Positions 1 through 55,451 of a DNA stretch of 55,451 nucleotides are shown here, piece after piece. Source of the stretch: Prosthecobacter debontii (GTDB lineage Bacteria > Verrucomicrobiota > Verrucomicrobiia > Chthoniobacterales > Chthoniobacteraceae); contig CAMAUI010000015.1 in assembly GCA_945861385.1 (NCBI GenBank), positions 1 to 55,451 of the forward strand, written 5' to 3'. The position numbers were made by a program, and so were the translations under genes. How positions within the stretch are numbered: the first letter of the stretch is position 1; the number at the start of each line of letters is the position of its first letter. The notes under the pieces are model-generated. The model made no database searches and had not been told where the DNA came from. It saw only the letters and a program-made list of their open reading frames with translations.

Positions 1-1049
1 ACCGGCAGCGCCTCGAACTGGAGCGGGAAAGCGGGGTGTTGCTCTCGGACTCGACCTTGTGCGGCTGGATGATGGATTGCGGGTTCCTCATGCAGGCGAT
101 CAGCCGGGAACTGATGCGCGACCTGGTTGCGGGCACTTACATTCAGGCGGATGAGACGCCCATAGGTGTGCGCAGCAGCGAGATCAAGGGACGCAACCAC
201 CGGGGATACCTATGGGAATACGGGCGGCCCGGCGGCCCGGTGGTCTTTGACTATCAGGACGGCCGCGGGCGGGCCGGGCCGGCGCGGATGCTCAAGGGAT
301 TTCGAGGCAAGCTGCAAACCGACGCATACGCCGTCTATGGCACCCTGGACCTGCCGGGCATGCTCCACGTCGGATGCATGGCCCACGTGCGGCGCAAATT
401 CAAGGAGGCCGCTGACATTCACCAAAGCGAGCGCGGCCTGCTCGAAGTACTCGGCGGCATAGGCGAACTCTACGCCATCGAGAAACAACAAGCCGGGGAA
501 GAGCAACTAAGCCATGAGGGGCGGCAGCGCCTGCGGCACAAAGAGAGCCGTCCACGGCTCGCAGCCCTCAAACAGAAAATGATCGCCCTGCGCCAGGGAG
601 CGCTGCCCAAAGGGCTCATCGCCCGCGCGTGCGATTACGCGCTTGGGATCTGGGACCGGCTGGAAGTCTATCTCGAAGACGGCCAGATCCAGATCGACAA
701 CAACGCGGCCGAGCGTTCGATCCGGCCCGTGGCGCTCGGACGCAAGAACTGGCTGCACTTTGGAAGCAAGGAAGCCGGCCCGCGAATCGCGGCCATTCTG
801 TCGGTCATGGAGACCTGCCGGCGCTGCGAAGTGCCCGTGCGCGAATACCTGCTCGATGTCCTGCCCCGGCTTGCCAGCGGCAAAGCAACCGACGTGACGA
901 GCCTCACCCCGCAGGCATGGGCGGCGTCCCGCGCCCAGGCGGCAGCGCAAGCCCCGGCGCACTGACATTCCGTTCGCCCGTCGGCGGACGTCTCGGAAAA
1001 ATTCAAATCGCGCGCCCAATGCCGCCAATGGGTTTGGGCGAATGCTTAC
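1..1049 (+). mobile_element. IS66-type insertion sequence, right end only
   Basis: The transposase gene is followed by about 80 bp of non-coding DNA ending in GCTTAC at 1044-1049. Read from the other strand this terminus begins GTAAGC, the conserved tip of IS66-family inverted repeats. The left end and accessory ORFs are outside the window. Bases 1050-1057 (gatgaaat) would be one copy of the 8-bp target duplication, which cannot be checked here. Confidence 0.7.
3..965 (+). CDS. IS66 family transposase, 5'-truncated by the window edge
   Basis: C-terminal part of an IS66-type DDE transposase (about 320 codons visible). The frame is open back to base 3 and the codons before the GTG at 36 also match the family, so the true start lies outside the window. 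Visible landmarks are the first catalytic Asp in ADETP (codon at 150), the second in TDAYAVY (codon at 321), the CMAHVRRKF segment, and the catalytic Glu in NNAAERSIRP (codon at 711), followed by the usual conserved tail. It catalyses cut-and-paste movement of its own element. All three acidic residues are present, so this part looks intact. Confidence 0.95.
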   Translation, partial: RQRLELERESGVLLSDSTLCGWMMDCGFLMQAISRELMRDLVAGTYIQADETPIGVRSSEIKGRNHRGYLWEYGRPGGPVVFDYQDGRGRAGPARMLKGFRGKLQTDAYAVYGTLDLPGMLHVGCMAHVRRKFKEAADIHQSERGLLEVLGGIGELYAIEKQQAGEEQLSHEGRQRLRHKESRPRLAALKQKMIALRQGALPKGLIARACDYALGIWDRLEVYLEDGQIQIDNNAAERSIRPVALGRKNWLHFGSKEAGPRIAAILSVMETCRRCEVPVREYLLDVLPRLASGKATDVTSLTPQAWAASRAQAAAQAPAH

Positions 1050-1368
1050 GATGAAATCGCAGACTGCGGATACCCAAACAGACGCTGCACGTGGTGGCAT
1101 TTGGAGAATGGCCATTTCGGACTTTAATTTCAAGCATCACGGAACAAAGAGCTTACAAATTGGTATAAAACAACATCACTTTCTAATTTCCGTCGTGCCT
1201 CCGGCACAAAATCAACCACGCGGTTCGTAGTCCATCCCGGCGTTTCATCAGCATGATCATGGCAGCGAAGCCGCGGTGGTTGCGAAATACCCGGTTGCCA
1301 TCCGTGACACGGCTTGCCGTGGCGCTGCGAAAAGTCCACAGGGATGCGCGCGATAGATACCCGCACTT
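1050..1368. other. Intergenic spacer between IS66 end and squalene-hopene cyclase
   Basis: No credible gene in 319 bp. It holds a more AT-rich stretch (about 1120-1190) and then a short palindromic patch, GTGCC-tcc-GGCAC around 1195-1207, followed by a CCCGGCGTTTC-like motif at about 1238. This patch looks like a degraded short intergenic repeat. No confident promoter was recognised for the downstream gene. Confidence 0.4.
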
Positions 1369-3345
1369 TTGCCACTCACCGACACTCAGACACAGGCTCA
1401 CAAATCTCCGCTGCACACCGCGATCGTGCGGGCGCGGGGCAGCCTGCTCCATCTTCAGCATCCGGATGGTCATTGGCGGGGCGAGCTTCTGGTGGATAGC
1501 TCGTTGTGCTCTGATTTCGTGGCGTACTTGCAATGGGATGCGCTCGGCGCCGGGCGGGATGTGGATGCGGGGCTGCAAGGGAAGTGTCTGAGGCATATTC
1601 GGAGACGGCAGTTGCCGGATGGCGGGTGGAATATTTTCGAGGGCGGTGCTTCGGAGATCAACGCAACGATCAAGGCGTATTTCGCGCTGAAGCTGTCTGG
1701 TCATTCCCCGCATGAGCCTTTCATGGCTGAGGCTCGGGCGGCGGTTTTGCGGCTCGGGGGGATTCCGAGGATGAATACCTACAGCAAGCTTTACCTCGCC
1801 TTGCTCGGGCAGTTTCCGTGGGAGCATCTCCCCACGATTCCGCCGGAGATGATCCTTTTTCCCCGGTGGTTCTTTTTCAATATCCACGAGATCTCGTCGT
1901 GGAGCCGCGCGATGCTGATCCCGCTGGCGATCATCGCCCATTTCCGCCCGGTGCGGCAGCCGGGGGCTGGTTTCGCGCTGCATGAGCTTTATCCGGCGGG
2001 CACCGAGCACAGTGATTTGCGGCCGCGATGGCGCAGGCCGCGCCTGTCGTGGCCGAATTTTTTCCTGGCCTGCGACAGGGCGCTCAAGCTCCTCCGCCAT
2101 CTGCCATGGAAGCCCTTCAGGAAACTTGCGCTCCGACGGTGCGAGGCGTGGATGACTGCCAGGATGGGCGGGGGAAGTGACGGGCTGGCGGCGATCTTCC
2201 CGGCGATGTTGAATGCGATGATCGCCCTCAAGGCGCTGGGCTATGCGGCTTCCCATCCTCTCACGGCGAAGGCGCGGCGGGATTTCGAGGGGCTCTTCGT
2301 GGATGATCCGCGCGACTTCCGCATCCAGCCCTGCCTGTCGCCTGTCTGGGACACGGCCATCACGACGCTTGCGCTGGCGGAGAGTAATGATGGGAGCCCG
2401 GAGGATGCGGCACTCGATGGAGCACTCGCCCGCGCGACAGCGTGGCTGGCCGGGCGCGAAGTGCGGCAGCGGGGAGATTGGACGGTGAAAAATCCCGCGC
2501 CTGCGGCGAGTGGATGGGCTTTCGAGTACCGCAACGATTTCTTCCCGGACACCGACGACACGATGATGGTGCTCATGGCCTTCGCCGCCTCGGAGCGGAT
2601 CGCAGGGGCTGATTGCGGGAGGTGGAGTGAAGCACGCACGCGCGCACTTCGCTGGCTCTTGAGTTTCCAGTGCCGCGATGGCGGATGGGCGGCGTTCGAC
2701 AAGGACGTGACGCAGCGATGGCTGCAGGATGTCCCGTTTGCGGATCACAACGCGATCCTGGACCCGAGCTGCGCGGACCTCACGGGACGCATGCTGGAAC
2801 TGCTGGGTCGGATGGGCCATCCGCGCGATGATTTCCGCGTGCGACGGGCCGTGGCTTTTCTAAAACGGACGCAGGAGCAGGATGGATCATGGTACGGACG
2901 CTGGGGGGTGAACTACATCTACGGCACCTGGCAGGTTCTTCGCGGCCTGGGCGCAATGGGCGAAGATCCGCGGCAGGCTTGGATCTCACGCGCCCGCGAC
3001 TGGCTGGAGAGCTGCCAGAATGAGGACGGCGGCTGGGGCGAGACACCCGCAAGCTACGAGCATCCAAAACTCAAGGGCTGCGGCCCGAGCAATCCCAGCC
3101 AGACTGCGTGGGCAATCATGGGGCTGCTGGCATCACTCGCGCCAGGGGAACATCCCGCACGGAAACCGATCCGGCGCGGCATCGAATGGCTGCTGGAAAA
3201 GCAGGAGCCGGATGGTTCTTGGACGGAGAATGCAACGACGGGCACGGGCTTCCCCGGCGTCTTCTATCTAAAATATGACATGTATCGCGCGCACTGGCCG
3301 CTGCTCGCGCTCGGGCAGTTCGCCCGCGCTACGTCCCTTCGCTAA
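1369..3345 (+). CDS. shc: squalene-hopene cyclase
   Basis: Triterpene cyclase that converts squalene to hopene/diplopterol, the first hopanoid step, at the cytoplasmic membrane. At 658 aa it has the usual family length. The catalytic acid motif, normally DxDD, is D394-T-D-D397 in FFPDTDDTMM. QW-type repeats are visible (DGGWNIF, CRDGGWAAFD, QDGSWYGRWG, NEDGGWGE, PDGSW), as are the C-terminal GTGFPGVFYLKY and the aromatic end segment. The start is a TTG with no clear Shine-Dalgarno. An in-frame stop lies just upstream, so the gene cannot extend further. No hpn genes neighbour it. Its stop overlaps that of the convergent phosphofructokinase by two bases. Confidence 0.95.
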   Translation: MPLTDTQTQAHKSPLHTAIVRARGSLLHLQHPDGHWRGELLVDSSLCSDFVAYLQWDALGAGRDVDAGLQGKCLRHIRRRQLPDGGWNIFEGGASEINATIKAYFALKLSGHSPHEPFMAEARAAVLRLGGIPRMNTYSKLYLALLGQFPWEHLPTIPPEMILFPRWFFFNIHEISSWSRAMLIPLAIIAHFRPVRQPGAGFALHELYPAGTEHSDLRPRWRRPRLSWPNFFLACDRALKLLRHLPWKPFRKLALRRCEAWMTARMGGGSDGLAAIFPAMLNAMIALKALGYAASHPLTAKARRDFEGLFVDDPRDFRIQPCLSPVWDTAITTLALAESNDGSPEDAALDGALARATAWLAGREVRQRGDWTVKNPAPAASGWAFEYRNDFFPDTDDTMMVLMAFAASERIAGADCGRWSEARTRALRWLLSFQCRDGGWAAFDKDVTQRWLQDVPFADHNAILDPSCADLTGRMLELLGRMGHPRDDFRVRRAVAFLKRTQEQDGSWYGRWGVNYIYGTWQVLRGLGAMGEDPRQAWISRARDWLESCQNEDGGWGETPASYEHPKLKGCGPSNPSQTAWAIMGLLASLAPGEHPARKPIRRGIEWLLEKQEPDGSWTENATTGTGFPGVFYLKYDMYRAHWPLLALGQFARATSLR

Positions 3346-4646
3346 GTCATCCGCGCGGGCTGGCCGGTAATTTCGAGCACTGCACGCCAGAGTTCGCCAT
3401 GCACATCCACGATGCTGCGCCCCATCCCCGTCACAAAACCGATCGGCAGGTGGACATACGAGGTGTGCCACCGCCCGACCATGATGCCCGTTTTTCCCGC
3501 CATGCCCGCATGGACAGCATGCTGCGCGAGGTACTGGCAGAAGACATTATCCTGCGCATTCGCCGGCACGCTGCGGATGAGGTAGCTTGGGTTGATGTAC
3601 TTGAGGTTCAATTCCACCCTGCGCTGTTTGAAAAAGCCGGTGATCTTGTCGCGCAGGAATGTGCCGATCTCCCGCGGGCGGCGGTTCCCGCTGGCGTCAA
3701 ATTCCTCGTATCCCTCCATGAGTTCCTGCCCCGCCCCCTCGGCAACGACGATCACCGCGCTCCGCTTCTTGGAAATTTTGTAGCGCAGCGCCTCAAGCAG
3801 ACCACGTTCGCCCTCAAGCGCGAACGGCACCTCCGGGATGAGCACGAAGTCCACGTTGCCGTCCGCCAGCGCCGCGTAGCACGCGATGAACCCGCTGTCG
3901 CGCCCCATGAGACGAACCAGACCAACCCCGTTCGGTGCGCCGAGCGCCTCTGCAGTGGCCCCGCGAATCGCTTTCACCGCCTCGGCGAACGCCGTCTCGA
4001 AGCCAAACGACTTGTCAATATAGTGGATGTCGTTGTCTATCGTCTTCGGGATTCCGACCACGGCCTTCTTCAGGCCGCGGCGCTCCACTTCCTCCGCGAT
4101 GCGTTCCGCGCCCTTGAGTGAGCCATCGCCACCCACGACGAAGAGGATGTCCACTTTCATGTCCTCGAGTGTGTCCACCATTTCCTCGATCGGCTGATCG
4201 CCTCGCGAACTGCTGAGAATGCTCCCGCCTTGGATATGAATCTGCGAGACGCTCTCCGGTTTCAGCGTGATCGGCGTATGACCCAGCGATTGCACGAGCC
4301 CCTGGTAGCCGTATCGAAAGCCGTAGATCCTGCTCACGCCGTAACGGCTGCTGAGCTGGGTGACGAGCCCCTTGATGATGTCATTGAATCCGGGGCTCAA
4401 CCCTCCACACGTCACGATCCCGGCGGTCGTGCGGGCAGGATCAAAGTAGATGCGTTTGCGCGGCCCGGCGACCTCGAAGCTGAGGACCTTGTCGCTGGCG
4501 ACATTCACGACCGGGGCATCCAGATCGAGGACATGATTGTAAAGAACACGCTCTGAATCGCGGCGGAAATTCACTTCGACTCCGCCAATGTCGTGCAGCG
4601 GCGAATCGAAATTACACACACCAAGGTTTTTGATTTTCGTGGGCAT
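3342..4646 (-). CDS. pfkA: 6-phosphofructokinase, ATP-dependent type by motif
   Basis: Phosphorylates fructose 6-phosphate in glycolysis. At 434 aa it is longer than E. coli PfkA and has an N-terminal extension of about 70 residues. Motifs: CGGLSPGFND (80-89), GGDGS (172-176), PKTIDND (200-206) and GRDSGFIA. GGDG rather than GGDD at the phosphodonor site points to ATP as donor, while the Lys before TIDND is typical of the PPi-type and plant/trypanosome ATP-type clade. The assignment is therefore to the plant-like ATP-PFK group, with donor specificity inferred only. The ATG start gives a sensible N-terminus. Convergent with shc. Confidence 0.9.
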   Translation of the reverse strand: MPTKIKNLGVCNFDSPLHDIGGVEVNFRRDSERVLYNHVLDLDAPVVNVASDKVLSFEVAGPRKRIYFDPARTTAGIVTCGGLSPGFNDIIKGLVTQLSSRYGVSRIYGFRYGYQGLVQSLGHTPITLKPESVSQIHIQGGSILSSSRGDQPIEEMVDTLEDMKVDILFVVGGDGSLKGAERIAEEVERRGLKKAVVGIPKTIDNDIHYIDKSFGFETAFAEAVKAIRGATAEALGAPNGVGLVRLMGRDSGFIACYAALADGNVDFVLIPEVPFALEGERGLLEALRYKISKKRSAVIVVAEGAGQELMEGYEEFDASGNRRPREIGTFLRDKITGFFKQRRVELNLKYINPSYLIRSVPANAQDNVFCQYLAQHAVHAGMAGKTGIMVGRWHTSYVHLPIGFVTGMGRSIVDVHGELWRAVLEITGQPARMT

Positions 4647-4864
4647 CGGAACCGTGAGTGGATGGCAACGCGCACCACACCGCGCAAGACCTATTCATTT
4701 CAGTCACGTTAGCAGCCGCGCCCTGCGCTCCCCTGACCGGGTTTGCACAATGGCACATGAGCCGCGCGTTTTCCAGCGGCAGAAAAAATGAAAATTTCGT
4801 GCGGCCCGCCGCCGTCCCTTGCGAACACGCTGGCATACGCGATGCTAAACTAGGAACAACACCA

Positions 4865-5362
4865 ATGCTGACGCTTACCAATCGCACCGACCAGCACTCC
4901 CCCGAAACATACAGGGCCCTTCAGGCCGCCGAAGGATACTCCTTCCTCGGTCTCTTCCGCGAAGCGCTGCGCGAACTCGATCTCATCGAGAAAGTGGAAC
5001 AGGATGACCGCAACGTGATGATCGCCCGCGCCCGCATGCTGCTCCACCTCGGCCGCTGGACGGCAGCCATCCGGCTCGCGCTGCGGGGCGCGGCCCTGCA
5101 TTCGAGCGAGGACGAATTCACGGTGCAGCACGCCTTTGCCCTCCACCAGCTCGGGCGCGGCGACAAAGCCGCGCAAGTGCTGCTCGAAGCGCCGCGCTGG
5201 CTGCGAAACACAGGCATCCTCCACTACAACCTCGGATGCTACGAGGCGCGCTGGGGCAATCTGCAACTGGCCCGCCGCTGCGTGCAGGCAGCCATCGAGC
5301 TGAACGGCGCCATCAAAAGCCCCGCGAGAAAAGATCCCGATCTCGCGGATCTCTGGAGCTAG
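4865..5362 (+). CDS. TPR-repeat protein of unknown function
   Basis: A 165-aa, probably cytoplasmic helical protein made of tetratricopeptide-like repeats (for example A-x-GYSFLGLFREALREL, ARMLLHLGRWTAAIRLA, AFALHQLGRGDKAAQVL, YNLGCYEARWGNLQLA). TPR proteins are protein-protein scaffolds, and no partner is suggested by context. The frame is open upstream to 4658, but the ATG at 4865 preceded by AGGAA eight bases away is the best start. Divergent from pfkA and convergent with rfbD, whose stop overlaps its end. Confidence 0.75.
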   Translation: MLTLTNRTDQHSPETYRALQAAEGYSFLGLFREALRELDLIEKVEQDDRNVMIARARMLLHLGRWTAAIRLALRGAALHSSEDEFTVQHAFALHQLGRGDKAAQVLLEAPRWLRNTGILHYNLGCYEARWGNLQLARRCVQAAIELNGAIKSPARKDPDLADLWS

Positions 5363-6246
5363 GCTGCGCTCCTCGTCTTCCGGATGTAGTCCTCAACCGC
5401 TTCCCGCCACCCGCGGGGGCGCAACCCGGTCAGCCCCTCAAGCCGCGACGTGCTCATCGCCGTGAACGGCGGACGCTTCGCAACAAATGCCTTCAAATCC
5501 GCCATGCGCTGCGGCTCCACCGTTCGCGTTTTGAGCGGGATGCCCAGTGCGGCGGCGCAGTCGAGCGCATGCTGTCCGTACTCCTGCCACGTACACTGAC
5601 CGCCATTGCACAGATGCAGCAGTCCGCTTGCGGTGACATTGAACAAAAGCGGGCGGAGCATCGCTGCCGCATCGAGCGTGTAGGTCGGCGTCGCGACTTT
5701 GTCCGCAATCGCGGCGACGGACACCTCGTTCATCGCACGTTGCACGATCTGATCCACGAAGCTCGGGCGGTCGGGCCCGAACACCCACGACACACGAACC
5801 ACCAGCGCCCTTCCCGAAGTCGCCGTGAGCACGCCCGCCTCGCCCGAGCGTTTCGACGCGCCGTAAACGCTGATTGGCAACGCAGGGTCTCCCTCCGTGT
5901 AAGGCGACGACTTCGCCCCATCGAAAACATAGTCCGTGCTGAAATGGATCATCCGCACACCGGAATCATCGCACCAGTCCGCGATCACGGTCGGCGCCTC
6001 CGTGTTCAGGCGGAATGCCTCCTCCTGCTCCGTCTCGCAGCGATCCACGTTCGTCTGCGCCGCGCAATTCACCAGCACGGCGCATTCGTGGCGTGAAAGC
6101 GCCGCACGCAGCCGCGGATGCTCCCACCCGAAATCCAACTCCCCGCGCCCCAACCCGATCACATCCTCGCCCGCCGCCCGCCATTCGCGCACCAGCGCGG
6201 CGCCGAGGCGTCCGTTTGCCCCCGTTACGATGATGCGCCGGGACAC
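5359..6246 (-). CDS. rfbD: dTDP-4-dehydrorhamnose reductase
   Basis: Last enzyme of dTDP-L-rhamnose synthesis, an NAD(P)H-dependent reduction of dTDP-4-keto-rhamnose. 295 aa from the GTG at 6246. Shows the N-terminal Rossmann motif TGANGRLG, STDYVFDG, and the catalytic Y-x3-K in YGASKRSGE. The GTG start follows the rfbB stop by two bases, with AGG five bases upstream inside rfbB, which indicates translational coupling. A longer in-frame extension into rfbB is unlikely. Second gene of the rfbB-rfbD operon. Confidence 0.92.
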   Translation of the reverse strand: MSRRIIVTGANGRLGAALVREWRAAGEDVIGLGRGELDFGWEHPRLRAALSRHECAVLVNCAAQTNVDRCETEQEEAFRLNTEAPTVIADWCDDSGVRMIHFSTDYVFDGAKSSPYTEGDPALPISVYGASKRSGEAGVLTATSGRALVVRVSWVFGPDRPSFVDQIVQRAMNEVSVAAIADKVATPTYTLDAAAMLRPLLFNVTASGLLHLCNGGQCTWQEYGQHALDCAAALGIPLKTRTVEPQRMADLKAFVAKRPPFTAMSTSRLEGLTGLRPRGWREAVEDYIRKTRSAA

Positions 6247-6248
6247 GG

Positions 6249-7229
6249 CTACCTGCGCCCTTTCAGCGGTTCCCACCACGCGCGGTTCGCGACATACCAC
6301 GCGATGGTTTCCTTGATTCCCTGCGCCGGGCGGTGCCGCGGATGCCAGCCGAGTTCGCCCTGCACCTTGCTCGAATCAATCGCATAGCGCCGGTCGTGAC
6401 CTGGGCGGTCGGCGACAAATTTGATCAGCGATTCCGGCCTGCCCAGCTCCGCGAGGATCATCCGCACCACCTCGATGTTCGTCATCTCCCCATCGCCCCC
6501 GATGTTGTAAACCTCCCCCGCCCTGCCCCGCTCCAGCACGGCCAGCGCGGCCTCGTTGTGATCGAAGACGTGGATCCAGTCGCGCACATTCAGCCCGTCG
6601 CCATAGACCGGCAGCGGGATGTCGCCGAGCGCGTTGGTGATCATCAGCGGGATCAGCTTTTCGGGAAACTGATACGGGCCGTAATTGTTCGAGCAGCGGG
6701 TCACGATGACCTCCTGCTTGAACGTGTGGAAATGCGCCAGCGCCAGCAGATCCGCGCTCGTCTTGCTCGCCGAATACGGAGAACTCGGCTGGAGCGGCGA
6801 TTGCTCCGTGAACAGCCCCTCGGCCCCGAGCGAACCGTACACCTCATCTGTCGAGATCTGCAAAAATCGCGCGACCTTGTGCCTCCTCGCCGCATCGAGC
6901 AGCACCGCCGTGCCGACGACATTCGTCTGGATGAATGCCAGCGGCCCCGTGATCGAGCGGTCCACGTGCGACTCCGCCGCGAGGTTCGCGACCGCATCGA
7001 ATTTTCCCTCGCTGAAAATGCGCTCCATCGCCGGGGCATCCGCGATATCCGCGTGGTGGAAAACATACCGCCCGCCGTGCGTGGCCGCGACATCCGCGAG
7101 GTTCGCCGGGTTCCCCGCATACGTCAGCGCGTCCACATTGTGAACGGTCCAGCCCGGCCGGCAATTCAACACGAGCCGAACGAAATTGCTGCCGATGAAG
7201 CCGCAGCCGCCGGTGATCAAGAGACGCAT
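6249..7229 (-). CDS. rfbB: dTDP-glucose 4,6-dehydratase
   Basis: Converts dTDP-glucose to dTDP-4-keto-6-deoxyglucose, a cytoplasmic step towards L-rhamnose. 326 aa, the normal length. N-terminal TGGCGFIGSN binds NAD, STDEVYGSLG carries the Thr/Asp-Glu active-site group, and YSASKTSADLL carries the Tyr-x3-Lys pair. The ATG at 7229 starts exactly at the Rossmann strand; a GTG seven codons upstream is possible but less family-like. rfbA and rfbC are not in the window, so the pathway is split. Confidence 0.95.
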   Translation of the reverse strand: MRLLITGGCGFIGSNFVRLVLNCRPGWTVHNVDALTYAGNPANLADVAATHGGRYVFHHADIADAPAMERIFSEGKFDAVANLAAESHVDRSITGPLAFIQTNVVGTAVLLDAARRHKVARFLQISTDEVYGSLGAEGLFTEQSPLQPSSPYSASKTSADLLALAHFHTFKQEVIVTRCSNNYGPYQFPEKLIPLMITNALGDIPLPVYGDGLNVRDWIHVFDHNEAALAVLERGRAGEVYNIGGDGEMTNIEVVRMILAELGRPESLIKFVADRPGHDRRYAIDSSKVQGELGWHPRHRPAQGIKETIAWYVANRAWWEPLKGRR

Positions 7230-7365
7230 CGCGCGCGGTGTATGGAACACTTGCGCAAAGGAAAAGCCTCAACTGCCAGCGCGACCAGGACGGCAGCCGC
7301 ACGGATACCCAAACATCCCCTTCCCCTTCCCCCGTGCATTTGCATACGTTCACCCGAGCACACAC

Positions 7366-9129
7366 ATGTCCCCGCGACTCTTTCTCATCATCCTCCTCCT
7401 CGCGCACACAGTCGCACATGCCGGGCTTCAATTTGGCAAACCCCAGTGGGGCTTCGACGGCGCCATTTCCAAGAATACATTCAACCTCCTCTCGCTTGAA
7501 GTCAGCAACTCCAGCGCCTCCGCATTCGATGGCGAGATCACACTCGATGACTCCGGCTCCTTCTCTTCGCCGTATAAAGTACACGTCTTCCTCGCTCCCG
7601 GCTCCGCCCGCTGGGTTCAGTTTTTTCCCTACATCGGCGGCCACATTCCCGACTGGCGCTTGATCTGGGACGAGGAAAAGCGCCCCGCCTCGGCCACCCT
7701 GAATCCCGGCGGCGAACAACCCAGGGAAGGCCCGCCCGCGGTCGTCATCCTTGCATCCGCGGACGACCCCACGCTCCGCTCCACGCGCATGCCCGTCTTT
7801 GACGAAGCCCTTTTCCCTCCCACCGTCGCCGCCACCGATGCGCTCCATGCCGTCATCCTCGACCACCAGCCGAAGCTCGACCCCGCCCGCCGCGAGGCAT
7901 TCCTCGACTGGCTGCGCCGTGGTGGCACCGTCCACCTCCTGCCAGGCTCCGACGGTGCGTTTCCGCAGTTCACCGGCGATTTTGCGCCGCTGAATATCAC
8001 CGCCGACAACGCGCGGGTCGGCGCGGGCATGGTCGCAAAGCACGCCACCGCCCGTTCTGAAATCACGCCACAGACACTCGCCGGGGCCGGCCATCCGCTT
8101 CCCACGCTCCGCACCGGCGACTCCAATTCATGGAACCGGGAAGACAGCAGCTTCTTCGCAACCCTCGCCGGCCTCACAAGGCCGAACATCGCATGGCCCC
8201 TCATCTATCTCCTCACCATCATCTATGTCGCCCTCATCGGCCCTGCGTTTTATTTCCTCCGCAAGCGCGACTACCGCCTCATCCTCACCGGCTTCATCCT
8301 CACCGTCGCGGGCTTCGCGTGGATCTTCACCGTCGTCGGGCGCCGTGGCTACGGGGAAAAACAAATCTACCACAGCGTCGGCATCGCCCGCTCACTTGGC
8401 GGCGGTCGCTACGACATCGAACACTGGGTTCACGCATTCGCCACATCAGGCGACAGCTACCGCCTCGCGCACCCCGGCGGCGGCCAACTCTACACCGTAC
8501 TCAGCAACAACAGCGAAACCATCCGCGCATCGGTTCTCCACGGAAAAGACGCCGCCGTGCTCGCCGACATCCCGCTCTTTTCCTCCCGCCCATTCATCCA
8601 CCGGGGCGCAATGACCGGCCCGGATCCCGGCCTTGCGATCGAAAAAATCGAGCGCCCTCCACAAGCATCCGGCAACTCGTCAAGCGTCCTCACCCGGTTG
8701 GTCCTCCGCGTCGGTCCCGCATTCCCGCCGAATGTCATGAACAGCGCGGTGGAATTTCGCGGCAGCTATTATCCGCTGCGGCGTGAAGGCGATTTGCTTG
8801 TCGCCGCCACAAGCTCCGCGACGAACCTCCACGCCGCACTGGGAGTTGGAACTGGTGAGGAGGAAGGCCATCACTACTACGGTCGCACCAGCACGCCCGC
8901 CGAGGCACTCGCGCAACTCCGCGGAATGGCTGGTATTCTCGCATCCCGCGTCTCCCCCTTGGGAACCAATGTGGAACGCAGAAAATCCGCCCGCCCGCCA
9001 TCGTCGGACAGCATCCGTGTATTCATCTACGCAGAGGCTCCCGCCGCCTTCCGCATGCAAAGCGACCAGTTTCAGGCCGGCACCGAATACCTCCTCTACG
9101 TGCACGACATCCCTCTGCCGAATTCATGA
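7366..9129 (+). CDS. membrane-anchored exported protein of an ABC-2 operon
   Basis: 587 aa. An N-terminal signal peptide (MSPRLFLIILLLAHTVAHAG) is followed by about 250 residues of probably extracytoplasmic beta-rich sequence, then two membrane segments at about 275-297 and 302-324, a short basic loop, and a second soluble region. It is the first gene of an apparent operon with an ABC ATPase and two ABC-2 permeases (76-bp gap). This order resembles exporters in which a large membrane protein accompanies a CcmA/NatA-type ATPase, for example GldG-like arrangements. Family not recognised; a transport or substrate-handling role is inferred from position only. Confidence 0.7.
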   Translation: MSPRLFLIILLLAHTVAHAGLQFGKPQWGFDGAISKNTFNLLSLEVSNSSASAFDGEITLDDSGSFSSPYKVHVFLAPGSARWVQFFPYIGGHIPDWRLIWDEEKRPASATLNPGGEQPREGPPAVVILASADDPTLRSTRMPVFDEALFPPTVAATDALHAVILDHQPKLDPARREAFLDWLRRGGTVHLLPGSDGAFPQFTGDFAPLNITADNARVGAGMVAKHATARSEITPQTLAGAGHPLPTLRTGDSNSWNREDSSFFATLAGLTRPNIAWPLIYLLTIIYVALIGPAFYFLRKRDYRLILTGFILTVAGFAWIFTVVGRRGYGEKQIYHSVGIARSLGGGRYDIEHWVHAFATSGDSYRLAHPGGGQLYTVLSNNSETIRASVLHGKDAAVLADIPLFSSRPFIHRGAMTGPDPGLAIEKIERPPQASGNSSSVLTRLVLRVGPAFPPNVMNSAVEFRGSYYPLRREGDLLVAATSSATNLHAALGVGTGEEEGHHYYGRTSTPAEALAQLRGMAGILASRVSPLGTNVERRKSARPPSSDSIRVFIYAEAPAAFRMQSDQFQAGTEYLLYVHDIPLPNS

Positions 9130-9205
9130 TTCCCGATCCGAAAATTCCGCCGTCCGAATCCCAACAAGCGCATCCGCGCCAATAATCCAAATCCTTCAAT
9201 CCCGC

Positions 9206-10153
9206 ATGGACCACGTCATAGACATCCGCAACCTCCGCCACGCCTACAAAAATCACGTCGCCGTGCAGGACATCACCTTCACCGTCGCCGCCCGCAGCAT
9301 CCACGGCTTCGTCGGCCCGAACGGCGCGGGAAAAACCACCACGCTCAAAATCCTCGCCACACTTCTCAAGCCCCAGAATGGCCGCATCGGCATCTTCGGC
9401 CAGGACATCGTCGGCATGCGCAACTTCGTCCGCCGCAAAATCGGCTACATGCCCGACCACTTCAGCATGTACCGGCAGATGACCGTCTTCGAGTACCTCG
9501 ATTTCTTCGGCGCCGCGTACGGCCTCGGCCAGCTCCAGCGCGACAAAGTCATCGCCGACGTCCTCGCCCTCACCGACATGGCCGGGCGCAAGGACGACTT
9601 CATCCAGGGCCTCAGCCGCGGCATGCAGCAACGCGTCTCCCTCGCCCGCGTCCTCGTCCACGATCCCGAGCTTCTCCTCCTCGACGAGCCGGCATCCGGG
9701 CTCGATCCGCGCGCCCGCATCGAACTCATGGAAATCCTCCAGGAACTCCGCCGCCTCGGAAAAACCATCTTCATCTCCAGCCACATCCTCAGCGAACTCG
9801 CCGAACTCTGCGACGCCGTCACCATCCTCGACCGCGGCACGGTAAAATACACCGGCTCCATGCGCGGCCTCATTGCCAGCGACGGCGCCGAGTCCGCATG
9901 CCTGCTCACCCTCACCGCAGGGCACCCGCCCGCCCTCGACGCCCTTCGCGCGCTGCCCGGCATCAAGACCGTCACCCCCGGCGCGGAATCGCCCGCGGAG
10001 ATCGCGCTCACTTTTGAAAAGGAACACCTCAGCCCCAACGCCATCCTCACCGCCGCCATCAGCGCCGGCGCGCAAGTCGTGAGCTTCACCGAGGACGTCA
10101 AGCACCTCAACCAGGCCTTCATGGATCTCACCGAGCCCGGCGTCCGCACCTGA
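9206..10153 (+). CDS. ABC transporter ATP-binding protein
   Basis: Energises the ABC-2 exporter encoded by the two following permeases. 315 aa from the ATG at 9206. Walker A GPNGAGKTT (37-45), signature LSRGMQQR (136-143), Walker B LLLLDEP (156-162) and the H-loop His193 in ISSHILSEL are all intact. The C-terminal 90 residues form the extra domain typical of NatA/CcmA-like subunits. The frame is open well upstream, but that sequence overlaps the previous gene and is not family-like. Confidence 0.93.
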   Translation: MDHVIDIRNLRHAYKNHVAVQDITFTVAARSIHGFVGPNGAGKTTTLKILATLLKPQNGRIGIFGQDIVGMRNFVRRKIGYMPDHFSMYRQMTVFEYLDFFGAAYGLGQLQRDKVIADVLALTDMAGRKDDFIQGLSRGMQQRVSLARVLVHDPELLLLDEPASGLDPRARIELMEILQELRRLGKTIFISSHILSELAELCDAVTILDRGTVKYTGSMRGLIASDGAESACLLTLTAGHPPALDALRALPGIKTVTPGAESPAEIALTFEKEHLSPNAILTAAISAGAQVVSFTEDVKHLNQAFMDLTEPGVRT

Positions 10154-10208
10154 CCGCAGCGCCCGTGCAAAACCCGCGCACAGCAACCCCGCGGCCCGCT
10201 TCACCGCC

Positions 10209-11768
10209 ATGATCCGCCCCACGCTCGCCCTGTTCGTCCGCGCCCTGCGCGAGGATAACCGCGCGAAATTCCCCACCATCATCCGCACCGTCGCCGTCCT
10301 CTTTCTGCTCCTCCTCGTCTGGATGAACGAGAGCGACTTCGCCCACAACACCGCGCCCGGCCTCGCACTGCTCACCATGATCGCGATGGTGAATTTCTTC
10401 GGCCTCACCATCACCGGCATCGGCATGTTCTGCTCCGCCATCACCGAGGAAAAAGAGGACGGAACCCTCAGCCTCCTCCGCATGACGCGCCTGAACCCCC
10501 TCGCCATCGTCCTCGGCAAAAGCACCGCCCGGCTCACCAGCGGCCTCCTTTTCATCGCCGTGCAGATTCCGTTCACCGTGCTCTGCATCGCACTCGGCGG
10601 AACCAGCTTCGCGCAGATCTTCAAAGTGTACGCGATCCTCGGGGCGTACCTTTTTTTCCTCTGCAACCTTGGCCTTCTCTGGAGCGTCCTCAGCCGCCGC
10701 ACCTCGCGCGCCGTCGGCATGACCTTGCTCACGCTCGCGCTCATCTACGTACTCCCGTTCATTCTTTATTTTTCCACCGGCGGCTTTCTGTTCGGAATGC
10801 GGGCCGCCCTCACCCCGCTGCAACAACTCCAGAGCAGGCTCGTCGGTGCCAACCCGTTTTTTGATCTCATCAGCACAGTCGTTCCATTTTGGGGCTTTCC
10901 CTTCGCTGCCGACTCCATCGCGCCCAGCCTCATGGGCGGATTGGTGTGTTTTCTCATCGCATGGGCCGTCTTCGACCGCTTCAGCTCCGAAGCCGCCACC
11001 ACCCGCAGCCCGCGCAAACCCGGCTCGCGCAAACGCCGCTTCCCCCGCCCGTGGCGGCTCGCCATTGCCTGGAAGGACTTCCAATTCGGGCTCGGCGGAA
11101 AGCGCGGCATCCTCATCCGGCTCATCATCTACGCCGCACTCCTCGCCGGGATCCTCGGCTGGATACACCATTTCAATCACCTCTCGCAACGCGATGTGGG
11201 CGGCGCCATCAGCACCGTGGCGGTGATGATCTTCAGCGTCGAACTCGGCATCCTCGCCAGCCGCATTTTCGGCACCGAGCGCAAACGCAAAACCCTCGGC
11301 AGCCTCTATGTCCTCCCGTCTTCCACCGCCAGCCTCATCGGCCAGAAAATTCTCGGCACCGTGCTCACCTTCATCCCCTGCCTCGTGCTGTGGATCGCCG
11401 GGCAGATGATCCTCGATGCTTCCCCGCACACGGAACACTTCGCCCTCCGCTGGAGCGAGGTCTCATCCGCACTCGCTCTGGCCCTCAGTCGTTACATCGT
11501 CTTCGCCGTCCTCGTCGCCTACCTCTCGCTCCGGATGAGAAAAGGCGCGCTGCTCATCGGACTGCTCGCCATTTTCCTCGAGCTCATCATCACGAACATA
11601 GTGCTGTTCCGCTTCGTCTTCGGACGCCAGATCATCCTCAACGGAAACGACTGGCAGACAGCCATCAGCCACCTCCAACTCACCGTCGCGGCCATCCTCC
11701 TCGTCACCAGCCTCGTCCTCGCACTCCTCATCCCGCGCCGCCTCGCCATCTGCGCCGCGGAGGACTGA
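10209..11768 (+). CDS. ABC-2 type transporter permease (copy 1)
   Basis: 519-aa integral membrane protein with roughly ten hydrophobic segments in two halves separated by a basic, Arg/Pro-rich cytoplasmic linker around residues 255-285. The ABC-2 landmark ITEEKEDGTLSLLRMT after the second helix is the coupling region often seen in NatB/GldF-like permeases. It pairs with the ATPase upstream (55-bp gap). The substrate is not evident. Similar throughout to the next gene, so the two probably form a heterodimer derived from a duplication. Confidence 0.85.
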   Translation: MIRPTLALFVRALREDNRAKFPTIIRTVAVLFLLLLVWMNESDFAHNTAPGLALLTMIAMVNFFGLTITGIGMFCSAITEEKEDGTLSLLRMTRLNPLAIVLGKSTARLTSGLLFIAVQIPFTVLCIALGGTSFAQIFKVYAILGAYLFFLCNLGLLWSVLSRRTSRAVGMTLLTLALIYVLPFILYFSTGGFLFGMRAALTPLQQLQSRLVGANPFFDLISTVVPFWGFPFAADSIAPSLMGGLVCFLIAWAVFDRFSSEAATTRSPRKPGSRKRRFPRPWRLAIAWKDFQFGLGGKRGILIRLIIYAALLAGILGWIHHFNHLSQRDVGGAISTVAVMIFSVELGILASRIFGTERKRKTLGSLYVLPSSTASLIGQKILGTVLTFIPCLVLWIAGQMILDASPHTEHFALRWSEVSSALALALSRYIVFAVLVAYLSLRMRKGALLIGLLAIFLELIITNIVLFRFVFGRQIILNGNDWQTAISHLQLTVAAILLVTSLVLALLIPRRLAICAAED

Positions 11769-11771
11769 CCC

Positions 11772-13355
11772 ATGCGCCCGCTCTTCGCACTCTTCATCCG
11801 CTCCCTGCGCGAGGACAGTCGCGCAAAACTGCCGCCCATCCTCCGAGCCGCGCTCGTCCTCGTCATCCTGCTCATCATCTGGTCCAACCAGCGGAGCTTC
11901 GAATACCGCGCGGCACCGGGACGCGAATTTTTCATGCTCGTGATGATGTTCAACACCGGCTTCATCGCCCTCATGGCGCTGAGCATTTTTTCCTCCGCCA
12001 TCGCCGAGGAAAAAGAGGACGACACGCTCACGCTTCTCCGCATCACCAACCTCAGCCCGCTCTCGATCCTCATGGGTAAAGGCGCGAGCCGCCTCTTCTC
12101 CGCGTTGCTCCTCATCGCCGTGCAGATTCCCTTCACCCTGCTCGGCATCGCCCTTGGCGGCGTCAGCATGGAGCACATCCTCTTCGCCTACGCCGTCCTC
12201 GGCGCGACGACCATTTTCCTCTGCGCCGTCGCGCTCGCCGCATCCGTGTACTGTCGCACCGCCATGCGCGCCGGCTTTCTCACAGGCACCATCATCGGCA
12301 TCCTGTTCTTCCTGCTCCCATTCCTCGCCATCACCACAACCCTCCGGAGCTTGAGCCCCAGCAGGCTCGTCGCATCGGGCGCCTTCCAGCAATTCTGCGT
12401 CTGGATCGTGGAAATGAATCCCATCTACGCGCTGGCCATGTTGTTTGAGAGCCCGCAGCGCACAAAATTTGTCACCGAACAAATCTGGATCATGCTCGGC
12501 GGCGCCGCCGTTTTTTTCCTGCTCGCATGGGCGCTTTTCACGCCGTGCTGCGCCGATGCCGGGGACACCGCAGGACGCCCCCGCAAAAAGAAAAACGGCA
12601 GCCTGAAGCCGCGCCGTCTCTCCATCGGCCGCCCCAAACAGCGTCCGCTGGTCTGGAAGGATTGGAACTTCATGATCGGCGGCAAACCCGGCTTCCTCCT
12701 CCGCCTCGCACTCGCCGCCGCGATCTACTGCGGCACATATCTTTTAAACCATCAGATCTACGTCCGATACCCCTCTTACATCCACGAAGAATACCATTGG
12801 CGGCAGACCAGTGAGATGACCTTGGCCTTTGCCTGCATGTGCGCCGGACTGGATCTTTTGCTCGTGACTGGACGCATCTTCGGCGTCGAATACCGCCAGC
12901 AGACGCTCTCCAGCCTCGTTGCCCTGCCGATCAAAGCCGGACGCATCATCCGGCATAAAATCCTTGGCTGCCTTCCCATCTTCATCCCGTGGCTGCTGCT
13001 CGCCATGCTCGGCTTCGCAGTCCATCCGCGGAACCTATTGTACGAATTCACCGAAGACACCTTCCACATGAGATCGGAAGAACTCGCCGCCACCCTCTAC
13101 GTCGGCACACAGTCCCTCCTGCTTCTCACCACCATCGTGTGGTTCTCCCTCAAAATACGCCGAGGCGCCCTCCCGGCAGCCATCGCCATCATCGGCGGGT
13201 GGAATATCGTTTTCGGACTCTTTGCAGACACAGCCACGCGCGAGGAACAGGCCATACTCCTCATTCTCGGCGTGACAGGCACAGTCATGGCCCTCGCATG
13301 GATGTTTTACGCCGTCCACCAGCGCATCCAGGCCGCCGCCGCTGAGGACTCATAG
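11772..13355 (+). CDS. ABC-2 type transporter permease (copy 2)
   Basis: 527-aa paralogue of the preceding permease, starting three bases after its stop. Shared landmarks include RPLFALFIRSLREDSRAK at the N-terminus (compare RPTLALFVRALREDNRAK), IAEEKEDDTLTLLRIT, VQIPFTLLGIALGG and a second-half WKDWNF segment matching WKDFQF of copy 1. About ten membrane segments with a basic central linker. It ends the operon; 92 bp separate it from the peptidase gene, so readthrough is possible. Confidence 0.85.
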   Translation: MRPLFALFIRSLREDSRAKLPPILRAALVLVILLIIWSNQRSFEYRAAPGREFFMLVMMFNTGFIALMALSIFSSAIAEEKEDDTLTLLRITNLSPLSILMGKGASRLFSALLLIAVQIPFTLLGIALGGVSMEHILFAYAVLGATTIFLCAVALAASVYCRTAMRAGFLTGTIIGILFFLLPFLAITTTLRSLSPSRLVASGAFQQFCVWIVEMNPIYALAMLFESPQRTKFVTEQIWIMLGGAAVFFLLAWALFTPCCADAGDTAGRPRKKKNGSLKPRRLSIGRPKQRPLVWKDWNFMIGGKPGFLLRLALAAAIYCGTYLLNHQIYVRYPSYIHEEYHWRQTSEMTLAFACMCAGLDLLLVTGRIFGVEYRQQTLSSLVALPIKAGRIIRHKILGCLPIFIPWLLLAMLGFAVHPRNLLYEFTEDTFHMRSEELAATLYVGTQSLLLLTTIVWFSLKIRRGALPAAIAIIGGWNIVFGLFADTATREEQAILLILGVTGTVMALAWMFYAVHQRIQAAAAEDS

Positions 13356-13447
13356 GAAAGCCGCATCTAAACTTCCAGCCCCGGCTTGCTCTTTGCTCAT
13401 TGCGCGGCATGTTCCGCGCCCGCTTTCCACGGCGGGACACGCACTGA

Positions 13448-14716
13448 ATGATCGAATTTCCCTATCAAGTCACACGGCTTTCCAACGGTGTGCGCATCGC
13501 GTCGGTCGAAATGCCGCACATGCGCAGCGCCAGCATCGGAGTGTGGGCGGGCGTCGGCGGACGGCACGAGCGCGCCGAGGAAAGCGGGGTTTCCCACTTT
13601 CTTGAGCATCTGCTTTTCAAGGGAACCAAACGCCGCAACGCCCGGCAGATCAGCACGGCGGTCGAGGGCATCGGCGGCTACCTCAATGCATTCACCACCG
13701 AGGATCACACCTGCTACTATGCCAAGGCCGGCGCCCAGCATTTCGGGCGGCTTTGCGACGTGCTCGGCGACATGTACCTGCATTCCACCTTCCTGCCCGC
13801 CGAGATCGAGCGCGAGCGCGAGGTCATCCGCGAGGAAATCCTCATGTATCGCGACCAGCCCGCCCAGCACGCGCAGGAACTCCTCACCTCCACGCTCTGG
13901 CCGGGCCATCCGCTCGGCCGTCCCCTCACCGGCACCGTCGAGACCGTCTCGCACCTCAACCGCACAAAGCTCCGCGCTTTTCAAAAAACCCATTACTGCG
14001 GGGCAAACACCGTCATCACCGTCGCCGGGCGCATCGCACATGCCGACGCGGTCGCCGGCATCAGCCCATGGGCCTCGCTGCTTCCGCGCGGAAAAAGGCC
14101 GCGCCACCTGCGCCCTCCCCGGCTTCCGCGCAGGCCGCGCGTGAGCCTTCACACCCACGAGACCGAGCAGACACATCTCGCGATGGGCTTCCACGCCTGG
14201 GGGCGGCAGGATGACCGCCGCTTCGCTTTGAAAATGCTCAGCGTCATCCTTGGCGAAAACATGAGCTCCCGCCTTTTCCAAAAACTCCGCGAGCGCCACG
14301 GCTTCTGCTACTCCGTCGCCAGCGGGATGCTCGCCCTCGCCGACACCGGCGCGCTCCACATCAGCGCCGGCCTCGACCCCTCACGCCTCGAGGCGGCCAT
14401 CCGTATGATCCTCGGCGAGTTCGAGGCCCTCGCGAAACACGGCCCCAACCGCTCCGAACTCCGCATGGCCCGCGACTACACGATCGGCCAGACCCTCATG
14501 GGCCTCGAGAGCACCACCAGCCAGATCATGTGGATGGGCGAAAGCCTCCTCGGCTACGGCGTCGTCCTCTCCCCCAGCGAGATCGAGCGCCGCATTCTCG
14601 CCATCACCCCCGCGTGCGTGAAAAAAGTCGCCGGCGAGGTCACAAAGCGCGGCCACCTCGGCGTCGCCATCGTCGGCCCGGTCAAGGATTCAAAAATCAT
14701 CGAGCGCTGGCTCTAG
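13448..14716 (+). CDS. M16 family zinc metallopeptidase (processing-peptidase-like)
   Basis: 422 aa. The inverted zinc motif HxxEH is intact as H50-F-L-E53-H54 in GVSHFLEHLLFKGT, and the downstream acidic segment EREREVIREEI supplies the usual third ligand. The C-terminal half has the M16 second-domain pattern, including RLFQKLRERHGFCYSVAS. Related proteins (PqqL/MPP-beta-like) cleave short peptides or presequences. No signal peptide is apparent. Start is an ATG at 13448 that gives the expected N-terminus (MIEFPYQVTRLSNGVRIAS). Confidence 0.92.
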   Translation: MIEFPYQVTRLSNGVRIASVEMPHMRSASIGVWAGVGGRHERAEESGVSHFLEHLLFKGTKRRNARQISTAVEGIGGYLNAFTTEDHTCYYAKAGAQHFGRLCDVLGDMYLHSTFLPAEIEREREVIREEILMYRDQPAQHAQELLTSTLWPGHPLGRPLTGTVETVSHLNRTKLRAFQKTHYCGANTVITVAGRIAHADAVAGISPWASLLPRGKRPRHLRPPRLPRRPRVSLHTHETEQTHLAMGFHAWGRQDDRRFALKMLSVILGENMSSRLFQKLRERHGFCYSVASGMLALADTGALHISAGLDPSRLEAAIRMILGEFEALAKHGPNRSELRMARDYTIGQTLMGLESTTSQIMWMGESLLGYGVVLSPSEIERRILAITPACVKKVAGEVTKRGHLGVAIVGPVKDSKIIERWL

Positions 14717-14743
14717 GGAGCGCACCTGAATTTTCCCAAGTCC

Positions 14744-14758
14744 CCGCTTGGCAAGCGG
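14744..14758. terminator. short hairpin between M16 peptidase and tig
   Basis: CCGCTT-ggc-AAGCGG forms a perfect 6-bp stem with a 3-base loop, 28 bp after the peptidase stop. There is no T-tract, so it is a weak terminator candidate at best. Confidence 0.3.
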
Positions 14759-14803
14759 TCATTGCCCGCTATTTTCGCGCCCCTTTCACCAATTCCAAAG
14801 AAG

Positions 14804-16135
14804 ATGAACGTTGATTTTCAAGCACTGCCAAACTGCCTCGCCAGCCTCAACATTGAGGTCGAAGCCAACGCGGTCAAAGCCAAGTGGGAGGACGTCGCCG
14901 GGCAGTATCTGAAATTTGCCAAGCTGCCCGGTTTCCGCGCCGGCAAGGCTCCGCGCAATGTGGTGGAGAAAAAGTTCACCAAGGAAATCCGCCAGGAAGT
15001 CACCAAGCAGGTTCTCAACGACGCATGCCGCCAGGCCATCACCGACAAGGGCCTCCGCGTGCTCTCCATTTCCGATGTCGAGGACGTGCAGTGGGGCGAC
15101 GACAAATCCCTCAAGTTCCGCACGACCCTCGTGCTTCAGCCACACTTCGACCTGCCGGACTACAAGGGCATCCCCGTGACCGTCCCCGGCGGGGAGGTGA
15201 CCGAGGCCGAGATTGACGAGGCGCTCGAAAACCTGCGCGACCAGCAGGCGGATTTCCCGGACGTGGAGCCCGCGCGTCCGCTGGCGATGAATGATTTCGC
15301 GGTCGTGGATTACGACGGGACGATTGAAGGCGAGCCCGTCCATGTGAAATTCCCGAAGGCCGGAAAGCCGCTGACTCACAACACGGATTTCTGGCTCAAG
15401 ATGACCGAGGAGGCGTTCTTTCCCGGCTTCTGCGCGCAGCTCGTCGGCGCGAATGTCGGCGACACGCGTGAATTCGATATCGAGGTGCCCTCCGACTTCC
15501 CAGTCGAGGGAATGCCCGGCACGAAGATCCACTACAAGGTGACGGTCCGCGGCGTCAAAACGCGCGTCCTCCCCGAATTGAACGACGCATTCGCCGACAA
15601 CATCTCAAAGGGCAAGTCGCTGCCGGAGCTTCGCATCATGGCCCGCGAGGAACTGCAGAAGCAAAAGCACGCGCAGATTGACACCGCGAAGCGCAACGGC
15701 GTGATGTCCGCGCTCCTTTCCAAGGTCGAATGCGAACTCCCGACCCAGCTCGTCCGCCAGCAGACCCAGAGCGTGCTCAGCGACATCGTCCGCGAAAACC
15801 AGGCCCGCGGCGTCACCGAGGAGGTAATGAAGGAGCACGAGCGGGAACTCGTCGGAACCGCGGCGCAGACAGCCCGCGAGCGCCTCAAGGCCACATTCAT
15901 CCTCGTCCGCATCGCCGAGCAGGAAAAAATAAAAATCACCGAGGCCGAACTCCGCTCCCGCATCAACTCCCTCGCCCGCCGCTACGAAATGCCCTTTGAC
16001 AAAATGCTCAAGGAACTCAAAAAACGCGGCGCCCTCGACCAGATCAACGAGGAACTTCTCACCGCAAAGGCGCTCGAATTCGTGGCGCGCGAAGCAACCG
16101 TAACCACCGCGCCCGCGGAACCAACCGCGGCGTAA
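14804..16135 (+). CDS. tig: trigger factor (ribosome-associated chaperone/PPIase)
   Basis: Binds nascent chains at the ribosomal exit tunnel. 443 aa, normal length. The ribosome-docking signature GFRAGKAP is at 43-50; an FKBP-like PPIase domain spans about 150-240 (ends IHYKVTVRGVKTRVLPELND); the helical C-terminal chaperone arms follow. The ATG at 14804 is chosen because its N-terminus aligns with the family; an upstream in-frame start would add only 14 unrelated residues. clpP follows after 15 bp, the classical tig-clpP pairing. Confidence 0.95.
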   Translation: MNVDFQALPNCLASLNIEVEANAVKAKWEDVAGQYLKFAKLPGFRAGKAPRNVVEKKFTKEIRQEVTKQVLNDACRQAITDKGLRVLSISDVEDVQWGDDKSLKFRTTLVLQPHFDLPDYKGIPVTVPGGEVTEAEIDEALENLRDQQADFPDVEPARPLAMNDFAVVDYDGTIEGEPVHVKFPKAGKPLTHNTDFWLKMTEEAFFPGFCAQLVGANVGDTREFDIEVPSDFPVEGMPGTKIHYKVTVRGVKTRVLPELNDAFADNISKGKSLPELRIMAREELQKQKHAQIDTAKRNGVMSALLSKVECELPTQLVRQQTQSVLSDIVRENQARGVTEEVMKEHERELVGTAAQTARERLKATFILVRIAEQEKIKITEAELRSRINSLARRYEMPFDKMLKELKKRGALDQINEELLTAKALEFVAREATVTTAPAEPTAA

Positions 16136-16150
16136 CACCAGCCACACACC

Positions 16151-16822
16151 ATGTTTTTACCAGCAAACGACAAGACCGTGATGACGCCACGCGCCGGCAT
16201 TTACAGCCCCGTCATCTACGAGAACGACGGCCGCGGCGTCTTCCAGTTCGACGTCTATTCGCGCCTGCTCAAGGATCGCATCATTTTCATCGGCACGGAG
16301 ATTGATGACCTCGTCGCCAACGCCATCATCGCGCACCTCCTCTATTTGCAGATGGAGGACGGCAAAAAGGACATCCACCTTTACATCAACAGCCCCGGCG
16401 GCTCGATCACCGCCGGCCTCGCGATCTACGACACCATGCAGTTCCTCTCGTGCGACGTGAACACCTACTGCATCGGCATGGCCGCCAGCATGGGCGCCGT
16501 CCTCCTCTGCGCCGGCACCAAGGGCAAGCGCTCCGCCCTCCCGAATAGCGACATCATGATCCACCAGGCCAGCGGCGGCGCCCGCGGCACCGCTTCCGAC
16601 ATCGAGCGCACCGTGGAATTCCTCTACAAACTCAACCGCCGCACCAAGGGCATCATCGCCAGGCACACCGGCCAGCCGGAGGAAAAGGTGAACCTCGATT
16701 GTGACCGCGACTACTTCATGACGGCGCAGGAGGCCAAGGAATACGGACTCGTGGACGAAGTCGTGAGTTCCAAGCGGGAACTCCCCGCCCTCTCCGAGAT
16801 CACCAAAGGCAAAGGCGAGTAG
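16151..16822 (+). CDS. clpP: ATP-dependent Clp protease proteolytic subunit
   Basis: Serine peptidase forming the tetradecameric chamber fed by ClpX/ClpA. 223 aa. Catalytic triad Ser113 (GMAASMGA), His138 (MIHQASGG) and Asp187 (DRD before YFM). An N-terminal segment of about 20 residues before the conserved fold may be a propeptide or an alternative start. It follows tig by 15 bp; clpX, often next, is absent. The FmdB-like gene on the other strand ends 19 bp away. Confidence 0.96.
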
Positions 16823-16841
16823 CCTCCTGCCCCACGCTGCA

Positions 16842-17042
16842 TCAGCGGCGCTTCGGCCTGTTCATCGAAAGAATGCTCGTCCCCCGGGTGATCAGGCTGC
16901 CCCCCGTGATGATCCGGCGCACAGGCTCGCCGGTCGCCGGATCGTGCGTGAGGGCCGGCTCGCTCATTCTCTGCTCGATTTCAAACCGCCGGGGCTTCTG
17001 CCCCTTTTTTTGCGGGATGGTTTCGTAAACGTAAGTGGCCAT
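16842..17042 (-). CDS. FmdB-like small protein lacking all zinc-ribbon cysteines
   Basis: 66 aa. The overall pattern (M-x-TYVYETI, RFEIEQRMSEPALT, GEPVRRIITGG) follows FmdB/CxxC regulatory zinc-ribbon proteins, which normally carry two CxxC pairs before and after the E-x-Q-x-MSDPPL-like segment. Here there is no cysteine at all. A zinc-free structural derivative is plausible; the function is unknown. Start is an ATG. Confidence 0.65.
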   Translation of the reverse strand: MATYVYETIPQKKGQKPRRFEIEQRMSEPALTHDPATGEPVRRIITGGSLITRGTSILSMNRPKRR

Positions 17043-17113
17043 TGGCCCAAATTATTCACGCCCTCGCCGCCGGGCGACAACATCAATCTCACCGCGTTTC
17101 AAAAGGCGCCGCA

Positions 17114-18223
17114 TCAGTACACCTCCACCGGCGAACGCTTCCCATCCTCCCGGCTTCGCTGCGCCGCGCCCTCCGCGCCCAGCGTCGCGACGCGCAAATC
17201 CCAAACCTCCGCATCGCGGCGGCGGAATTCCTCCTCGTCCCATGAGTCCGCCGGCGTGAGGCCCGTCTTGAAAGACGCCACGCTCGCAAGCGCACGGTCC
17301 AGCACGGCAGGCGCGATCCCGCCGAGCGCGGCGTGCGCCTTCTCCACCATCTCCACGCGATGACAGATCATCGCCATGTCATTCCCCGCCGTGATCGCGC
17401 GCTGGATGACCTCCGTGAGCCCGCTGTCGCCCGTCCCGTACGGATTCAAAATCGCGCCCATGTCGAGGTCGTCCGTCATCACGAGGCCCCGGAAGCCCAT
17501 CTCCCCGCGAAGAAGCCCGGTGATCACGCGCGGCGAAAGCGAAGTCGGCACGCCGCTGTCGTCCAGCGCCGGATAAAATGCGTGCCCGATCATCATGCTG
17601 CTCACCTTGTCCGCGAAGTGGCGGAACACCGCGAGTTCGCTGGCATCGAGATCCACGCGATCCAGCGCCACGGTCGGCAGCTCATGATGCGCGTCCGCAG
17701 GGCAGCGCGAGTAGCCGGGGAAATGCTTCCCGCAAGTCAGCACGCCCTCCGCGAGCAGCGCATGGTTGAACGCGCCCGCATTGCGGATCACCTGCCCCGC
17801 ATCATTTCCATAACAGCGCCCCCGCAGCGAATTGTCCGCTTCGTCGTCGAACGAAATGTCCAGCACCGGGCAGAGATCCAGATTGAACCCAAACATCCGC
17901 AACAGCCGCCCCGTGATCCGCCCATGCTCCGCGATCAGCCGCACATCGTCGCGGTCGCGAAGCTGATTCGCATTTGGCGGTTCGTTGCCGATGAGCTTCA
18001 GCCGCGACACCCGCCCGCCCTCCTGATCAATCGTGATGACCGGCGGCACAGCGCTGAGTTCGCGTAAATCATCGCACAACTTTCGGAGTTGCGAGGGCGT
18101 CTGGATATTGCGCCCGAAAAGAATGAACGCCCCCGGCTGGATGCGCCGGAACACCGCCGCGCTCTGCGCATCGAGTTCCGGGCCAGGAACGCCCGTCATG
18201 AGTAGCTGGCCGAGTGTGGACAT
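17114..18223 (-). CDS. nagZ: glycoside hydrolase family 3, NagZ-type beta-N-acetylhexosaminidase
   Basis: Removes GlcNAc from muropeptides during peptidoglycan recycling. 369 aa from the ATG at 18223. GH3 landmarks: TIDQEGGRVSRL, KHFPG (156-160), the D167-x-His169 dyad in ADAHHELP matching the NagZ DSH loop, and the nucleophile Asp251 in MTDDLDMGA. No signal peptide, so cytoplasmic as expected. The frame is open 37 codons further upstream but that sequence is not family-like. Confidence 0.9.
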   Translation of the reverse strand: MSTLGQLLMTGVPGPELDAQSAAVFRRIQPGAFILFGRNIQTPSQLRKLCDDLRELSAVPPVITIDQEGGRVSRLKLIGNEPPNANQLRDRDDVRLIAEHGRITGRLLRMFGFNLDLCPVLDISFDDEADNSLRGRCYGNDAGQVIRNAGAFNHALLAEGVLTCGKHFPGYSRCPADAHHELPTVALDRVDLDASELAVFRHFADKVSSMMIGHAFYPALDDSGVPTSLSPRVITGLLRGEMGFRGLVMTDDLDMGAILNPYGTGDSGLTEVIQRAITAGNDMAMICHRVEMVEKAHAALGGIAPAVLDRALASVASFKTGLTPADSWDEEEFRRRDAEVWDLRVATLGAEGAAQRSREDGKRSPVEVY

Positions 18224-18255
18224 GCCGCGCGTGATACGCGCGCCCCGCCCCGTGG

Positions 18256-18274
18256 CGCAAGCTGCCAGCTTGCG
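18256..18274. repeat. 8-bp palindromic hairpin upstream of nagZ
   Basis: CGCAAGCT-gcc-AGCTTGCG, a perfect inverted repeat with a 3-base loop, lies between the hicA remnant and the nagZ start. It resembles the other short GC-rich hairpins in this window and may be a solitary REP-like unit or an element in the nagZ leader. Confidence 0.5.
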
Positions 18275-18334
18275 AGAGCGACCCGACAGGCACGGGGCGG
18301 CGGATTGGAAATACTTGGAAACGGCCCCTTCCAC

Positions 18335-18520
18335 TCAGGGCTCGGGCACTTCGAGCTGGCGGCAGATCGCGCGGGCGGTGAACTCCTTCACCTCGCGGTG
18401 CCGCGGCACGCTCGCGGTCTTCCGTTTCGCCGGATTTCACCAGACCGAGTGCCTGCCTCCTTCGCGATAAAGCTCGCAGCCGTGCCCGCGCAAATGCCGT
18501 TCGAGATCGCGCAGCTTTAC
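18335..18520 (-). pseudogene. hicA: hicA toxin, inactivated
   Basis: Translating the minus strand gives a HicA-type mRNA-interferase pattern: KLRDLERHLRGHGCELYREG, GGRHSVW, then NPAKRKTASVPRHREVKEFT and RAICRQLEVPEP. A TGA at 18437-18439 interrupts it directly after GGRHSVW, with no frameshift, at a position normally occupied by a sense codon. The position where the Met start should be is GTA (18518-18520), which is not a normal start. Both lesions suggest a dead toxin. It overlaps the hicB stop, as in real hicBA operons. The catalytic His (GGRHS) is still present. Confidence 0.8.
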
Positions 18521-18735
18521 AGCGATGCGAATTCCATCGTCTCCCGGTGGCTTCCGCCCGGCTCCTGCTTGCGCGCCAGTTCGCGATTGCACTCCAGCAC
18601 CATCCGCAGCGCATCCGCCAGATTCTCGCGGGCCTCCTCGATCGTCTCTCCCTCGGAAATCGCGCCGGGGATTTCCTCCACCAGCGCGGTGAAGCCGCCC
18701 TCGGCGGCGGGAATAAATACAGCGGTCAGTTTCAT
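18517..18735 (-). CDS. hicB: HicB family antitoxin
   Basis: 72 aa with the HicB partial RNase-H-like fold: MKLTAVFIPAAEGGFTALVE, IPGAISEGETIEEARENLADAL. It normally neutralises HicA and represses its own promoter. No C-terminal DNA-binding domain is present, as in the short HicB class. The toxin behind it is broken, so this gene is now an orphan antitoxin. The ATG at 18735 gives the canonical N-terminus. Confidence 0.85.
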   Translation of the reverse strand: MKLTAVFIPAAEGGFTALVEEIPGAISEGETIEEARENLADALRMVLECNRELARKQEPGGSHRETMEFASL

Positions 18736-18766
18736 GCCCGCACCATGCCGCGCCTCCGGCGCATCG

Positions 18767-18934
18767 TCAACGCCGCCGGGTGAAGGCGATCCAGCCCTGC
18801 AGCGATTCTTCGGCAGCGACAATGCAGGTGAACGAGTCGGAGTTCCGCTCGTCCATGCGGGCCATCAGGCGATGGCCGGGGGCGGAGGCATTGGCGAAAT
18901 CCGTGAAGTGGTTGGTGTCGAGGACGACTATCAT
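18767..18934 (-). pseudogene. VapC-like PIN toxin, N-terminal 55 residues only
   Basis: The ATG at 18934 starts MIVVLDTNHFTDF, with the first PIN acidic residue (Asp6), and the frame continues to FTCIVAAEESLQGW, the region with the second acidic residue. A stop then follows at residue 56. Full VapC proteins of this kind are about 130-150 aa, so the C-terminal acids are missing. The coding break is next to hicB, suggesting a deletion or insertion joined the two loci. Confidence 0.7.
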
Positions 18935-18970
18935 TTCACTGCCCGCCGGCGTTCTCGGTGGCACTCCGGC

Positions 18971-19044
18971 TGCCAGAGCACGTTGCTTTACCACCCGGTG
19001 CGCGGCTCCGAGGCGGAGCTGATCGCCCGCGGCGCGCGGCGTTG
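18971..19044 (+). pseudogene. duplicated scrap of the neighbouring lipoprotein hydrolase gene
   Basis: The first 50 bases match 19891-19940 at 46 positions, and the frame reads CQSTLLYHPVRGSEAELIARGARR then stop, against CQSTLLYHPVRGSETELLARAAR in the intact gene at 19816. Only the stretch just after the lipobox cysteine was copied; there is no start or signal peptide. It lies 32 bp before the DUF433 gene. Confidence 0.8.
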
Positions 19045-19076
19045 ACGCCATCGGCTGATTGCGGCATCCTGCGGGC

Positions 19077-19406
19077 ATGAGCACTCTCGCCGAAATCGAA
19101 TCCCAACTCGCCACGCTCGCACCCGCGGAAAAGGCGCAGGCGCTGCGCTGGCTGGTGCAGGACATCGGCGAGGCGTTCCCCGGCATCGAGGCCACCCCGG
19201 GCGTGTGTGGAGGTGAGCCGCGGATCGTGCGGACGCGCCTGCCTGTGTGGCTGCTGGTGCGGGCGCGCCAACTCGGCACGAGCGAGGCGGCGCTGCTCGG
19301 CAGCTACCCTGTGCTCACCGCCGAGGATCTCGCCAATGCCTGGGCTTACCACCGTGCGCACAGGGCGGAGATCGAGGAGCAGATCGCCGCGAATGAGGCG
19401 GACTGA
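19077..19406 (+). CDS. DUF433 domain antitoxin
   Basis: 109 aa. N-terminal helical segment MSTLAEIESQLATLAPAEKA, then the DUF433 helix-turn-helix-like core: PGVCGGEPRIVRTRLPVWLL, QLGTSEAALLGSYPVLTAEDL. DUF433 proteins are the usual antitoxin partners of PIN-like DUF5615 toxins. Its TGA is followed immediately by the ATG of the toxin, a typical TA arrangement. An ATG-led extension does not exist; the frame opens at 19059 with a weaker start. Confidence 0.85.
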   Translation: MSTLAEIESQLATLAPAEKAQALRWLVQDIGEAFPGIEATPGVCGGEPRIVRTRLPVWLLVRARQLGTSEAALLGSYPVLTAEDLANAWAYHRAHRAEIEEQIAANEAD

Positions 19407-19745
19407 ATGGCCCGGCTCTACGCCAACGAGAATTTCCCACAGCCCGCTGTCGAGGCGCTGCGCGCGCTCGGGCACGACGTGCTTACCACGGTGGAGGCGG
19501 GGCAGGCCGGTCTCGCGCTGAGCGATCCCGAAGTTCTGGCCGCAGCCACAGCGTCGGGCCGCGTCGTGCTGACGTTCAACCGGCGTCATTTCATTCGCCT
19601 CCATTTGGAATCGTCCCGGCACGCGGGGATCATCGTCTGCACGTTTGACGTGGATTTCGCGACGCTGGCGAGCCGCATAGACGCAGCGATCCGCGCGGTA
19701 CCTGTGCTGGAGGGGCACCTGCTGCGCGTGAACCGTCCCGGGTAG
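19407..19745 (+). CDS. DUF5615 PIN-like toxin
   Basis: 112 aa. PIN-like fold: MARLYANENFPQPAVEALR at the N-terminus (DEN-type acidic motif, here N-E-N), GHDVLTTVEAG, LAAATASGRVVLTFNRRHFIRLH and HAGIIVCTFD. Presumed RNase toxin neutralised by the upstream DUF433 protein. Aspartates at two usual acidic positions are replaced (NEN, FNRRHF), a variant seen in this subfamily, so activity is uncertain. The gene abuts the antitoxin without spacing. Confidence 0.82.
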   Translation: MARLYANENFPQPAVEALRALGHDVLTTVEAGQAGLALSDPEVLAAATASGRVVLTFNRRHFIRLHLESSRHAGIIVCTFDVDFATLASRIDAAIRAVPVLEGHLLRVNRPG

Positions 19746-19815
19746 CGCAACGCCGCCAGCGGTTCTCCGTCCTCGCGGCTGCGCCATTCACGTGTACCAT
19801 TCCCACATCGCCGTA

Positions 19816-20646
19816 ATGAAACGCTTTCTTATCCGCACCAGCCGCACGCTCGCACTCATCTACGCGGGCCTGTTGCTGCTCGTTGCAGGATGCCAGAGCA
19901 CGCTGCTTTACCACCCGGTACGCGGCTCCGAGACGGAACTGCTCGCCCGTGCAGCACGGGAACGCATGGAACCCTGGCGCGACGCACAGGGCGCGCTGAT
20001 CGGCTGGCGCCGCGCAAACCCGGGCGCGCGAAACCGGCTCGTCATTTTTCACGGCAACGCCGGGTTCGCGCTGCATCGCGTCCATTACGCCGATGCGTTC
20101 AGCACGCTCGGCGGCGGCGCGGAATGGGAGGTGTACATCGTCGAGTATCCTGGCTACGGCGCCCGCGGCGGTTCGCCCGGGAAGGATGCATTCATCGCCG
20201 CGGGCCGGGCCGCCATCGAATCGCTGCCCACCACGGACGTGCGCCCGGTCTTTGTGCTCGGCGAGAGCATCGGAAGCGGCACCGCCAGCGCGGTCGCGGG
20301 TGCCATGCCGGGAAAAATCGCCGGCGTCGCCGCGGTGATCCCGTTTGCACGGCTCGCCGAGGTGGCTGGCGAGAAATTCCCGATCCTCCCCACTGGCCTG
20401 CTGCTGCGCGACAAGTTCGACAACATCGCCGCGCTCTCGGCGTTCACCGGCCCGGTGGGCGTGGTCGTTGCATCGAACGACGAGGTCATCGGCGCAAGCC
20501 AGGGCCGGAAACTTCACGACAGCCTCGCCACCCGCAAGCATCTCATCGTGCTCGAAGGCGCGGGGCACAACGATTTTCCAGTCGCGCCCGACGCGCCGTG
20601 GTTCCGGGAGCTGAGCGACTTTCTGCTCGGCCCGGCGGCGAGATGA
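19816..20646 (+). CDS. lipoprotein alpha/beta hydrolase
   Basis: 276 aa. The lipoprotein signal ends in LLLLVAGC (lipobox Cys at about residue 26), so membrane-anchored. Alpha/beta hydrolase landmarks: VIFHGNAG (oxyanion region), EYPGYGARGG, the nucleophile elbow GESIGSG, and the catalytic His in LEGAGHND. This matches the BEM46/YhaP-like hydrolases of unknown substrate. The ATG at 19816 gives a proper signal peptide; a GTG eight codons upstream is less likely. Convergent with the PVC dehydrogenase, four bases apart. Confidence 0.88.
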   Translation: MKRFLIRTSRTLALIYAGLLLLVAGCQSTLLYHPVRGSETELLARAARERMEPWRDAQGALIGWRRANPGARNRLVIFHGNAGFALHRVHYADAFSTLGGGAEWEVYIVEYPGYGARGGSPGKDAFIAAGRAAIESLPTTDVRPVFVLGESIGSGTASAVAGAMPGKIAGVAAVIPFARLAEVAGEKFPILPTGLLLRDKFDNIAALSAFTGPVGVVVASNDEVIGASQGRKLHDSLATRKHLIVLEGAGHNDFPVAPDAPWFRELSDFLLGPAAR

Positions 20647-20650
20647 GCGG

Positions 20651-23600
20651 CTACTTCTTCGCGAGCGATTCGAGGTAATCGAGCAGGCTTGCCAAGTCCT
20701 TCACGGACATGCCGGCGGCGAGCCCCTCGGGCATCATCGAGCGGTCGGACTTCTCGCGCTTGGTGATGTCGCTGGTGGCGATGGTCCGCTCCTGCGCGGC
20801 GATATCGCGGATCACCACTTTCTCGGACGCTTCGAGCGTCACGAATCCCATCACCTGCGAGCCATCCTTCAGGGTGAAAACATTCGTCACGAAGCCCTGC
20901 GCGATCGTCTTGTTTGGCAAAAGGACCGCCTCCGCGAGTTCGCGGCGTTTGTAGGTGTCCGCGATGTGCCCGAGAAACGGGCCGCGCGGTGCGTCGCCCT
21001 GCTTCACCGTGTGGCAGGCCACGCAGCCGTGCGAGGTGAACAACTGCTCGCCGCGGGAGGCGTCGCCCTTCGTCGCCATCACCTGCGCGAGTACATCCTC
21101 CAGTTTGAGCGTGGCGATCAGCGGGCCGGCGGGCTTGGATTCCGCGGCGAGCTTCGCGGGATCAAGCTTGAGTTTCTTCACGGCATCCGCCGCCGCCACG
21201 GCTACGGATTTTTCCGGGTCGCTGAGCGCCGCGGCGATCTGCGCGGCCCTGCTCCTGTCGTCGGCAATGATCGCGGCGCGGATGATTTGTTCGCGGCGTT
21301 TTGGATGCTGCCATCCGGCGTCGAGGGCCTTGCCAGCCATCTCGCGCGGCTCGGGCGAGCCGATTTTCTTCGCGGCAAGTTTCAGCAACGCGGCATCCGC
21401 CCATGCGCCGACTGGGCCTGAGAGTTTCTCCGCCTCCGCCTCGATCAACTGGTGCTGGTTCTCCACAAGGCGGCTGCTGAAAAACGCGTCGCGCACCCTG
21501 GCGATGTCCTTCTTTTTCCGCTTCGCGCCATCGAGGTTCGCGAGCCCCGCGAGCGCGGCCTTTGCGGACTCGGCACTGTCCGTCCTCGCCAGCGCGAGCA
21601 CGGCCAGCCCCACCGATTCATCATCGGCGGCCGCATCCGCGGCGAGCTGCGCGAGCAGCGGGAGCGCCCCCGCCGGAATCGTCCCGCCATCCGCAAGCTG
21701 CCTCGCGAGCGATGGCAGAAGCGAGGGATCCTTCGCCGCCAGCTCAACAAGTTTCGCGGGTGACGCATCGAGCTTGATGCGGTGGCGCTTGAACTCATTT
21801 CCAAAAGCCGCCATCTCCTCCGCCTTCGCTTTCGTGAGCGTCTCCGCCAGGGCGGCGGAGATTTTCTTCGATTCCGCCCATTCCTCCGGCTGGTAAAATG
21901 GCCCGCGCGTGTCAGGTCGCGTCCCCCACGAGTCACCCTTCCATTTTCCCTCGATGAAATGGAGCCGGCACAAGGCGGTGAACAGCTTCTGCCTTTGCGT
22001 CGTGTCCGTCGCCTTGGCGAGACGCGCGATCAAACCGTCCACCGTCTTCGCATCGTGGATGCCGCGCAGCACCATCAGCGCGCCTTCACGCATCGGCGTC
22101 GTTGCCTGCCCATCATCCAGGGCGGCGAAGCATGCGGTGCCTGCCTTGAGCTGTCGCAGCACTTGCATCGCAGTGTGAGCCACCACCGGATCCGAATCAG
22201 CGAGCAGCGGCGCGATCGCCGTCGCATGCGCATCGAGGGCCGCGGCCTTCAATTCCACCGCCGTCCCCGCGTCCGCCCACACGCCGGTCAGCCCGTGCGC
22301 GCGACCGAGCGCGATCACCGCCTCCTTCCGCAGCCGCGCATCCTCCGAGCGCAAGGCTGCGAGCATCACCGCATGCGAAGCCGCATCCAGCCCGTCAATT
22401 TCACCCAGCGCACGCACCGCCCACGATGCGATCGTCGGATCAGCGGCCAGCTTTTCCAGGCCAGTCTTCGCCTTCGCGCCAAGCCGCAGCCTCACTCCGT
22501 AAAGTGCCGCGACGCGCGTCGCGAGCGGCTTCTTTGCATCCGCTGCGAGCGCATAGACCGCGCCCCATTCCTTCGCCGGCGTCGCACCCGTGTCACGCCT
22601 GAGCAATTCGCGCTGCGCCTCCATCCGCGTCCGATGACTCGCGGATTCGAGCAGCTTCACGAGCTGTGAGAGCGGTGCCTTTGCAAAATCCGGCACCGCC
22701 GCCGGCTTGTGGCCCTTGGGCTGAATCCGCACGATGTAGCCCGCCTCGGGCCCGGCCCAATTGAAAGTCGCACCCCGCCACGACGAGGCATACACGCGCC
22801 CCGCCGCATCCACATCGCCGTCGGTCGAGCGTGTCATTTTCACCAGTGGCTCCGGCTTCCCGCTTTCCTCAAACGTCGCGCCCTTCGGCCTCACCGGCTG
22901 GCGGAAGATCGGCCCCTTTCCCCAATCGCTCGTGTAAGGCAGATTGTTCCATTCCGCCGGCCAGCCCGGCTCATCCAGCCAGAACCCGCCGCATCCCGAT
23001 CCGCCACCGTAATCCGCAAGCGGCTTGATGATCTCATCGCCGAAATTTTTGTACAGCCGCGGATAGCCGTGGTCCTCGAACCCGCCGAAATGATGCAGCC
23101 GGAGATCCCATCCGCCGCCGTCGTTCGTATTGTCGCGGGTGAACGCATCCAGCAGCGGCGACACCTCCACTTCGAGGATGTTCCGCGTCCCCCGCGAATA
23201 CAGGTCCATCCCGCTCCCGTCCGGCCGCACACGCACGATGCCGCCGCCGCGGAGCTGCAGCTTGCGGCCATCCGAGCCAGTCGCCTCCATGAACCCGAAA
23301 TCGCCCACCGCGATGTAAATGTATCCGTCCACGCCCATCTCGATTCCATTCGTCGTGTGATCCGCCGGGCGGCCCTTGAGATCGAACGCGAGACCCGTCA
23401 CGAGCACTTTCTTTTCGTCGGAGACACCGTCGCCGTCCTTGTCAATGAACGCGCTCAAATCCGGCGGGTGCATGCAGATCACCGCATTCCCATCCACCAG
23501 CAGCCCGCGCGGCGAATCCACCTTCGCGAATTCCTTCACCTCGTCCGCGCGCCCGTCGCCATCCGTATCGCGCAACCGCAAAATGCGCCCGCGATTCGCG

Positions 23601-23842
23601 TCGCGTCCGAGCGAGCCGTTGCCGTCGCTGCTCACGAAGAGCGTCCCATCCGGCGACGCCGCGATGAACACCGGATAGTTCGACTGCGGCGGCGCGGAGA
23701 ACATCACGACCTCCATGCCCTCCGCCACTTTCACGTCCTTCAGCAGATCCTCCTCCTTTGGAAAAGGCGGCGTCGCCAGCGCGGCGGACGCGGCGAGCAG
23801 AATCGGGGAGGCGAGCAATGTGGCGAGCAGGGTGTTTTTCAT
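20651..23842 (-). CDS. PVC-type heme-binding dehydrogenase (beta-propeller, HEAT-like repeats, cytochrome c)
   Basis: 1063 aa with signal peptide (MKNTLLATLLASPILLAASA). Domain order: an N-terminal PVC membrane-bound dehydrogenase-type beta-propeller (about 30-440; GFEVVMFSAPPQ-like start, SPDGTLFVSSDGNGSL, DTDGDGRADE, VDGNAVICMHPPDL), a long alpha-helical HEAT-like region (about 460-900), and a C-terminal cytochrome c domain with C940-V-A-C943-H944 and a late Met (MMPEG) as probable sixth ligand. These proteins are characteristic of Planctomycetes and Verrucomicrobia and are thought to oxidise sugars or alcohols in the periplasm, but the substrate is unknown. The downstream PQQ-like propeller gene (24051-25271) runs in the same direction. 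Confidence 0.88.
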   Translation of the reverse strand: MKNTLLATLLASPILLAASAALATPPFPKEEDLLKDVKVAEGMEVVMFSAPPQSNYPVFIAASPDGTLFVSSDGNGSLGRDANRGRILRLRDTDGDGRADEVKEFAKVDSPRGLLVDGNAVICMHPPDLSAFIDKDGDGVSDEKKVLVTGLAFDLKGRPADHTTNGIEMGVDGYIYIAVGDFGFMEATGSDGRKLQLRGGGIVRVRPDGSGMDLYSRGTRNILEVEVSPLLDAFTRDNTNDGGGWDLRLHHFGGFEDHGYPRLYKNFGDEIIKPLADYGGGSGCGGFWLDEPGWPAEWNNLPYTSDWGKGPIFRQPVRPKGATFEESGKPEPLVKMTRSTDGDVDAAGRVYASSWRGATFNWAGPEAGYIVRIQPKGHKPAAVPDFAKAPLSQLVKLLESASHRTRMEAQRELLRRDTGATPAKEWGAVYALAADAKKPLATRVAALYGVRLRLGAKAKTGLEKLAADPTIASWAVRALGEIDGLDAASHAVMLAALRSEDARLRKEAVIALGRAHGLTGVWADAGTAVELKAAALDAHATAIAPLLADSDPVVAHTAMQVLRQLKAGTACFAALDDGQATTPMREGALMVLRGIHDAKTVDGLIARLAKATDTTQRQKLFTALCRLHFIEGKWKGDSWGTRPDTRGPFYQPEEWAESKKISAALAETLTKAKAEEMAAFGNEFKRHRIKLDASPAKLVELAAKDPSLLPSLARQLADGGTIPAGALPLLAQLAADAAADDESVGLAVLALARTDSAESAKAALAGLANLDGAKRKKKDIARVRDAFFSSRLVENQHQLIEAEAEKLSGPVGAWADAALLKLAAKKIGSPEPREMAGKALDAGWQHPKRREQIIRAAIIADDRSRAAQIAAALSDPEKSVAVAAADAVKKLKLDPAKLAAESKPAGPLIATLKLEDVLAQVMATKGDASRGEQLFTSHGCVACHTVKQGDAPRGPFLGHIADTYKRRELAEAVLLPNKTIAQGFVTNVFTLKDGSQVMGFVTLEASEKVVIRDIAAQERTIATSDITKREKSDRSMMPEGLAAGMSVKDLASLLDYLESLAKK

Positions 23843-23932
23843 GAAATGCGGGAAAAGTGCGTGGCCATAACAGAAGCCCGCGGCGTGGGAAGTCTTAGCT
23901 GGAGCGATGTGGTTGAACGGGCGAGAAGCGCG

Positions 23933-23969
23933 CGCCGTAGCTGCGGCGCCCCGCCGTAGCTGCGACGCC
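23933..23969. repeat. two-copy direct repeat with hairpin potential
   Basis: CGCCGTAGCTGCGgCGCC (23933-23950) and CGCCGTAGCTGCGaCGCC (23952-23969) repeat with a 19-bp period, one mismatch, in the spacer between the PQQ-like gene and the PVC dehydrogenase. A related GCGGCGCCCCGCCGCG patch follows at about 23989. Looks like intergenic repeat debris. Confidence 0.5.
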
Positions 23970-24050
23970 CTCGTCGCAAAATGTATCCGCGGCGCCCCGC
24001 CGCGAGGTTCGCTGGAAGGCGAACCAAATGGCACACCACGAAACCCGCGG

Positions 24051-25271
24051 CTACTTCCCGGCCATGGAGAGCGCCACCAGTTCGCCCCGGTTGTTTTTGC
24101 AAAAGAGCACGCCATCCGCCATCGCCGGCTGAACCCAGCAGCGGTCGCCCAGCACCTTTGCCCGGCCAAGCTCCCTGTAAGCCGTGGCGAAGGCGTCCGC
24201 GAGGATCAGTTCGCCTGTCTCCGTCAGCACCACCAGCTTGTCTCCCGCGAGAATCAGCGAGCCGTTTTTCACATCCGCCGTGCGCCATCGCTCATCGCCA
24301 GTGTTTGCATCCAGACACACCAGCGCGCTGCGTTTGCCCACTTCGCCATCAATCCCAAAGAGCGACCCATCGCGCAGCACCGGCGTGTTGAACTGGGCCA
24401 GCAGCTTCTTTGTGAACCACACCTGCGCCGGCTTGCCGCCCTTCACGCGCAGCGCCGCGGCTCCGTGATTGTAGGCCGAGGAAATCACCACCAGATCCCC
24501 GGCGAGCACCGGCGTCGCCGCGTTGATCTTCCAAGCCGTCTCCCACTCGTGCCGCCAGAGCACCGCGCCCGTCTCCAGCGCGTGCCCCACGATCGAACCC
24601 GCCTTGAAAACCAGCACCGTCTTCCGCCCGTCGAGCATCACCACGCGCGGCGAACCGTAGCCCGGCTCATCGTCCCCAGCCTTCCAGACGAGCGCGCCGG
24701 ATTTCTTGTCCAGCGCGAGCGTGCTCGCGCCCTTGCCTCCGGCATCAATCAGCAACAGCTCCCCCTCCACCGTCGGAGAACCGGAGAAACCCCAGTCCAT
24801 CCGTTTCGCGCCCCACTCGGCGGCGATGTTTTTCTCCCACACCGGCTTGCCGCCCGCCGCCTCCACGCACGCGAGATGCCCGTCTGCGCCAAGCGCGTAC
24901 ACGTGCCCGCCATCCACCGTCGGGGTCGCGCGCGGGCCGCCTTCAAAGAGATAATCACCCAGCTTCGCAGTCCACGAATGCGACCAAAGCGTCTTTCCTG
25001 TTTTCGCATCGAGACAATGCAGCACCTCCCTGCCATCGCGAAACCCCGCGCCAAACACCCGCCCGCCGACCACCGTCACCGACGCGCATCCCGTCCCGAG
25101 TTGCGCCCGCCAAAGCTCCTTCGGCCCGCCGGCAGGCCACGCGGCGATCGTCTCCGTCGTTGAGCCGTCCATCTTCGCCCCACGATAGTGTGGCCAGTCC
25201 GCGGCACGCGACGGAATGGTGACCGGAATAAAAAGCAGGGCCAGCACGCCCCTGCGGATCATTTTTTGCAT
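24051..25271 (-). CDS. secreted PQQ-like beta-propeller repeat protein
   Basis: 406 aa from the ATG at 25271 (ATGs at 25292 and 25262 are alternatives). Signal peptide MIRRGVLALLFIPVTIPSRA, mature protein starting ADWPHYRG, the typical opening of Planctomycete/Verrucomicrobia PQQ-like WD-type proteins. Repeats of the form LDAKTGKTLW, VEAAGGKPVW, LDKKSGALVW, HALETGAVLW, LDANTGDERW mark about seven to eight blades. Either a quinoprotein-like enzyme or a BamB-like scaffold; PQQ-ligating residues cannot be judged by eye. It lies upstream of the PVC dehydrogenase on the same strand (208-bp gap), so a joint periplasmic role is possible. Confidence 0.82.
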   Translation of the reverse strand: MQKMIRRGVLALLFIPVTIPSRAADWPHYRGAKMDGSTTETIAAWPAGGPKELWRAQLGTGCASVTVVGGRVFGAGFRDGREVLHCLDAKTGKTLWSHSWTAKLGDYLFEGGPRATPTVDGGHVYALGADGHLACVEAAGGKPVWEKNIAAEWGAKRMDWGFSGSPTVEGELLLIDAGGKGASTLALDKKSGALVWKAGDDEPGYGSPRVVMLDGRKTVLVFKAGSIVGHALETGAVLWRHEWETAWKINAATPVLAGDLVVISSAYNHGAAALRVKGGKPAQVWFTKKLLAQFNTPVLRDGSLFGIDGEVGKRSALVCLDANTGDERWRTADVKNGSLILAGDKLVVLTETGELILADAFATAYRELGRAKVLGDRCWVQPAMADGVLFCKNNRGELVALSMAGK

Positions 25272-25380
25272 GGCGGGATTTTGGCGGGTCATCGGGAATT
25301 GCCAATCGCCGAATCTCCATGGCGCGACACGACCTGCGGGAAACTCCGCGTTGCGTATGCCGCACGCGGCCCCATGATGG

Positions 25381-27678
25381 GTGAATGGAAAGGAGATCAA
25401 CATAGACACGCCTGCGCCAAGGCGGATTGCATTCCTGGGTGGATACGAGCCGAGGAGGTGCGGGATCGCGACTTTTACCAGCGACCTGTGTGAGTCGGTC
25501 GCGGCGGCGGCACCGGCGATGGATTGTTTCGCGGGGGCGATGAATGACCGCGTGGAAGGTTACCGCTACCCGCCGCGCGTGCGATTTGAGGTGCTGGAAA
25601 AGGATTTGGATTCCTACCGGCGGGCGGCAGATTTTCTGAACTTCAACAATGCCGATGTGCTCTGCGTGCAGCACGAGTTCGGCATCTTCGGCGGGGCGGC
25701 GGGGAGTCACTTGCTGGCGCTGCTCAAGGAAGTGCGGATGCCGGTGGTGACGACGCTGCACACGGTGCTCCGCGATCCAAACGCCGCGCAGCGCAAGGTG
25801 ATGGATGAGTTGGTGCGGCGCAGCGACCGCATCGTGGTGATGGCGCGCAAGGGCGCGGAGATGCTGCGCGAGATCTACGCGGTGCCGGATGAGAAGCTGG
25901 ACGTGATCCCGCACGGCATCCCGGATATTCCGTTCGCGGATTCGGGCATCTACAAGGCGCAGTTCGGAGTCGAGGGGCGCATGGTGCTGCTGACGTTCGG
26001 ACTGCTGGGGCCGGGCAAGGGCATCGAGTACGTCATCGAGGCGCTGCCGGAAATTGTGCGGCGGCATCCGGGCGTTGTTTATCTCGTGCTCGGGGCCACG
26101 CATCCGCATCTCGTGGCTCGCGAAGGCGAGAGCTACCGCCTCGGCCTGGAGCGGCTGGCCGAGGCACGCGGCGTGAAAGAGCACGTCATTTTCTACAACC
26201 GCTTCGTGTCGCTCGATGACCTCAAGGAATTCATCGGTGCGACGGACATTTACGTGACGCCGTATTTGAACGAACAGCAGATCACGTCGGGCACACTGGC
26301 GTATGTTTTCGGCGCGGGAAAGGCGGTCGTCTCCACGCCTTACTGGCACGCGCAGGAATTGCTCGCCGAGGGCCGCGGAAAGCTCGTGCCGTTCCGCAAT
26401 CCGGCGGCGATCGCGGAGGCCGTATGCGAGTTTCTCGATGACCCGGCGCAGATGGAGCAGACGCGCCATGCGGCATACGCGATGGGCCGGGAGATGATCT
26501 GGCCCGCGGTGGCGCAGCGCTACATCGAGTCCTTCCAACGTGCGAGGGCCGACCGCCGCGCCAATCCGCGCGCGGCCTTCGCCGGGTGGACGCTGGCGAA
26601 CCGGCCTTACGATCTGCCGCCGCTGCGGCTGGATCACATCATCCGCATGTCGGACGGCACGGGGATTTTTCAGCACGCGATTTTCAACGTGCCAAACTTC
26701 CACGAAGGCTACTGCACGGACGACAACGCGCGCGCATTCATCCTGTGCAATCTGCTCGATGAAACCGGCGGCGATCCTCCGGCGGAAAATCTCGGCAAGC
26801 TCGCGACGAGCTACCTCGCATTTCTCGCGGCGGCGCTGAACAACCAGACTGGCCACTTCCGCAATTTCATGAGCCACGGCCGGCAGTGGCTGGAGCACGC
26901 CGGCAGCGAAGACAGCCACGCACGCGCGCTCTGGGCCGTCGGCACAGGCGCGGGACGCTCGCGCAATTCCGGCCACCGCCGGTTGTGCGCGCAGCTCTTC
27001 GAACTCGGGCTGACGAAGGTCGGGACGTTTTCCTCGCCGCGCGCGTGGGCCTTCACGCTGCTCGGCATCCACGAATATCTGCGCGGCTACCCGACCACGC
27101 CCGCCGTCCTCGACGCCCGCGTGCTGCTCACCGGCGAACTCGTGAGGCTGTGGAAAACCTGCGCGACGGAGAAATGGCCGTGGTTTGAAACCAGCGCGAC
27201 TTACGACAACGCGCGTTTCTCGCAGGCGCTCATTTTCAGCGGCCAGTGGATGCCGAATCCCGAAGCGCTGGAGATCGGGCTGAAGTCCCTGCGCTGGCTC
27301 GTCTCGATCCAGAAAACGCAGGCGGGCAACTTCCGCCCGATCGGCAGCAATGGATTCTACCAGCGCGATGGCGCGCGCGCGGACTTCGACCAGCAGCCGG
27401 TCGAGGCGCAGGCGATGGTGAGCGCGTGCCTCGAAGCCTTCCGCGCGACGCAGGACGCCTCGTGGTCGCGCGAAGCGAAGCGCGCGTTTGAGTGGTTCCT
27501 CGGGCGCAACGACCTCGGCGTGCCGCTCTACGATCCCAGCACCGGCGGATGCAGCGATGGTCTGCACGCCGACCGCATCAGCGAGAATCAGGGCGCCGAG
27601 TCGTCGCTGGCCTTCCACCTTTCCCTCGCGGAGATGAATTACGCCGAACACCCGATCGCCGAGCCGCTGCGCGGGTGA
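25381..27678 (+). CDS. GT4 glycosyltransferase fused to an alpha/alpha-barrel-like domain
   Basis: 765 aa in two parts. Residues 1-400 are a family-4 glycosyltransferase: the GGYEPRRCGIATFT donor loop, VLCVQHEFGIFGG, VVTTLHTVL, VIPHGIPD, TFGLLGPGKGIEYVIEALP and the C-lobe DIYVTPYLNEQQITSGTLAY. Residues 410-760 are helical and carry motifs of a six-hairpin barrel (HEGYCTDDNARAFI, EDSHARALWAVG, WPWFETSATYDNARFSQAL, LGRNDLGVPLYD). The partner GH130 gene lies 1.2 kb downstream. Such fusions with GH130 suggest synthesis or turnover of a mannose-containing glycan, but this is inference. The start is a GTG; a strong AAGGAG at 25390-25395 sits just inside, seven bases before an ATA codon, so the true start could be ATA-derived. 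Confidence 0.85.
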   Translation: MNGKEINIDTPAPRRIAFLGGYEPRRCGIATFTSDLCESVAAAAPAMDCFAGAMNDRVEGYRYPPRVRFEVLEKDLDSYRRAADFLNFNNADVLCVQHEFGIFGGAAGSHLLALLKEVRMPVVTTLHTVLRDPNAAQRKVMDELVRRSDRIVVMARKGAEMLREIYAVPDEKLDVIPHGIPDIPFADSGIYKAQFGVEGRMVLLTFGLLGPGKGIEYVIEALPEIVRRHPGVVYLVLGATHPHLVAREGESYRLGLERLAEARGVKEHVIFYNRFVSLDDLKEFIGATDIYVTPYLNEQQITSGTLAYVFGAGKAVVSTPYWHAQELLAEGRGKLVPFRNPAAIAEAVCEFLDDPAQMEQTRHAAYAMGREMIWPAVAQRYIESFQRARADRRANPRAAFAGWTLANRPYDLPPLRLDHIIRMSDGTGIFQHAIFNVPNFHEGYCTDDNARAFILCNLLDETGGDPPAENLGKLATSYLAFLAAALNNQTGHFRNFMSHGRQWLEHAGSEDSHARALWAVGTGAGRSRNSGHRRLCAQLFELGLTKVGTFSSPRAWAFTLLGIHEYLRGYPTTPAVLDARVLLTGELVRLWKTCATEKWPWFETSATYDNARFSQALIFSGQWMPNPEALEIGLKSLRWLVSIQKTQAGNFRPIGSNGFYQRDGARADFDQQPVEAQAMVSACLEAFRATQDASWSREAKRAFEWFLGRNDLGVPLYDPSTGGCSDGLHADRISENQGAESSLAFHLSLAEMNYAEHPIAEPLRG

Positions 27679-27728
27679 TGCTCATGCCCGGCCACGACCA
27701 CGTTTGTGTCGAGAACCGTCCGCAGCAT
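27639..27728 (-). pseudogene. PIN-domain toxin, N-terminal stump
   Basis: The ATG at 27728 overlaps the TGA of the preceding small gene (TGATG) and reads [14 protein letters not shown], the first strand of a PIN domain with its leading Asp, then diverges at about codon 15 (27687) and stops at 27639, overlapping the 3' end of the glycosyltransferase gene. Only about 14 codons of toxin homology remain; the rest was lost at the boundary with the GT4 gene. Confidence 0.6.
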
Positions 27729-27961
27729 CACTGCTTCTCCGCGAGTTGCGCCGTGATGCGATCATACACCTCGAAGAAGCGCCGGAATCCCTCCTCGCGC
27801 GTCATACCCGCCGCCTTGTCGCGCTCCGCATCCGCCAGCCCCTCGCGCACAATCGCGCACGCCTCATCGCTGTAACGCGCCTTGCGCCACTTGTGATACT
27901 CCGCCTGGATGCGATCACCCTCACAACGCAGCCGTTCATTTTCCCTCGAAAGAAAACCCAC
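27728..27961 (-). CDS. small protein upstream of the PIN stump, possible antitoxin
   Basis: 77 aa if started at the GTG at 27961 (start uncertain, no ATG available). Charged and helical, ending [30 protein letters not shown] and [11 protein letters not shown]. The stop overlaps the ATG of the PIN remnant, which is the usual antitoxin-toxin junction, so an antitoxin role is inferred. Family not recognised; may itself be 5'-eroded. Confidence 0.45.
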
Positions 27962-28104
27962 CCCTCGCCGCCGATGGTCGGCGTGCCGATGCAATTCCAA
28001 TAGTGCGCGATACCCGCGACCACGCCCGCAAATCGCAAGCGACAGGAGGGCGATACAGGCGGGACGCGCTGTGCCACTTTCGGCCCGAAGTGTGGCGGCG
28101 GCGA

Positions 28105-28533
28105 TCAGGGCGTGGCGGTTTCCGCGAATGGGTTCAGCAGGCGAACGCCGGAGCGCGTGAAGTCCGCGGTGTTTCGCGTCACGATTGTGAGTTGATGCCG
28201 ATGGGCGGTCGCGGCGAGCTGGCTGTCGAGCGCGGGGATGATGTCGCCTTCGCGCTCCCACTTTGCCTTGAGCTGGCCCCACACATGGGCGGTCGCTGTG
28301 TTGAAGCTCAACACGCGGCCCGCCATGCGCTCGCAGACATTGGTGAGCCATTCGCGGAGGCGGGTTTTGCGCTCGCCGTCGTCCAGCCGCTCGATGCCGC
28401 GGCGGAGTTCGCCAATGGTCACGGTACTGACGTAAAGCTCCGGCTCATGCTCGCGCAGCCATGCGACGACTTTGGGATTCGGCTGCGATTTCGCCAACTC
28501 GCTGAAAACATTCGTGTCAACGGGGTAACTCAC
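28105..28533 (-). CDS. vapC: VapC-type PIN ribonuclease toxin
   Basis: 142 aa, full-length. PIN acidic residues: Asp6 (PVDTNVFSEL), Glu42 (VSTVTIGELRRGIERL), Asp102 (IIPALDSQLAATA) and Asp123 in VTRNTADF. Belongs to the FitB-like branch (PKVVAWLREHEPELYVST). Presumed Mg-dependent endoribonuclease. Starts with a GTG that overlaps the antitoxin stop (GTGA). Unlike the other PIN genes in this window it appears intact. Confidence 0.9.
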   Translation of the reverse strand: MSYPVDTNVFSELAKSQPNPKVVAWLREHEPELYVSTVTIGELRRGIERLDDGERKTRLREWLTNVCERMAGRVLSFNTATAHVWGQLKAKWEREGDIIPALDSQLAATAHRHQLTIVTRNTADFTRSGVRLLNPFAETATP

Positions 28534-28757
28534 AACGCGACCGGCGCGGAGTCATCGCGCTCGCGAGGCGGAATCTCGAATGGCGCGGGGCAGGCGAGGA
28601 GCAAATCCACGAGACCGTGATTCGGCGGGAGATTCGCGGCTTCGTCCTCGCGCTGGCGCTCGATGTGACGCAGGTAATGCAAGACCTCCGCCAGCACCGG
28701 CTCGGGCTGGCACTCGATCTCGTTTTTCAAAACATCGCGCACGCTCATGGCGATCAT
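28530..28757 (-). CDS. vapB: VapB-like antitoxin
   Basis: 75 aa from the ATG at 28757 (or 72 aa from the ATG at 28748). Sequence MSVRDVLKNEIECQPEPVLAE, then LHYLRHIERQREDE, resembling DUF2281-type antitoxins whose helical N-terminus is followed by a toxin-binding tail (LLACPAPFEIPPRE). The stop overlaps the vapC start by three bases, supporting a coupled TA operon. No DNA-binding domain was positively identified. Confidence 0.75.
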   Translation of the reverse strand: MIAMSVRDVLKNEIECQPEPVLAEVLHYLRHIERQREDEAANLPPNHGLVDLLLACPAPFEIPPRERDDSAPVAL

Positions 28758-28920
28758 AATGCCCGCTGCTCTGCTGCTCCGCAAGCGGCATGTCATTTTC
28801 ACCACAACCACCAGCCGGTGCGGCGCTCCCGCGCGCCCATCGTAAAATATCGCGGAAGATTGCGCCTGCTCTGATTCAGTGTTCGCTTTATCGGGCGGGG
28901 CGGTGTCCGCTGTGGGCCAC

Positions 28921-30372
28921 ATGACCAACATCCGACTCCGGCGCCACGGGGCTAAATTCCAGCCCGAGAGCGCGCGAGTTATCATCCGGCCATTCATCCC
29001 CGGCAGCGCGCGGCGTGTGGCGGACATCGTGAAGCGCGCGCTCGCGCTGAGCGATGACGAAGCGGCGGCGCAATTGCAGTCGTTGCTCGGCGAGTTTGCA
29101 TCGCGGCACTTCGACATCGAGTCGCTCCTGCTCGCGCATTTTGCGAAAGTGCGCGCGCATGTCCCGGCGACAGTTTCGCGTGTGCGGCAGCTTCTCATCG
29201 GGGCGCTGTTCTCCGGGGAGTATGCGCTGGAATCCGCCGCGCTGTTCAACCCCTCCATCGTGCCGCATCCCGACCAGAGCGGCGTGCCGGATGGCGCTCT
29301 GCGTTTCATCATGAGCCTGCGCGCCACCGGCGAAGGCCACATCTCCTCCATCGAGTTCCGCACCGGCCTCATCGCGGGGGATGGAAGCATCAGCGTGGAG
29401 CCGGTCTCGCGTTTCGTCACGGTGCCGGAGGTCGTGCCGAATCCCACCTACCACAAGAAACGCTTCATCATCAAACTTCAGGAGATGGGTTTCGAAGGCG
29501 GGCACGCGGCTGCGGTGATGGATCCGCTCGCGGAAAGCTTCACCCTCCAGCAACTCGACGAAAGCGTGCGCCGCGTGCGCCGCGAAACGAAACCCGCCGG
29601 ACGCGACCTGCGCCGCACCCTGGAGTGCATCCGCTGGCTCGCCGACTCGAACTACGAACTGAACTTTTCCTCCAAGCTCGCCATGAGCGAGCGCATCATT
29701 TTTCCCGTCTCGCCCAATGAGAGCAACGGCATCGAGGACGCCCGCTTTGTCCGCTTCACCGATGACGACGGCAGCGTGATGTATTGCGCGACCTACACCG
29801 CTTACAACGGGCGCGTCATCCTTCCGCAGTTCATCGAGACGCAGGATTTCCTGCACTTCCGCGTGCTCACCCTCAACGGAAACGCCGTGCAAAACAAAGG
29901 CATGGCGCTCTTCCCACGGCGCATCGGCGGCCGTTACGCCATGCTCTCGCGGCAGGACGACGAAAACATTTTCATCATGTTCTCGGACAGCCCGCATTAT
30001 TGGAGCGACCCCGAGATCATCCTGCGCCCAGCCGAGACGTGGGAGTCTGTGAAAATCGGCAACTGCGGCTCTCCCATCGAGACGGAGGCCGGCTGGCTCG
30101 TCATCACCCACGGCGTCGGCCCCATGCGAAAGTATTGCATTGGTGCCGCCCTGCTCGACCTCGATGACCCGACGAAGGTCATCGGCCGCCTTCGCCGCCC
30201 TCTTCTCTCCCCCGCAGACAATGAACGCGAAGGCTACGTGCCGAACGTCGTGTATAGCTGCGGCTCCATGCTCCACGGACGCGACATCATCCTGCCCTTC
30301 GCCATGAGCGACACTGCAACGGCCATCGCCACTGTGTCGCTGGACGACTTGCTCGCGGCGTTGAAAGCGTGA
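28921..30372 (+). CDS. glycoside hydrolase family 130 phosphorylase
   Basis: 483 aa, cytoplasmic. GH130 five-bladed propeller landmarks after an N-terminal helical extension of about 100 residues: ALFNPSIVPHPDQ, RFIMSLRATGEGHISSIEFR, GIEDARFVRF (the conserved E-D-x-R), YNGRVILPQFIETQDF, NKGMALFPR, and HGVGPMRKYCIGAALLDLDDP. The family phosphorolyses beta-mannosides (mannosylglucose, mannooligosaccharides). It follows the GT4 fusion gene, from which a TA cluster now separates it. The ATG at 28921 is chosen over the GTG at 28879 because it begins MTNIRLRRHG, a family-like start. Confidence 0.88.
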   Translation: MTNIRLRRHGAKFQPESARVIIRPFIPGSARRVADIVKRALALSDDEAAAQLQSLLGEFASRHFDIESLLLAHFAKVRAHVPATVSRVRQLLIGALFSGEYALESAALFNPSIVPHPDQSGVPDGALRFIMSLRATGEGHISSIEFRTGLIAGDGSISVEPVSRFVTVPEVVPNPTYHKKRFIIKLQEMGFEGGHAAAVMDPLAESFTLQQLDESVRRVRRETKPAGRDLRRTLECIRWLADSNYELNFSSKLAMSERIIFPVSPNESNGIEDARFVRFTDDDGSVMYCATYTAYNGRVILPQFIETQDFLHFRVLTLNGNAVQNKGMALFPRRIGGRYAMLSRQDDENIFIMFSDSPHYWSDPEIILRPAETWESVKIGNCGSPIETEAGWLVITHGVGPMRKYCIGAALLDLDDPTKVIGRLRRPLLSPADNEREGYVPNVVYSCGSMLHGRDIILPFAMSDTATAIATVSLDDLLAALKA

Positions 30373-30441
30373 ACAAGCCGGCCAGGACGCGCGCCCTCAC
30401 GGCACAAGCTCCGTAATGCCCGGGGTTGTACCGGGATTTTT

Positions 30442-30647
30442 CCGCTTAGCCGGAACGATGCAGTTGGTGCGGCGCGATCCGTCCGGAACACAGGCTTCCA
30501 GCCTGTACGGTGGGCAGGCCTCATGCCTGCGGCGGCCGCACCATTCGGTGCAAGTGTCAGCGGGCTGGAAGCCCACTATCCGCACAGGCTGGAAGCCTGT
30601 GTTCCACTTCGCCGCGCTCCCGCAACTGAATCGTTCCGGCTTAGCGG
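30442..30647. repeat. 206-bp nested palindromic intergenic element
   Basis: Outer 25-bp inverted arms at 30442-30466 and 30623-30647 match at 23 of 25 positions. Inner arms GGAACACAGGCTTCCAGCCTGT (written here as the 22 bases at 30484-30505) and their exact reverse complement at 30584-30605 each fold on themselves. Between lie GCAGGCctcatGCCTGC (30514-30530) and GGGCTggaAGCCC (30561-30573). The right outer arm contains the stop codon of the next gene. Looks like a BIME/MITE-like element rather than a simple terminator. Confidence 0.8.
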
Positions 30648-32608
30648 ATGCCGCTGTCTATGTGGAGCGTGACCGCGCTGACTGCCCCGGCTTCGACGCT
30701 GACCGTTTCCGTCGCGCTAGACCCATCGAGCGTCGTCTGGATCACACGCCTCGCCACCACCCTGAACTTGCCGACTGGTGTCCGCACTTTGAAGCGGCCT
30801 TCCGCATTCGTGACACCCTGCCAGCGGAACACATGTGCCGGGGCGATTCCGTTTTCCACCTCGGCCGGCACCTGCTCGATCACGACATGCGCGCCAGCAA
30901 GCGGGCCCTCATTGGGCTGACCCTCGATTTCAACCGGAGCAAGCGGCCCAATCAGAACGAGGCCACTGATTCCCTGTTCAGTCGGCGGCGGCGGCGGTGG
31001 CGGAGCATTCAGCTTCAGCACCACTTCCGAAAAATGACCCGCTTCAACCCCCACTTCGGCGGTGGCTGTGAGGACCGTGCCCACCAGCGCATTCGCTCCA
31101 TCCTGCACAGCCGGGAGCCGAAGGTGAGCCACGACTTTAAAACGTCCCGCCGGGGTCCTGACCTTGAACCCACCCTCTGCATTCGTCTTCCCTTCCCATG
31201 TGAACGGGCGATGAGCGAGTTGCACTCCGTCCGGAACGATCTGCTGCACGAGGACACTCGCCCCGGCAGCGGGAGATTCTACGTCGCCATGTACCAAGAG
31301 CACCTTTCCAACGATTCCCTGTTCAGTCGGCGGCGGCGGCGGTGGCGGAGCACTCAGCTTCAGCACCACTTCCGAAAAATGACCCGCTTCAACCCCCACT
31401 TCGGCGGTGGCTGTGAGGACCGTGCCCACCAGCGCATTCGCTGCCTCATGCGTCGGCGGGACCTGCAGGCGAGCCACCACTTTATACCGTCCAGGCGGGG
31501 TTCTGACCTTGAACCCGCCCTCTGCATCCGTCTTCCCCTCCCATGTGAACGGGCGATGAGCGAGTTGCCCTCCGTCCGGAACGATCTGCTGCACCAGGAC
31601 ACTTGCCCCGGCAGCGGGAGATTCCACTTCGCCATTCACTAGGAGCACCTTGCCCGCGATCCCTTGCTCAGTCGGTGGTGGTGGCGGCGGCGGGGGTACG
31701 GGAGCTTTCAGCTTCAACACCACTTCCGAAAACACACCCGCCTCGACCGTGACCTCGGCGACGGCCGTGAGGACGGTATTCGTCGGCGCATCCACTCCTT
31801 CCCGCACCTGCCCGGCACGGAAATATTTCGCCACCACTTTGTATCGTCCGGGCGGCGTCTTGGTCTTGAACGCACCCGCATCGTCCGTGTGTCCGCTCCA
31901 ATTGAACGGCGGATGATCCAATCGCACGCCCTGCGGGATGATCTGCTGCACGAGGACGGTTGCCCCTGCAGCGGGCGATTCCACATCCCCGTCCACGACG
32001 ACCACTTTGCCGGCGATTCCAGTGTTTTCCACCGTCGGATCCGGCTTCGGAGGCTCGACGACTTCGAACGGAACCGCCGCGCCGGGTTGCTTGTCCGCCT
32101 CGAGCGTGGCCTGGAGTGAATAGGCACCCGGAGGCAGCGGCGTGCCATCAATCACAAGCGGAATCCGAATCACCCGCTTCCACCGCGCGCCGCGCAAAAG
32201 CGTCTCCGTCGTCACCACTTCAGGGCTGACGACATCGGCATCGGACTCCCACACCTGCTCGCCCTCGCTGTCAAAGACACGGAATTTGAATTTCCGTTCG
32301 GCCGCTCCGGCATTCGGAAAATCAAACGTGATGCCATCCCGGCTGCGATTCTGCAGGACAGCGCAGGCAGCAAACGAATCGGCCACGATCACGGCATGCT
32401 TGGGAACCCTGATTTTCTCAGCTGCGGGTTCCGTCGGCACCGCGAACCGGAATCCGCCCGTCGTGAGCGAAACATTCAAGCCGCCGACACCCGAGAATTC
32501 ATGGGGTTTCTCACCGGGCGCAGGCGGTGCTGCCTGCACCATGCCTGGCAGTAATGAAAGGACAGCCGCGAAGAGCAGGCTGATTCTGGATATGGCGTTC
32601 GTTCTCAT
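30641..32608 (-). CDS. secreted protein with four tandem carboxypeptidase-regulatory-like domains
   Basis: 655 aa. Signal peptide MRTNAISRISLLFAAVLSLLPG, a unique N-terminal region (about 30-195), then four Ig-like repeats of the carboxypeptidase regulatory fold joined by proline runs (PPPPPPPTEQGI). The DNA repeats have periods of 357, 345 and 345 bp (repeat starts at 32015, 31658, 31313 and 30968 on the plus strand), and copies 2 and 3 are nearly identical, so recent expansion is likely. Each repeat carries the A-G-A-x-V-x-V-x-Q core, F-x-W-x-G-x-T-x-A-G-x-F-K and GxFKVVA strands. Probably an extracellular scaffold or adhesin-like protein; no enzymatic motif seen. The stop codon lies inside the palindromic element. 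Confidence 0.82.
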   Translation of the reverse strand: MRTNAISRISLLFAAVLSLLPGMVQAAPPAPGEKPHEFSGVGGLNVSLTTGGFRFAVPTEPAAEKIRVPKHAVIVADSFAACAVLQNRSRDGITFDFPNAGAAERKFKFRVFDSEGEQVWESDADVVSPEVVTTETLLRGARWKRVIRIPLVIDGTPLPPGAYSLQATLEADKQPGAAVPFEVVEPPKPDPTVENTGIAGKVVVVDGDVESPAAGATVLVQQIIPQGVRLDHPPFNWSGHTDDAGAFKTKTPPGRYKVVAKYFRAGQVREGVDAPTNTVLTAVAEVTVEAGVFSEVVLKLKAPVPPPPPPPPTEQGIAGKVLLVNGEVESPAAGASVLVQQIVPDGGQLAHRPFTWEGKTDAEGGFKVRTPPGRYKVVARLQVPPTHEAANALVGTVLTATAEVGVEAGHFSEVVLKLSAPPPPPPPTEQGIVGKVLLVHGDVESPAAGASVLVQQIVPDGVQLAHRPFTWEGKTNAEGGFKVRTPAGRFKVVAHLRLPAVQDGANALVGTVLTATAEVGVEAGHFSEVVLKLNAPPPPPPPTEQGISGLVLIGPLAPVEIEGQPNEGPLAGAHVVIEQVPAEVENGIAPAHVFRWQGVTNAEGRFKVRTPVGKFRVVARRVIQTTLDGSSATETVSVEAGAVSAVTLHIDSGIR

Positions 32609-32833
32609 GGTTCGTTGGCTGGATGGTTCTCGATTGCGGGAGGAGCCGGGGGTGATGCTTTCTCCCTAGGCTGACGGTGGGATTTCTATCCCCGAGTTGA
32701 GCCAGGCGCAAAGGAAATTCCTGCCTATTTTCATGAGGCTGGAATCATCACGACGGAGGTATCCGAGGCATGAAATGGGACGCGGCTCCGCGCTGGACAT
32801 CGTTTGGATCACACGCGGAGACTGCGGGTGAAA

Positions 32834-34261
32834 ATGTCAGACGATCTTTTTGTCCGGACCACGCCTCCCGATGGCGCAGCCGCCACCGCAAACGCCGCAC
32901 CGCTTGCGGAACGGATGCGGCCGCTCACGCTCGAGGATTTTTCCGGCCAGGAGCACATCCTCGGGCCGGGGAAATTGCTGAGGCGCGCGATCGAGGCGGA
33001 CCGGATCGCGAGCATCATCCTTTTTGGACCACCCGGCACCGGGAAGACCACGCTAGCCCGGATCATCGCCCAGGCGACGAAATGCCGTTTCGAGTCGCTG
33101 AGCGGCGTGGAGAGCAACATCGCCGATCTCCGCCGCGTGGTCGCCGCCGCGGCGAACCGGCTCGCGAACGCGGGGCAGAAGACGATCCTTTTCGTGGATG
33201 AAATCCACCGCTGGAACAAGGCCCAGCAGGACGTGCTGCTCCCCGATGTCGAGCGCGGCACCGTGCGACTCGTCGGGGCCACGACGGAAAATCCGTTCTT
33301 CTACGTCAACAGCGCGCTCGTCTCGCGCTCGCAGATCTTCCAGCTCGAACCGCTCGCACCCGCCGACATCGAGGCCGTGCTGCGCCGCGCGCTCGCCGAC
33401 GTGGAGCGCGGAGTCGTAGCCGCGCTCGTGAAAGCGCGGGCCGATCAATCGCCCGACGAAACCACCCACACCTTGCCGGGCGCGCCTGCTGTTGTCGCTG
33501 ACGACGACGCGCTCACCTTCCTCGCCACCATCGCGGACGGGGACGCGCGAAAGGCGCTGAACGCGCTCGAAATCGCCGTTCTCACGACGCCCCCGGGCGC
33601 GGACGGCATCGTCCGCGTTACCCGCGCCATCGCCGAGGAGAGCATCCAGAAAAAGGCCGTCGTGTACGACGCCACCGGCGACGGCCACTACGACACCATC
33701 TCGGCATTCATCAAAAGCGTGCGCGGCTCCGACCCCGACGCCGCGCTCTACTGGCTCGCGAAAATGCTCTACGCGGGCGAGGAGGTGCGTTTCATCGCGC
33801 GGCGCCTCGTCATCCTCGCGAGCGAGGACATCGGCATGGCCGACCCGCAGGGGCTCGTCCTCGCCGTCGCCGCGCAGCAGGCCGTGCAATTCATCGGCAT
33901 GCCCGAGGCGCGCATCACGCTCGCGCACGCGACCGTCTATCTCGCCACCGCTCCGAAATCCAACCGCGCCTACCTCGGCGTGGACAAGGCGATGGAGGAG
34001 GTGAAAAGCGGCGTCACGCTCGCCGTGCCGCGCCATCTCCGCAGCACCGGCAGCAAGCGCGCCGCGAAGACGCTCGGCCACACCGGCTACCAGTATTCGC
34101 ACGAAGGCGAAGGCGCCTACATCCCGCAGGCGTATCTCCCCGAAGGCCGCCGCTATTACGATCCCTCGGAGAATGGCTACGAGAAGCGCGTGAAGGAGCG
34201 CCTCGACTACTGGCGCGCACTTTTCGAGCAGGCACAGGAAAAGAGCCCGCCCAAGCCGTGA
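32834..34261 (+). CDS. rarA: replication-associated recombination protein A (AAA+ ATPase)
   Basis: 475 aa. MgsA/RarA acts at stalled replication forks with SSB. Walker A GPPGTGKTT (65-73), Walker B ILFVDEIHR (Asp122-Glu123), sensor-1 GATTENPFF and the arginine-finger region VSRSQIF are present. The C-terminal MgsA tetramerisation domain follows (AYLGVDKAMEEVKSG, HLRSTGSKRAAKTLGHTGYQYSHE). After DEIHR a Trp replaces the usual Phe before NK. The ATG at 32834 begins MSDDLF; a TTG ten codons upstream is less likely. Confidence 0.94.
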   Translation: MSDDLFVRTTPPDGAAATANAAPLAERMRPLTLEDFSGQEHILGPGKLLRRAIEADRIASIILFGPPGTGKTTLARIIAQATKCRFESLSGVESNIADLRRVVAAAANRLANAGQKTILFVDEIHRWNKAQQDVLLPDVERGTVRLVGATTENPFFYVNSALVSRSQIFQLEPLAPADIEAVLRRALADVERGVVAALVKARADQSPDETTHTLPGAPAVVADDDALTFLATIADGDARKALNALEIAVLTTPPGADGIVRVTRAIAEESIQKKAVVYDATGDGHYDTISAFIKSVRGSDPDAALYWLAKMLYAGEEVRFIARRLVILASEDIGMADPQGLVLAVAAQQAVQFIGMPEARITLAHATVYLATAPKSNRAYLGVDKAMEEVKSGVTLAVPRHLRSTGSKRAAKTLGHTGYQYSHEGEGAYIPQAYLPEGRRYYDPSENGYEKRVKERLDYWRALFEQAQEKSPPKP

Positions 34262-34581
34262 CTCAGCGCAAGATCCTTGGATCATCGGAACAAACCTGCC
34301 GGGGGCGCCTGTCCACCAGCGAAAGGCGCTGATGAAACAGGCTGGGGAAAGTGCGAACTGCGGATTGCGAAGTTCAGTCAGTTCGACATTCGAAATGATG
34401 CGCCCCGCTGCCCTTCGGGCTCCTTTCAGTCGCGTGTCTCGCTGATACCGTCTCCAAAGTTATTCATAAGGGGCATAGTATTGACAAGGCGGGAGACGTT
34501 CGTGACTGGGCTCGAGCGGAGTGAACCGGAGCACCAGCGGAGATGGTGCCGGGAGCGAAGGCCTGCGCTTCTCCATCAGGC
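34262..34581. other. 320-bp spacer with no gene recognised
   Basis: Nothing coding is supported here. A TTGACA at 34481-34486 could serve as a -35 for the LEPR-protein gene, but no convincing -10 follows at 16-18 bp. No terminator-like hairpin with a T-tract was seen after rarA. Confidence 0.35.
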
Positions 34582-36066
34582 ATGAAAAATAGCCGCCGGC
34601 TTGCACAGCGCGCATCGGCCCTGCAAAGTGCCGGCATGAATTCGATCGAACTTCTCGAGCCGCGCATCGCGCCCGCCATCCTCACTCCCGTGGTCACGAA
34701 AGGCACCCTCACCATCACGCACGACACCAACAGCGCGACGACCGAGAAGCTCGTGCTCACGCAGACCGGGCCGGATTCGTTCACGCTCAATGACACGCTC
34801 GCAGCCGTGGGCTTCGGGCCGTTCAGCGGCGTGAAAAATGTCGCCATCACACTCGGCGAAGCCGGCCCGACCGCGGATCTCCGCTTTTCCAACGACGGCC
34901 TGCCGGGGAATCTCACGATCAATACCGGCAACGGGGGTTCCGACATCGGGATCCGGACGGTGAATGGCAGCGCGGGGCGGATTGCAGGTGCCGTGAAAAT
35001 CATCGGCGGCAACTTCGCGGACAAAGTCCTCGTCGAAGACGGGCTGGCCATCACGAAACCCGTGGTTTTCGACGGTCATGACGGCAGCGACGAGTTCCGT
35101 GCACGCGACGCGTACCTCGCGAAAAAGCTGACGCTTGAGTCCGTCGAGACCATCACGATCGAGGACATTTCCCCTGTCGTGATCGGCGGCATGCTCGTCG
35201 AAAATGAGGAGGCGAACGCCGCGGTGGTCTTCGTCCTCAGCAATGTGTCCACCATCGCCGGGCCGCTGACTTACTGCGGGAGCGACACGGTGACGGACAC
35301 GGTGACACTCGACGGGCAGGTCATCGGCCCCGCACTGCTCATGCTGTTCGGCGGCGTGAACGATGTGAGTTCAGCGGGCAATTTTTCATCTTCGCTCAAG
35401 ATCACCGGCGCAGGTGGGACGGACTCGGTTCTCTTCCGCACCAAGTCCCTCAATCTCGGTGATCCGCTGGAAGGCCCATTCATCACCGCGAAGGTTGCCG
35501 GGCCGCTCGCGATCAAGCTGGGCGACGGAGCCAACGATGTCACTTTCACGGATGGCAGCGTCTTTGCGAAAGGGTTCAGCATCGTCGGCGGGAAGGATGC
35601 GGACACGATCAACTTCGCAAAATTCAACGCCGACAAAAACGTGAGCCTCAACCTCGGCAGCGGCGCAAACACGCTCACGGATTTGGGTGGCGGCCTCGGG
35701 GCCAACTTCATCTCCGGAAGCTTCAGCTACACCGGGGGTGGCGATGCGGACACCGTAAATCTCGACGGGCTGATCGCGGGAAAAATCAAGATCATCCTCG
35801 GCAATGGCACCAACGGCGTGGACGGCATCGCGCGCATCATCGGCGCTTCGGCGGGCATCACGGGCGGCACCGGTGCGGACACCGTGTCACTCACGCTGCA
35901 CAGCACCGCGGGCGCGCTCACCGCGAAGCTCGGTGATGGCGCCGATGCATTCACGTTCAATGGCGGCGCGCTTGCATCGGTGAAGCTCGACGGCGGCAAA
36001 GGCACCGACACCCTCACCGGGCTGGCGAACCTCCCGGTCAAGCGCACGATCTCAGGTTTCGAGTAA
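34582..36066 (+). CDS. surface protein with LEPR motif and glycine/aspartate-rich beta repeats
   Basis: 494 aa. Instead of a classical signal peptide, the N-terminus has SIELLEPRIAPA with LEPR at 25-28. This resembles the LEPR-xLL domain reported at the N-terminus of large PVC surface or autotransporter-like proteins. The rest is a beta-helix-like array of G/D-rich repeats (GGNFADKVLV, GGKDADTINF, GGGDADTVNL, GGTGADTVSL, GDGADAFTFNGG, GGKGTDTLTG), similar in style to RTX/Ca-binding nonapeptide sequences but irregular. Probably exported and cell-surface; function unknown. Start ATG at 34582 (an ATG at 34636 would give a shorter form). Confidence 0.7.
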   Translation: MKNSRRLAQRASALQSAGMNSIELLEPRIAPAILTPVVTKGTLTITHDTNSATTEKLVLTQTGPDSFTLNDTLAAVGFGPFSGVKNVAITLGEAGPTADLRFSNDGLPGNLTINTGNGGSDIGIRTVNGSAGRIAGAVKIIGGNFADKVLVEDGLAITKPVVFDGHDGSDEFRARDAYLAKKLTLESVETITIEDISPVVIGGMLVENEEANAAVVFVLSNVSTIAGPLTYCGSDTVTDTVTLDGQVIGPALLMLFGGVNDVSSAGNFSSSLKITGAGGTDSVLFRTKSLNLGDPLEGPFITAKVAGPLAIKLGDGANDVTFTDGSVFAKGFSIVGGKDADTINFAKFNADKNVSLNLGSGANTLTDLGGGLGANFISGSFSYTGGGDADTVNLDGLIAGKIKIILGNGTNGVDGIARIIGASAGITGGTGADTVSLTLHSTAGALTAKLGDGADAFTFNGGALASVKLDGGKGTDTLTGLANLPVKRTISGFE

Positions 36067-36124
36067 ATGGCGGGGCGATTTTCTCGCTTGCCGCGCGTCA
36101 CGGTGTGCCGCGAGGCTGCGGCCA

Positions 36125-36697
36125 ATGAAAATCTTCCGCCTTTTCACCGCTCTCATCGCAATCGCAATCCCCCTCCCCGCCCAGGAGTTCACTCCCGAGG
36201 CGGGATTCGTGAGTCTTTTCAACGGGAAGGATCTCACCGGCTGGGGTTACATGGGCGAGGCGCCGCGCGATGGCCAGACGGAGGCGAGCGACGGGCGTTA
36301 TTCCGCGAAAGGCGGAACGCTGACTGTGAACCCGCACGCCGATGGGAAGGGGCCTCGCCTGCGGCAGCTTTGGACGACGAAGGAGTTCGCGAAGGACTTC
36401 GTTCTCAAGCTGGAATTCCGCGCGGCGGTGAATGCGGACAGTGGCGTGTTCCTCCGCAAGCCGTAGCTCCAGTGCCGCGATTATCTGGTCGCCGGGCCTT
36501 ACAAAGCGCTGAAGCAATACAAGCCGCAGGACTGGAATCAGCTCGTGATCACCGTGAAGGACGGCGTGGCGCATTGCACGTGCAACGGTGAGGTGCTGGA
36601 AGCCGCGCTGAAGCTGCCGGCGACCGGCCCCATCGGCCTCGAGGCGGATCGCGGCACGATGGAATACCGGCACATTCAGATCAAGGAAACGCCCTGA
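36125..36697 (+). pseudogene. DUF1080 / 3-keto-disaccharide hydrolase, interrupted by an amber codon
   Basis: A single frame runs 190 codons to the TGA at 36695-36697 but contains TAG at 36464-36466. Before it: signal peptide MKIFRLFTALIAIAIPLPAQ, then the DUF1080 opening GFVSLFNGKDLTGWGYMG and GVFLRKP. After it: LQCRDYLVAGPYKALKQYKP and the normal C-terminal strands ending IQIKETP. The family usually has Gln at the TAG position (CAG to TAG is one change). The two halves remain perfectly aligned, so this is a recent nonsense mutation or a sequencing error, not gradual decay. Confidence 0.85.
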
Positions 36698-36722
36698 CCC
36701 GCGCCGGGGCTGGCGGCGGCAT

Positions 36723-38009
36723 TTAGCCAAAGATCCGCCAGCGGGAAAAGAACAGGATCCCGACGATGGTGAGGAATGGAAGCAGGATAGGGACGGCGAA
36801 GCGGAGGAAGTAGCCGACGAACGAGGGAACGTGGACTTTCTGGTGCTCGGCGATGGCTTTGACCATGAAGTTTGGGCCGTTGCCGATGTAGGTCATCGCG
36901 CCGAAAAAGACCGCGCCGAGCGAGATGGCCTCGAGGATGCCCGCGTGCTCGGCGGCGAAGCGGATGACGTCGGGCCTGCTTGCGAGGTCGAGGTGTTGCT
37001 GGCCCATGGCGGTGGCGAGGAAGGCGAGGTAGGTGGGCGCGTTGTCGAGCACTCCGGAGAGGGCGCCGGTCGCCCAATAAAATGCGTGGGCGCTGTGGAT
37101 CGGGGGCGGCTCGGCCTGAAGGTAGCTCAGCGCCGGCACCATCGTCGCGAAAATGCCGACGAAGAGCCATGCGACCTCCTTGAGCGGCTCGAAGTTGAAG
37201 TCGTTCGCTTCGTGGACCGATTTCCTCGTCGTGAACCACGACCCGAGCGCGGCGACGAGCATCGCGGCCTCCCGCCAGCCGGCCGGCATCGCGAGCACCG
37301 CGATGATGATGAGACCGATGAAGAAGACATTGTGCAGGCCGTTGAATTCCCAAGTCTCGTGCGCCGTTTCCTTGTCACGAACCGCTTTCGGCGCGCGGAG
37401 GAAGTTGGCGCGGTCGAAGACGAAGAAGATCGCGATGAGCCCAAGGACACAGACGATCCAGCCCTCCCAGCAATGCTCGAACACCCAGAGAAACGGGATG
37501 CCTTTCAAGTAGCCCATGAAGAGCGGCGGATCACCGATCGGCGTGAGGCAGCCGCCGACATTGCTGATGATGAAAATGAAAAAGACGATGTGGAAGGACG
37601 TGATCCGGTATTTGTTCATCCGGATCCACGGACGGATCATGAGCATCGAGGCGCCGGTGGTGCCGATGATGTTGGCGAGGATGGCGCCGATCAGGAGATA
37701 GACGCAGTTCACCGTGGGCGTGGCCTCGCCCTTGACCCGGATGTGGATGCCGCCGCTGACGATGTAGAGCGAGCCGATGAGCGCGATGAAGCCGACGTAT
37801 TCCTCCAGCGCGTGGAGCATCGGCGACGTAATGCCATTGAGGAGATACCACCCCGCGCTGACCGCGCCGAGCAGCACGGCGATGAGCGGGTAGCGCTTGT
37901 GCCAGAAGTGCGGGAAGAACAGCGGACCCATGGCCACGCACGCGAGGAGCAGGGCGAAGGGTGCGAGCAGCCAGAGCGGCGGCGCGGCGGTGGTGGATGC
38001 GATCATCAT
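36723..38009 (-). CDS. NhaD-like sodium:proton antiporter (ArsB/NhaD superfamily)
   Basis: 428-aa inner-membrane protein with about twelve hydrophobic helices. The ion-transporter landmark NVGGCLTPIGDPPLFMGYLKG, the helix GAILANIIGTTGASMLMIRP, and the second-half counterpart ATGALSGVLDNAPTYLAF (the D-N-A-P/T motif) place it in the putative Na+/H+ antiporter branch related to NhaD and citrate transporters. Probably exchanges Na+ for H+ for pH or salt balance. The start is the ATG at 38009 (MMIAS); an ATG at 38006 is equally likely. Confidence 0.88.
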   Translation of the reverse strand: MMIASTTAAPPLWLLAPFALLLACVAMGPLFFPHFWHKRYPLIAVLLGAVSAGWYLLNGITSPMLHALEEYVGFIALIGSLYIVSGGIHIRVKGEATPTVNCVYLLIGAILANIIGTTGASMLMIRPWIRMNKYRITSFHIVFFIFIISNVGGCLTPIGDPPLFMGYLKGIPFLWVFEHCWEGWIVCVLGLIAIFFVFDRANFLRAPKAVRDKETAHETWEFNGLHNVFFIGLIIIAVLAMPAGWREAAMLVAALGSWFTTRKSVHEANDFNFEPLKEVAWLFVGIFATMVPALSYLQAEPPPIHSAHAFYWATGALSGVLDNAPTYLAFLATAMGQQHLDLASRPDVIRFAAEHAGILEAISLGAVFFGAMTYIGNGPNFMVKAIAEHQKVHVPSFVGYFLRFAVPILLPFLTIVGILFFSRWRIFG

Positions 38010-38083
38010 GAAAACGAGAAGGTGTCTATTTTGGCCACAGCCATCACATGCAAAAGGCGTGGCCGTTGAGCCGGAAGAGTCCG

Positions 38084-38836
38084 TCAGTGAAAAGGCGAAA
38101 TGTAAATCCGCATCGCGCGCACCTCGCCGCCCGGCCAGTAGAAGCGGCGCTCGAAATCAAACAGGTTGCGCGCGGGGTTGTAGTCGAGGCGCGCGGTCGC
38201 GCCGGTGTAATTTGGGTCATAGACGCGAAAGCGGATCGCGCCGCCCGGAAGCCGCTCGGACGCATACGCGATGACTGCGTGGTTTATGGACGGAAACTTC
38301 GCCAGATACAGCGCCTGCGGGCCGTCGGCGGCAATGGCGGATGCCACGGAGCGCGCGGTGACACCCTGAAAAAGCCGGACGGTCGGGCACGGCATCCGCC
38401 AGTTGCCAAATCGCAGATACGTCGGCCACCACGCTCCGATTTCCTCCTGCACGAGCCGCTGCTGCCCACGGCTGAACTCCCACAGACTGGCGTAGCCGGG
38501 GAAAGCGATCCGCAAATTCCGCGGCCTCGCACCGAGCCACGCGTGGATGCGGAAGAGCCGCCGGACGCGCTTGCGATATTCGTCCGCGGAGATGCGCGGC
38601 GCCGCCGGCTCGAAGCGCGCGAATTTCCAAAACTGCATGACCGCCCGCACCACCGGGAAGCAGCGCCGCGAAAACTCCGGCGCGTCCGCCTTGCCGTCCA
38701 TGTGCAGCCGCCCGGCCTCGTCCACGCCGTAGCCAAACACCGTCTCATTCGCAAACGCCATCCCGTCGCGCCGCGGGTCGAACTCGCGCGCGTGCAGCAC
38801 CGTCGCGAGGGCAAAAAGGATCAGCATTCGGAACAT
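38084..38836 (-). CDS. exported protein of unknown function
   Basis: 250 aa from the ATG at 38836, with signal peptide MFRMLILFALATVLHA. The C-terminal part contains SINHAVIAYASERLPGGAIRF followed by VYDPNYTG, a His...Asp-Pro-Asn pattern seen in papain-like cysteine-peptidase folds, but I could not place a catalytic cysteine in a convincing context. This could be an inactive or divergent peptidase-like domain. Not part of an obvious operon: it faces the Fic gene and follows the antiporter by 74 bp on the same strand. Confidence 0.6.
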   Translation of the reverse strand: MFRMLILFALATVLHAREFDPRRDGMAFANETVFGYGVDEAGRLHMDGKADAPEFSRRCFPVVRAVMQFWKFARFEPAAPRISADEYRKRVRRLFRIHAWLGARPRNLRIAFPGYASLWEFSRGQQRLVQEEIGAWWPTYLRFGNWRMPCPTVRLFQGVTARSVASAIAADGPQALYLAKFPSINHAVIAYASERLPGGAIRFRVYDPNYTGATARLDYNPARNLFDFERRFYWPGGEVRAMRIYISPFH

Positions 38837-39077
38837 GGGCCGCGCGTTGTAGCAGCGCTGGGCAGTTTGCCAACGCGCCATGCGAATTGGCGCGAACTCA
38901 GCGAAATTGCCGCACCGGTGCCGCCGACGCAGACGCAGCACGATTTGAGGGGCGACGCCTCTTGGCGTGGCCTGCAGCGTCACGTGCGGACGGGCAAGCA
39001 AATCCGTCCGCCTCCGTCGGAATCGGGCTTTTGCCTTCGCAATGCATCGGCTAGCGTCTTGCAGAAGACAACGACCA

Positions 39078-40397
39078 ATGAATCCGATTCTCGCCCAACT
39101 TGAAGAGCTCAAAGCCCAGTGGCTTGCCGCGCAGCCTTTGCCGGGCGCGAAGCATGACGAACTGTGGAGGAAGTTCCGCCTCGAATGGAATTACAACTCC
39201 AACCACATCGAGGGGAACACGCTCACCTATGGCGAGACGGAGCTGCTGCTCATCATGGGGCAGACGAAAGGCGACCACTCCATCCGCGAGTATGACGAAA
39301 TGAAGGCCCACGATGCGGCTGTGGCGCACATTGCCGAGTTGGCAAAAGAGCGGGCCATCGTCCGCGAGACCGACATTCGGAACTTCAACAAGATCATTCT
39401 CAAAGAGCCCTACTGGGCCGACGCCGTGACCGAGCACAGGCAGACCACGCAGGTGGAGATCATCCCCGGCGAATACAAGCGGCACCCGAACAACGTCAAA
39501 AGCCCCACCGGCGAACCCATCCTCTTCGCTTCGCCGACTGACACGCCTGCACGGATGCAGGAGTTCGTTGCGTGGATGCACGCGGAGCTGGACGCACCGA
39601 AGCTGCACCCCGTCGAGTTTGCCGCGCAATGCCATCATCGTTTCCTCACCATCCACCCGTTTGCCGATGGCAATGGCCGCGTCGCCCGCCTGCTCGCAAA
39701 CTACTTCGTCATGCGCGAAGGATTCCCGCCGATCATCGTGAAAAGCCGGGACAAAGCCGCCTACATCGCTGCTCTGCGCATCGCGGATGTGGGAGAACCG
39801 GAAAAACTCACGGACTACTTTGTCCGCGAAATGAAATGGTCTCTCGACATGGCTCACCGCGCGATGCGTGGCGAGAGCCTGAATGAGCCTGGGGATGTTG
39901 AGAAGGAGATCGCAGTGTTCATCAATCAGCAGGCGGTGAAGGACCGCGTTGCGCTTTCACGCACAAAAGAGGTGATTGAACAACTTGCCGATCAATTTTT
40001 GGCCCGCTTTTTCAAACGGGCGCAGGAGAAGATGATGAGGCTTGAGCCTTTGTTTAATTCTACGCTTTTGAAGTCCCATCTCCATATTGGCCACATAAGT
40101 GCGATAGACTGGAATGAGGGTTTTTCCGAATTCATTAAAGTGCATCCCAGAACTCACACATTTGATGCTGTGATCCAGTTTATCGGGTACAAAGGTCAGG
40201 CAAGAATTCCTTTCGATGTCGGTGTGACGTTGAGACTGAACTTTGATCAATACCGCTACTCAATTCTGAGAGATGGCAAATCCATGGTTGACCGCCGCTA
40301 TGACGAGTCGCTTTCGTCTGATGAGGTCGAGGCATTAACGGAGGATCTACTAGGGCGGGTATTTGCCGTAATAAAGAATACGGCCAGCCAGCAATAG
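39078..40397 (+). CDS. Fic domain protein (predicted AMP transferase)
   Basis: 439 aa. The Fic core motif H193-PFADGNGR-V-A-R is intact, predicting nucleotidyl (usually AMP) transfer to target proteins. An inhibitory helix motif [S/T]xxxE[G/N] occurs N-terminal to the core as S41-NHIE-G46-N, so this is a class II, self-inhibited Fic. The last 140 residues are not recognised and are visibly more AT-rich (from about 39950). An ATG at 39078 gives MNPILAQLEELK, a typical start. No antitoxin gene is adjacent. Confidence 0.88.
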   Translation: MNPILAQLEELKAQWLAAQPLPGAKHDELWRKFRLEWNYNSNHIEGNTLTYGETELLLIMGQTKGDHSIREYDEMKAHDAAVAHIAELAKERAIVRETDIRNFNKIILKEPYWADAVTEHRQTTQVEIIPGEYKRHPNNVKSPTGEPILFASPTDTPARMQEFVAWMHAELDAPKLHPVEFAAQCHHRFLTIHPFADGNGRVARLLANYFVMREGFPPIIVKSRDKAAYIAALRIADVGEPEKLTDYFVREMKWSLDMAHRAMRGESLNEPGDVEKEIAVFINQQAVKDRVALSRTKEVIEQLADQFLARFFKRAQEKMMRLEPLFNSTLLKSHLHIGHISAIDWNEGFSEFIKVHPRTHTFDAVIQFIGYKGQARIPFDVGVTLRLNFDQYRYSILRDGKSMVDRRYDESLSSDEVEALTEDLLGRVFAVIKNTASQQ

Positions 40398-40464
40398 CCA
40401 TTCCCGTCCTTTCGCCAGCCCATCCAGAGTGACACATCTGCAAACCTCCGCTACACGACCCGCG

Positions 40465-40869
40465 ATGCCTGAAACGCCGCCGCATATTCTCTACTGTCAC
40501 TGCCAATACGCGCAGGTGATCCCGAAGGCTGTGAAGGAGGCGGTGCTGCGGAAGTTGAGCGATAGCGGGGTGGCGTTTGATGCGGTGGCGGATCTTTGCG
40601 AGATGGCGGCGCGGCGCGACCCGGCGCTGGCGCGGATCGCAGGGGCGGGGCCGGTGAAGATCGCGGCGTGTTTCCCGCGCGCGGTGAAGGGGCTTTTTCA
40701 CCAGTGCGGGGCGGACTTGGATCCGAATGCGGCGGAGGTCTTGAACATGCGGACGCTGCCGGCGGAGGAGGTGGCGGATGCGCTGCTGGCGCAGGTTTTG
40801 AAGCCCAATATCCCTGCCGGAAAAGGAACGTCTCCGGCGGAAGAGGCTGCGAAGTCCGAAACCATCTGA
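40465..40869 (+). CDS. small cysteine-rich protein upstream of the ferredoxin
   Basis: 134 aa, cytoplasmic. Cysteines at 11, 13 (YCHCQYAQV), 45, 69 (KIAACFPRAVKGLFHQ) and 81. The pattern suggests a redox or metal-binding protein and is loosely like HdrA/iron-sulphur oxidoreductase partner domains. It is followed four bases later by a 2[4Fe-4S] protein, so the two are probably co-translated and interact. I know of no assigned function for this pair. Confidence 0.7.
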   Translation: MPETPPHILYCHCQYAQVIPKAVKEAVLRKLSDSGVAFDAVADLCEMAARRDPALARIAGAGPVKIAACFPRAVKGLFHQCGADLDPNAAEVLNMRTLPAEEVADALLAQVLKPNIPAGKGTSPAEEAAKSETI

Positions 40870-40873
40870 ATTT

Positions 40874-41728
40874 ATGCCGATCAAAGACGAAACCACGCTG
40901 CGCGTCGTCCTCTATGAGGGCGAGGGGTCTGTGCCACTCGATGAAAGCTCACGTTTTGCCACGCTGACCTCGCTGCTGGAGCGGGGCTTTGCGGTGACGC
41001 GGAGCACGGCGGGCGGTGCGGTGACGCCGCACACGCAGGGTTCGCTGGTGGTGCTGGGGCGGTTCGCGGAGGGCCGTGCGCCAGTGGCGGAGGACGCGGC
41101 GGGCGCGGTGAATGTGCGCTTTCACGACATCGCCAATCGCGGTGCGGACGAGGTCGCGGGGCTGGTGGAGCAGGAGCGCGAGGCCGTGGGCGCGGCGAAG
41201 CACGGGGAGTGGAAGCCGTGGTTCCCGGTGATTGATTATGACCGCTGCACGAATTGCATGCAGTGTCTGTCGTTCTGCCTGTTCGGGGTGTACGGGGTGG
41301 ATGCGGACAGCGCGATCCAGGTGCAGAACAACGACAACTGCAAAACGAATTGCCCGGCGTGTTCGCGGGTGTGCCCGGAGGCGGCGATCATGTTCCCCAA
41401 ATACAAGGCGGGGCCGATCAATGGCGACGTGGTGAGCGCGCAGGACCTGAACCGCGAGAAGATGAAAATAGACATCAGCGCGCTGCTGGGCGGCGATGTG
41501 TATTCGATGCTGCGGGCGCGGTCGGAAAAGGCGCAGAGCCGCTTCAGCAAAGAGCGCGACGAGGGGAAGGCGCTGACGGAACGGCAAAAATGTCTCGCGA
41601 AGCTGGCGGCCGCGGGGGACATCCCGGCGGAGGTGCTGGCGTCGCTGCCGTCGCAGGAGGAGATTTTGCGCAAGGCGGAGGAGGCGAAGGCGAAGGCCGC
41701 GGCGGCGCTCGCAGCGCAAAAAAAATAA
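40874..41728 (+). CDS. 2[4Fe-4S] ferredoxin-domain protein
   Basis: 284 aa. Cys motif C125-x2-C128-x2-C131-x3-C135 (DRCTNCMQCLSFC) and C156-x3-C160-x2-C163-x3-C167 (CKTNCPACSRVC) bind two cubane clusters. The first 110 residues resemble a small alpha/beta domain; the C-terminus (190-284) is charged and helical, rich in A/K/E. Electron carrier or sensor, paired with the preceding cysteine-rich protein. Located 203 bp before atpB, with the Rex-like operator between them. Confidence 0.85.
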   Translation: MPIKDETTLRVVLYEGEGSVPLDESSRFATLTSLLERGFAVTRSTAGGAVTPHTQGSLVVLGRFAEGRAPVAEDAAGAVNVRFHDIANRGADEVAGLVEQEREAVGAAKHGEWKPWFPVIDYDRCTNCMQCLSFCLFGVYGVDADSAIQVQNNDNCKTNCPACSRVCPEAAIMFPKYKAGPINGDVVSAQDLNREKMKIDISALLGGDVYSMLRARSEKAQSRFSKERDEGKALTERQKCLAKLAAAGDIPAEVLASLPSQEEILRKAEEAKAKAAAALAAQKK

Positions 41729-41776
41729 ACGCCAGACACGCCCGTCCGCAGCGACTTCGCACGGGGCGCAAAAAGT

Positions 41777-41794
41777 TTGTGAAAAGTTTCACAA
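41777..41794. promoter_or_regulatory. Rex-type operator upstream of the atp operon
   Basis: TTGTGAA-aagt-TTCACAA is a perfect 7-bp inverted repeat (9 bp when the flanking T/A pairs at 41776 and 41795 are included) and matches the Rex consensus TTGTGAAnnnnTTCACAA exactly. Rex is an NADH/NAD+-sensing repressor; ATP synthase genes are known Rex targets in Streptomyces. It lies 138 bp before the atpB ATG and downstream of the ferredoxin gene. A TTGCAT at 41800-41805 could belong to an overlapping promoter. Confidence 0.75.
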
Positions 41795-41844
41795 AGTTCT
41801 TGCATGGCTTTCTTCGAATCGCTTTTCTGCGCGTCCGCTTCGCC

Positions 41845-41873
41845 GGGTAGCGATGGTTTTCCATCGCCCACCC
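41845..41873. repeat. hairpin in the atpB leader
   Basis: GCGATGG-tttt-CCATCGC (41850-41867) forms a perfect 7-bp stem, extended by GGGT/ACCC (41845-41848 with 41870-41873) after a small bulge. It is in the untranslated leader between the Rex-like site and atpB. Could be an RNA control element or a solitary repeat unit. Confidence 0.55.
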
Positions 41874-41931
41874 TGCTCTCCCAGCCACCAGCCTTGGCCG
41901 GGGGCGCTTTGGTGACGCGATTATTTTTCTG

Positions 41932-42984
41932 ATGCCCGCAGCTTTCCAACGCCGTCCTTCGTCCGCCATCCGAGCGGCGCGCCTTCTTGCGCTGATCACG
42001 GCATTTCTCGCATTCCTCGCGCCGTCAGCATTGTGTGAGCACGGGCCTGCCCCGGTGGTCACGGAAAAGACCGCGGGCCACGATGCGCATGCGGCGCACG
42101 GCAAGGGTTTGCCGAATGACGCACCGGTGCTCTTCCACATCGGCCCGCTGCCGGTGAACAACTCGATGATCATCACGTGGATTGTGGCGATTGGCATCAT
42201 CGTCTTCGCACAAAGGGCGACCAGGCGCATCCGCTCCTCGCGGGAAGCCGCCAACGAAGTGCCGTCGGGCGCTCAGAACTTCTGGGAGTTCCTGGTCGAG
42301 TCCCTCTACAATTTCCTGGGCGAAATTCTCGGCCCGAAGCTGGTCAAGAAGACGTTCTGGTTTTTCGCCACGATTTTCATCTTCATCCTTTTTACAAACT
42401 GGTTTGGCCTGCTTCCCGGCGTGGGCACGATTGGATGGAGCGTGCCCGAGGATCCAGGCTCACCGCATATTTTCAATCACGTCACGCGCCCGCTGTTCCG
42501 CGGAGGCAATGCCGACTTGAACATGACGGCTGCGATGGCGCTGACATTTTTTGGGTGGTGGACTTGGTGGGCGATCCGGGAGAACAGCCACGGGAAAAAG
42601 GGGATCGGCGGTTTTTTCGCGGGCATCGTGGGTGTGCTGAAGCATCTCTTTGCACCGAAGGGCAAGGAGTCGGGCTTCATGAAGTATTTCCTCATCCTCG
42701 TGTTTGCGGCAGTCGGCCTCATCGAGGTGGTTTCGATTCTGTTCCGCCCGGTGTCGCTGAGCTTCCGTCTCTACGGGAACGTTTTTGCTGGGGAAAACAT
42801 CCTTGAATCCATGATGCAGCTCGTGCCCTGGCTTGGCTGGCTGATCCCGGTGCCGTTTTACTTTCTCGAACTGCTGGTCGGCCTGGTGCAGGCGCTCGTT
42901 TTCACGCTGCTGACTTCCGTTTTCACCCTCCTCATCTGCGAGCACGAGGAGGAGCACCAAGAAGGGGTGGCAGCACACCACTGA
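41932..42984 (+). CDS. atpB: ATP synthase F0 subunit a
   Basis: 350 aa, longer than E. coli AtpB because of an N-terminal signal-like segment and a His/Ala-rich stretch (about residues 1-75). Forms the proton half-channels next to the c-ring. The essential Arg sits in SLSFRLYGNVFAGE; the last helices (LELLVGLVQALVFTLLTSVF) are typical. First gene of the F-type ATPase operon; no atpI precedes it. Confidence 0.95.
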   Translation: MPAAFQRRPSSAIRAARLLALITAFLAFLAPSALCEHGPAPVVTEKTAGHDAHAAHGKGLPNDAPVLFHIGPLPVNNSMIITWIVAIGIIVFAQRATRRIRSSREAANEVPSGAQNFWEFLVESLYNFLGEILGPKLVKKTFWFFATIFIFILFTNWFGLLPGVGTIGWSVPEDPGSPHIFNHVTRPLFRGGNADLNMTAAMALTFFGWWTWWAIRENSHGKKGIGGFFAGIVGVLKHLFAPKGKESGFMKYFLILVFAAVGLIEVVSILFRPVSLSFRLYGNVFAGENILESMMQLVPWLGWLIPVPFYFLELLVGLVQALVFTLLTSVFTLLICEHEEEHQEGVAAHH

Positions 42985-43059
42985 GACAAATTTCGACCAT
43001 CTGACCGTGCATGTCAGCGGAGGTGGCCGGGAAAACAACAACACAACAAAGAAAACAAT

Positions 43060-43269
43060 ATGGACATCCCAATCGCTGAAATTCTCAGCAATCTACACGT
43101 TGGTCTCGCCGGTCTCGGCTCGGCCATCGGCGTGGGTCTCATCGGATCGAAGGCCGCCGAGGCAACCGGACGCAATCCGGGTGCCGCGGGCGCCGTTCGC
43201 AACGTCGCGATCATCTTCGCGGCACTTGCGGAGGGCATCATCTTCTTCGCGATCTACCTCGCCAAGTAA
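43060..43269 (+). CDS. atpE: ATP synthase F0 subunit c
   Basis: 69-aa two-helix hairpin. Helix 1 is glycine-rich (GLAGLGSAIGVGLIG), the polar loop is ATGRNPGA, and helix 2 carries the ion-binding Glu in ALAEGIIFF. No Ser/Thr follows the Glu and the Na+ signature residues are not apparent, so proton coupling is likely. It begins after a 75-bp gap from atpB. Confidence 0.95.
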   Translation: MDIPIAEILSNLHVGLAGLGSAIGVGLIGSKAAEATGRNPGAAGAVRNVAIIFAALAEGIIFFAIYLAK

Positions 43270-43276
43270 ATGACCA

Positions 43277-43306
43277 TGGCGCGGGGCCCTCAAAGGCCCC
43301 GCGCCA
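43277..43306 (+). promoter_or_regulatory. strong hairpin between atpE and atpF
   Basis: TGGCGCGGGGCC at 43277-43288 pairs perfectly with 43295-43306 across the loop CTCAAA, giving a 12-bp GC-rich stem eight bases after the atpE stop, followed only by GTTT. It is placed to act as a partial terminator or RNA-processing/stability structure, which would help make more subunit c than the others. Confidence 0.75.
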
Positions 43307-43327
43307 GTTTCCTAAACCACTTTTGCC

Positions 43328-43882
43328 ATGAGCCTATTCCTGATCCTTGCCGCAGCATCCGCAACCCCGGAGACCAATCCGATCAAACAGGTTGCCGAGC
43401 AATTTGGCCTGACGCCGCTGGGGCTGCTTTCGCAAGTCATCAGCTTCAGCATCGTCGCGTTCGTGCTGTATCGCTTCGCCTACAATCCGATCCTGAATGT
43501 CCTGGAAGCCCGCCGCCAGACGATTGCTGAAAGCCTCAAGAACGCTGAGCAGATCAAGACGCAGCTTGCGGAGGCGCGGAAGACTTCGGATGAGATCATC
43601 AGCAAGGCCAGCGCGGATGCGAACAGGATGATCGAAGAGGCACGCAACGCGGCCAAGCAGGTCGGCGAGCGCGAGAGCCAGCGCGCGGTGGCGCAGGCGG
43701 CGGACATCATCCAAAAAGCGCGCGAGGCCGGCGAGGCGGAGCAGAAGCGCCTGATGGCCGAGCTGAAGAAGGAGCTTTCACGCCTCATCGTCGAGACGAC
43801 GGCGAAAGTCACCGGCAAGGTGCTCACCGCCGCCGACCAGCGGAAGATCACCGAGGAAGCCACGCGCGAACTCGCCGCCTAG
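43328..43882 (+). CDS. atpF: ATP synthase F0 subunit b
   Basis: 184 aa. One N-terminal membrane helix ([20 protein letters not shown]) followed by a long charged coiled coil, for example [19 protein letters not shown] and [20 protein letters not shown]. Forms the peripheral stalk that holds F1 still. A short N-terminal extension ([17 protein letters not shown]) precedes the helix. It follows the atpE hairpin by 21 bp. Confidence 0.95.
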
Positions 43883-43885
43883 CCC

Positions 43886-44284
43886 ATGAAACTGAGCAAA
43901 GAAGGCCGCAAACTTTCCAAGGCGCTGTTCCGAACGAGCTTCGTGAACGGCGCGCTCGACAGCGCGCGCGTCTCGCAAATTTCCGAGCACGTCGCGCAGT
44001 CGAAGCCGCGCAATTACATCGGCGTGCTCAAGGAACTCGCGAGGCTCATCCGGCTCGAACTCGCGAAGAAAGAGGCGACCATCGAGAGCGTGACCGACCT
44101 CGATGCGGGCGAGAAAAACGAAATCACCCGCGCGCTCCGAGCAAAGTACGGCGCGGACGTGACGACGGAATTCAAAACGAACTCCGGCATCCTCGGCGGT
44201 GTCCGCATTCAAATCGGCAGCGACGTGCTGGACGCCACCGTCCGCACCCGCCTCGACCGCCTCTCGGTGGATCTCGCCGCGTAA
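43886..44284 (+). CDS. atpH: ATP synthase F1 subunit delta (short form)
   Basis: 132 aa against about 177 in E. coli. The C-terminal part is normal ([32 protein letters not shown]), but the N-terminal six-helix domain that binds the alpha subunits appears shortened. The ATG follows the atpF stop by three bases, and no upstream start could lengthen it within the operon. Still likely to be the stalk-connecting subunit. See findings. Confidence 0.85.
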
Positions 44285-44289
44285 TTTTC

Positions 44290-44317
44290 ACTCAACTCTC
44301 AACACTCAACTCTCAAC
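44290..44317. repeat. 14-bp perfect tandem duplication before atpA
   Basis: ACTCAACTCTCAAC occurs twice without a gap (44290-44303, 44304-44317), ending five bases before the atpA ATG at 44323. No Shine-Dalgarno sequence is visible in this leader, so the duplication occupies the position where one should be. Confidence 0.8.
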
Positions 44318-44322
44318 TACCG

Positions 44323-45849
44323 ATGAGCAGCATCCTGCAAGACCTTGAATCCAAAATCTCCGGCCTGAAAACCGGGACCACCAAATCGAACGTCGGCACC
44401 GTCCGCGAAGTCGGCGACGGCGTCGCCAAAATCGAAGGGCTGAGCGATGTCATGCTCAACGAGATGCTGGAATTTCCCGGCGGCGTCTTCGGCCTCGCGC
44501 TGAACCTCGAAGAAAACGAAGTCGGCGCCGTGCTTCTCGGCGACGACAAGCTCGTGACCGAGGGCAGCGAGGTGAAAACCACGGGGCGTCTGCTTTCCGT
44601 GCCGGTCGGCAAAGGGCTGCTCGGTCGCGCGGTGAATACGCTCGGCCAGCCGGTGGACGGCAAGGGGCCAATCGAGGCGACGGCGCAGTATCCGGTGGAG
44701 AAAATCGCGCCGGGCATCATCAAGCGCAAATCTGTCAGCCAGCCGGTGCAGACGGGCATCATGGCGATTGATGCGATGATTCCGATTGGCCGCGGTCAGC
44801 GCGAGTTGATCATCGGCGACCGCGCGACGGGGAAGACGACCATCGCGATTGACGCGATCATCAACCAGGGCCGCATCAACAAGGCCAACGAGGGCAAGGC
44901 GGGCTTCCGTCCGCTTTACTCCATCTACGTCGCCATCGGCCAGAAGCAGTCGAACGTCGCGCGCAACATCGCGGTGCTCGAAGAAACCGGCGCGATGCAG
45001 TACACGATCATCGTTGTCGCGGGCGCGTCGGACAAAGCCTCGATGCAGTTCCTGGCACCGTTCGCGGGCGCGGCGATGGGCGAATGGTTCATGGATAACG
45101 GCATGGACGCGCTGATCGTGTTCGACGATCTCTCGAAGCAAGCTGTCGCGTATCGCGAAGTGTCGCTGCTCCTCAAGCGCCCGTCGGGCCGCGAGGCGTA
45201 TCCGGGCGACGTGTTCTATCTCCACAGCCGCCTGCTCGAACGCTCGGCGCGCGTGAATGAACAGAGCGGCGGTGGTTCGCTGACCGCGCTGCCGATCATC
45301 GAGACGCAGGCGGGCGACGTTTCGGCCTACATCCCGACGAACGTGATTTCGATCACGGACGGCCAGATTTACCTCGAAACGGATCTCTTTTACCAAGGCA
45401 TCCGCCCGGCGGTTTCCGTCGGTCTGTCGGTCAGCCGCGTGGGTTCGTCCGCGCAGGTGAAGGCGATGAAACAGGTGGCCGGCAAAATCAAAGGCATGCT
45501 CGCCCAGTATCGCGAGCTGGCGGCGTTCGCGCAGTTCGGCAGCGACCTCGACGCGGCGACCAAAGCGCTGCTCGATCGCGGCCAGCGCATCGTGGAGATT
45601 TTCAAGCAGCAGCAATACAACCCGATGCCCGTGGAGACGCAGTGCGCGATTCTGTGGGCGGTGATGAACAATCACTTCGACGACGTGCCTGTGGATAAAG
45701 TGAAGGATTTCCAGACGAAGTTCACCGACTTCCTCACGACGCGGAAGGACGCCGTGCTGCAAATGCTGCGCGACAAGCCGGAGATCAACGACGCTTCAGC
45801 CGCCGCACTGAAAGAGGCCGTCACCGAATTTAAGCAGAGCTACCGCTAA
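44323..45849 (+). CDS. atpA: ATP synthase F1 subunit alpha
   Basis: 508 aa, the usual length. Nucleotide-binding P-loop G165-D-R-A-T-G-K171-T (the usual motif is GDRQTGKT, with Ala here for Gln); DELSD-like [12 protein letters not shown] segment; catalytic-interface Arg in [15 protein letters not shown]-terminal beta-barrel and C-terminal helical domain normal. Non-catalytic subunit. The following gene in the operon is not a synthase subunit. Confidence 0.97.
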
Positions 45850-45878
45850 ACGTGATTTCGCTGCGAGCGTTCGACAAC

Positions 45879-46487
45879 ATGCCAGAGACTTTGACCATCG
45901 AGACCGCCGGGAGCGCGATCCACATCATCCGTGGACATCGCGTGATGACGGATGCCGACTTGGCGAAGTTCTACGGCGTGACGACGAAGGTGCTCAACCA
46001 GGCGGTGCGCCGGAACAAGCACCGCTTCCCGCAAGATTTCGCGTTTCGGCTTGCGGCTGAGGAGTTTAAGAACTTGAGGTCACAAAATGTGACCTCAAGT
46101 TTGGCTCACGGCGGGCGGCGTTTCATGCCTTGGGTATTCACCGAGCACGGTGCGGTCATGCTGGCCGGTGTGTTAAACAGCGCCGTGGCCATCGCGGCGA
46201 GCGTCGAGATCGTTCGCGTCTTTGTGCGGATGCGCAATGCCCTATCCAGTTCCGATCTCGTCGGGAAGCTCGTGGACATCGAAAGCCGCCTCGACGGGCA
46301 CGACGAAGACCTCGCCGCTGTCTTCAAGGCGATCAAGCAGCTCATCGAAACTCCAAAACCATCGCGCAAGGAAATGGGCTTTCACACTCTGCGTGAAGAC
46401 ACGGAAGGCTGCGCCGAGTTGAAAACCGCCCCGCCCCGCAAAGTCCGCTATCCGGCAAAGCGCCGCACGCGAAAGGGGAAACACTGA
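45879..46487 (+). CDS. ORF6N-domain DNA-binding protein inside the atp operon
   Basis: 202 aa from the ATG at 45879 (GTG at 45852 is an alternative). Classic ORF6N pattern: IIRGHRVMTDADLAKFYGVT, VLNQAVRRNKHRFPQDFAF, NLRSQNVTSS, GGRRFMPWVFTEHGAVML and a C-terminal coiled segment (KLVDIESRLDGHDEDLAAVF) followed by a basic tail (KRRTRKGKH). These are phage-antirepressor-like or mobile-island proteins, presumed DNA-binding. It lies 29 bp after atpA and 4 bp before atpG in the same direction, an unusual position. It carries a perfect 14-bp palindrome (46071-46101) in its coding sequence. Confidence 0.9.
   Translation: MPETLTIETAGSAIHIIRGHRVMTDADLAKFYGVTTKVLNQAVRRNKHRFPQDFAFRLAAEEFKNLRSQNVTSSLAHGGRRFMPWVFTEHGAVMLAGVLNSAVAIAASVEIVRVFVRMRNALSSSDLVGKLVDIESRLDGHDEDLAAVFKAIKQLIETPKPSRKEMGFHTLREDTEGCAELKTAPPRKVRYPAKRRTRKGKH
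46071..46101. repeat. 14-bp perfect inverted repeat in the ORF6N gene
   Basis: AACTTGAGGTCACA at 46071-46084, loop AAA, then its exact reverse complement at 46088-46101. It encodes NLRSQNVTSS, the conserved ORF6N motif, so a coding constraint and a possible operator coincide here. Confidence 0.85.
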
Positions 46488-46491
46488 TTTT

Positions 46492-47379
46492 ATGGGCGCA
46501 AACACCCGCGACATCCGCCGGCGAATCAAGTCGGTCAAAAACACCTCCCAAATCACCAAGGCGATGCAGATGGTCGCCGCGGCGAAGATGCGGAAAGCGC
46601 AGCTTCGCGCGCTGAATGGCCGTCCTTACGCCGAGGCGCTGGCGAAGATGCTCGCCGCGCTCGCACAGGCGGGCGGCAGCGCCGAGTTGCATCCGCTGTT
46701 GCAGGACCGCCCTGAAGTGAAGCGCGAACTCGTGCTCGTCATCGCGACGGACAAAGGACTTTGCGGCGCGCTGAACACGAATCTCTTTCGCGAACTGGGC
46801 CGGTTTGATCCCGCGAAAACCACGTTCGTCGCCATCGGACGCAAGGCGGCGCAATACCTCGGACGGCTCAAACGCGACCTCGCGGCGGAGTTCGAGCTGA
46901 AGGAGGCGTTCAGTTTCCTCGAAAGCAAACAGGCGTCGAAGTTCGTGATGGAGAAATTCCTCGCGGGAGACGTGGACAAAGTGAGCGTCGCTTACACGGA
47001 CTACATCAGCACCATCAATCAGAAGCCGACGATCAGCGTGATTTTGCCGGTGGAAAACTTCGAGCTGAGCGACCTCGAAGGCGAGAAAGGCACGAAGAAA
47101 GTCGAAGCTGCCGCGAACACGACCGAATATGTTTTCGAGCCGGGCGCAGGTGCCGTGCTGGAGGGACTCGTGCCGCATTACGTTCACTTTGCCGTGTATC
47201 AAATGGTACTCGAAAGCCGCGCCTCCGAGCACAGCGCGCGCATGGTCGCGATGAAGAACGCGACCGACAACGCCAAGCAACTCATCAAGGATCTCACCCT
47301 CCAGTACAACAAGGTGCGCCAGGCGGCGATCACCACGGAACTTCTCGAAATCACCACAGCGCAAATGGCGCTCGGCTAA
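46492..47379 (+). CDS. atpG: ATP synthase F1 subunit gamma
   Basis: 295 aa. N-terminal helix DIRRRIKSVKNTSQITKAMQMVA and C-terminal helix (MVAMKNATDNAKQLIKDLTLQYNKVRQAAITTEL) form the rotor coiled coil; the central Rossmann-like domain has VIATDKGLCGALN. Start ATG is four bases after the ORF6N stop, with AAAGGGGAAA in the end of that gene serving as a possible Shine-Dalgarno. Confidence 0.96.
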   Translation: MGANTRDIRRRIKSVKNTSQITKAMQMVAAAKMRKAQLRALNGRPYAEALAKMLAALAQAGGSAELHPLLQDRPEVKRELVLVIATDKGLCGALNTNLFRELGRFDPAKTTFVAIGRKAAQYLGRLKRDLAAEFELKEAFSFLESKQASKFVMEKFLAGDVDKVSVAYTDYISTINQKPTISVILPVENFELSDLEGEKGTKKVEAAANTTEYVFEPGAGAVLEGLVPHYVHFAVYQMVLESRASEHSARMVAMKNATDNAKQLIKDLTLQYNKVRQAAITTELLEITTAQMALG

Positions 47380-48807
<1,428 letters not shown>

Positions 48808-48816
48808 CGCGAGTCG

Positions 48817-48881
48817 TCAGTGTTCGGTTCTCAGTGCTCAGTTCGAGCACGCGAGCCTGAGCACTGAGCACTGAACACTGA
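48817..48881 (+). promoter_or_regulatory. compound inverted repeat between atpD and atpC
   Basis: TCAGTGTTC (48817-48825) pairs with GAACACTGA (48873-48881), and TCAGTGCTCAG (48831-48841) pairs with CTGAGCACTGA (48857-48867), both perfectly. The right side also carries repeated GAGCACT/GAACACT units. It starts 10 bp after the atpD stop and ends 13 bp before the atpC ATG, with no T-tract. Attenuator, RNA-stability structure or mobile repeat. Confidence 0.7.
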
Positions 48882-48894
48882 GCACTTCAAAACA

Positions 48895-49308
48895 ATGGCC
48901 ACACTGCACCTCGAAATCGTCACCCCCGAAGCCCGCGCTTACAGCGACGACGTGGAAATGGTCGTCCTGCCCGCAGTCGAGGGCGAGATGGGCGTTTATC
49001 CGCAGCACATCCCGCTCATCACGCAGCTCAAGCCCGGCGAACTTGTCGTCACCAAAGACGGCAAACAAACCGCGCTCGCCATCGGCGAAGGCTTCGTCGA
49101 GGTCACAGGCACAAAAGTCAGCGTCCTCGTGGACATGGCGCTGCAGGAATCCGAGATTGACGAGAAGGCCGCCGAGGAAGCCATCGCGCGCGCTGAGGCT
49201 CGCTTGAAGGAACAGCTCCTCGGAGACGAAGAGGCCGCTCTCGTTCAGGCCGCAATCGCGAAATCGCTCGCCCAGCTCCATGTCAAGCGCAGGCGCCGGG
49301 GTGTTTGA
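48895..49308 (+). CDS. atpC: ATP synthase F1 subunit epsilon
   Basis: 137 aa. N-terminal beta-sandwich (LHLEIVTPEARAYSDDVEMVVLPA, EGEMGVYPQHIPL) and the C-terminal helical pair (DEKAAEEAIARAEARLKEQL), which can act as an inhibitory arm. Last gene of the operon. Confidence 0.95.
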   Translation: MATLHLEIVTPEARAYSDDVEMVVLPAVEGEMGVYPQHIPLITQLKPGELVVTKDGKQTALAIGEGFVEVTGTKVSVLVDMALQESEIDEKAAEEAIARAEARLKEQLLGDEEAALVQAAIAKSLAQLHVKRRRRGV

Positions 49309-49419
49309 GATTAAAAGCGGTTTGTCTCCGACCAGCGTTCGAAAAACGCCTTGCGGGCCTCCGTGGCCTGCGGCTACCAGTTCCAAGGCCCTCCCGGAGT
49401 CAATGAACCCAATCTAGTC

Positions 49420-50253
49420 GTGCCATCTGAAACCATCGCCTACTTCGGCCCCGAGGGGAGTTTCACCCACATGGTCGCGCAGCGCCGCTATTCGGGTCGC
49501 CATCTCATCCCGTTCAAGACGATCCCCGAGTTGTTCGAATATCTGGACGCAACACCCGATGCAAAGGGCGTGGTTCCCATTGAGAATTCCTCCGGCGGCG
49601 CGATCATGCCGACGATTGACGGGCTGATCGAACGGGAGGAGCGGATTTTCATCGAGGAGGAACTTTCACTCGACGTCAAACTGGCGCTGCTCGGACGGAA
49701 GGATCGTCAATTCGAGGTCGTCTATTCCCATTTTGCACCGCTGCAACATTGCGAGAAATGGCTCAAGCGGCACTACCCGCATGCCGTGGCGTTGAATGCC
49801 CCGAGCACCTCCGCAGCGGCGCAGTTTGCACAGCAGGAGGAAAACGCGGCCGCCATCGGCCCGCTCCAGAGCGCCGAACTCCACGGTCTGGATGTGCTCT
49901 ATTATCCGATCGAGGAGCGCGTTGAAAACGTGACGCAATTTTTTGTCCTCAGCCAGTCCCACCGCGCGGCTCCAAACTCCAGCAAGTCCAGTTACATCGT
50001 GGCTCTGCCCAACGTCGCGGGGAGCCTTTTCGGATTTCTCGGCCCGTTCAAGGACGCCGCCATCAATCTCACCCGGATCCAAAGCCGTCCCATCATCGGG
50101 CATCCGAATTCGCATTTGTTCTTCATCGAGATCGAAGGTGTCGAAACCGAACCCAGGGTCATTCACGCCATCGAGGCCGCCCGCAAGGGCGGCGCGAGGG
50201 TGAGCAGCCTTGGCAGTTACCCGGTGATGCCGCGATACCCCAGCGACGGCTGA
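49420..50253 (+). CDS. pheA: prephenate dehydratase
   Basis: Decarboxylates and dehydrates prephenate to phenylpyruvate in phenylalanine synthesis. 277 aa as a monofunctional PDT-ACT enzyme. GPEGSFTHMVA at the start, PIENSSGGAI, the TSAAA active-site motif in APSTSAAAQFA, and the ACT domain with NLTRIQSRP for Phe feedback. The start is uncertain: the GTG at 49420 gives the family-like N-terminus (VPSETIAYFGPEG), while a TTG at 49351 would add 23 unrelated residues. Confidence 0.92.
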   Translation: MPSETIAYFGPEGSFTHMVAQRRYSGRHLIPFKTIPELFEYLDATPDAKGVVPIENSSGGAIMPTIDGLIEREERIFIEEELSLDVKLALLGRKDRQFEVVYSHFAPLQHCEKWLKRHYPHAVALNAPSTSAAAQFAQQEENAAAIGPLQSAELHGLDVLYYPIEERVENVTQFFVLSQSHRAAPNSSKSSYIVALPNVAGSLFGFLGPFKDAAINLTRIQSRPIIGHPNSHLFFIEIEGVETEPRVIHAIEAARKGGARVSSLGSYPVMPRYPSDG

Positions 50254-50340
50254 CTCTTGCCCTTCCCGGAAACGCAGCAGGCTCGAATGAAATCCAACGG
50301 CTGTTTGACCAGATAGCCACAACCGGGTACGAGTCCTGAA

Positions 50341-52305
50341 ATGAGCATCCGCATTTTCCTGATTGGATCGTCCGCCTTGATCGCGGCCCACGGTTTGTCG
50401 CACGCCGCAAACATTGACCGCGCCACCATCACCGAGGTCCTCAATAGCGTCAGCCTCATCGAACCAGCAACCAAGCGCACCAACCCGGCACGCGCGCAGC
50501 AGATTTTCACGGCACCGAACGTCCTCCGCACAGGGCCCGATTCACGCGCCGAGATGGTCGCATCGGATCAGACCGTGACACGTGTGGGGCAAAACACGCT
50601 GTTCTCCTTCGAGCCCAACTCGCGTGAGATCAATCTTCAACGAGGCAGCATTCTTTTCAACAGCCCGAGCGGCAACGGCGGCGGCACGATCAGAACCCCC
50701 GCGGCCTCCGCTGCTGTGCTGGGCACGACGATGATCGTGGTGACCACGAAAAACGGCGGCTTCAAGGCGCTGCTCATCGAGGGGAAGGGCCGCATGAAAG
50801 GCGCGGATGGTTCAGTTCGCAAATTGAACGCCGGGGAAATGGTCTATGCGCTGCCGGGCGGAAAACTGTCCTCGGTTTTCGAGTTCCGCCTCAGCCAGCA
50901 AGTCGGCGCATCCAACTTGATCCGCGGGTTCAAATCGAAGCTGCCTTCCGCCGGGAAAATTGCACAGGCCATCAATCGCCAGGAGCGGGAAATCGGCAGC
51001 GGCACTGCCACTCCCACCAACCTGCTCGCCGGCGCCACGCCGACCAGCGCGTATCAAGTGGACGTCGCCCGCACCGCGCAAATCGAGGCCGAGGATGGTG
51101 CCGGGGCCATGCCGCTCACGCCGTTTCAGACTGCGATCAGCACGGATGCAGTCGTGACATCTTCGACACCAGACTCGCTCCGCGTTTTCGGCCCGGGACT
51201 GCCCGAGCAATCCGAGTTTCCGCCAGGCACCCTGCCCTTCCTCGTCGGCACTCCCGGCAGCGGCAAAGTGTTCGCTCCCTCCGTGAATCCCGCCCAGTTT
51301 TTCGGCGGCACCATTCTCTTTGCGACGCCCGCAGTTGACCTCGCAAACTTCGCCGCGCATGACGTGTTTCAGTTCGCCGCGATCAATGACATTTTGTTCG
51401 ATGGAACGACGGAGTTTGGCAGCTTTCCAGGACAGTTGCAGTTGATCGCCGGGGGCACTTTCCAGACCACACCAGGATCGGTGATCGCCGCCGACACGCC
51501 GCAGTTCGTGCTGCTCGCGTTCGGCTCTGAGTTTCCTCGCGATGGCTTCCTCACCGATCCAAAGTCGGCGTTCGACTCAGCTCTGCCCCTCACCTTCAGC
51601 GATATTGAGATCCGGAATCGCGAAGGCAGCCTGCAGGTTCTGGGCGGCGACATCGAGTTGAACGGCGTGCGCCTCTCCTCGGGCGACATCACGCACGTCG
51701 TCGCCGGGCGGGATCTGAAGGTTGATCGCGCAGAGGATCCAGTGTCACAATTCACAATCCCCGGAGACGTGCAGCCACCAGCCGGCTCCAACATCCTCAC
51801 CGGCGAACGCGGAGTGATACTCAAGGCGGGCCGCGACATCTTTGTGAGGGAAGCGGGAATTGCCTCGCCGAAAATCGCCATCGAGGGTCGCTCCAACATC
51901 CGGATGCAGCGCGTGCAGATCACCGATCTCAGCGATGGCCGGACGCTAAGCCCAGGTGGAACAGCGGGCCCGCCTGTGCAAGTCCCCCCCACCACACTCA
52001 TCATGGCGGACAATCTCGTGGATCTGAATCGCGTGAATTTCTCCTCCCGCGATGTGCTGGTGCAGAGCCGCACCATTGCACTCACCAATGTGCAGTTCCA
52101 CGGCCAGTCCCGCGTGCTCCTTGAATCCGCGCAAGGCCGCCTCGCCCCGCAGCCCAACACCGGCCGTCCCGCAATCCCCGGCATGGTGAACTTCATCAGC
52201 AACGTCCGCTACGGTGATGGCGGCGCCGCTAGCGCGGTCATCCAGAACGGGGCAGGCACCACTCCTTCCGGCCCCGGCATCGTCATCCGCCCACGCCGCA
52301 ACTGA
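50341..52305 (+). CDS. exported FecR-domain protein
   Basis: 654 aa with signal peptide MSIRIFLIGSSALIAAHGLSHA. Residues about 60-170 form the FecR-type beta domain (FTAPNVLRTGPDSRAEMV, TRVGQNTLFSF, LQRGSILFNSPSG, TPAASAAVLGT, LIEGKGRMKGADG). The remainder (about 230-650) is beta-rich with repeated IEI/LTNVQF-like strands (DIEIRNREGSLQVLGGDIEL, NVQFHGQSRVLLESAQGRL), probably a beta-helix. No sigma-factor or TonB partner is adjacent, so this is not a classical FecR anti-sigma. It probably works with the beta-barrel gene 28 bp downstream. Confidence 0.78.
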   Translation: MSIRIFLIGSSALIAAHGLSHAANIDRATITEVLNSVSLIEPATKRTNPARAQQIFTAPNVLRTGPDSRAEMVASDQTVTRVGQNTLFSFEPNSREINLQRGSILFNSPSGNGGGTIRTPAASAAVLGTTMIVVTTKNGGFKALLIEGKGRMKGADGSVRKLNAGEMVYALPGGKLSSVFEFRLSQQVGASNLIRGFKSKLPSAGKIAQAINRQEREIGSGTATPTNLLAGATPTSAYQVDVARTAQIEAEDGAGAMPLTPFQTAISTDAVVTSSTPDSLRVFGPGLPEQSEFPPGTLPFLVGTPGSGKVFAPSVNPAQFFGGTILFATPAVDLANFAAHDVFQFAAINDILFDGTTEFGSFPGQLQLIAGGTFQTTPGSVIAADTPQFVLLAFGSEFPRDGFLTDPKSAFDSALPLTFSDIEIRNREGSLQVLGGDIELNGVRLSSGDITHVVAGRDLKVDRAEDPVSQFTIPGDVQPPAGSNILTGERGVILKAGRDIFVREAGIASPKIAIEGRSNIRMQRVQITDLSDGRTLSPGGTAGPPVQVPPTTLIMADNLVDLNRVNFSSRDVLVQSRTIALTNVQFHGQSRVLLESAQGRLAPQPNTGRPAIPGMVNFISNVRYGDGGAASAVIQNGAGTTPSGPGIVIRPRRN

Positions 52306-52333
52306 CCTCGCATTTTTACCTCCGCACGCACTT

Positions 52334-53356
52334 ATGAAACACCGCTCCGCCGCACTCCTGCTGCTCGCCACCTCCACCACCGCACTCGCGCAAATCTCCG
52401 CAGACCGTGCGATCTCCACCGTTCGCACACCCGGCGTCAGCACCGGTGACCTCGCGTTGAAGAGCGCCCTCAAGCGTGCGATCTCCGCACAGGCTCCCGA
52501 GCTTTACCCCGGCGAGATTGACGACGTCGGCCCGCAATTCCTCATCTCCCGGGAGCAGCCCGGCACCGACGGCAAGACCAGCGCGCCACAACCACACCGA
52601 TGGATCGAGGCCTTCGCTGACACGCAGCTTTTTTACACGTCAAACGCGCTGCTCACCGAGAAGGGAAACCAGGACACCAACGTGATGGTCATTACGCTAC
52701 AGGCCGCCGTCACGCCTCCGCCGTTCCCGCTCGCCGGCGGCACCGCCAGCGCGCGCATCGGCTACCGGCACCAGTGGTGGCTCTACAGCCTCGACAATAC
52801 CGAAAACCAACTGAACAACTTCGACTTCGCGGTCAGCACCGCATTCGTGTCACTTCGCAATTCATGGGACGAAAAATGGGTCGCCACGCTCAACCTCGAT
52901 TACAACCGCTACCTCTCGCACGACACCGATTGGGCGGAATTTTACACCGAACTCTCACCTTCCTGGAGCCTCGAACGGAACATCCCACTCACGGAAAAAT
53001 GCCTCCTCACCGCCGGATACTATGGCGCATGGCACTGGACGCAGACCGACCCGATGCCGGTGCAGCACATCAATGACCGGCTCGACAGCGCGCTTGGCAT
53101 CACCATCACCGCCGAGTTGCTCCCCCGCCTTCTCGCGCAGGGCTACTATCGGCTTCAATGGTCGCACTATTCCGAAAACAGCGATCGCAACGACATGTAC
53201 AACAACCTCGGCATCGCCCTCATCTACTCATTCAACGATTGGGCCTCCGTGCGCACGTTCGTGAGCTACGAAAATCGCAATTCCACCGACCCGGTCATCG
53301 CTGATTACGGCAAATGGGACACCGGCGGCGGAGTCATGTTCTCCATGCGATTTTAG
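52334..53356 (+). CDS. outer-membrane beta-barrel protein
   Basis: 340 aa, signal peptide MKHRSAALLLLATSTTALA. About fourteen alternating amphipathic strands (for example TASARIGYRHQWWLY, KWVATLNLDYNRYLS, TAGYYGAWHWTQT, GYYRLQWSHYSEN, SVRTFVSYENRN) and a C-terminal Phe in MFSMRF, the Bam-recognition feature. Follows the FecR-domain gene by 28 bp. No ligand motif was recognised; a porin-like or secretion-associated barrel is likely. Confidence 0.78.
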   Translation: MKHRSAALLLLATSTTALAQISADRAISTVRTPGVSTGDLALKSALKRAISAQAPELYPGEIDDVGPQFLISREQPGTDGKTSAPQPHRWIEAFADTQLFYTSNALLTEKGNQDTNVMVITLQAAVTPPPFPLAGGTASARIGYRHQWWLYSLDNTENQLNNFDFAVSTAFVSLRNSWDEKWVATLNLDYNRYLSHDTDWAEFYTELSPSWSLERNIPLTEKCLLTAGYYGAWHWTQTDPMPVQHINDRLDSALGITITAELLPRLLAQGYYRLQWSHYSENSDRNDMYNNLGIALIYSFNDWASVRTFVSYENRNSTDPVIADYGKWDTGGGVMFSMRF

Positions 53357-53422
53357 CCGGCTTACTCAAGCCCAGCCACGCACACAGCCGGGGTCGTTTC
53401 GGGCAGCATTGCGGCCTGGCAG

Positions 53423-54670
53423 CTACCGGTCGCACTCGCCCATCACGAAATCGAGGGAGCCGAGGATGCTCACGACATCGCTCATCATGTGGCCGGGAAG
53501 AATCTTCGGAAGGATGCTGAGATTGATGAATGAGGGGCTGCGGATTTTCAGGCGGTATGGTGTTCCGCCGCCCTTGGAACAAATGTAGAAGCCGAGTTCG
53601 CCCTTTGGGTTTTCCGCGCCGAAATAAACTTCGCCTGCCGGAGTCTTCACGCCCTCGGTGTGCAGGATGAAATGGTGGATCAACTCCTCCATTTTTGTGA
53701 GCACCTCCGTCTTTGGCGGCGGATAGTTCTTCGGATCGTTCACATACCACGCGCCGCCGGGGAGTGCATCGCACGCCTGACGCAGGATGCGGACGCTTTG
53801 CTTGATCTCCTCCATGCGGACGAGGTAGCGGTCGTAGCTGTCGCCAATGCTGCCGATCGGCACGTCGAAATCGTACTGCCCGTAGCCGAGATACGGCTGC
53901 TTTTTCCGGAGGTCGTGATCCACGCCGGAGCCGCGCAGATTCGGTCCGCTGAGGCCATAGGCGATCGCGTCCTCCTTGCTGATGACGCCGATGTCCTTCG
54001 TCCGATCCACGAAGATGCGGTTCCGCGTGAGGAGACGGTCGGTTTCATCCACGACCGGGAGAACCCCCTCGCAGAACTTGCGGACCGCATCCACAAATCC
54101 ATCCGGAAAATCGCGCACCATGCCGCCGATGCGCGTCCAGCTCGTGGTGAAACGCGCGCCGGTCATCTGCTCCATGAGGTTATAGACGATTTCGCGCTGC
54201 TGAAATGTGTAGAGGAAAACGGTCATCGCGCCCGTATCCATGGCGAAGCAGCCGAGGCCGAGCAGGTGCGACGAGATGCGCGCAAGTTCGCAGCCGATGA
54301 CGCGCATGGCCTGCCCGCGCGGCGGAAGCTCCCAACCGAGCAGCTTCTCCACGGCCATCGCATAGGCGACGTTGTTGGCGATGGGCGCGAGGTAATCGAG
54401 CCGGTCCGTGTAGGGCACGAACTGGTTGTAGGTCATGTTCTCCGCGATCTTCTCATCCCCGCGGTGGAGGTAGCCGACATCAGGCGTCGCCTTGGTGATC
54501 ACCTCGCCGTCCATCTCCAGCACCAGGCGCAGCACGCCGTGCGTCGCGGGATGGGACGGGCCCATGTTGATGATGAGTTTTTCGCCGAGCACATCGGGCG
54601 CTGCTTCAGCGTGGTTGTGCGCCTTTGTGAGCGCGTCCGGCATCTCGAATTCGACTGTGCTTGCGGCCAT
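53423..54670 (-). CDS. nuoD: NADH-quinone oxidoreductase subunit D
   Basis: 415 aa, the 49-kDa subunit lining the quinone pocket of complex I. Conserved INMGPSHPATHGVLR, PDVGYLHRGDEKIAE, RVIGCELARISSHLLGLG, GPNLRGSGVDHDLRK and the C-terminal FVMGECDR are all present. Encoded alone: the upstream neighbour is a gene remnant and the downstream gene is convergent, so no nuoC or nuoE is adjacent in this window. Confidence 0.95.
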   Translation of the reverse strand: MAASTVEFEMPDALTKAHNHAEAAPDVLGEKLIINMGPSHPATHGVLRLVLEMDGEVITKATPDVGYLHRGDEKIAENMTYNQFVPYTDRLDYLAPIANNVAYAMAVEKLLGWELPPRGQAMRVIGCELARISSHLLGLGCFAMDTGAMTVFLYTFQQREIVYNLMEQMTGARFTTSWTRIGGMVRDFPDGFVDAVRKFCEGVLPVVDETDRLLTRNRIFVDRTKDIGVISKEDAIAYGLSGPNLRGSGVDHDLRKKQPYLGYGQYDFDVPIGSIGDSYDRYLVRMEEIKQSVRILRQACDALPGGAWYVNDPKNYPPPKTEVLTKMEELIHHFILHTEGVKTPAGEVYFGAENPKGELGFYICSKGGGTPYRLKIRSPSFINLSILPKILPGHMMSDVVSILGSLDFVMGECDR

Positions 54671-54771
54671 GTGTTGCGTGGAAAAAGTGAAACTTCCCCG
54701 GAAAAATGCGGTGCGCCTCCGGAAGCGGCAAGGCTATTTGAGAAATGTTTCGCGGAGGCGCAGTCGCCGCC

Positions 54772-54945
54772 TCATTTTTCCAGCGAGCACCCATGGCATG
54801 CAAAACCGGCGCCGAAGGCTGCAAGCCAGAGCCGGCGGGGCGTGCTCCCATTGCCGGCAAGCGCGCGATCAAGCGCAAACAGGACCGACGGGCTGCTCAT
54901 GTTGCCGCAGGTCCGGAGGGTCTCGGCGGACTCGGCGAGTCCATG
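54772..54945 (-). pseudogene. C-terminal stump of a type III PKS / FabH-like synthase
   Basis: The minus strand encodes HGLAESAETLRTCGNMSS followed by PSVLFALDRALAGNG and the ending FGAGFACHGCSLEK, then stop. This matches the last 55 residues of chalcone-synthase/type III polyketide synthase or 3-oxoacyl-ACP synthase III proteins (GNMSSPSVLF, FGAGFSCH). No homologous sequence precedes it; an IS630-like remnant joins directly, so the gene is truncated. Confidence 0.7.
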
Positions 54946-54949
54946 GCCG

Positions 54950-55132
54950 GGAAGCGCGCCCGATTCCGAGAATGGCGGCGGTTTGCTCCAAGGTTGCCCC
55001 CATCAGAGCAGGGAGCAGAACGGACTGGGCGCAGCGCAGTTCTCGCAAGTCGGTGGCGGCATCAGCGGCGAGCTGGGCGCGCTTCACCACCGATGAATCG
55101 TGTGTGGAAGTTCCGTGGCATGGACCATTCAT
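54950..55132 (-). pseudogene. IS630-like transposase N-terminal remnant
   Basis: The frame from the ATG at 55132 reads through KRAQLAADAATDLRELRC, AQSVLLPALMGATLEQTAA and ILGIGRAS, a helix-turn-helix pattern of IS630-family first ORFs, and then switches into the PKS stump. About 61 codons remain. A 9-bp inverted repeat (CGTGGCATG ... CATGCCACG at 55114-55138) overlaps its start. Confidence 0.55.
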
Positions 55133-55138
55133 GCCACG
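55114..55138. repeat. 9-bp inverted repeat at the start of the IS630-like remnant
   Basis: CGTGGCATG-gaccatt-CATGCCACG, perfect arms with a 7-base loop. It could be an autoregulatory site of the former element. Confidence 0.6.
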
Positions 55139-55196
55139 ATACGTCTCATCTTGAAGGCGATTTAGAATAAGCAGAGCGCTTGCGCTCCCGGGTGGC

Positions 55197-55351
55197 GCAC
55201 CCGACTCGGGTGCCGTTCGCGGCGACTCGCCGCGAGCGCCCCTGTGCGCGTGGCTCACGCAGGGCACCCAGCGGCACCGGATGCCTTCAGCCATCCATCC
55301 GCACCGAGGTGTTTCCGGCGAGTCGCCGGAAACCGCACCCGAGTCGGGTGC
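55197..55351. repeat. array of four mirrored hairpins (BIME-like)
   Basis: Four perfect palindromes in the order A-B-(about 76 bp)-B'-A': GCACCCGActCGGGTGC type at 55197-55213 and 55335-55351, CGCGGCGActCGCCGCG at 55218-55234 and GTTTCCGGCGA-g-TCGCCGGAAAC at 55311-55333. The centre base is C in the first two and G in the last two, so the right half is an inverted partner of the left half. Typical of REP-style interspersed elements. Confidence 0.75.
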
Positions 55352-55451
55352 TCCACCCGACAGGGCCGCGATTCGCGCGGCGTTCCTACTGTGTGCTCGT
55401 ATAAATCGTATAAGCCTAAAACTTGGCAATGGAATGAGCCACGAAAAGGCA
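55352..55451. other. window end, no gene recognised
   Basis: A more AT-rich stretch with a TCGTATAA direct repeat (TCGTATAA at 55398 and 55407, approximate). The last bases start a possible ATG-led frame (MSHEKA) that runs out of the window, so nothing can be assigned. Confidence 0.3.

Follow-up and report, generated by a model that had tools for sequence, protein, structure and literature searches.

A conserved, probable Rex operator in front of the ATP synthase operon and other respiratory genes of a Prosthecobacter debontii genome

Introduction

The closest described system is the Rex regulon of Streptomyces avermitilis. In the portions of the published account used here, Rex binds TTGTGAANNNNTTCACAA in front of the atp and nuo operons, NADH lowers this binding, and deletion of rex raises the transcripts of both (PMC5355995). 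The same portions name atpIBEFHAGDC, nuoA1-N1, ndh2 and others as directly controlled by Rex and describe a decrease of atp expression when oxygen was limiting, also in the absence of rex (PMC5355995).

Here, we followed up a candidate Rex site in a 55,451-nt stretch of DNA (the window) from a genome assigned to Prosthecobacter debontii. The comparative study of Rex regulons by Ravcheev et al. from 2012 reportedly used the same method, namely conserved Rex motifs in front of energy genes, and Verrucomicrobiota are said not to be among the groups covered. Within the open-access literature, we found no report of Rex in Verrucomicrobiota or together with alternative complex III, nor one that connects Rex to UP elements or to leaderless operators.

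The operator and its copies in the genome

The sequence TTGTGAAAAGTTTCACAA occurs once in the window without any mismatch, and its symmetry extends by one base pair on either side (Table 1). It precedes the ATP synthase genes in the order atpB, E, F, H, A, G, D, C, and its centre lies 146.5 bp ahead of the atpB ATG. A preliminary description of the DNA, made from the letters alone, had already named a perfect Rex operator motif at a distance of 147 bp from this start codon, and both statements hold. With zero to three mismatches allowed, the window contained three matches at 0.9 expected, only one of which is exact.

Table 1. Positions of the features in the window and, where a contig is named, elsewhere in the same genome
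Feature	Position	Strand	Basis or context
Fic-domain protein gene	38967..40397	+	PF02661, E 3.1e-18
ORF	40456..40869	+	no Pfam match
4Fe-4S protein gene (284 aa)	40874..41728	+	4Fe-4S domains
Rex operator	41777..41794	.	exact match to TTGTGAAN4TTCACAA; kept before atpB in relatives
Predicted -35 box	41800..41805	+	TTGCAT, 5 nt after operator; read from sequence
Predicted -10 box	41823..41828	+	TTTTCT, 17 nt after -35; read from sequence
atpB, ATP synthase subunit a	41932..42984	+	PF00119, E 1.7e-38
atpE, subunit c	43060..43269	+	PF00137
atpF, subunit b	43328..43882	+	PF00430
atpH, subunit delta	43886..44284	+	PF00213
atpA, subunit alpha	44323..45849	+	PF00006 and flanking domains
ORF6N-domain gene	45879..46487	+	PF10543, E 5.4e-32
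atpG, subunit gamma	46492..47379	+	PF00231
atpD, subunit beta	47401..48807	+	PF00006 and flanking domains
atpC, subunit epsilon	48895..49308	+	PF02823
nuo site	C30:32787		before short ORF, then NuoE-NuoF fusion, NuoG, NuoH
act site	C78:19524		before multihaem cytochrome, 1103-aa Fe-S protein, NrfD protein
Polyprenyl diphosphate synthase site	C38:13071-13088 (L006:8072-8089)		at polyprenyl diphosphate synthase gene
rex (PF06971 match)	C38:10440-10583		2.5 kb from polyprenyl diphosphate synthase site

Across the genome (4.29 Mb, 174 contigs, 93.7% complete), four exact sites were found, none with one mismatch and eight with two, the latter compared with two for the reversed-pattern control. All eight of these weaker places fall within longer open frames, away from any recognised energy gene. 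They were therefore dropped, and the four exact sites were taken as the regulon of this genome. A search for further matching sites had been proposed in the preliminary description, and it added three exact ones to that of atpB, all in front of genes of the aerobic chain: the nuo operon (complex I), an operon for an enzyme resembling alternative complex III (act), and a polyprenyl diphosphate synthase gene, the product of which probably serves the quinone tail. The act gene layout is presumably that of alternative complex III; the nearest NCBIfam models of its proteins are the related Qrc subunits, below cut-off. A divergent ORF, which by eye was taken for anthranilate synthase component II, borders the nuo site on its other side, and the conservation of this type of site goes with the nuo side.

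Within the ATP synthase operon, an ORF6N-domain gene sits between atpA and atpG. Ten stretches from relatives were fetched, and the gene is missing from the junction in all nine that span it and thus has the appearance of a recent insertion.

The Rex protein and its gene

The genome holds a single PF06971 match, and this rex gene encodes both the winged helix (PF06971) and the NAD(H)-binding Rossmann domain (PF02629) that a search for the regulator was expected to reveal (E 1.9e-17 and 2.3e-17). The protein passes the cut-off of the NCBIfam equivalog NF003992 and matches Thermotoga maritima Rex with an E of 1.7e-45.

A full operator in front of rex itself is common, but not universal. In this genome it is absent, with a best match of five mismatches, and none of the 30 family loci scanned has one either (best 3-6 mismatches). 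The gene is preceded by a half-site only: of 27 family loci, 20 have TTCACAA no more than 50 nt before the conserved Rex N-terminus and none has TTGTGAA there, a count that leaves out L049, L053 and L063. This half-site in the leader is a possible weak autoregulatory element. In several rex leaders (e.g., L005, L047 and L050), TTTCA was seen by eye to recur 12 bp further upstream, forming a direct repeat. In two genomes from other classes of the phylum (G095 and G201), an exact site stands directly before rex.

Conservation of sites and Rex

The family sample comprised 40 genomes, including that of the window. Exact sites were present in all 40, and the reversed pattern gave none. Rex was detected in 37, among them all 26 genomes of at least 90% completeness and at most 5% contamination, while the three genomes with sites and no Rex match are 73, 84 and 88% complete. 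The upstream regions of atpB had been suggested as a check, and the palindrome is indeed kept: atpB was detectable in 38 family genomes, and the respiratory-type gene has an exact site in front of it in 37 of them. The exception is G022, which has Rex and no site before atpB. Three second, divergent atpB-like copies in the family are without a site.

Of 138 distinct family sites, 136 were assigned to an energy-metabolism gene not more than 750 bp downstream: atpB (37), act (32), nuoD (26), nuoE/F (15), polyprenyl synthase (15), nuoB (5), mqnE (2), sdhC (2), an NDH-2-like gene (1) and a PGK-like gene (1), with the references for NuoD, NuoB, MqnE, SdhC, Ndh2, CoxB, NuoH, cytochrome c and PGK taken from the site loci themselves, and with NDH-2, PGK, the act proteins and polyprenyl synthase below the NCBIfam equivalog cut-offs. 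The two remaining sites (L098 and L156) have no energy-gene target. At L139, pyruvate dehydrogenase E1 was rejected as a target because it is 879 bp away, and the site was assigned to the NDH-2-like gene.

Beyond the family, 125 relatives from the order and class were compared, for which only matches well above the cut-off were called as Rex and four matches at E 1e-4 to 9e-4 were counted as absent. An exact site was found in 23 of 24 Rex-bearing genomes versus 3 of 101 Rex-less ones (Fisher P 8e-21 for at least one site, uncorrected for kinship). All 23 contain at least two sites, and no Rex-less genome has two. The Rex-bearing genome without an exact site (G334) shows one mismatch at atpB. 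Thirty order and class genomes were chosen for a scan of the 700 bp ahead of atpB; the best site there was exact in 18 of 20 Rex-bearing genomes, with one and two mismatches in the others (the latter in G361), and had 4-6 mismatches in all ten Rex-less genomes. Absence also coincides: in family f9, all 23 genomes of genus g19 are without Rex and sites and most others have both, and G254 is without both where its congeners G282 and G293 keep both. We infer joint loss of Rex and sites.

In the order and class set, a script based on a distance rule assigned 45 of 53 distinct sites. Of the eight it left, three belong to atpB and two to NuoF, missed by this rule, and three (L247, L260 and the L219/L255 stretch) are without a clear target. 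Class relatives with a split nuo have separate units, each with its own exact site; in G226 and G273, exact sites stand at nuoB, nuoD, nuoE or nuoF, nuoG and nuoH. In some genomes, sites are further found ahead of an NDH-2-like gene, cox2 or a gene for cytochrome c.

The 70 atpB loci examined out of 80 named ones gave 21 exact sites, nine with one mismatch, four with two, two with three, and 34 with 4-6. Six loci titled Akkermansia (L311, L312, L315, L322, L323 and L325) have no site, and three titled Akkermansiaceae (L289, L291 and L295) have an exact one. Two further loci with an exact site (L269 and L285) are titled A. muciniphila, and both titles look wrong. The atpB flank of L269 (CAMCIN010000165.1, a metagenome bin) is that of G009 from the window's family. 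Most loci with one or two mismatches, including some with Pedosphaera and Limisphaerales titles, have an altered right half in common (TTCACG or similar), which is perhaps a lineage-specific Rex operator. In L263, L264, L282, L309, L327, L329 and similar loci, titled Verrucomicrobia, Pedosphaera or Limisphaerales, the variant TTGTGAAN4TTCACGA/C/T stands before atpB and is followed by a shared CGGCA- or AGGCA-like sequence.

On the level of the phylum, 34 of 387 genomes contain an exact site and 231 a PF06971 match (225 above cut-off); outside the class Verrucomicrobiae, Rex is therefore common and exact sites are rare. In one genome of another class (L355, G122:C1), an exact site precedes a small cysteine-rich ORF (by eye), possibly an electron-transfer gene.

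Predicted promoter layout and probable mode of regulation

Among 155 oriented atp, nuo and act sites, 148 have a TTG 5-7 nt after the operator towards the gene, and 9 have one at that distance on the opposite side; the 155 windows are related sequences and not independent. The gene-side count was 54/55 for AtpB, 17/18 for NuoE/F, 4/4 for NuoG, 33/37 for ActA, 31/32 for NuoD and 9/9 for NuoB. We predict this TTG to be part of the -35 box. Column counts among 54 atp sites also show T/A-rich columns at the -10 place. From the spacing of the TTG and the T/A-rich -10 at 17 nt, the operator centre is predicted at about -50.

The operators of polyprenyl synthase and mqnE are arranged differently, with no TTG 5-7 nt after the operator in three of three sites each. 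In all 15 family sites at polyprenyl synthase and in G296 from the same order, a GTG within TTGTGAAANNTTTCACAA is in frame with polyprenyl synthase without an intervening stop, and the stretch from the operator to the conserved domain differs among loci by multiples of three. All 16 loci have TTGAC(T/A) ahead of the coding operator. In this genome, TTGACT is followed after 17 nt by TAGCCT and after another 6 nt by the GTG, a spacing which suggests that the mRNA is leaderless and the GTG in the operator the apparent start codon. The class relatives L229 and L257 differ in having this GTG out of frame with polyprenyl synthase. At the three mqnE loci (L087, L097 and L215/L241), the operator ends a few to approximately 25 bp before the start codon. 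Judging from this layout, Rex bound at the polyprenyl synthase and mqnE operators could hardly do otherwise than block transcription.

Taken together, control of atp by Rex, through repression with the palindrome as operator, is very probable. The F-type ATPase under Rex control that had been put forward for this locus is supported by the rex gene, the conserved site and the further targets in the aerobic chain. With S. avermitilis as the precedent, Rex-NAD+ would repress atp here too, and by this analogy we infer Rex binding, its response to NADH and repression in this organism. At a low NADH/NAD+ ratio, a Rex dimer with NAD+ would occupy the operator, which immediately precedes the predicted -35 box, and keep the atp operon repressed. 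Accumulating NADH would release Rex, and ATP synthase would be made. Complex I, the alternative-complex-III-like enzyme and polyprenyl diphosphate synthase would be co-induced through the same operator. Since the same site stands before most respiratory-chain clusters in relatives, a single sensor probably adjusts a large share of energy metabolism. However, induction of atp by NADH is not assured, given the S. avermitilis decrease under oxygen limitation even without rex.

The placement at about -50 argues against repression, as it differs from that usual for repressors. Our guess is that the A/T-rich operator lies where the alpha subunit of RNA polymerase would touch the DNA and that Rex would block there. 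Alternatively, Rex could act as an activator at the atp, nuo and act promoters from a position near -50, with repression restricted to operators that lie on the transcription start. The stereotyped gap between operator and -35 box is as for activators, and the position of the polyprenyl synthase and mqnE operators at the start codon instead would fit as well. Nevertheless, we consider activation unlikely: the promoters are predicted only, switching respiration on at low NADH makes little physiological sense, and Rex represses atp and nuo in the S. avermitilis work, as far as the portions cited go (PMC5355995).

Repression remains the preferred reading. In a wider reading, one NADH sensor would, across a large part of the class Verrucomicrobiae, serve as a shared switch for most parts of oxidative phosphorylation (complex I, the III-like complex, synthesis of quinone, ATP synthase), and its operator would be an integral part of the core promoter. 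In one arrangement, the operator would precede the -35 box at a fixed spacing of approximately 5-7 nt, a position from which Rex would affect RNA polymerase directly, through obstruction of the alpha contact or even through activation. In the other, it would form the start codon of a leaderless gene, with the palindrome encoding the first residues V/M-K-x-F-T. This joint reading is tentative, and we place our confidence in it somewhat below the halfway mark.

Other readings of the site

A regulator of the CRP/FNR family could use the site instead. The consensus of E. coli CRP is TGTGAN6TCACA, which is contained in the palindrome of Table 1, and CRP-family HTH domains were found in 45 of 56 genomes at E <= 0.001. 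Still, such a regulator is highly improbable here. At the same threshold, the 93.7% complete genome of the window has no HTH_Crp_2 (PF13545) match, nor have the site-bearing G105, G226, G282, G307, G393 and G417. With PF13545 as the sole search model and the Rex-less genomes hand-chosen, an E below 1e-10 was reached in 4 of 24 site-bearing versus 11 of 31 Rex-less genomes. Rex, in contrast, tracks the sites almost perfectly.

Upstream of the operator, the preliminary description had seen a ferredoxin pair which the site might regulate. One member stands, a single 4Fe-4S protein; the other is an ORF without a Pfam match. Both are encoded on the forward strand and end before the operator, so the latter lies behind and not in front of them. 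The end of the Fe-S gene is only 48 bp ahead of the operator, which might speak for a link, but no homologue was found beside the other sites and atpB loci searched, where the connection to atpB persists. Consequently, the Fe-S gene was rejected as a Rex target, and we regard this role of the operator as very doubtful. Two genes upstream of the Fe-S gene lies one for a Fic-domain protein.

A chance match, favoured by nothing except the shortness of the palindrome, can be practically dismissed on the strong evidence of the genome-wide counts, with four exact sites in this genome, sites in the whole family against none for the reversed pattern and conservation before atpB, compared with a mean of 0.03 exact sites per genome across the 101 Rex-less order and class relatives.

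Implications and comparison with known systems

The sequence evidence confirms a Rex operator that is well conserved and that belongs to what amounts to a Rex regulon of the respiratory chain. If the regulatory reading is right, a phylum of bacteria from soil, water and the gut that has received little study ties its supply of ATP synthase to NADH/NAD+ through one chain-wide regulator and offers a simple, testable model of redox control over a whole pathway. The sites are few (approximately four per genome), exact and easily assayed. An Akkermansia-like genus without Rex and sites, next to sister genera with both, would be a natural experiment on respiration without the switch, and two concrete promoter designs, with the operator in register or at the start codon, lend themselves to testing.

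As far as the cited portions of the S. avermitilis study extend, its operator consensus is the same as here (PMC5355995). However, no exact consensus occurs among its 36 listed motifs (two with one mismatch, ten with two and 24 with three), compared with four exact sites in this genome (PMC5355995). At its atp and nuo operons, the Rex footprint overlaps the -35 box, whereas the sites described here lie upstream of the predicted -35 box or on the start codon, and its rex gene has a full site instead of a half-site (PMC5355995). The alternative-complex-III-like operon and polyprenyl synthase are targets here, unlike in the S. avermitilis regulon as given in those portions (PMC5355995). In Staphylococcus aureus, the Rex operator TTGTGAAW4TTCACAA is likewise the same, but, according to the part of the study considered, Rex governs anaerobically induced genes there, while the sites here precede genes of the aerobic chain (PMC2883068). 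Compared with the Rex-NAD+-DNA structure of T. maritima (7WB3), as covered in the cited part of that work, 11 of 12 DNA-contact residues are identical in this genome's Rex, with Ser52 replaced by Thr, and Asn92 and Ile93 of the NAD site are replaced by Gln and Leu, respectively (PMC8836258). The kind of system is known from the control of atp and nuo by Rex in Streptomyces; its reach, the exactness of the sites and the promoter design are the new parts.
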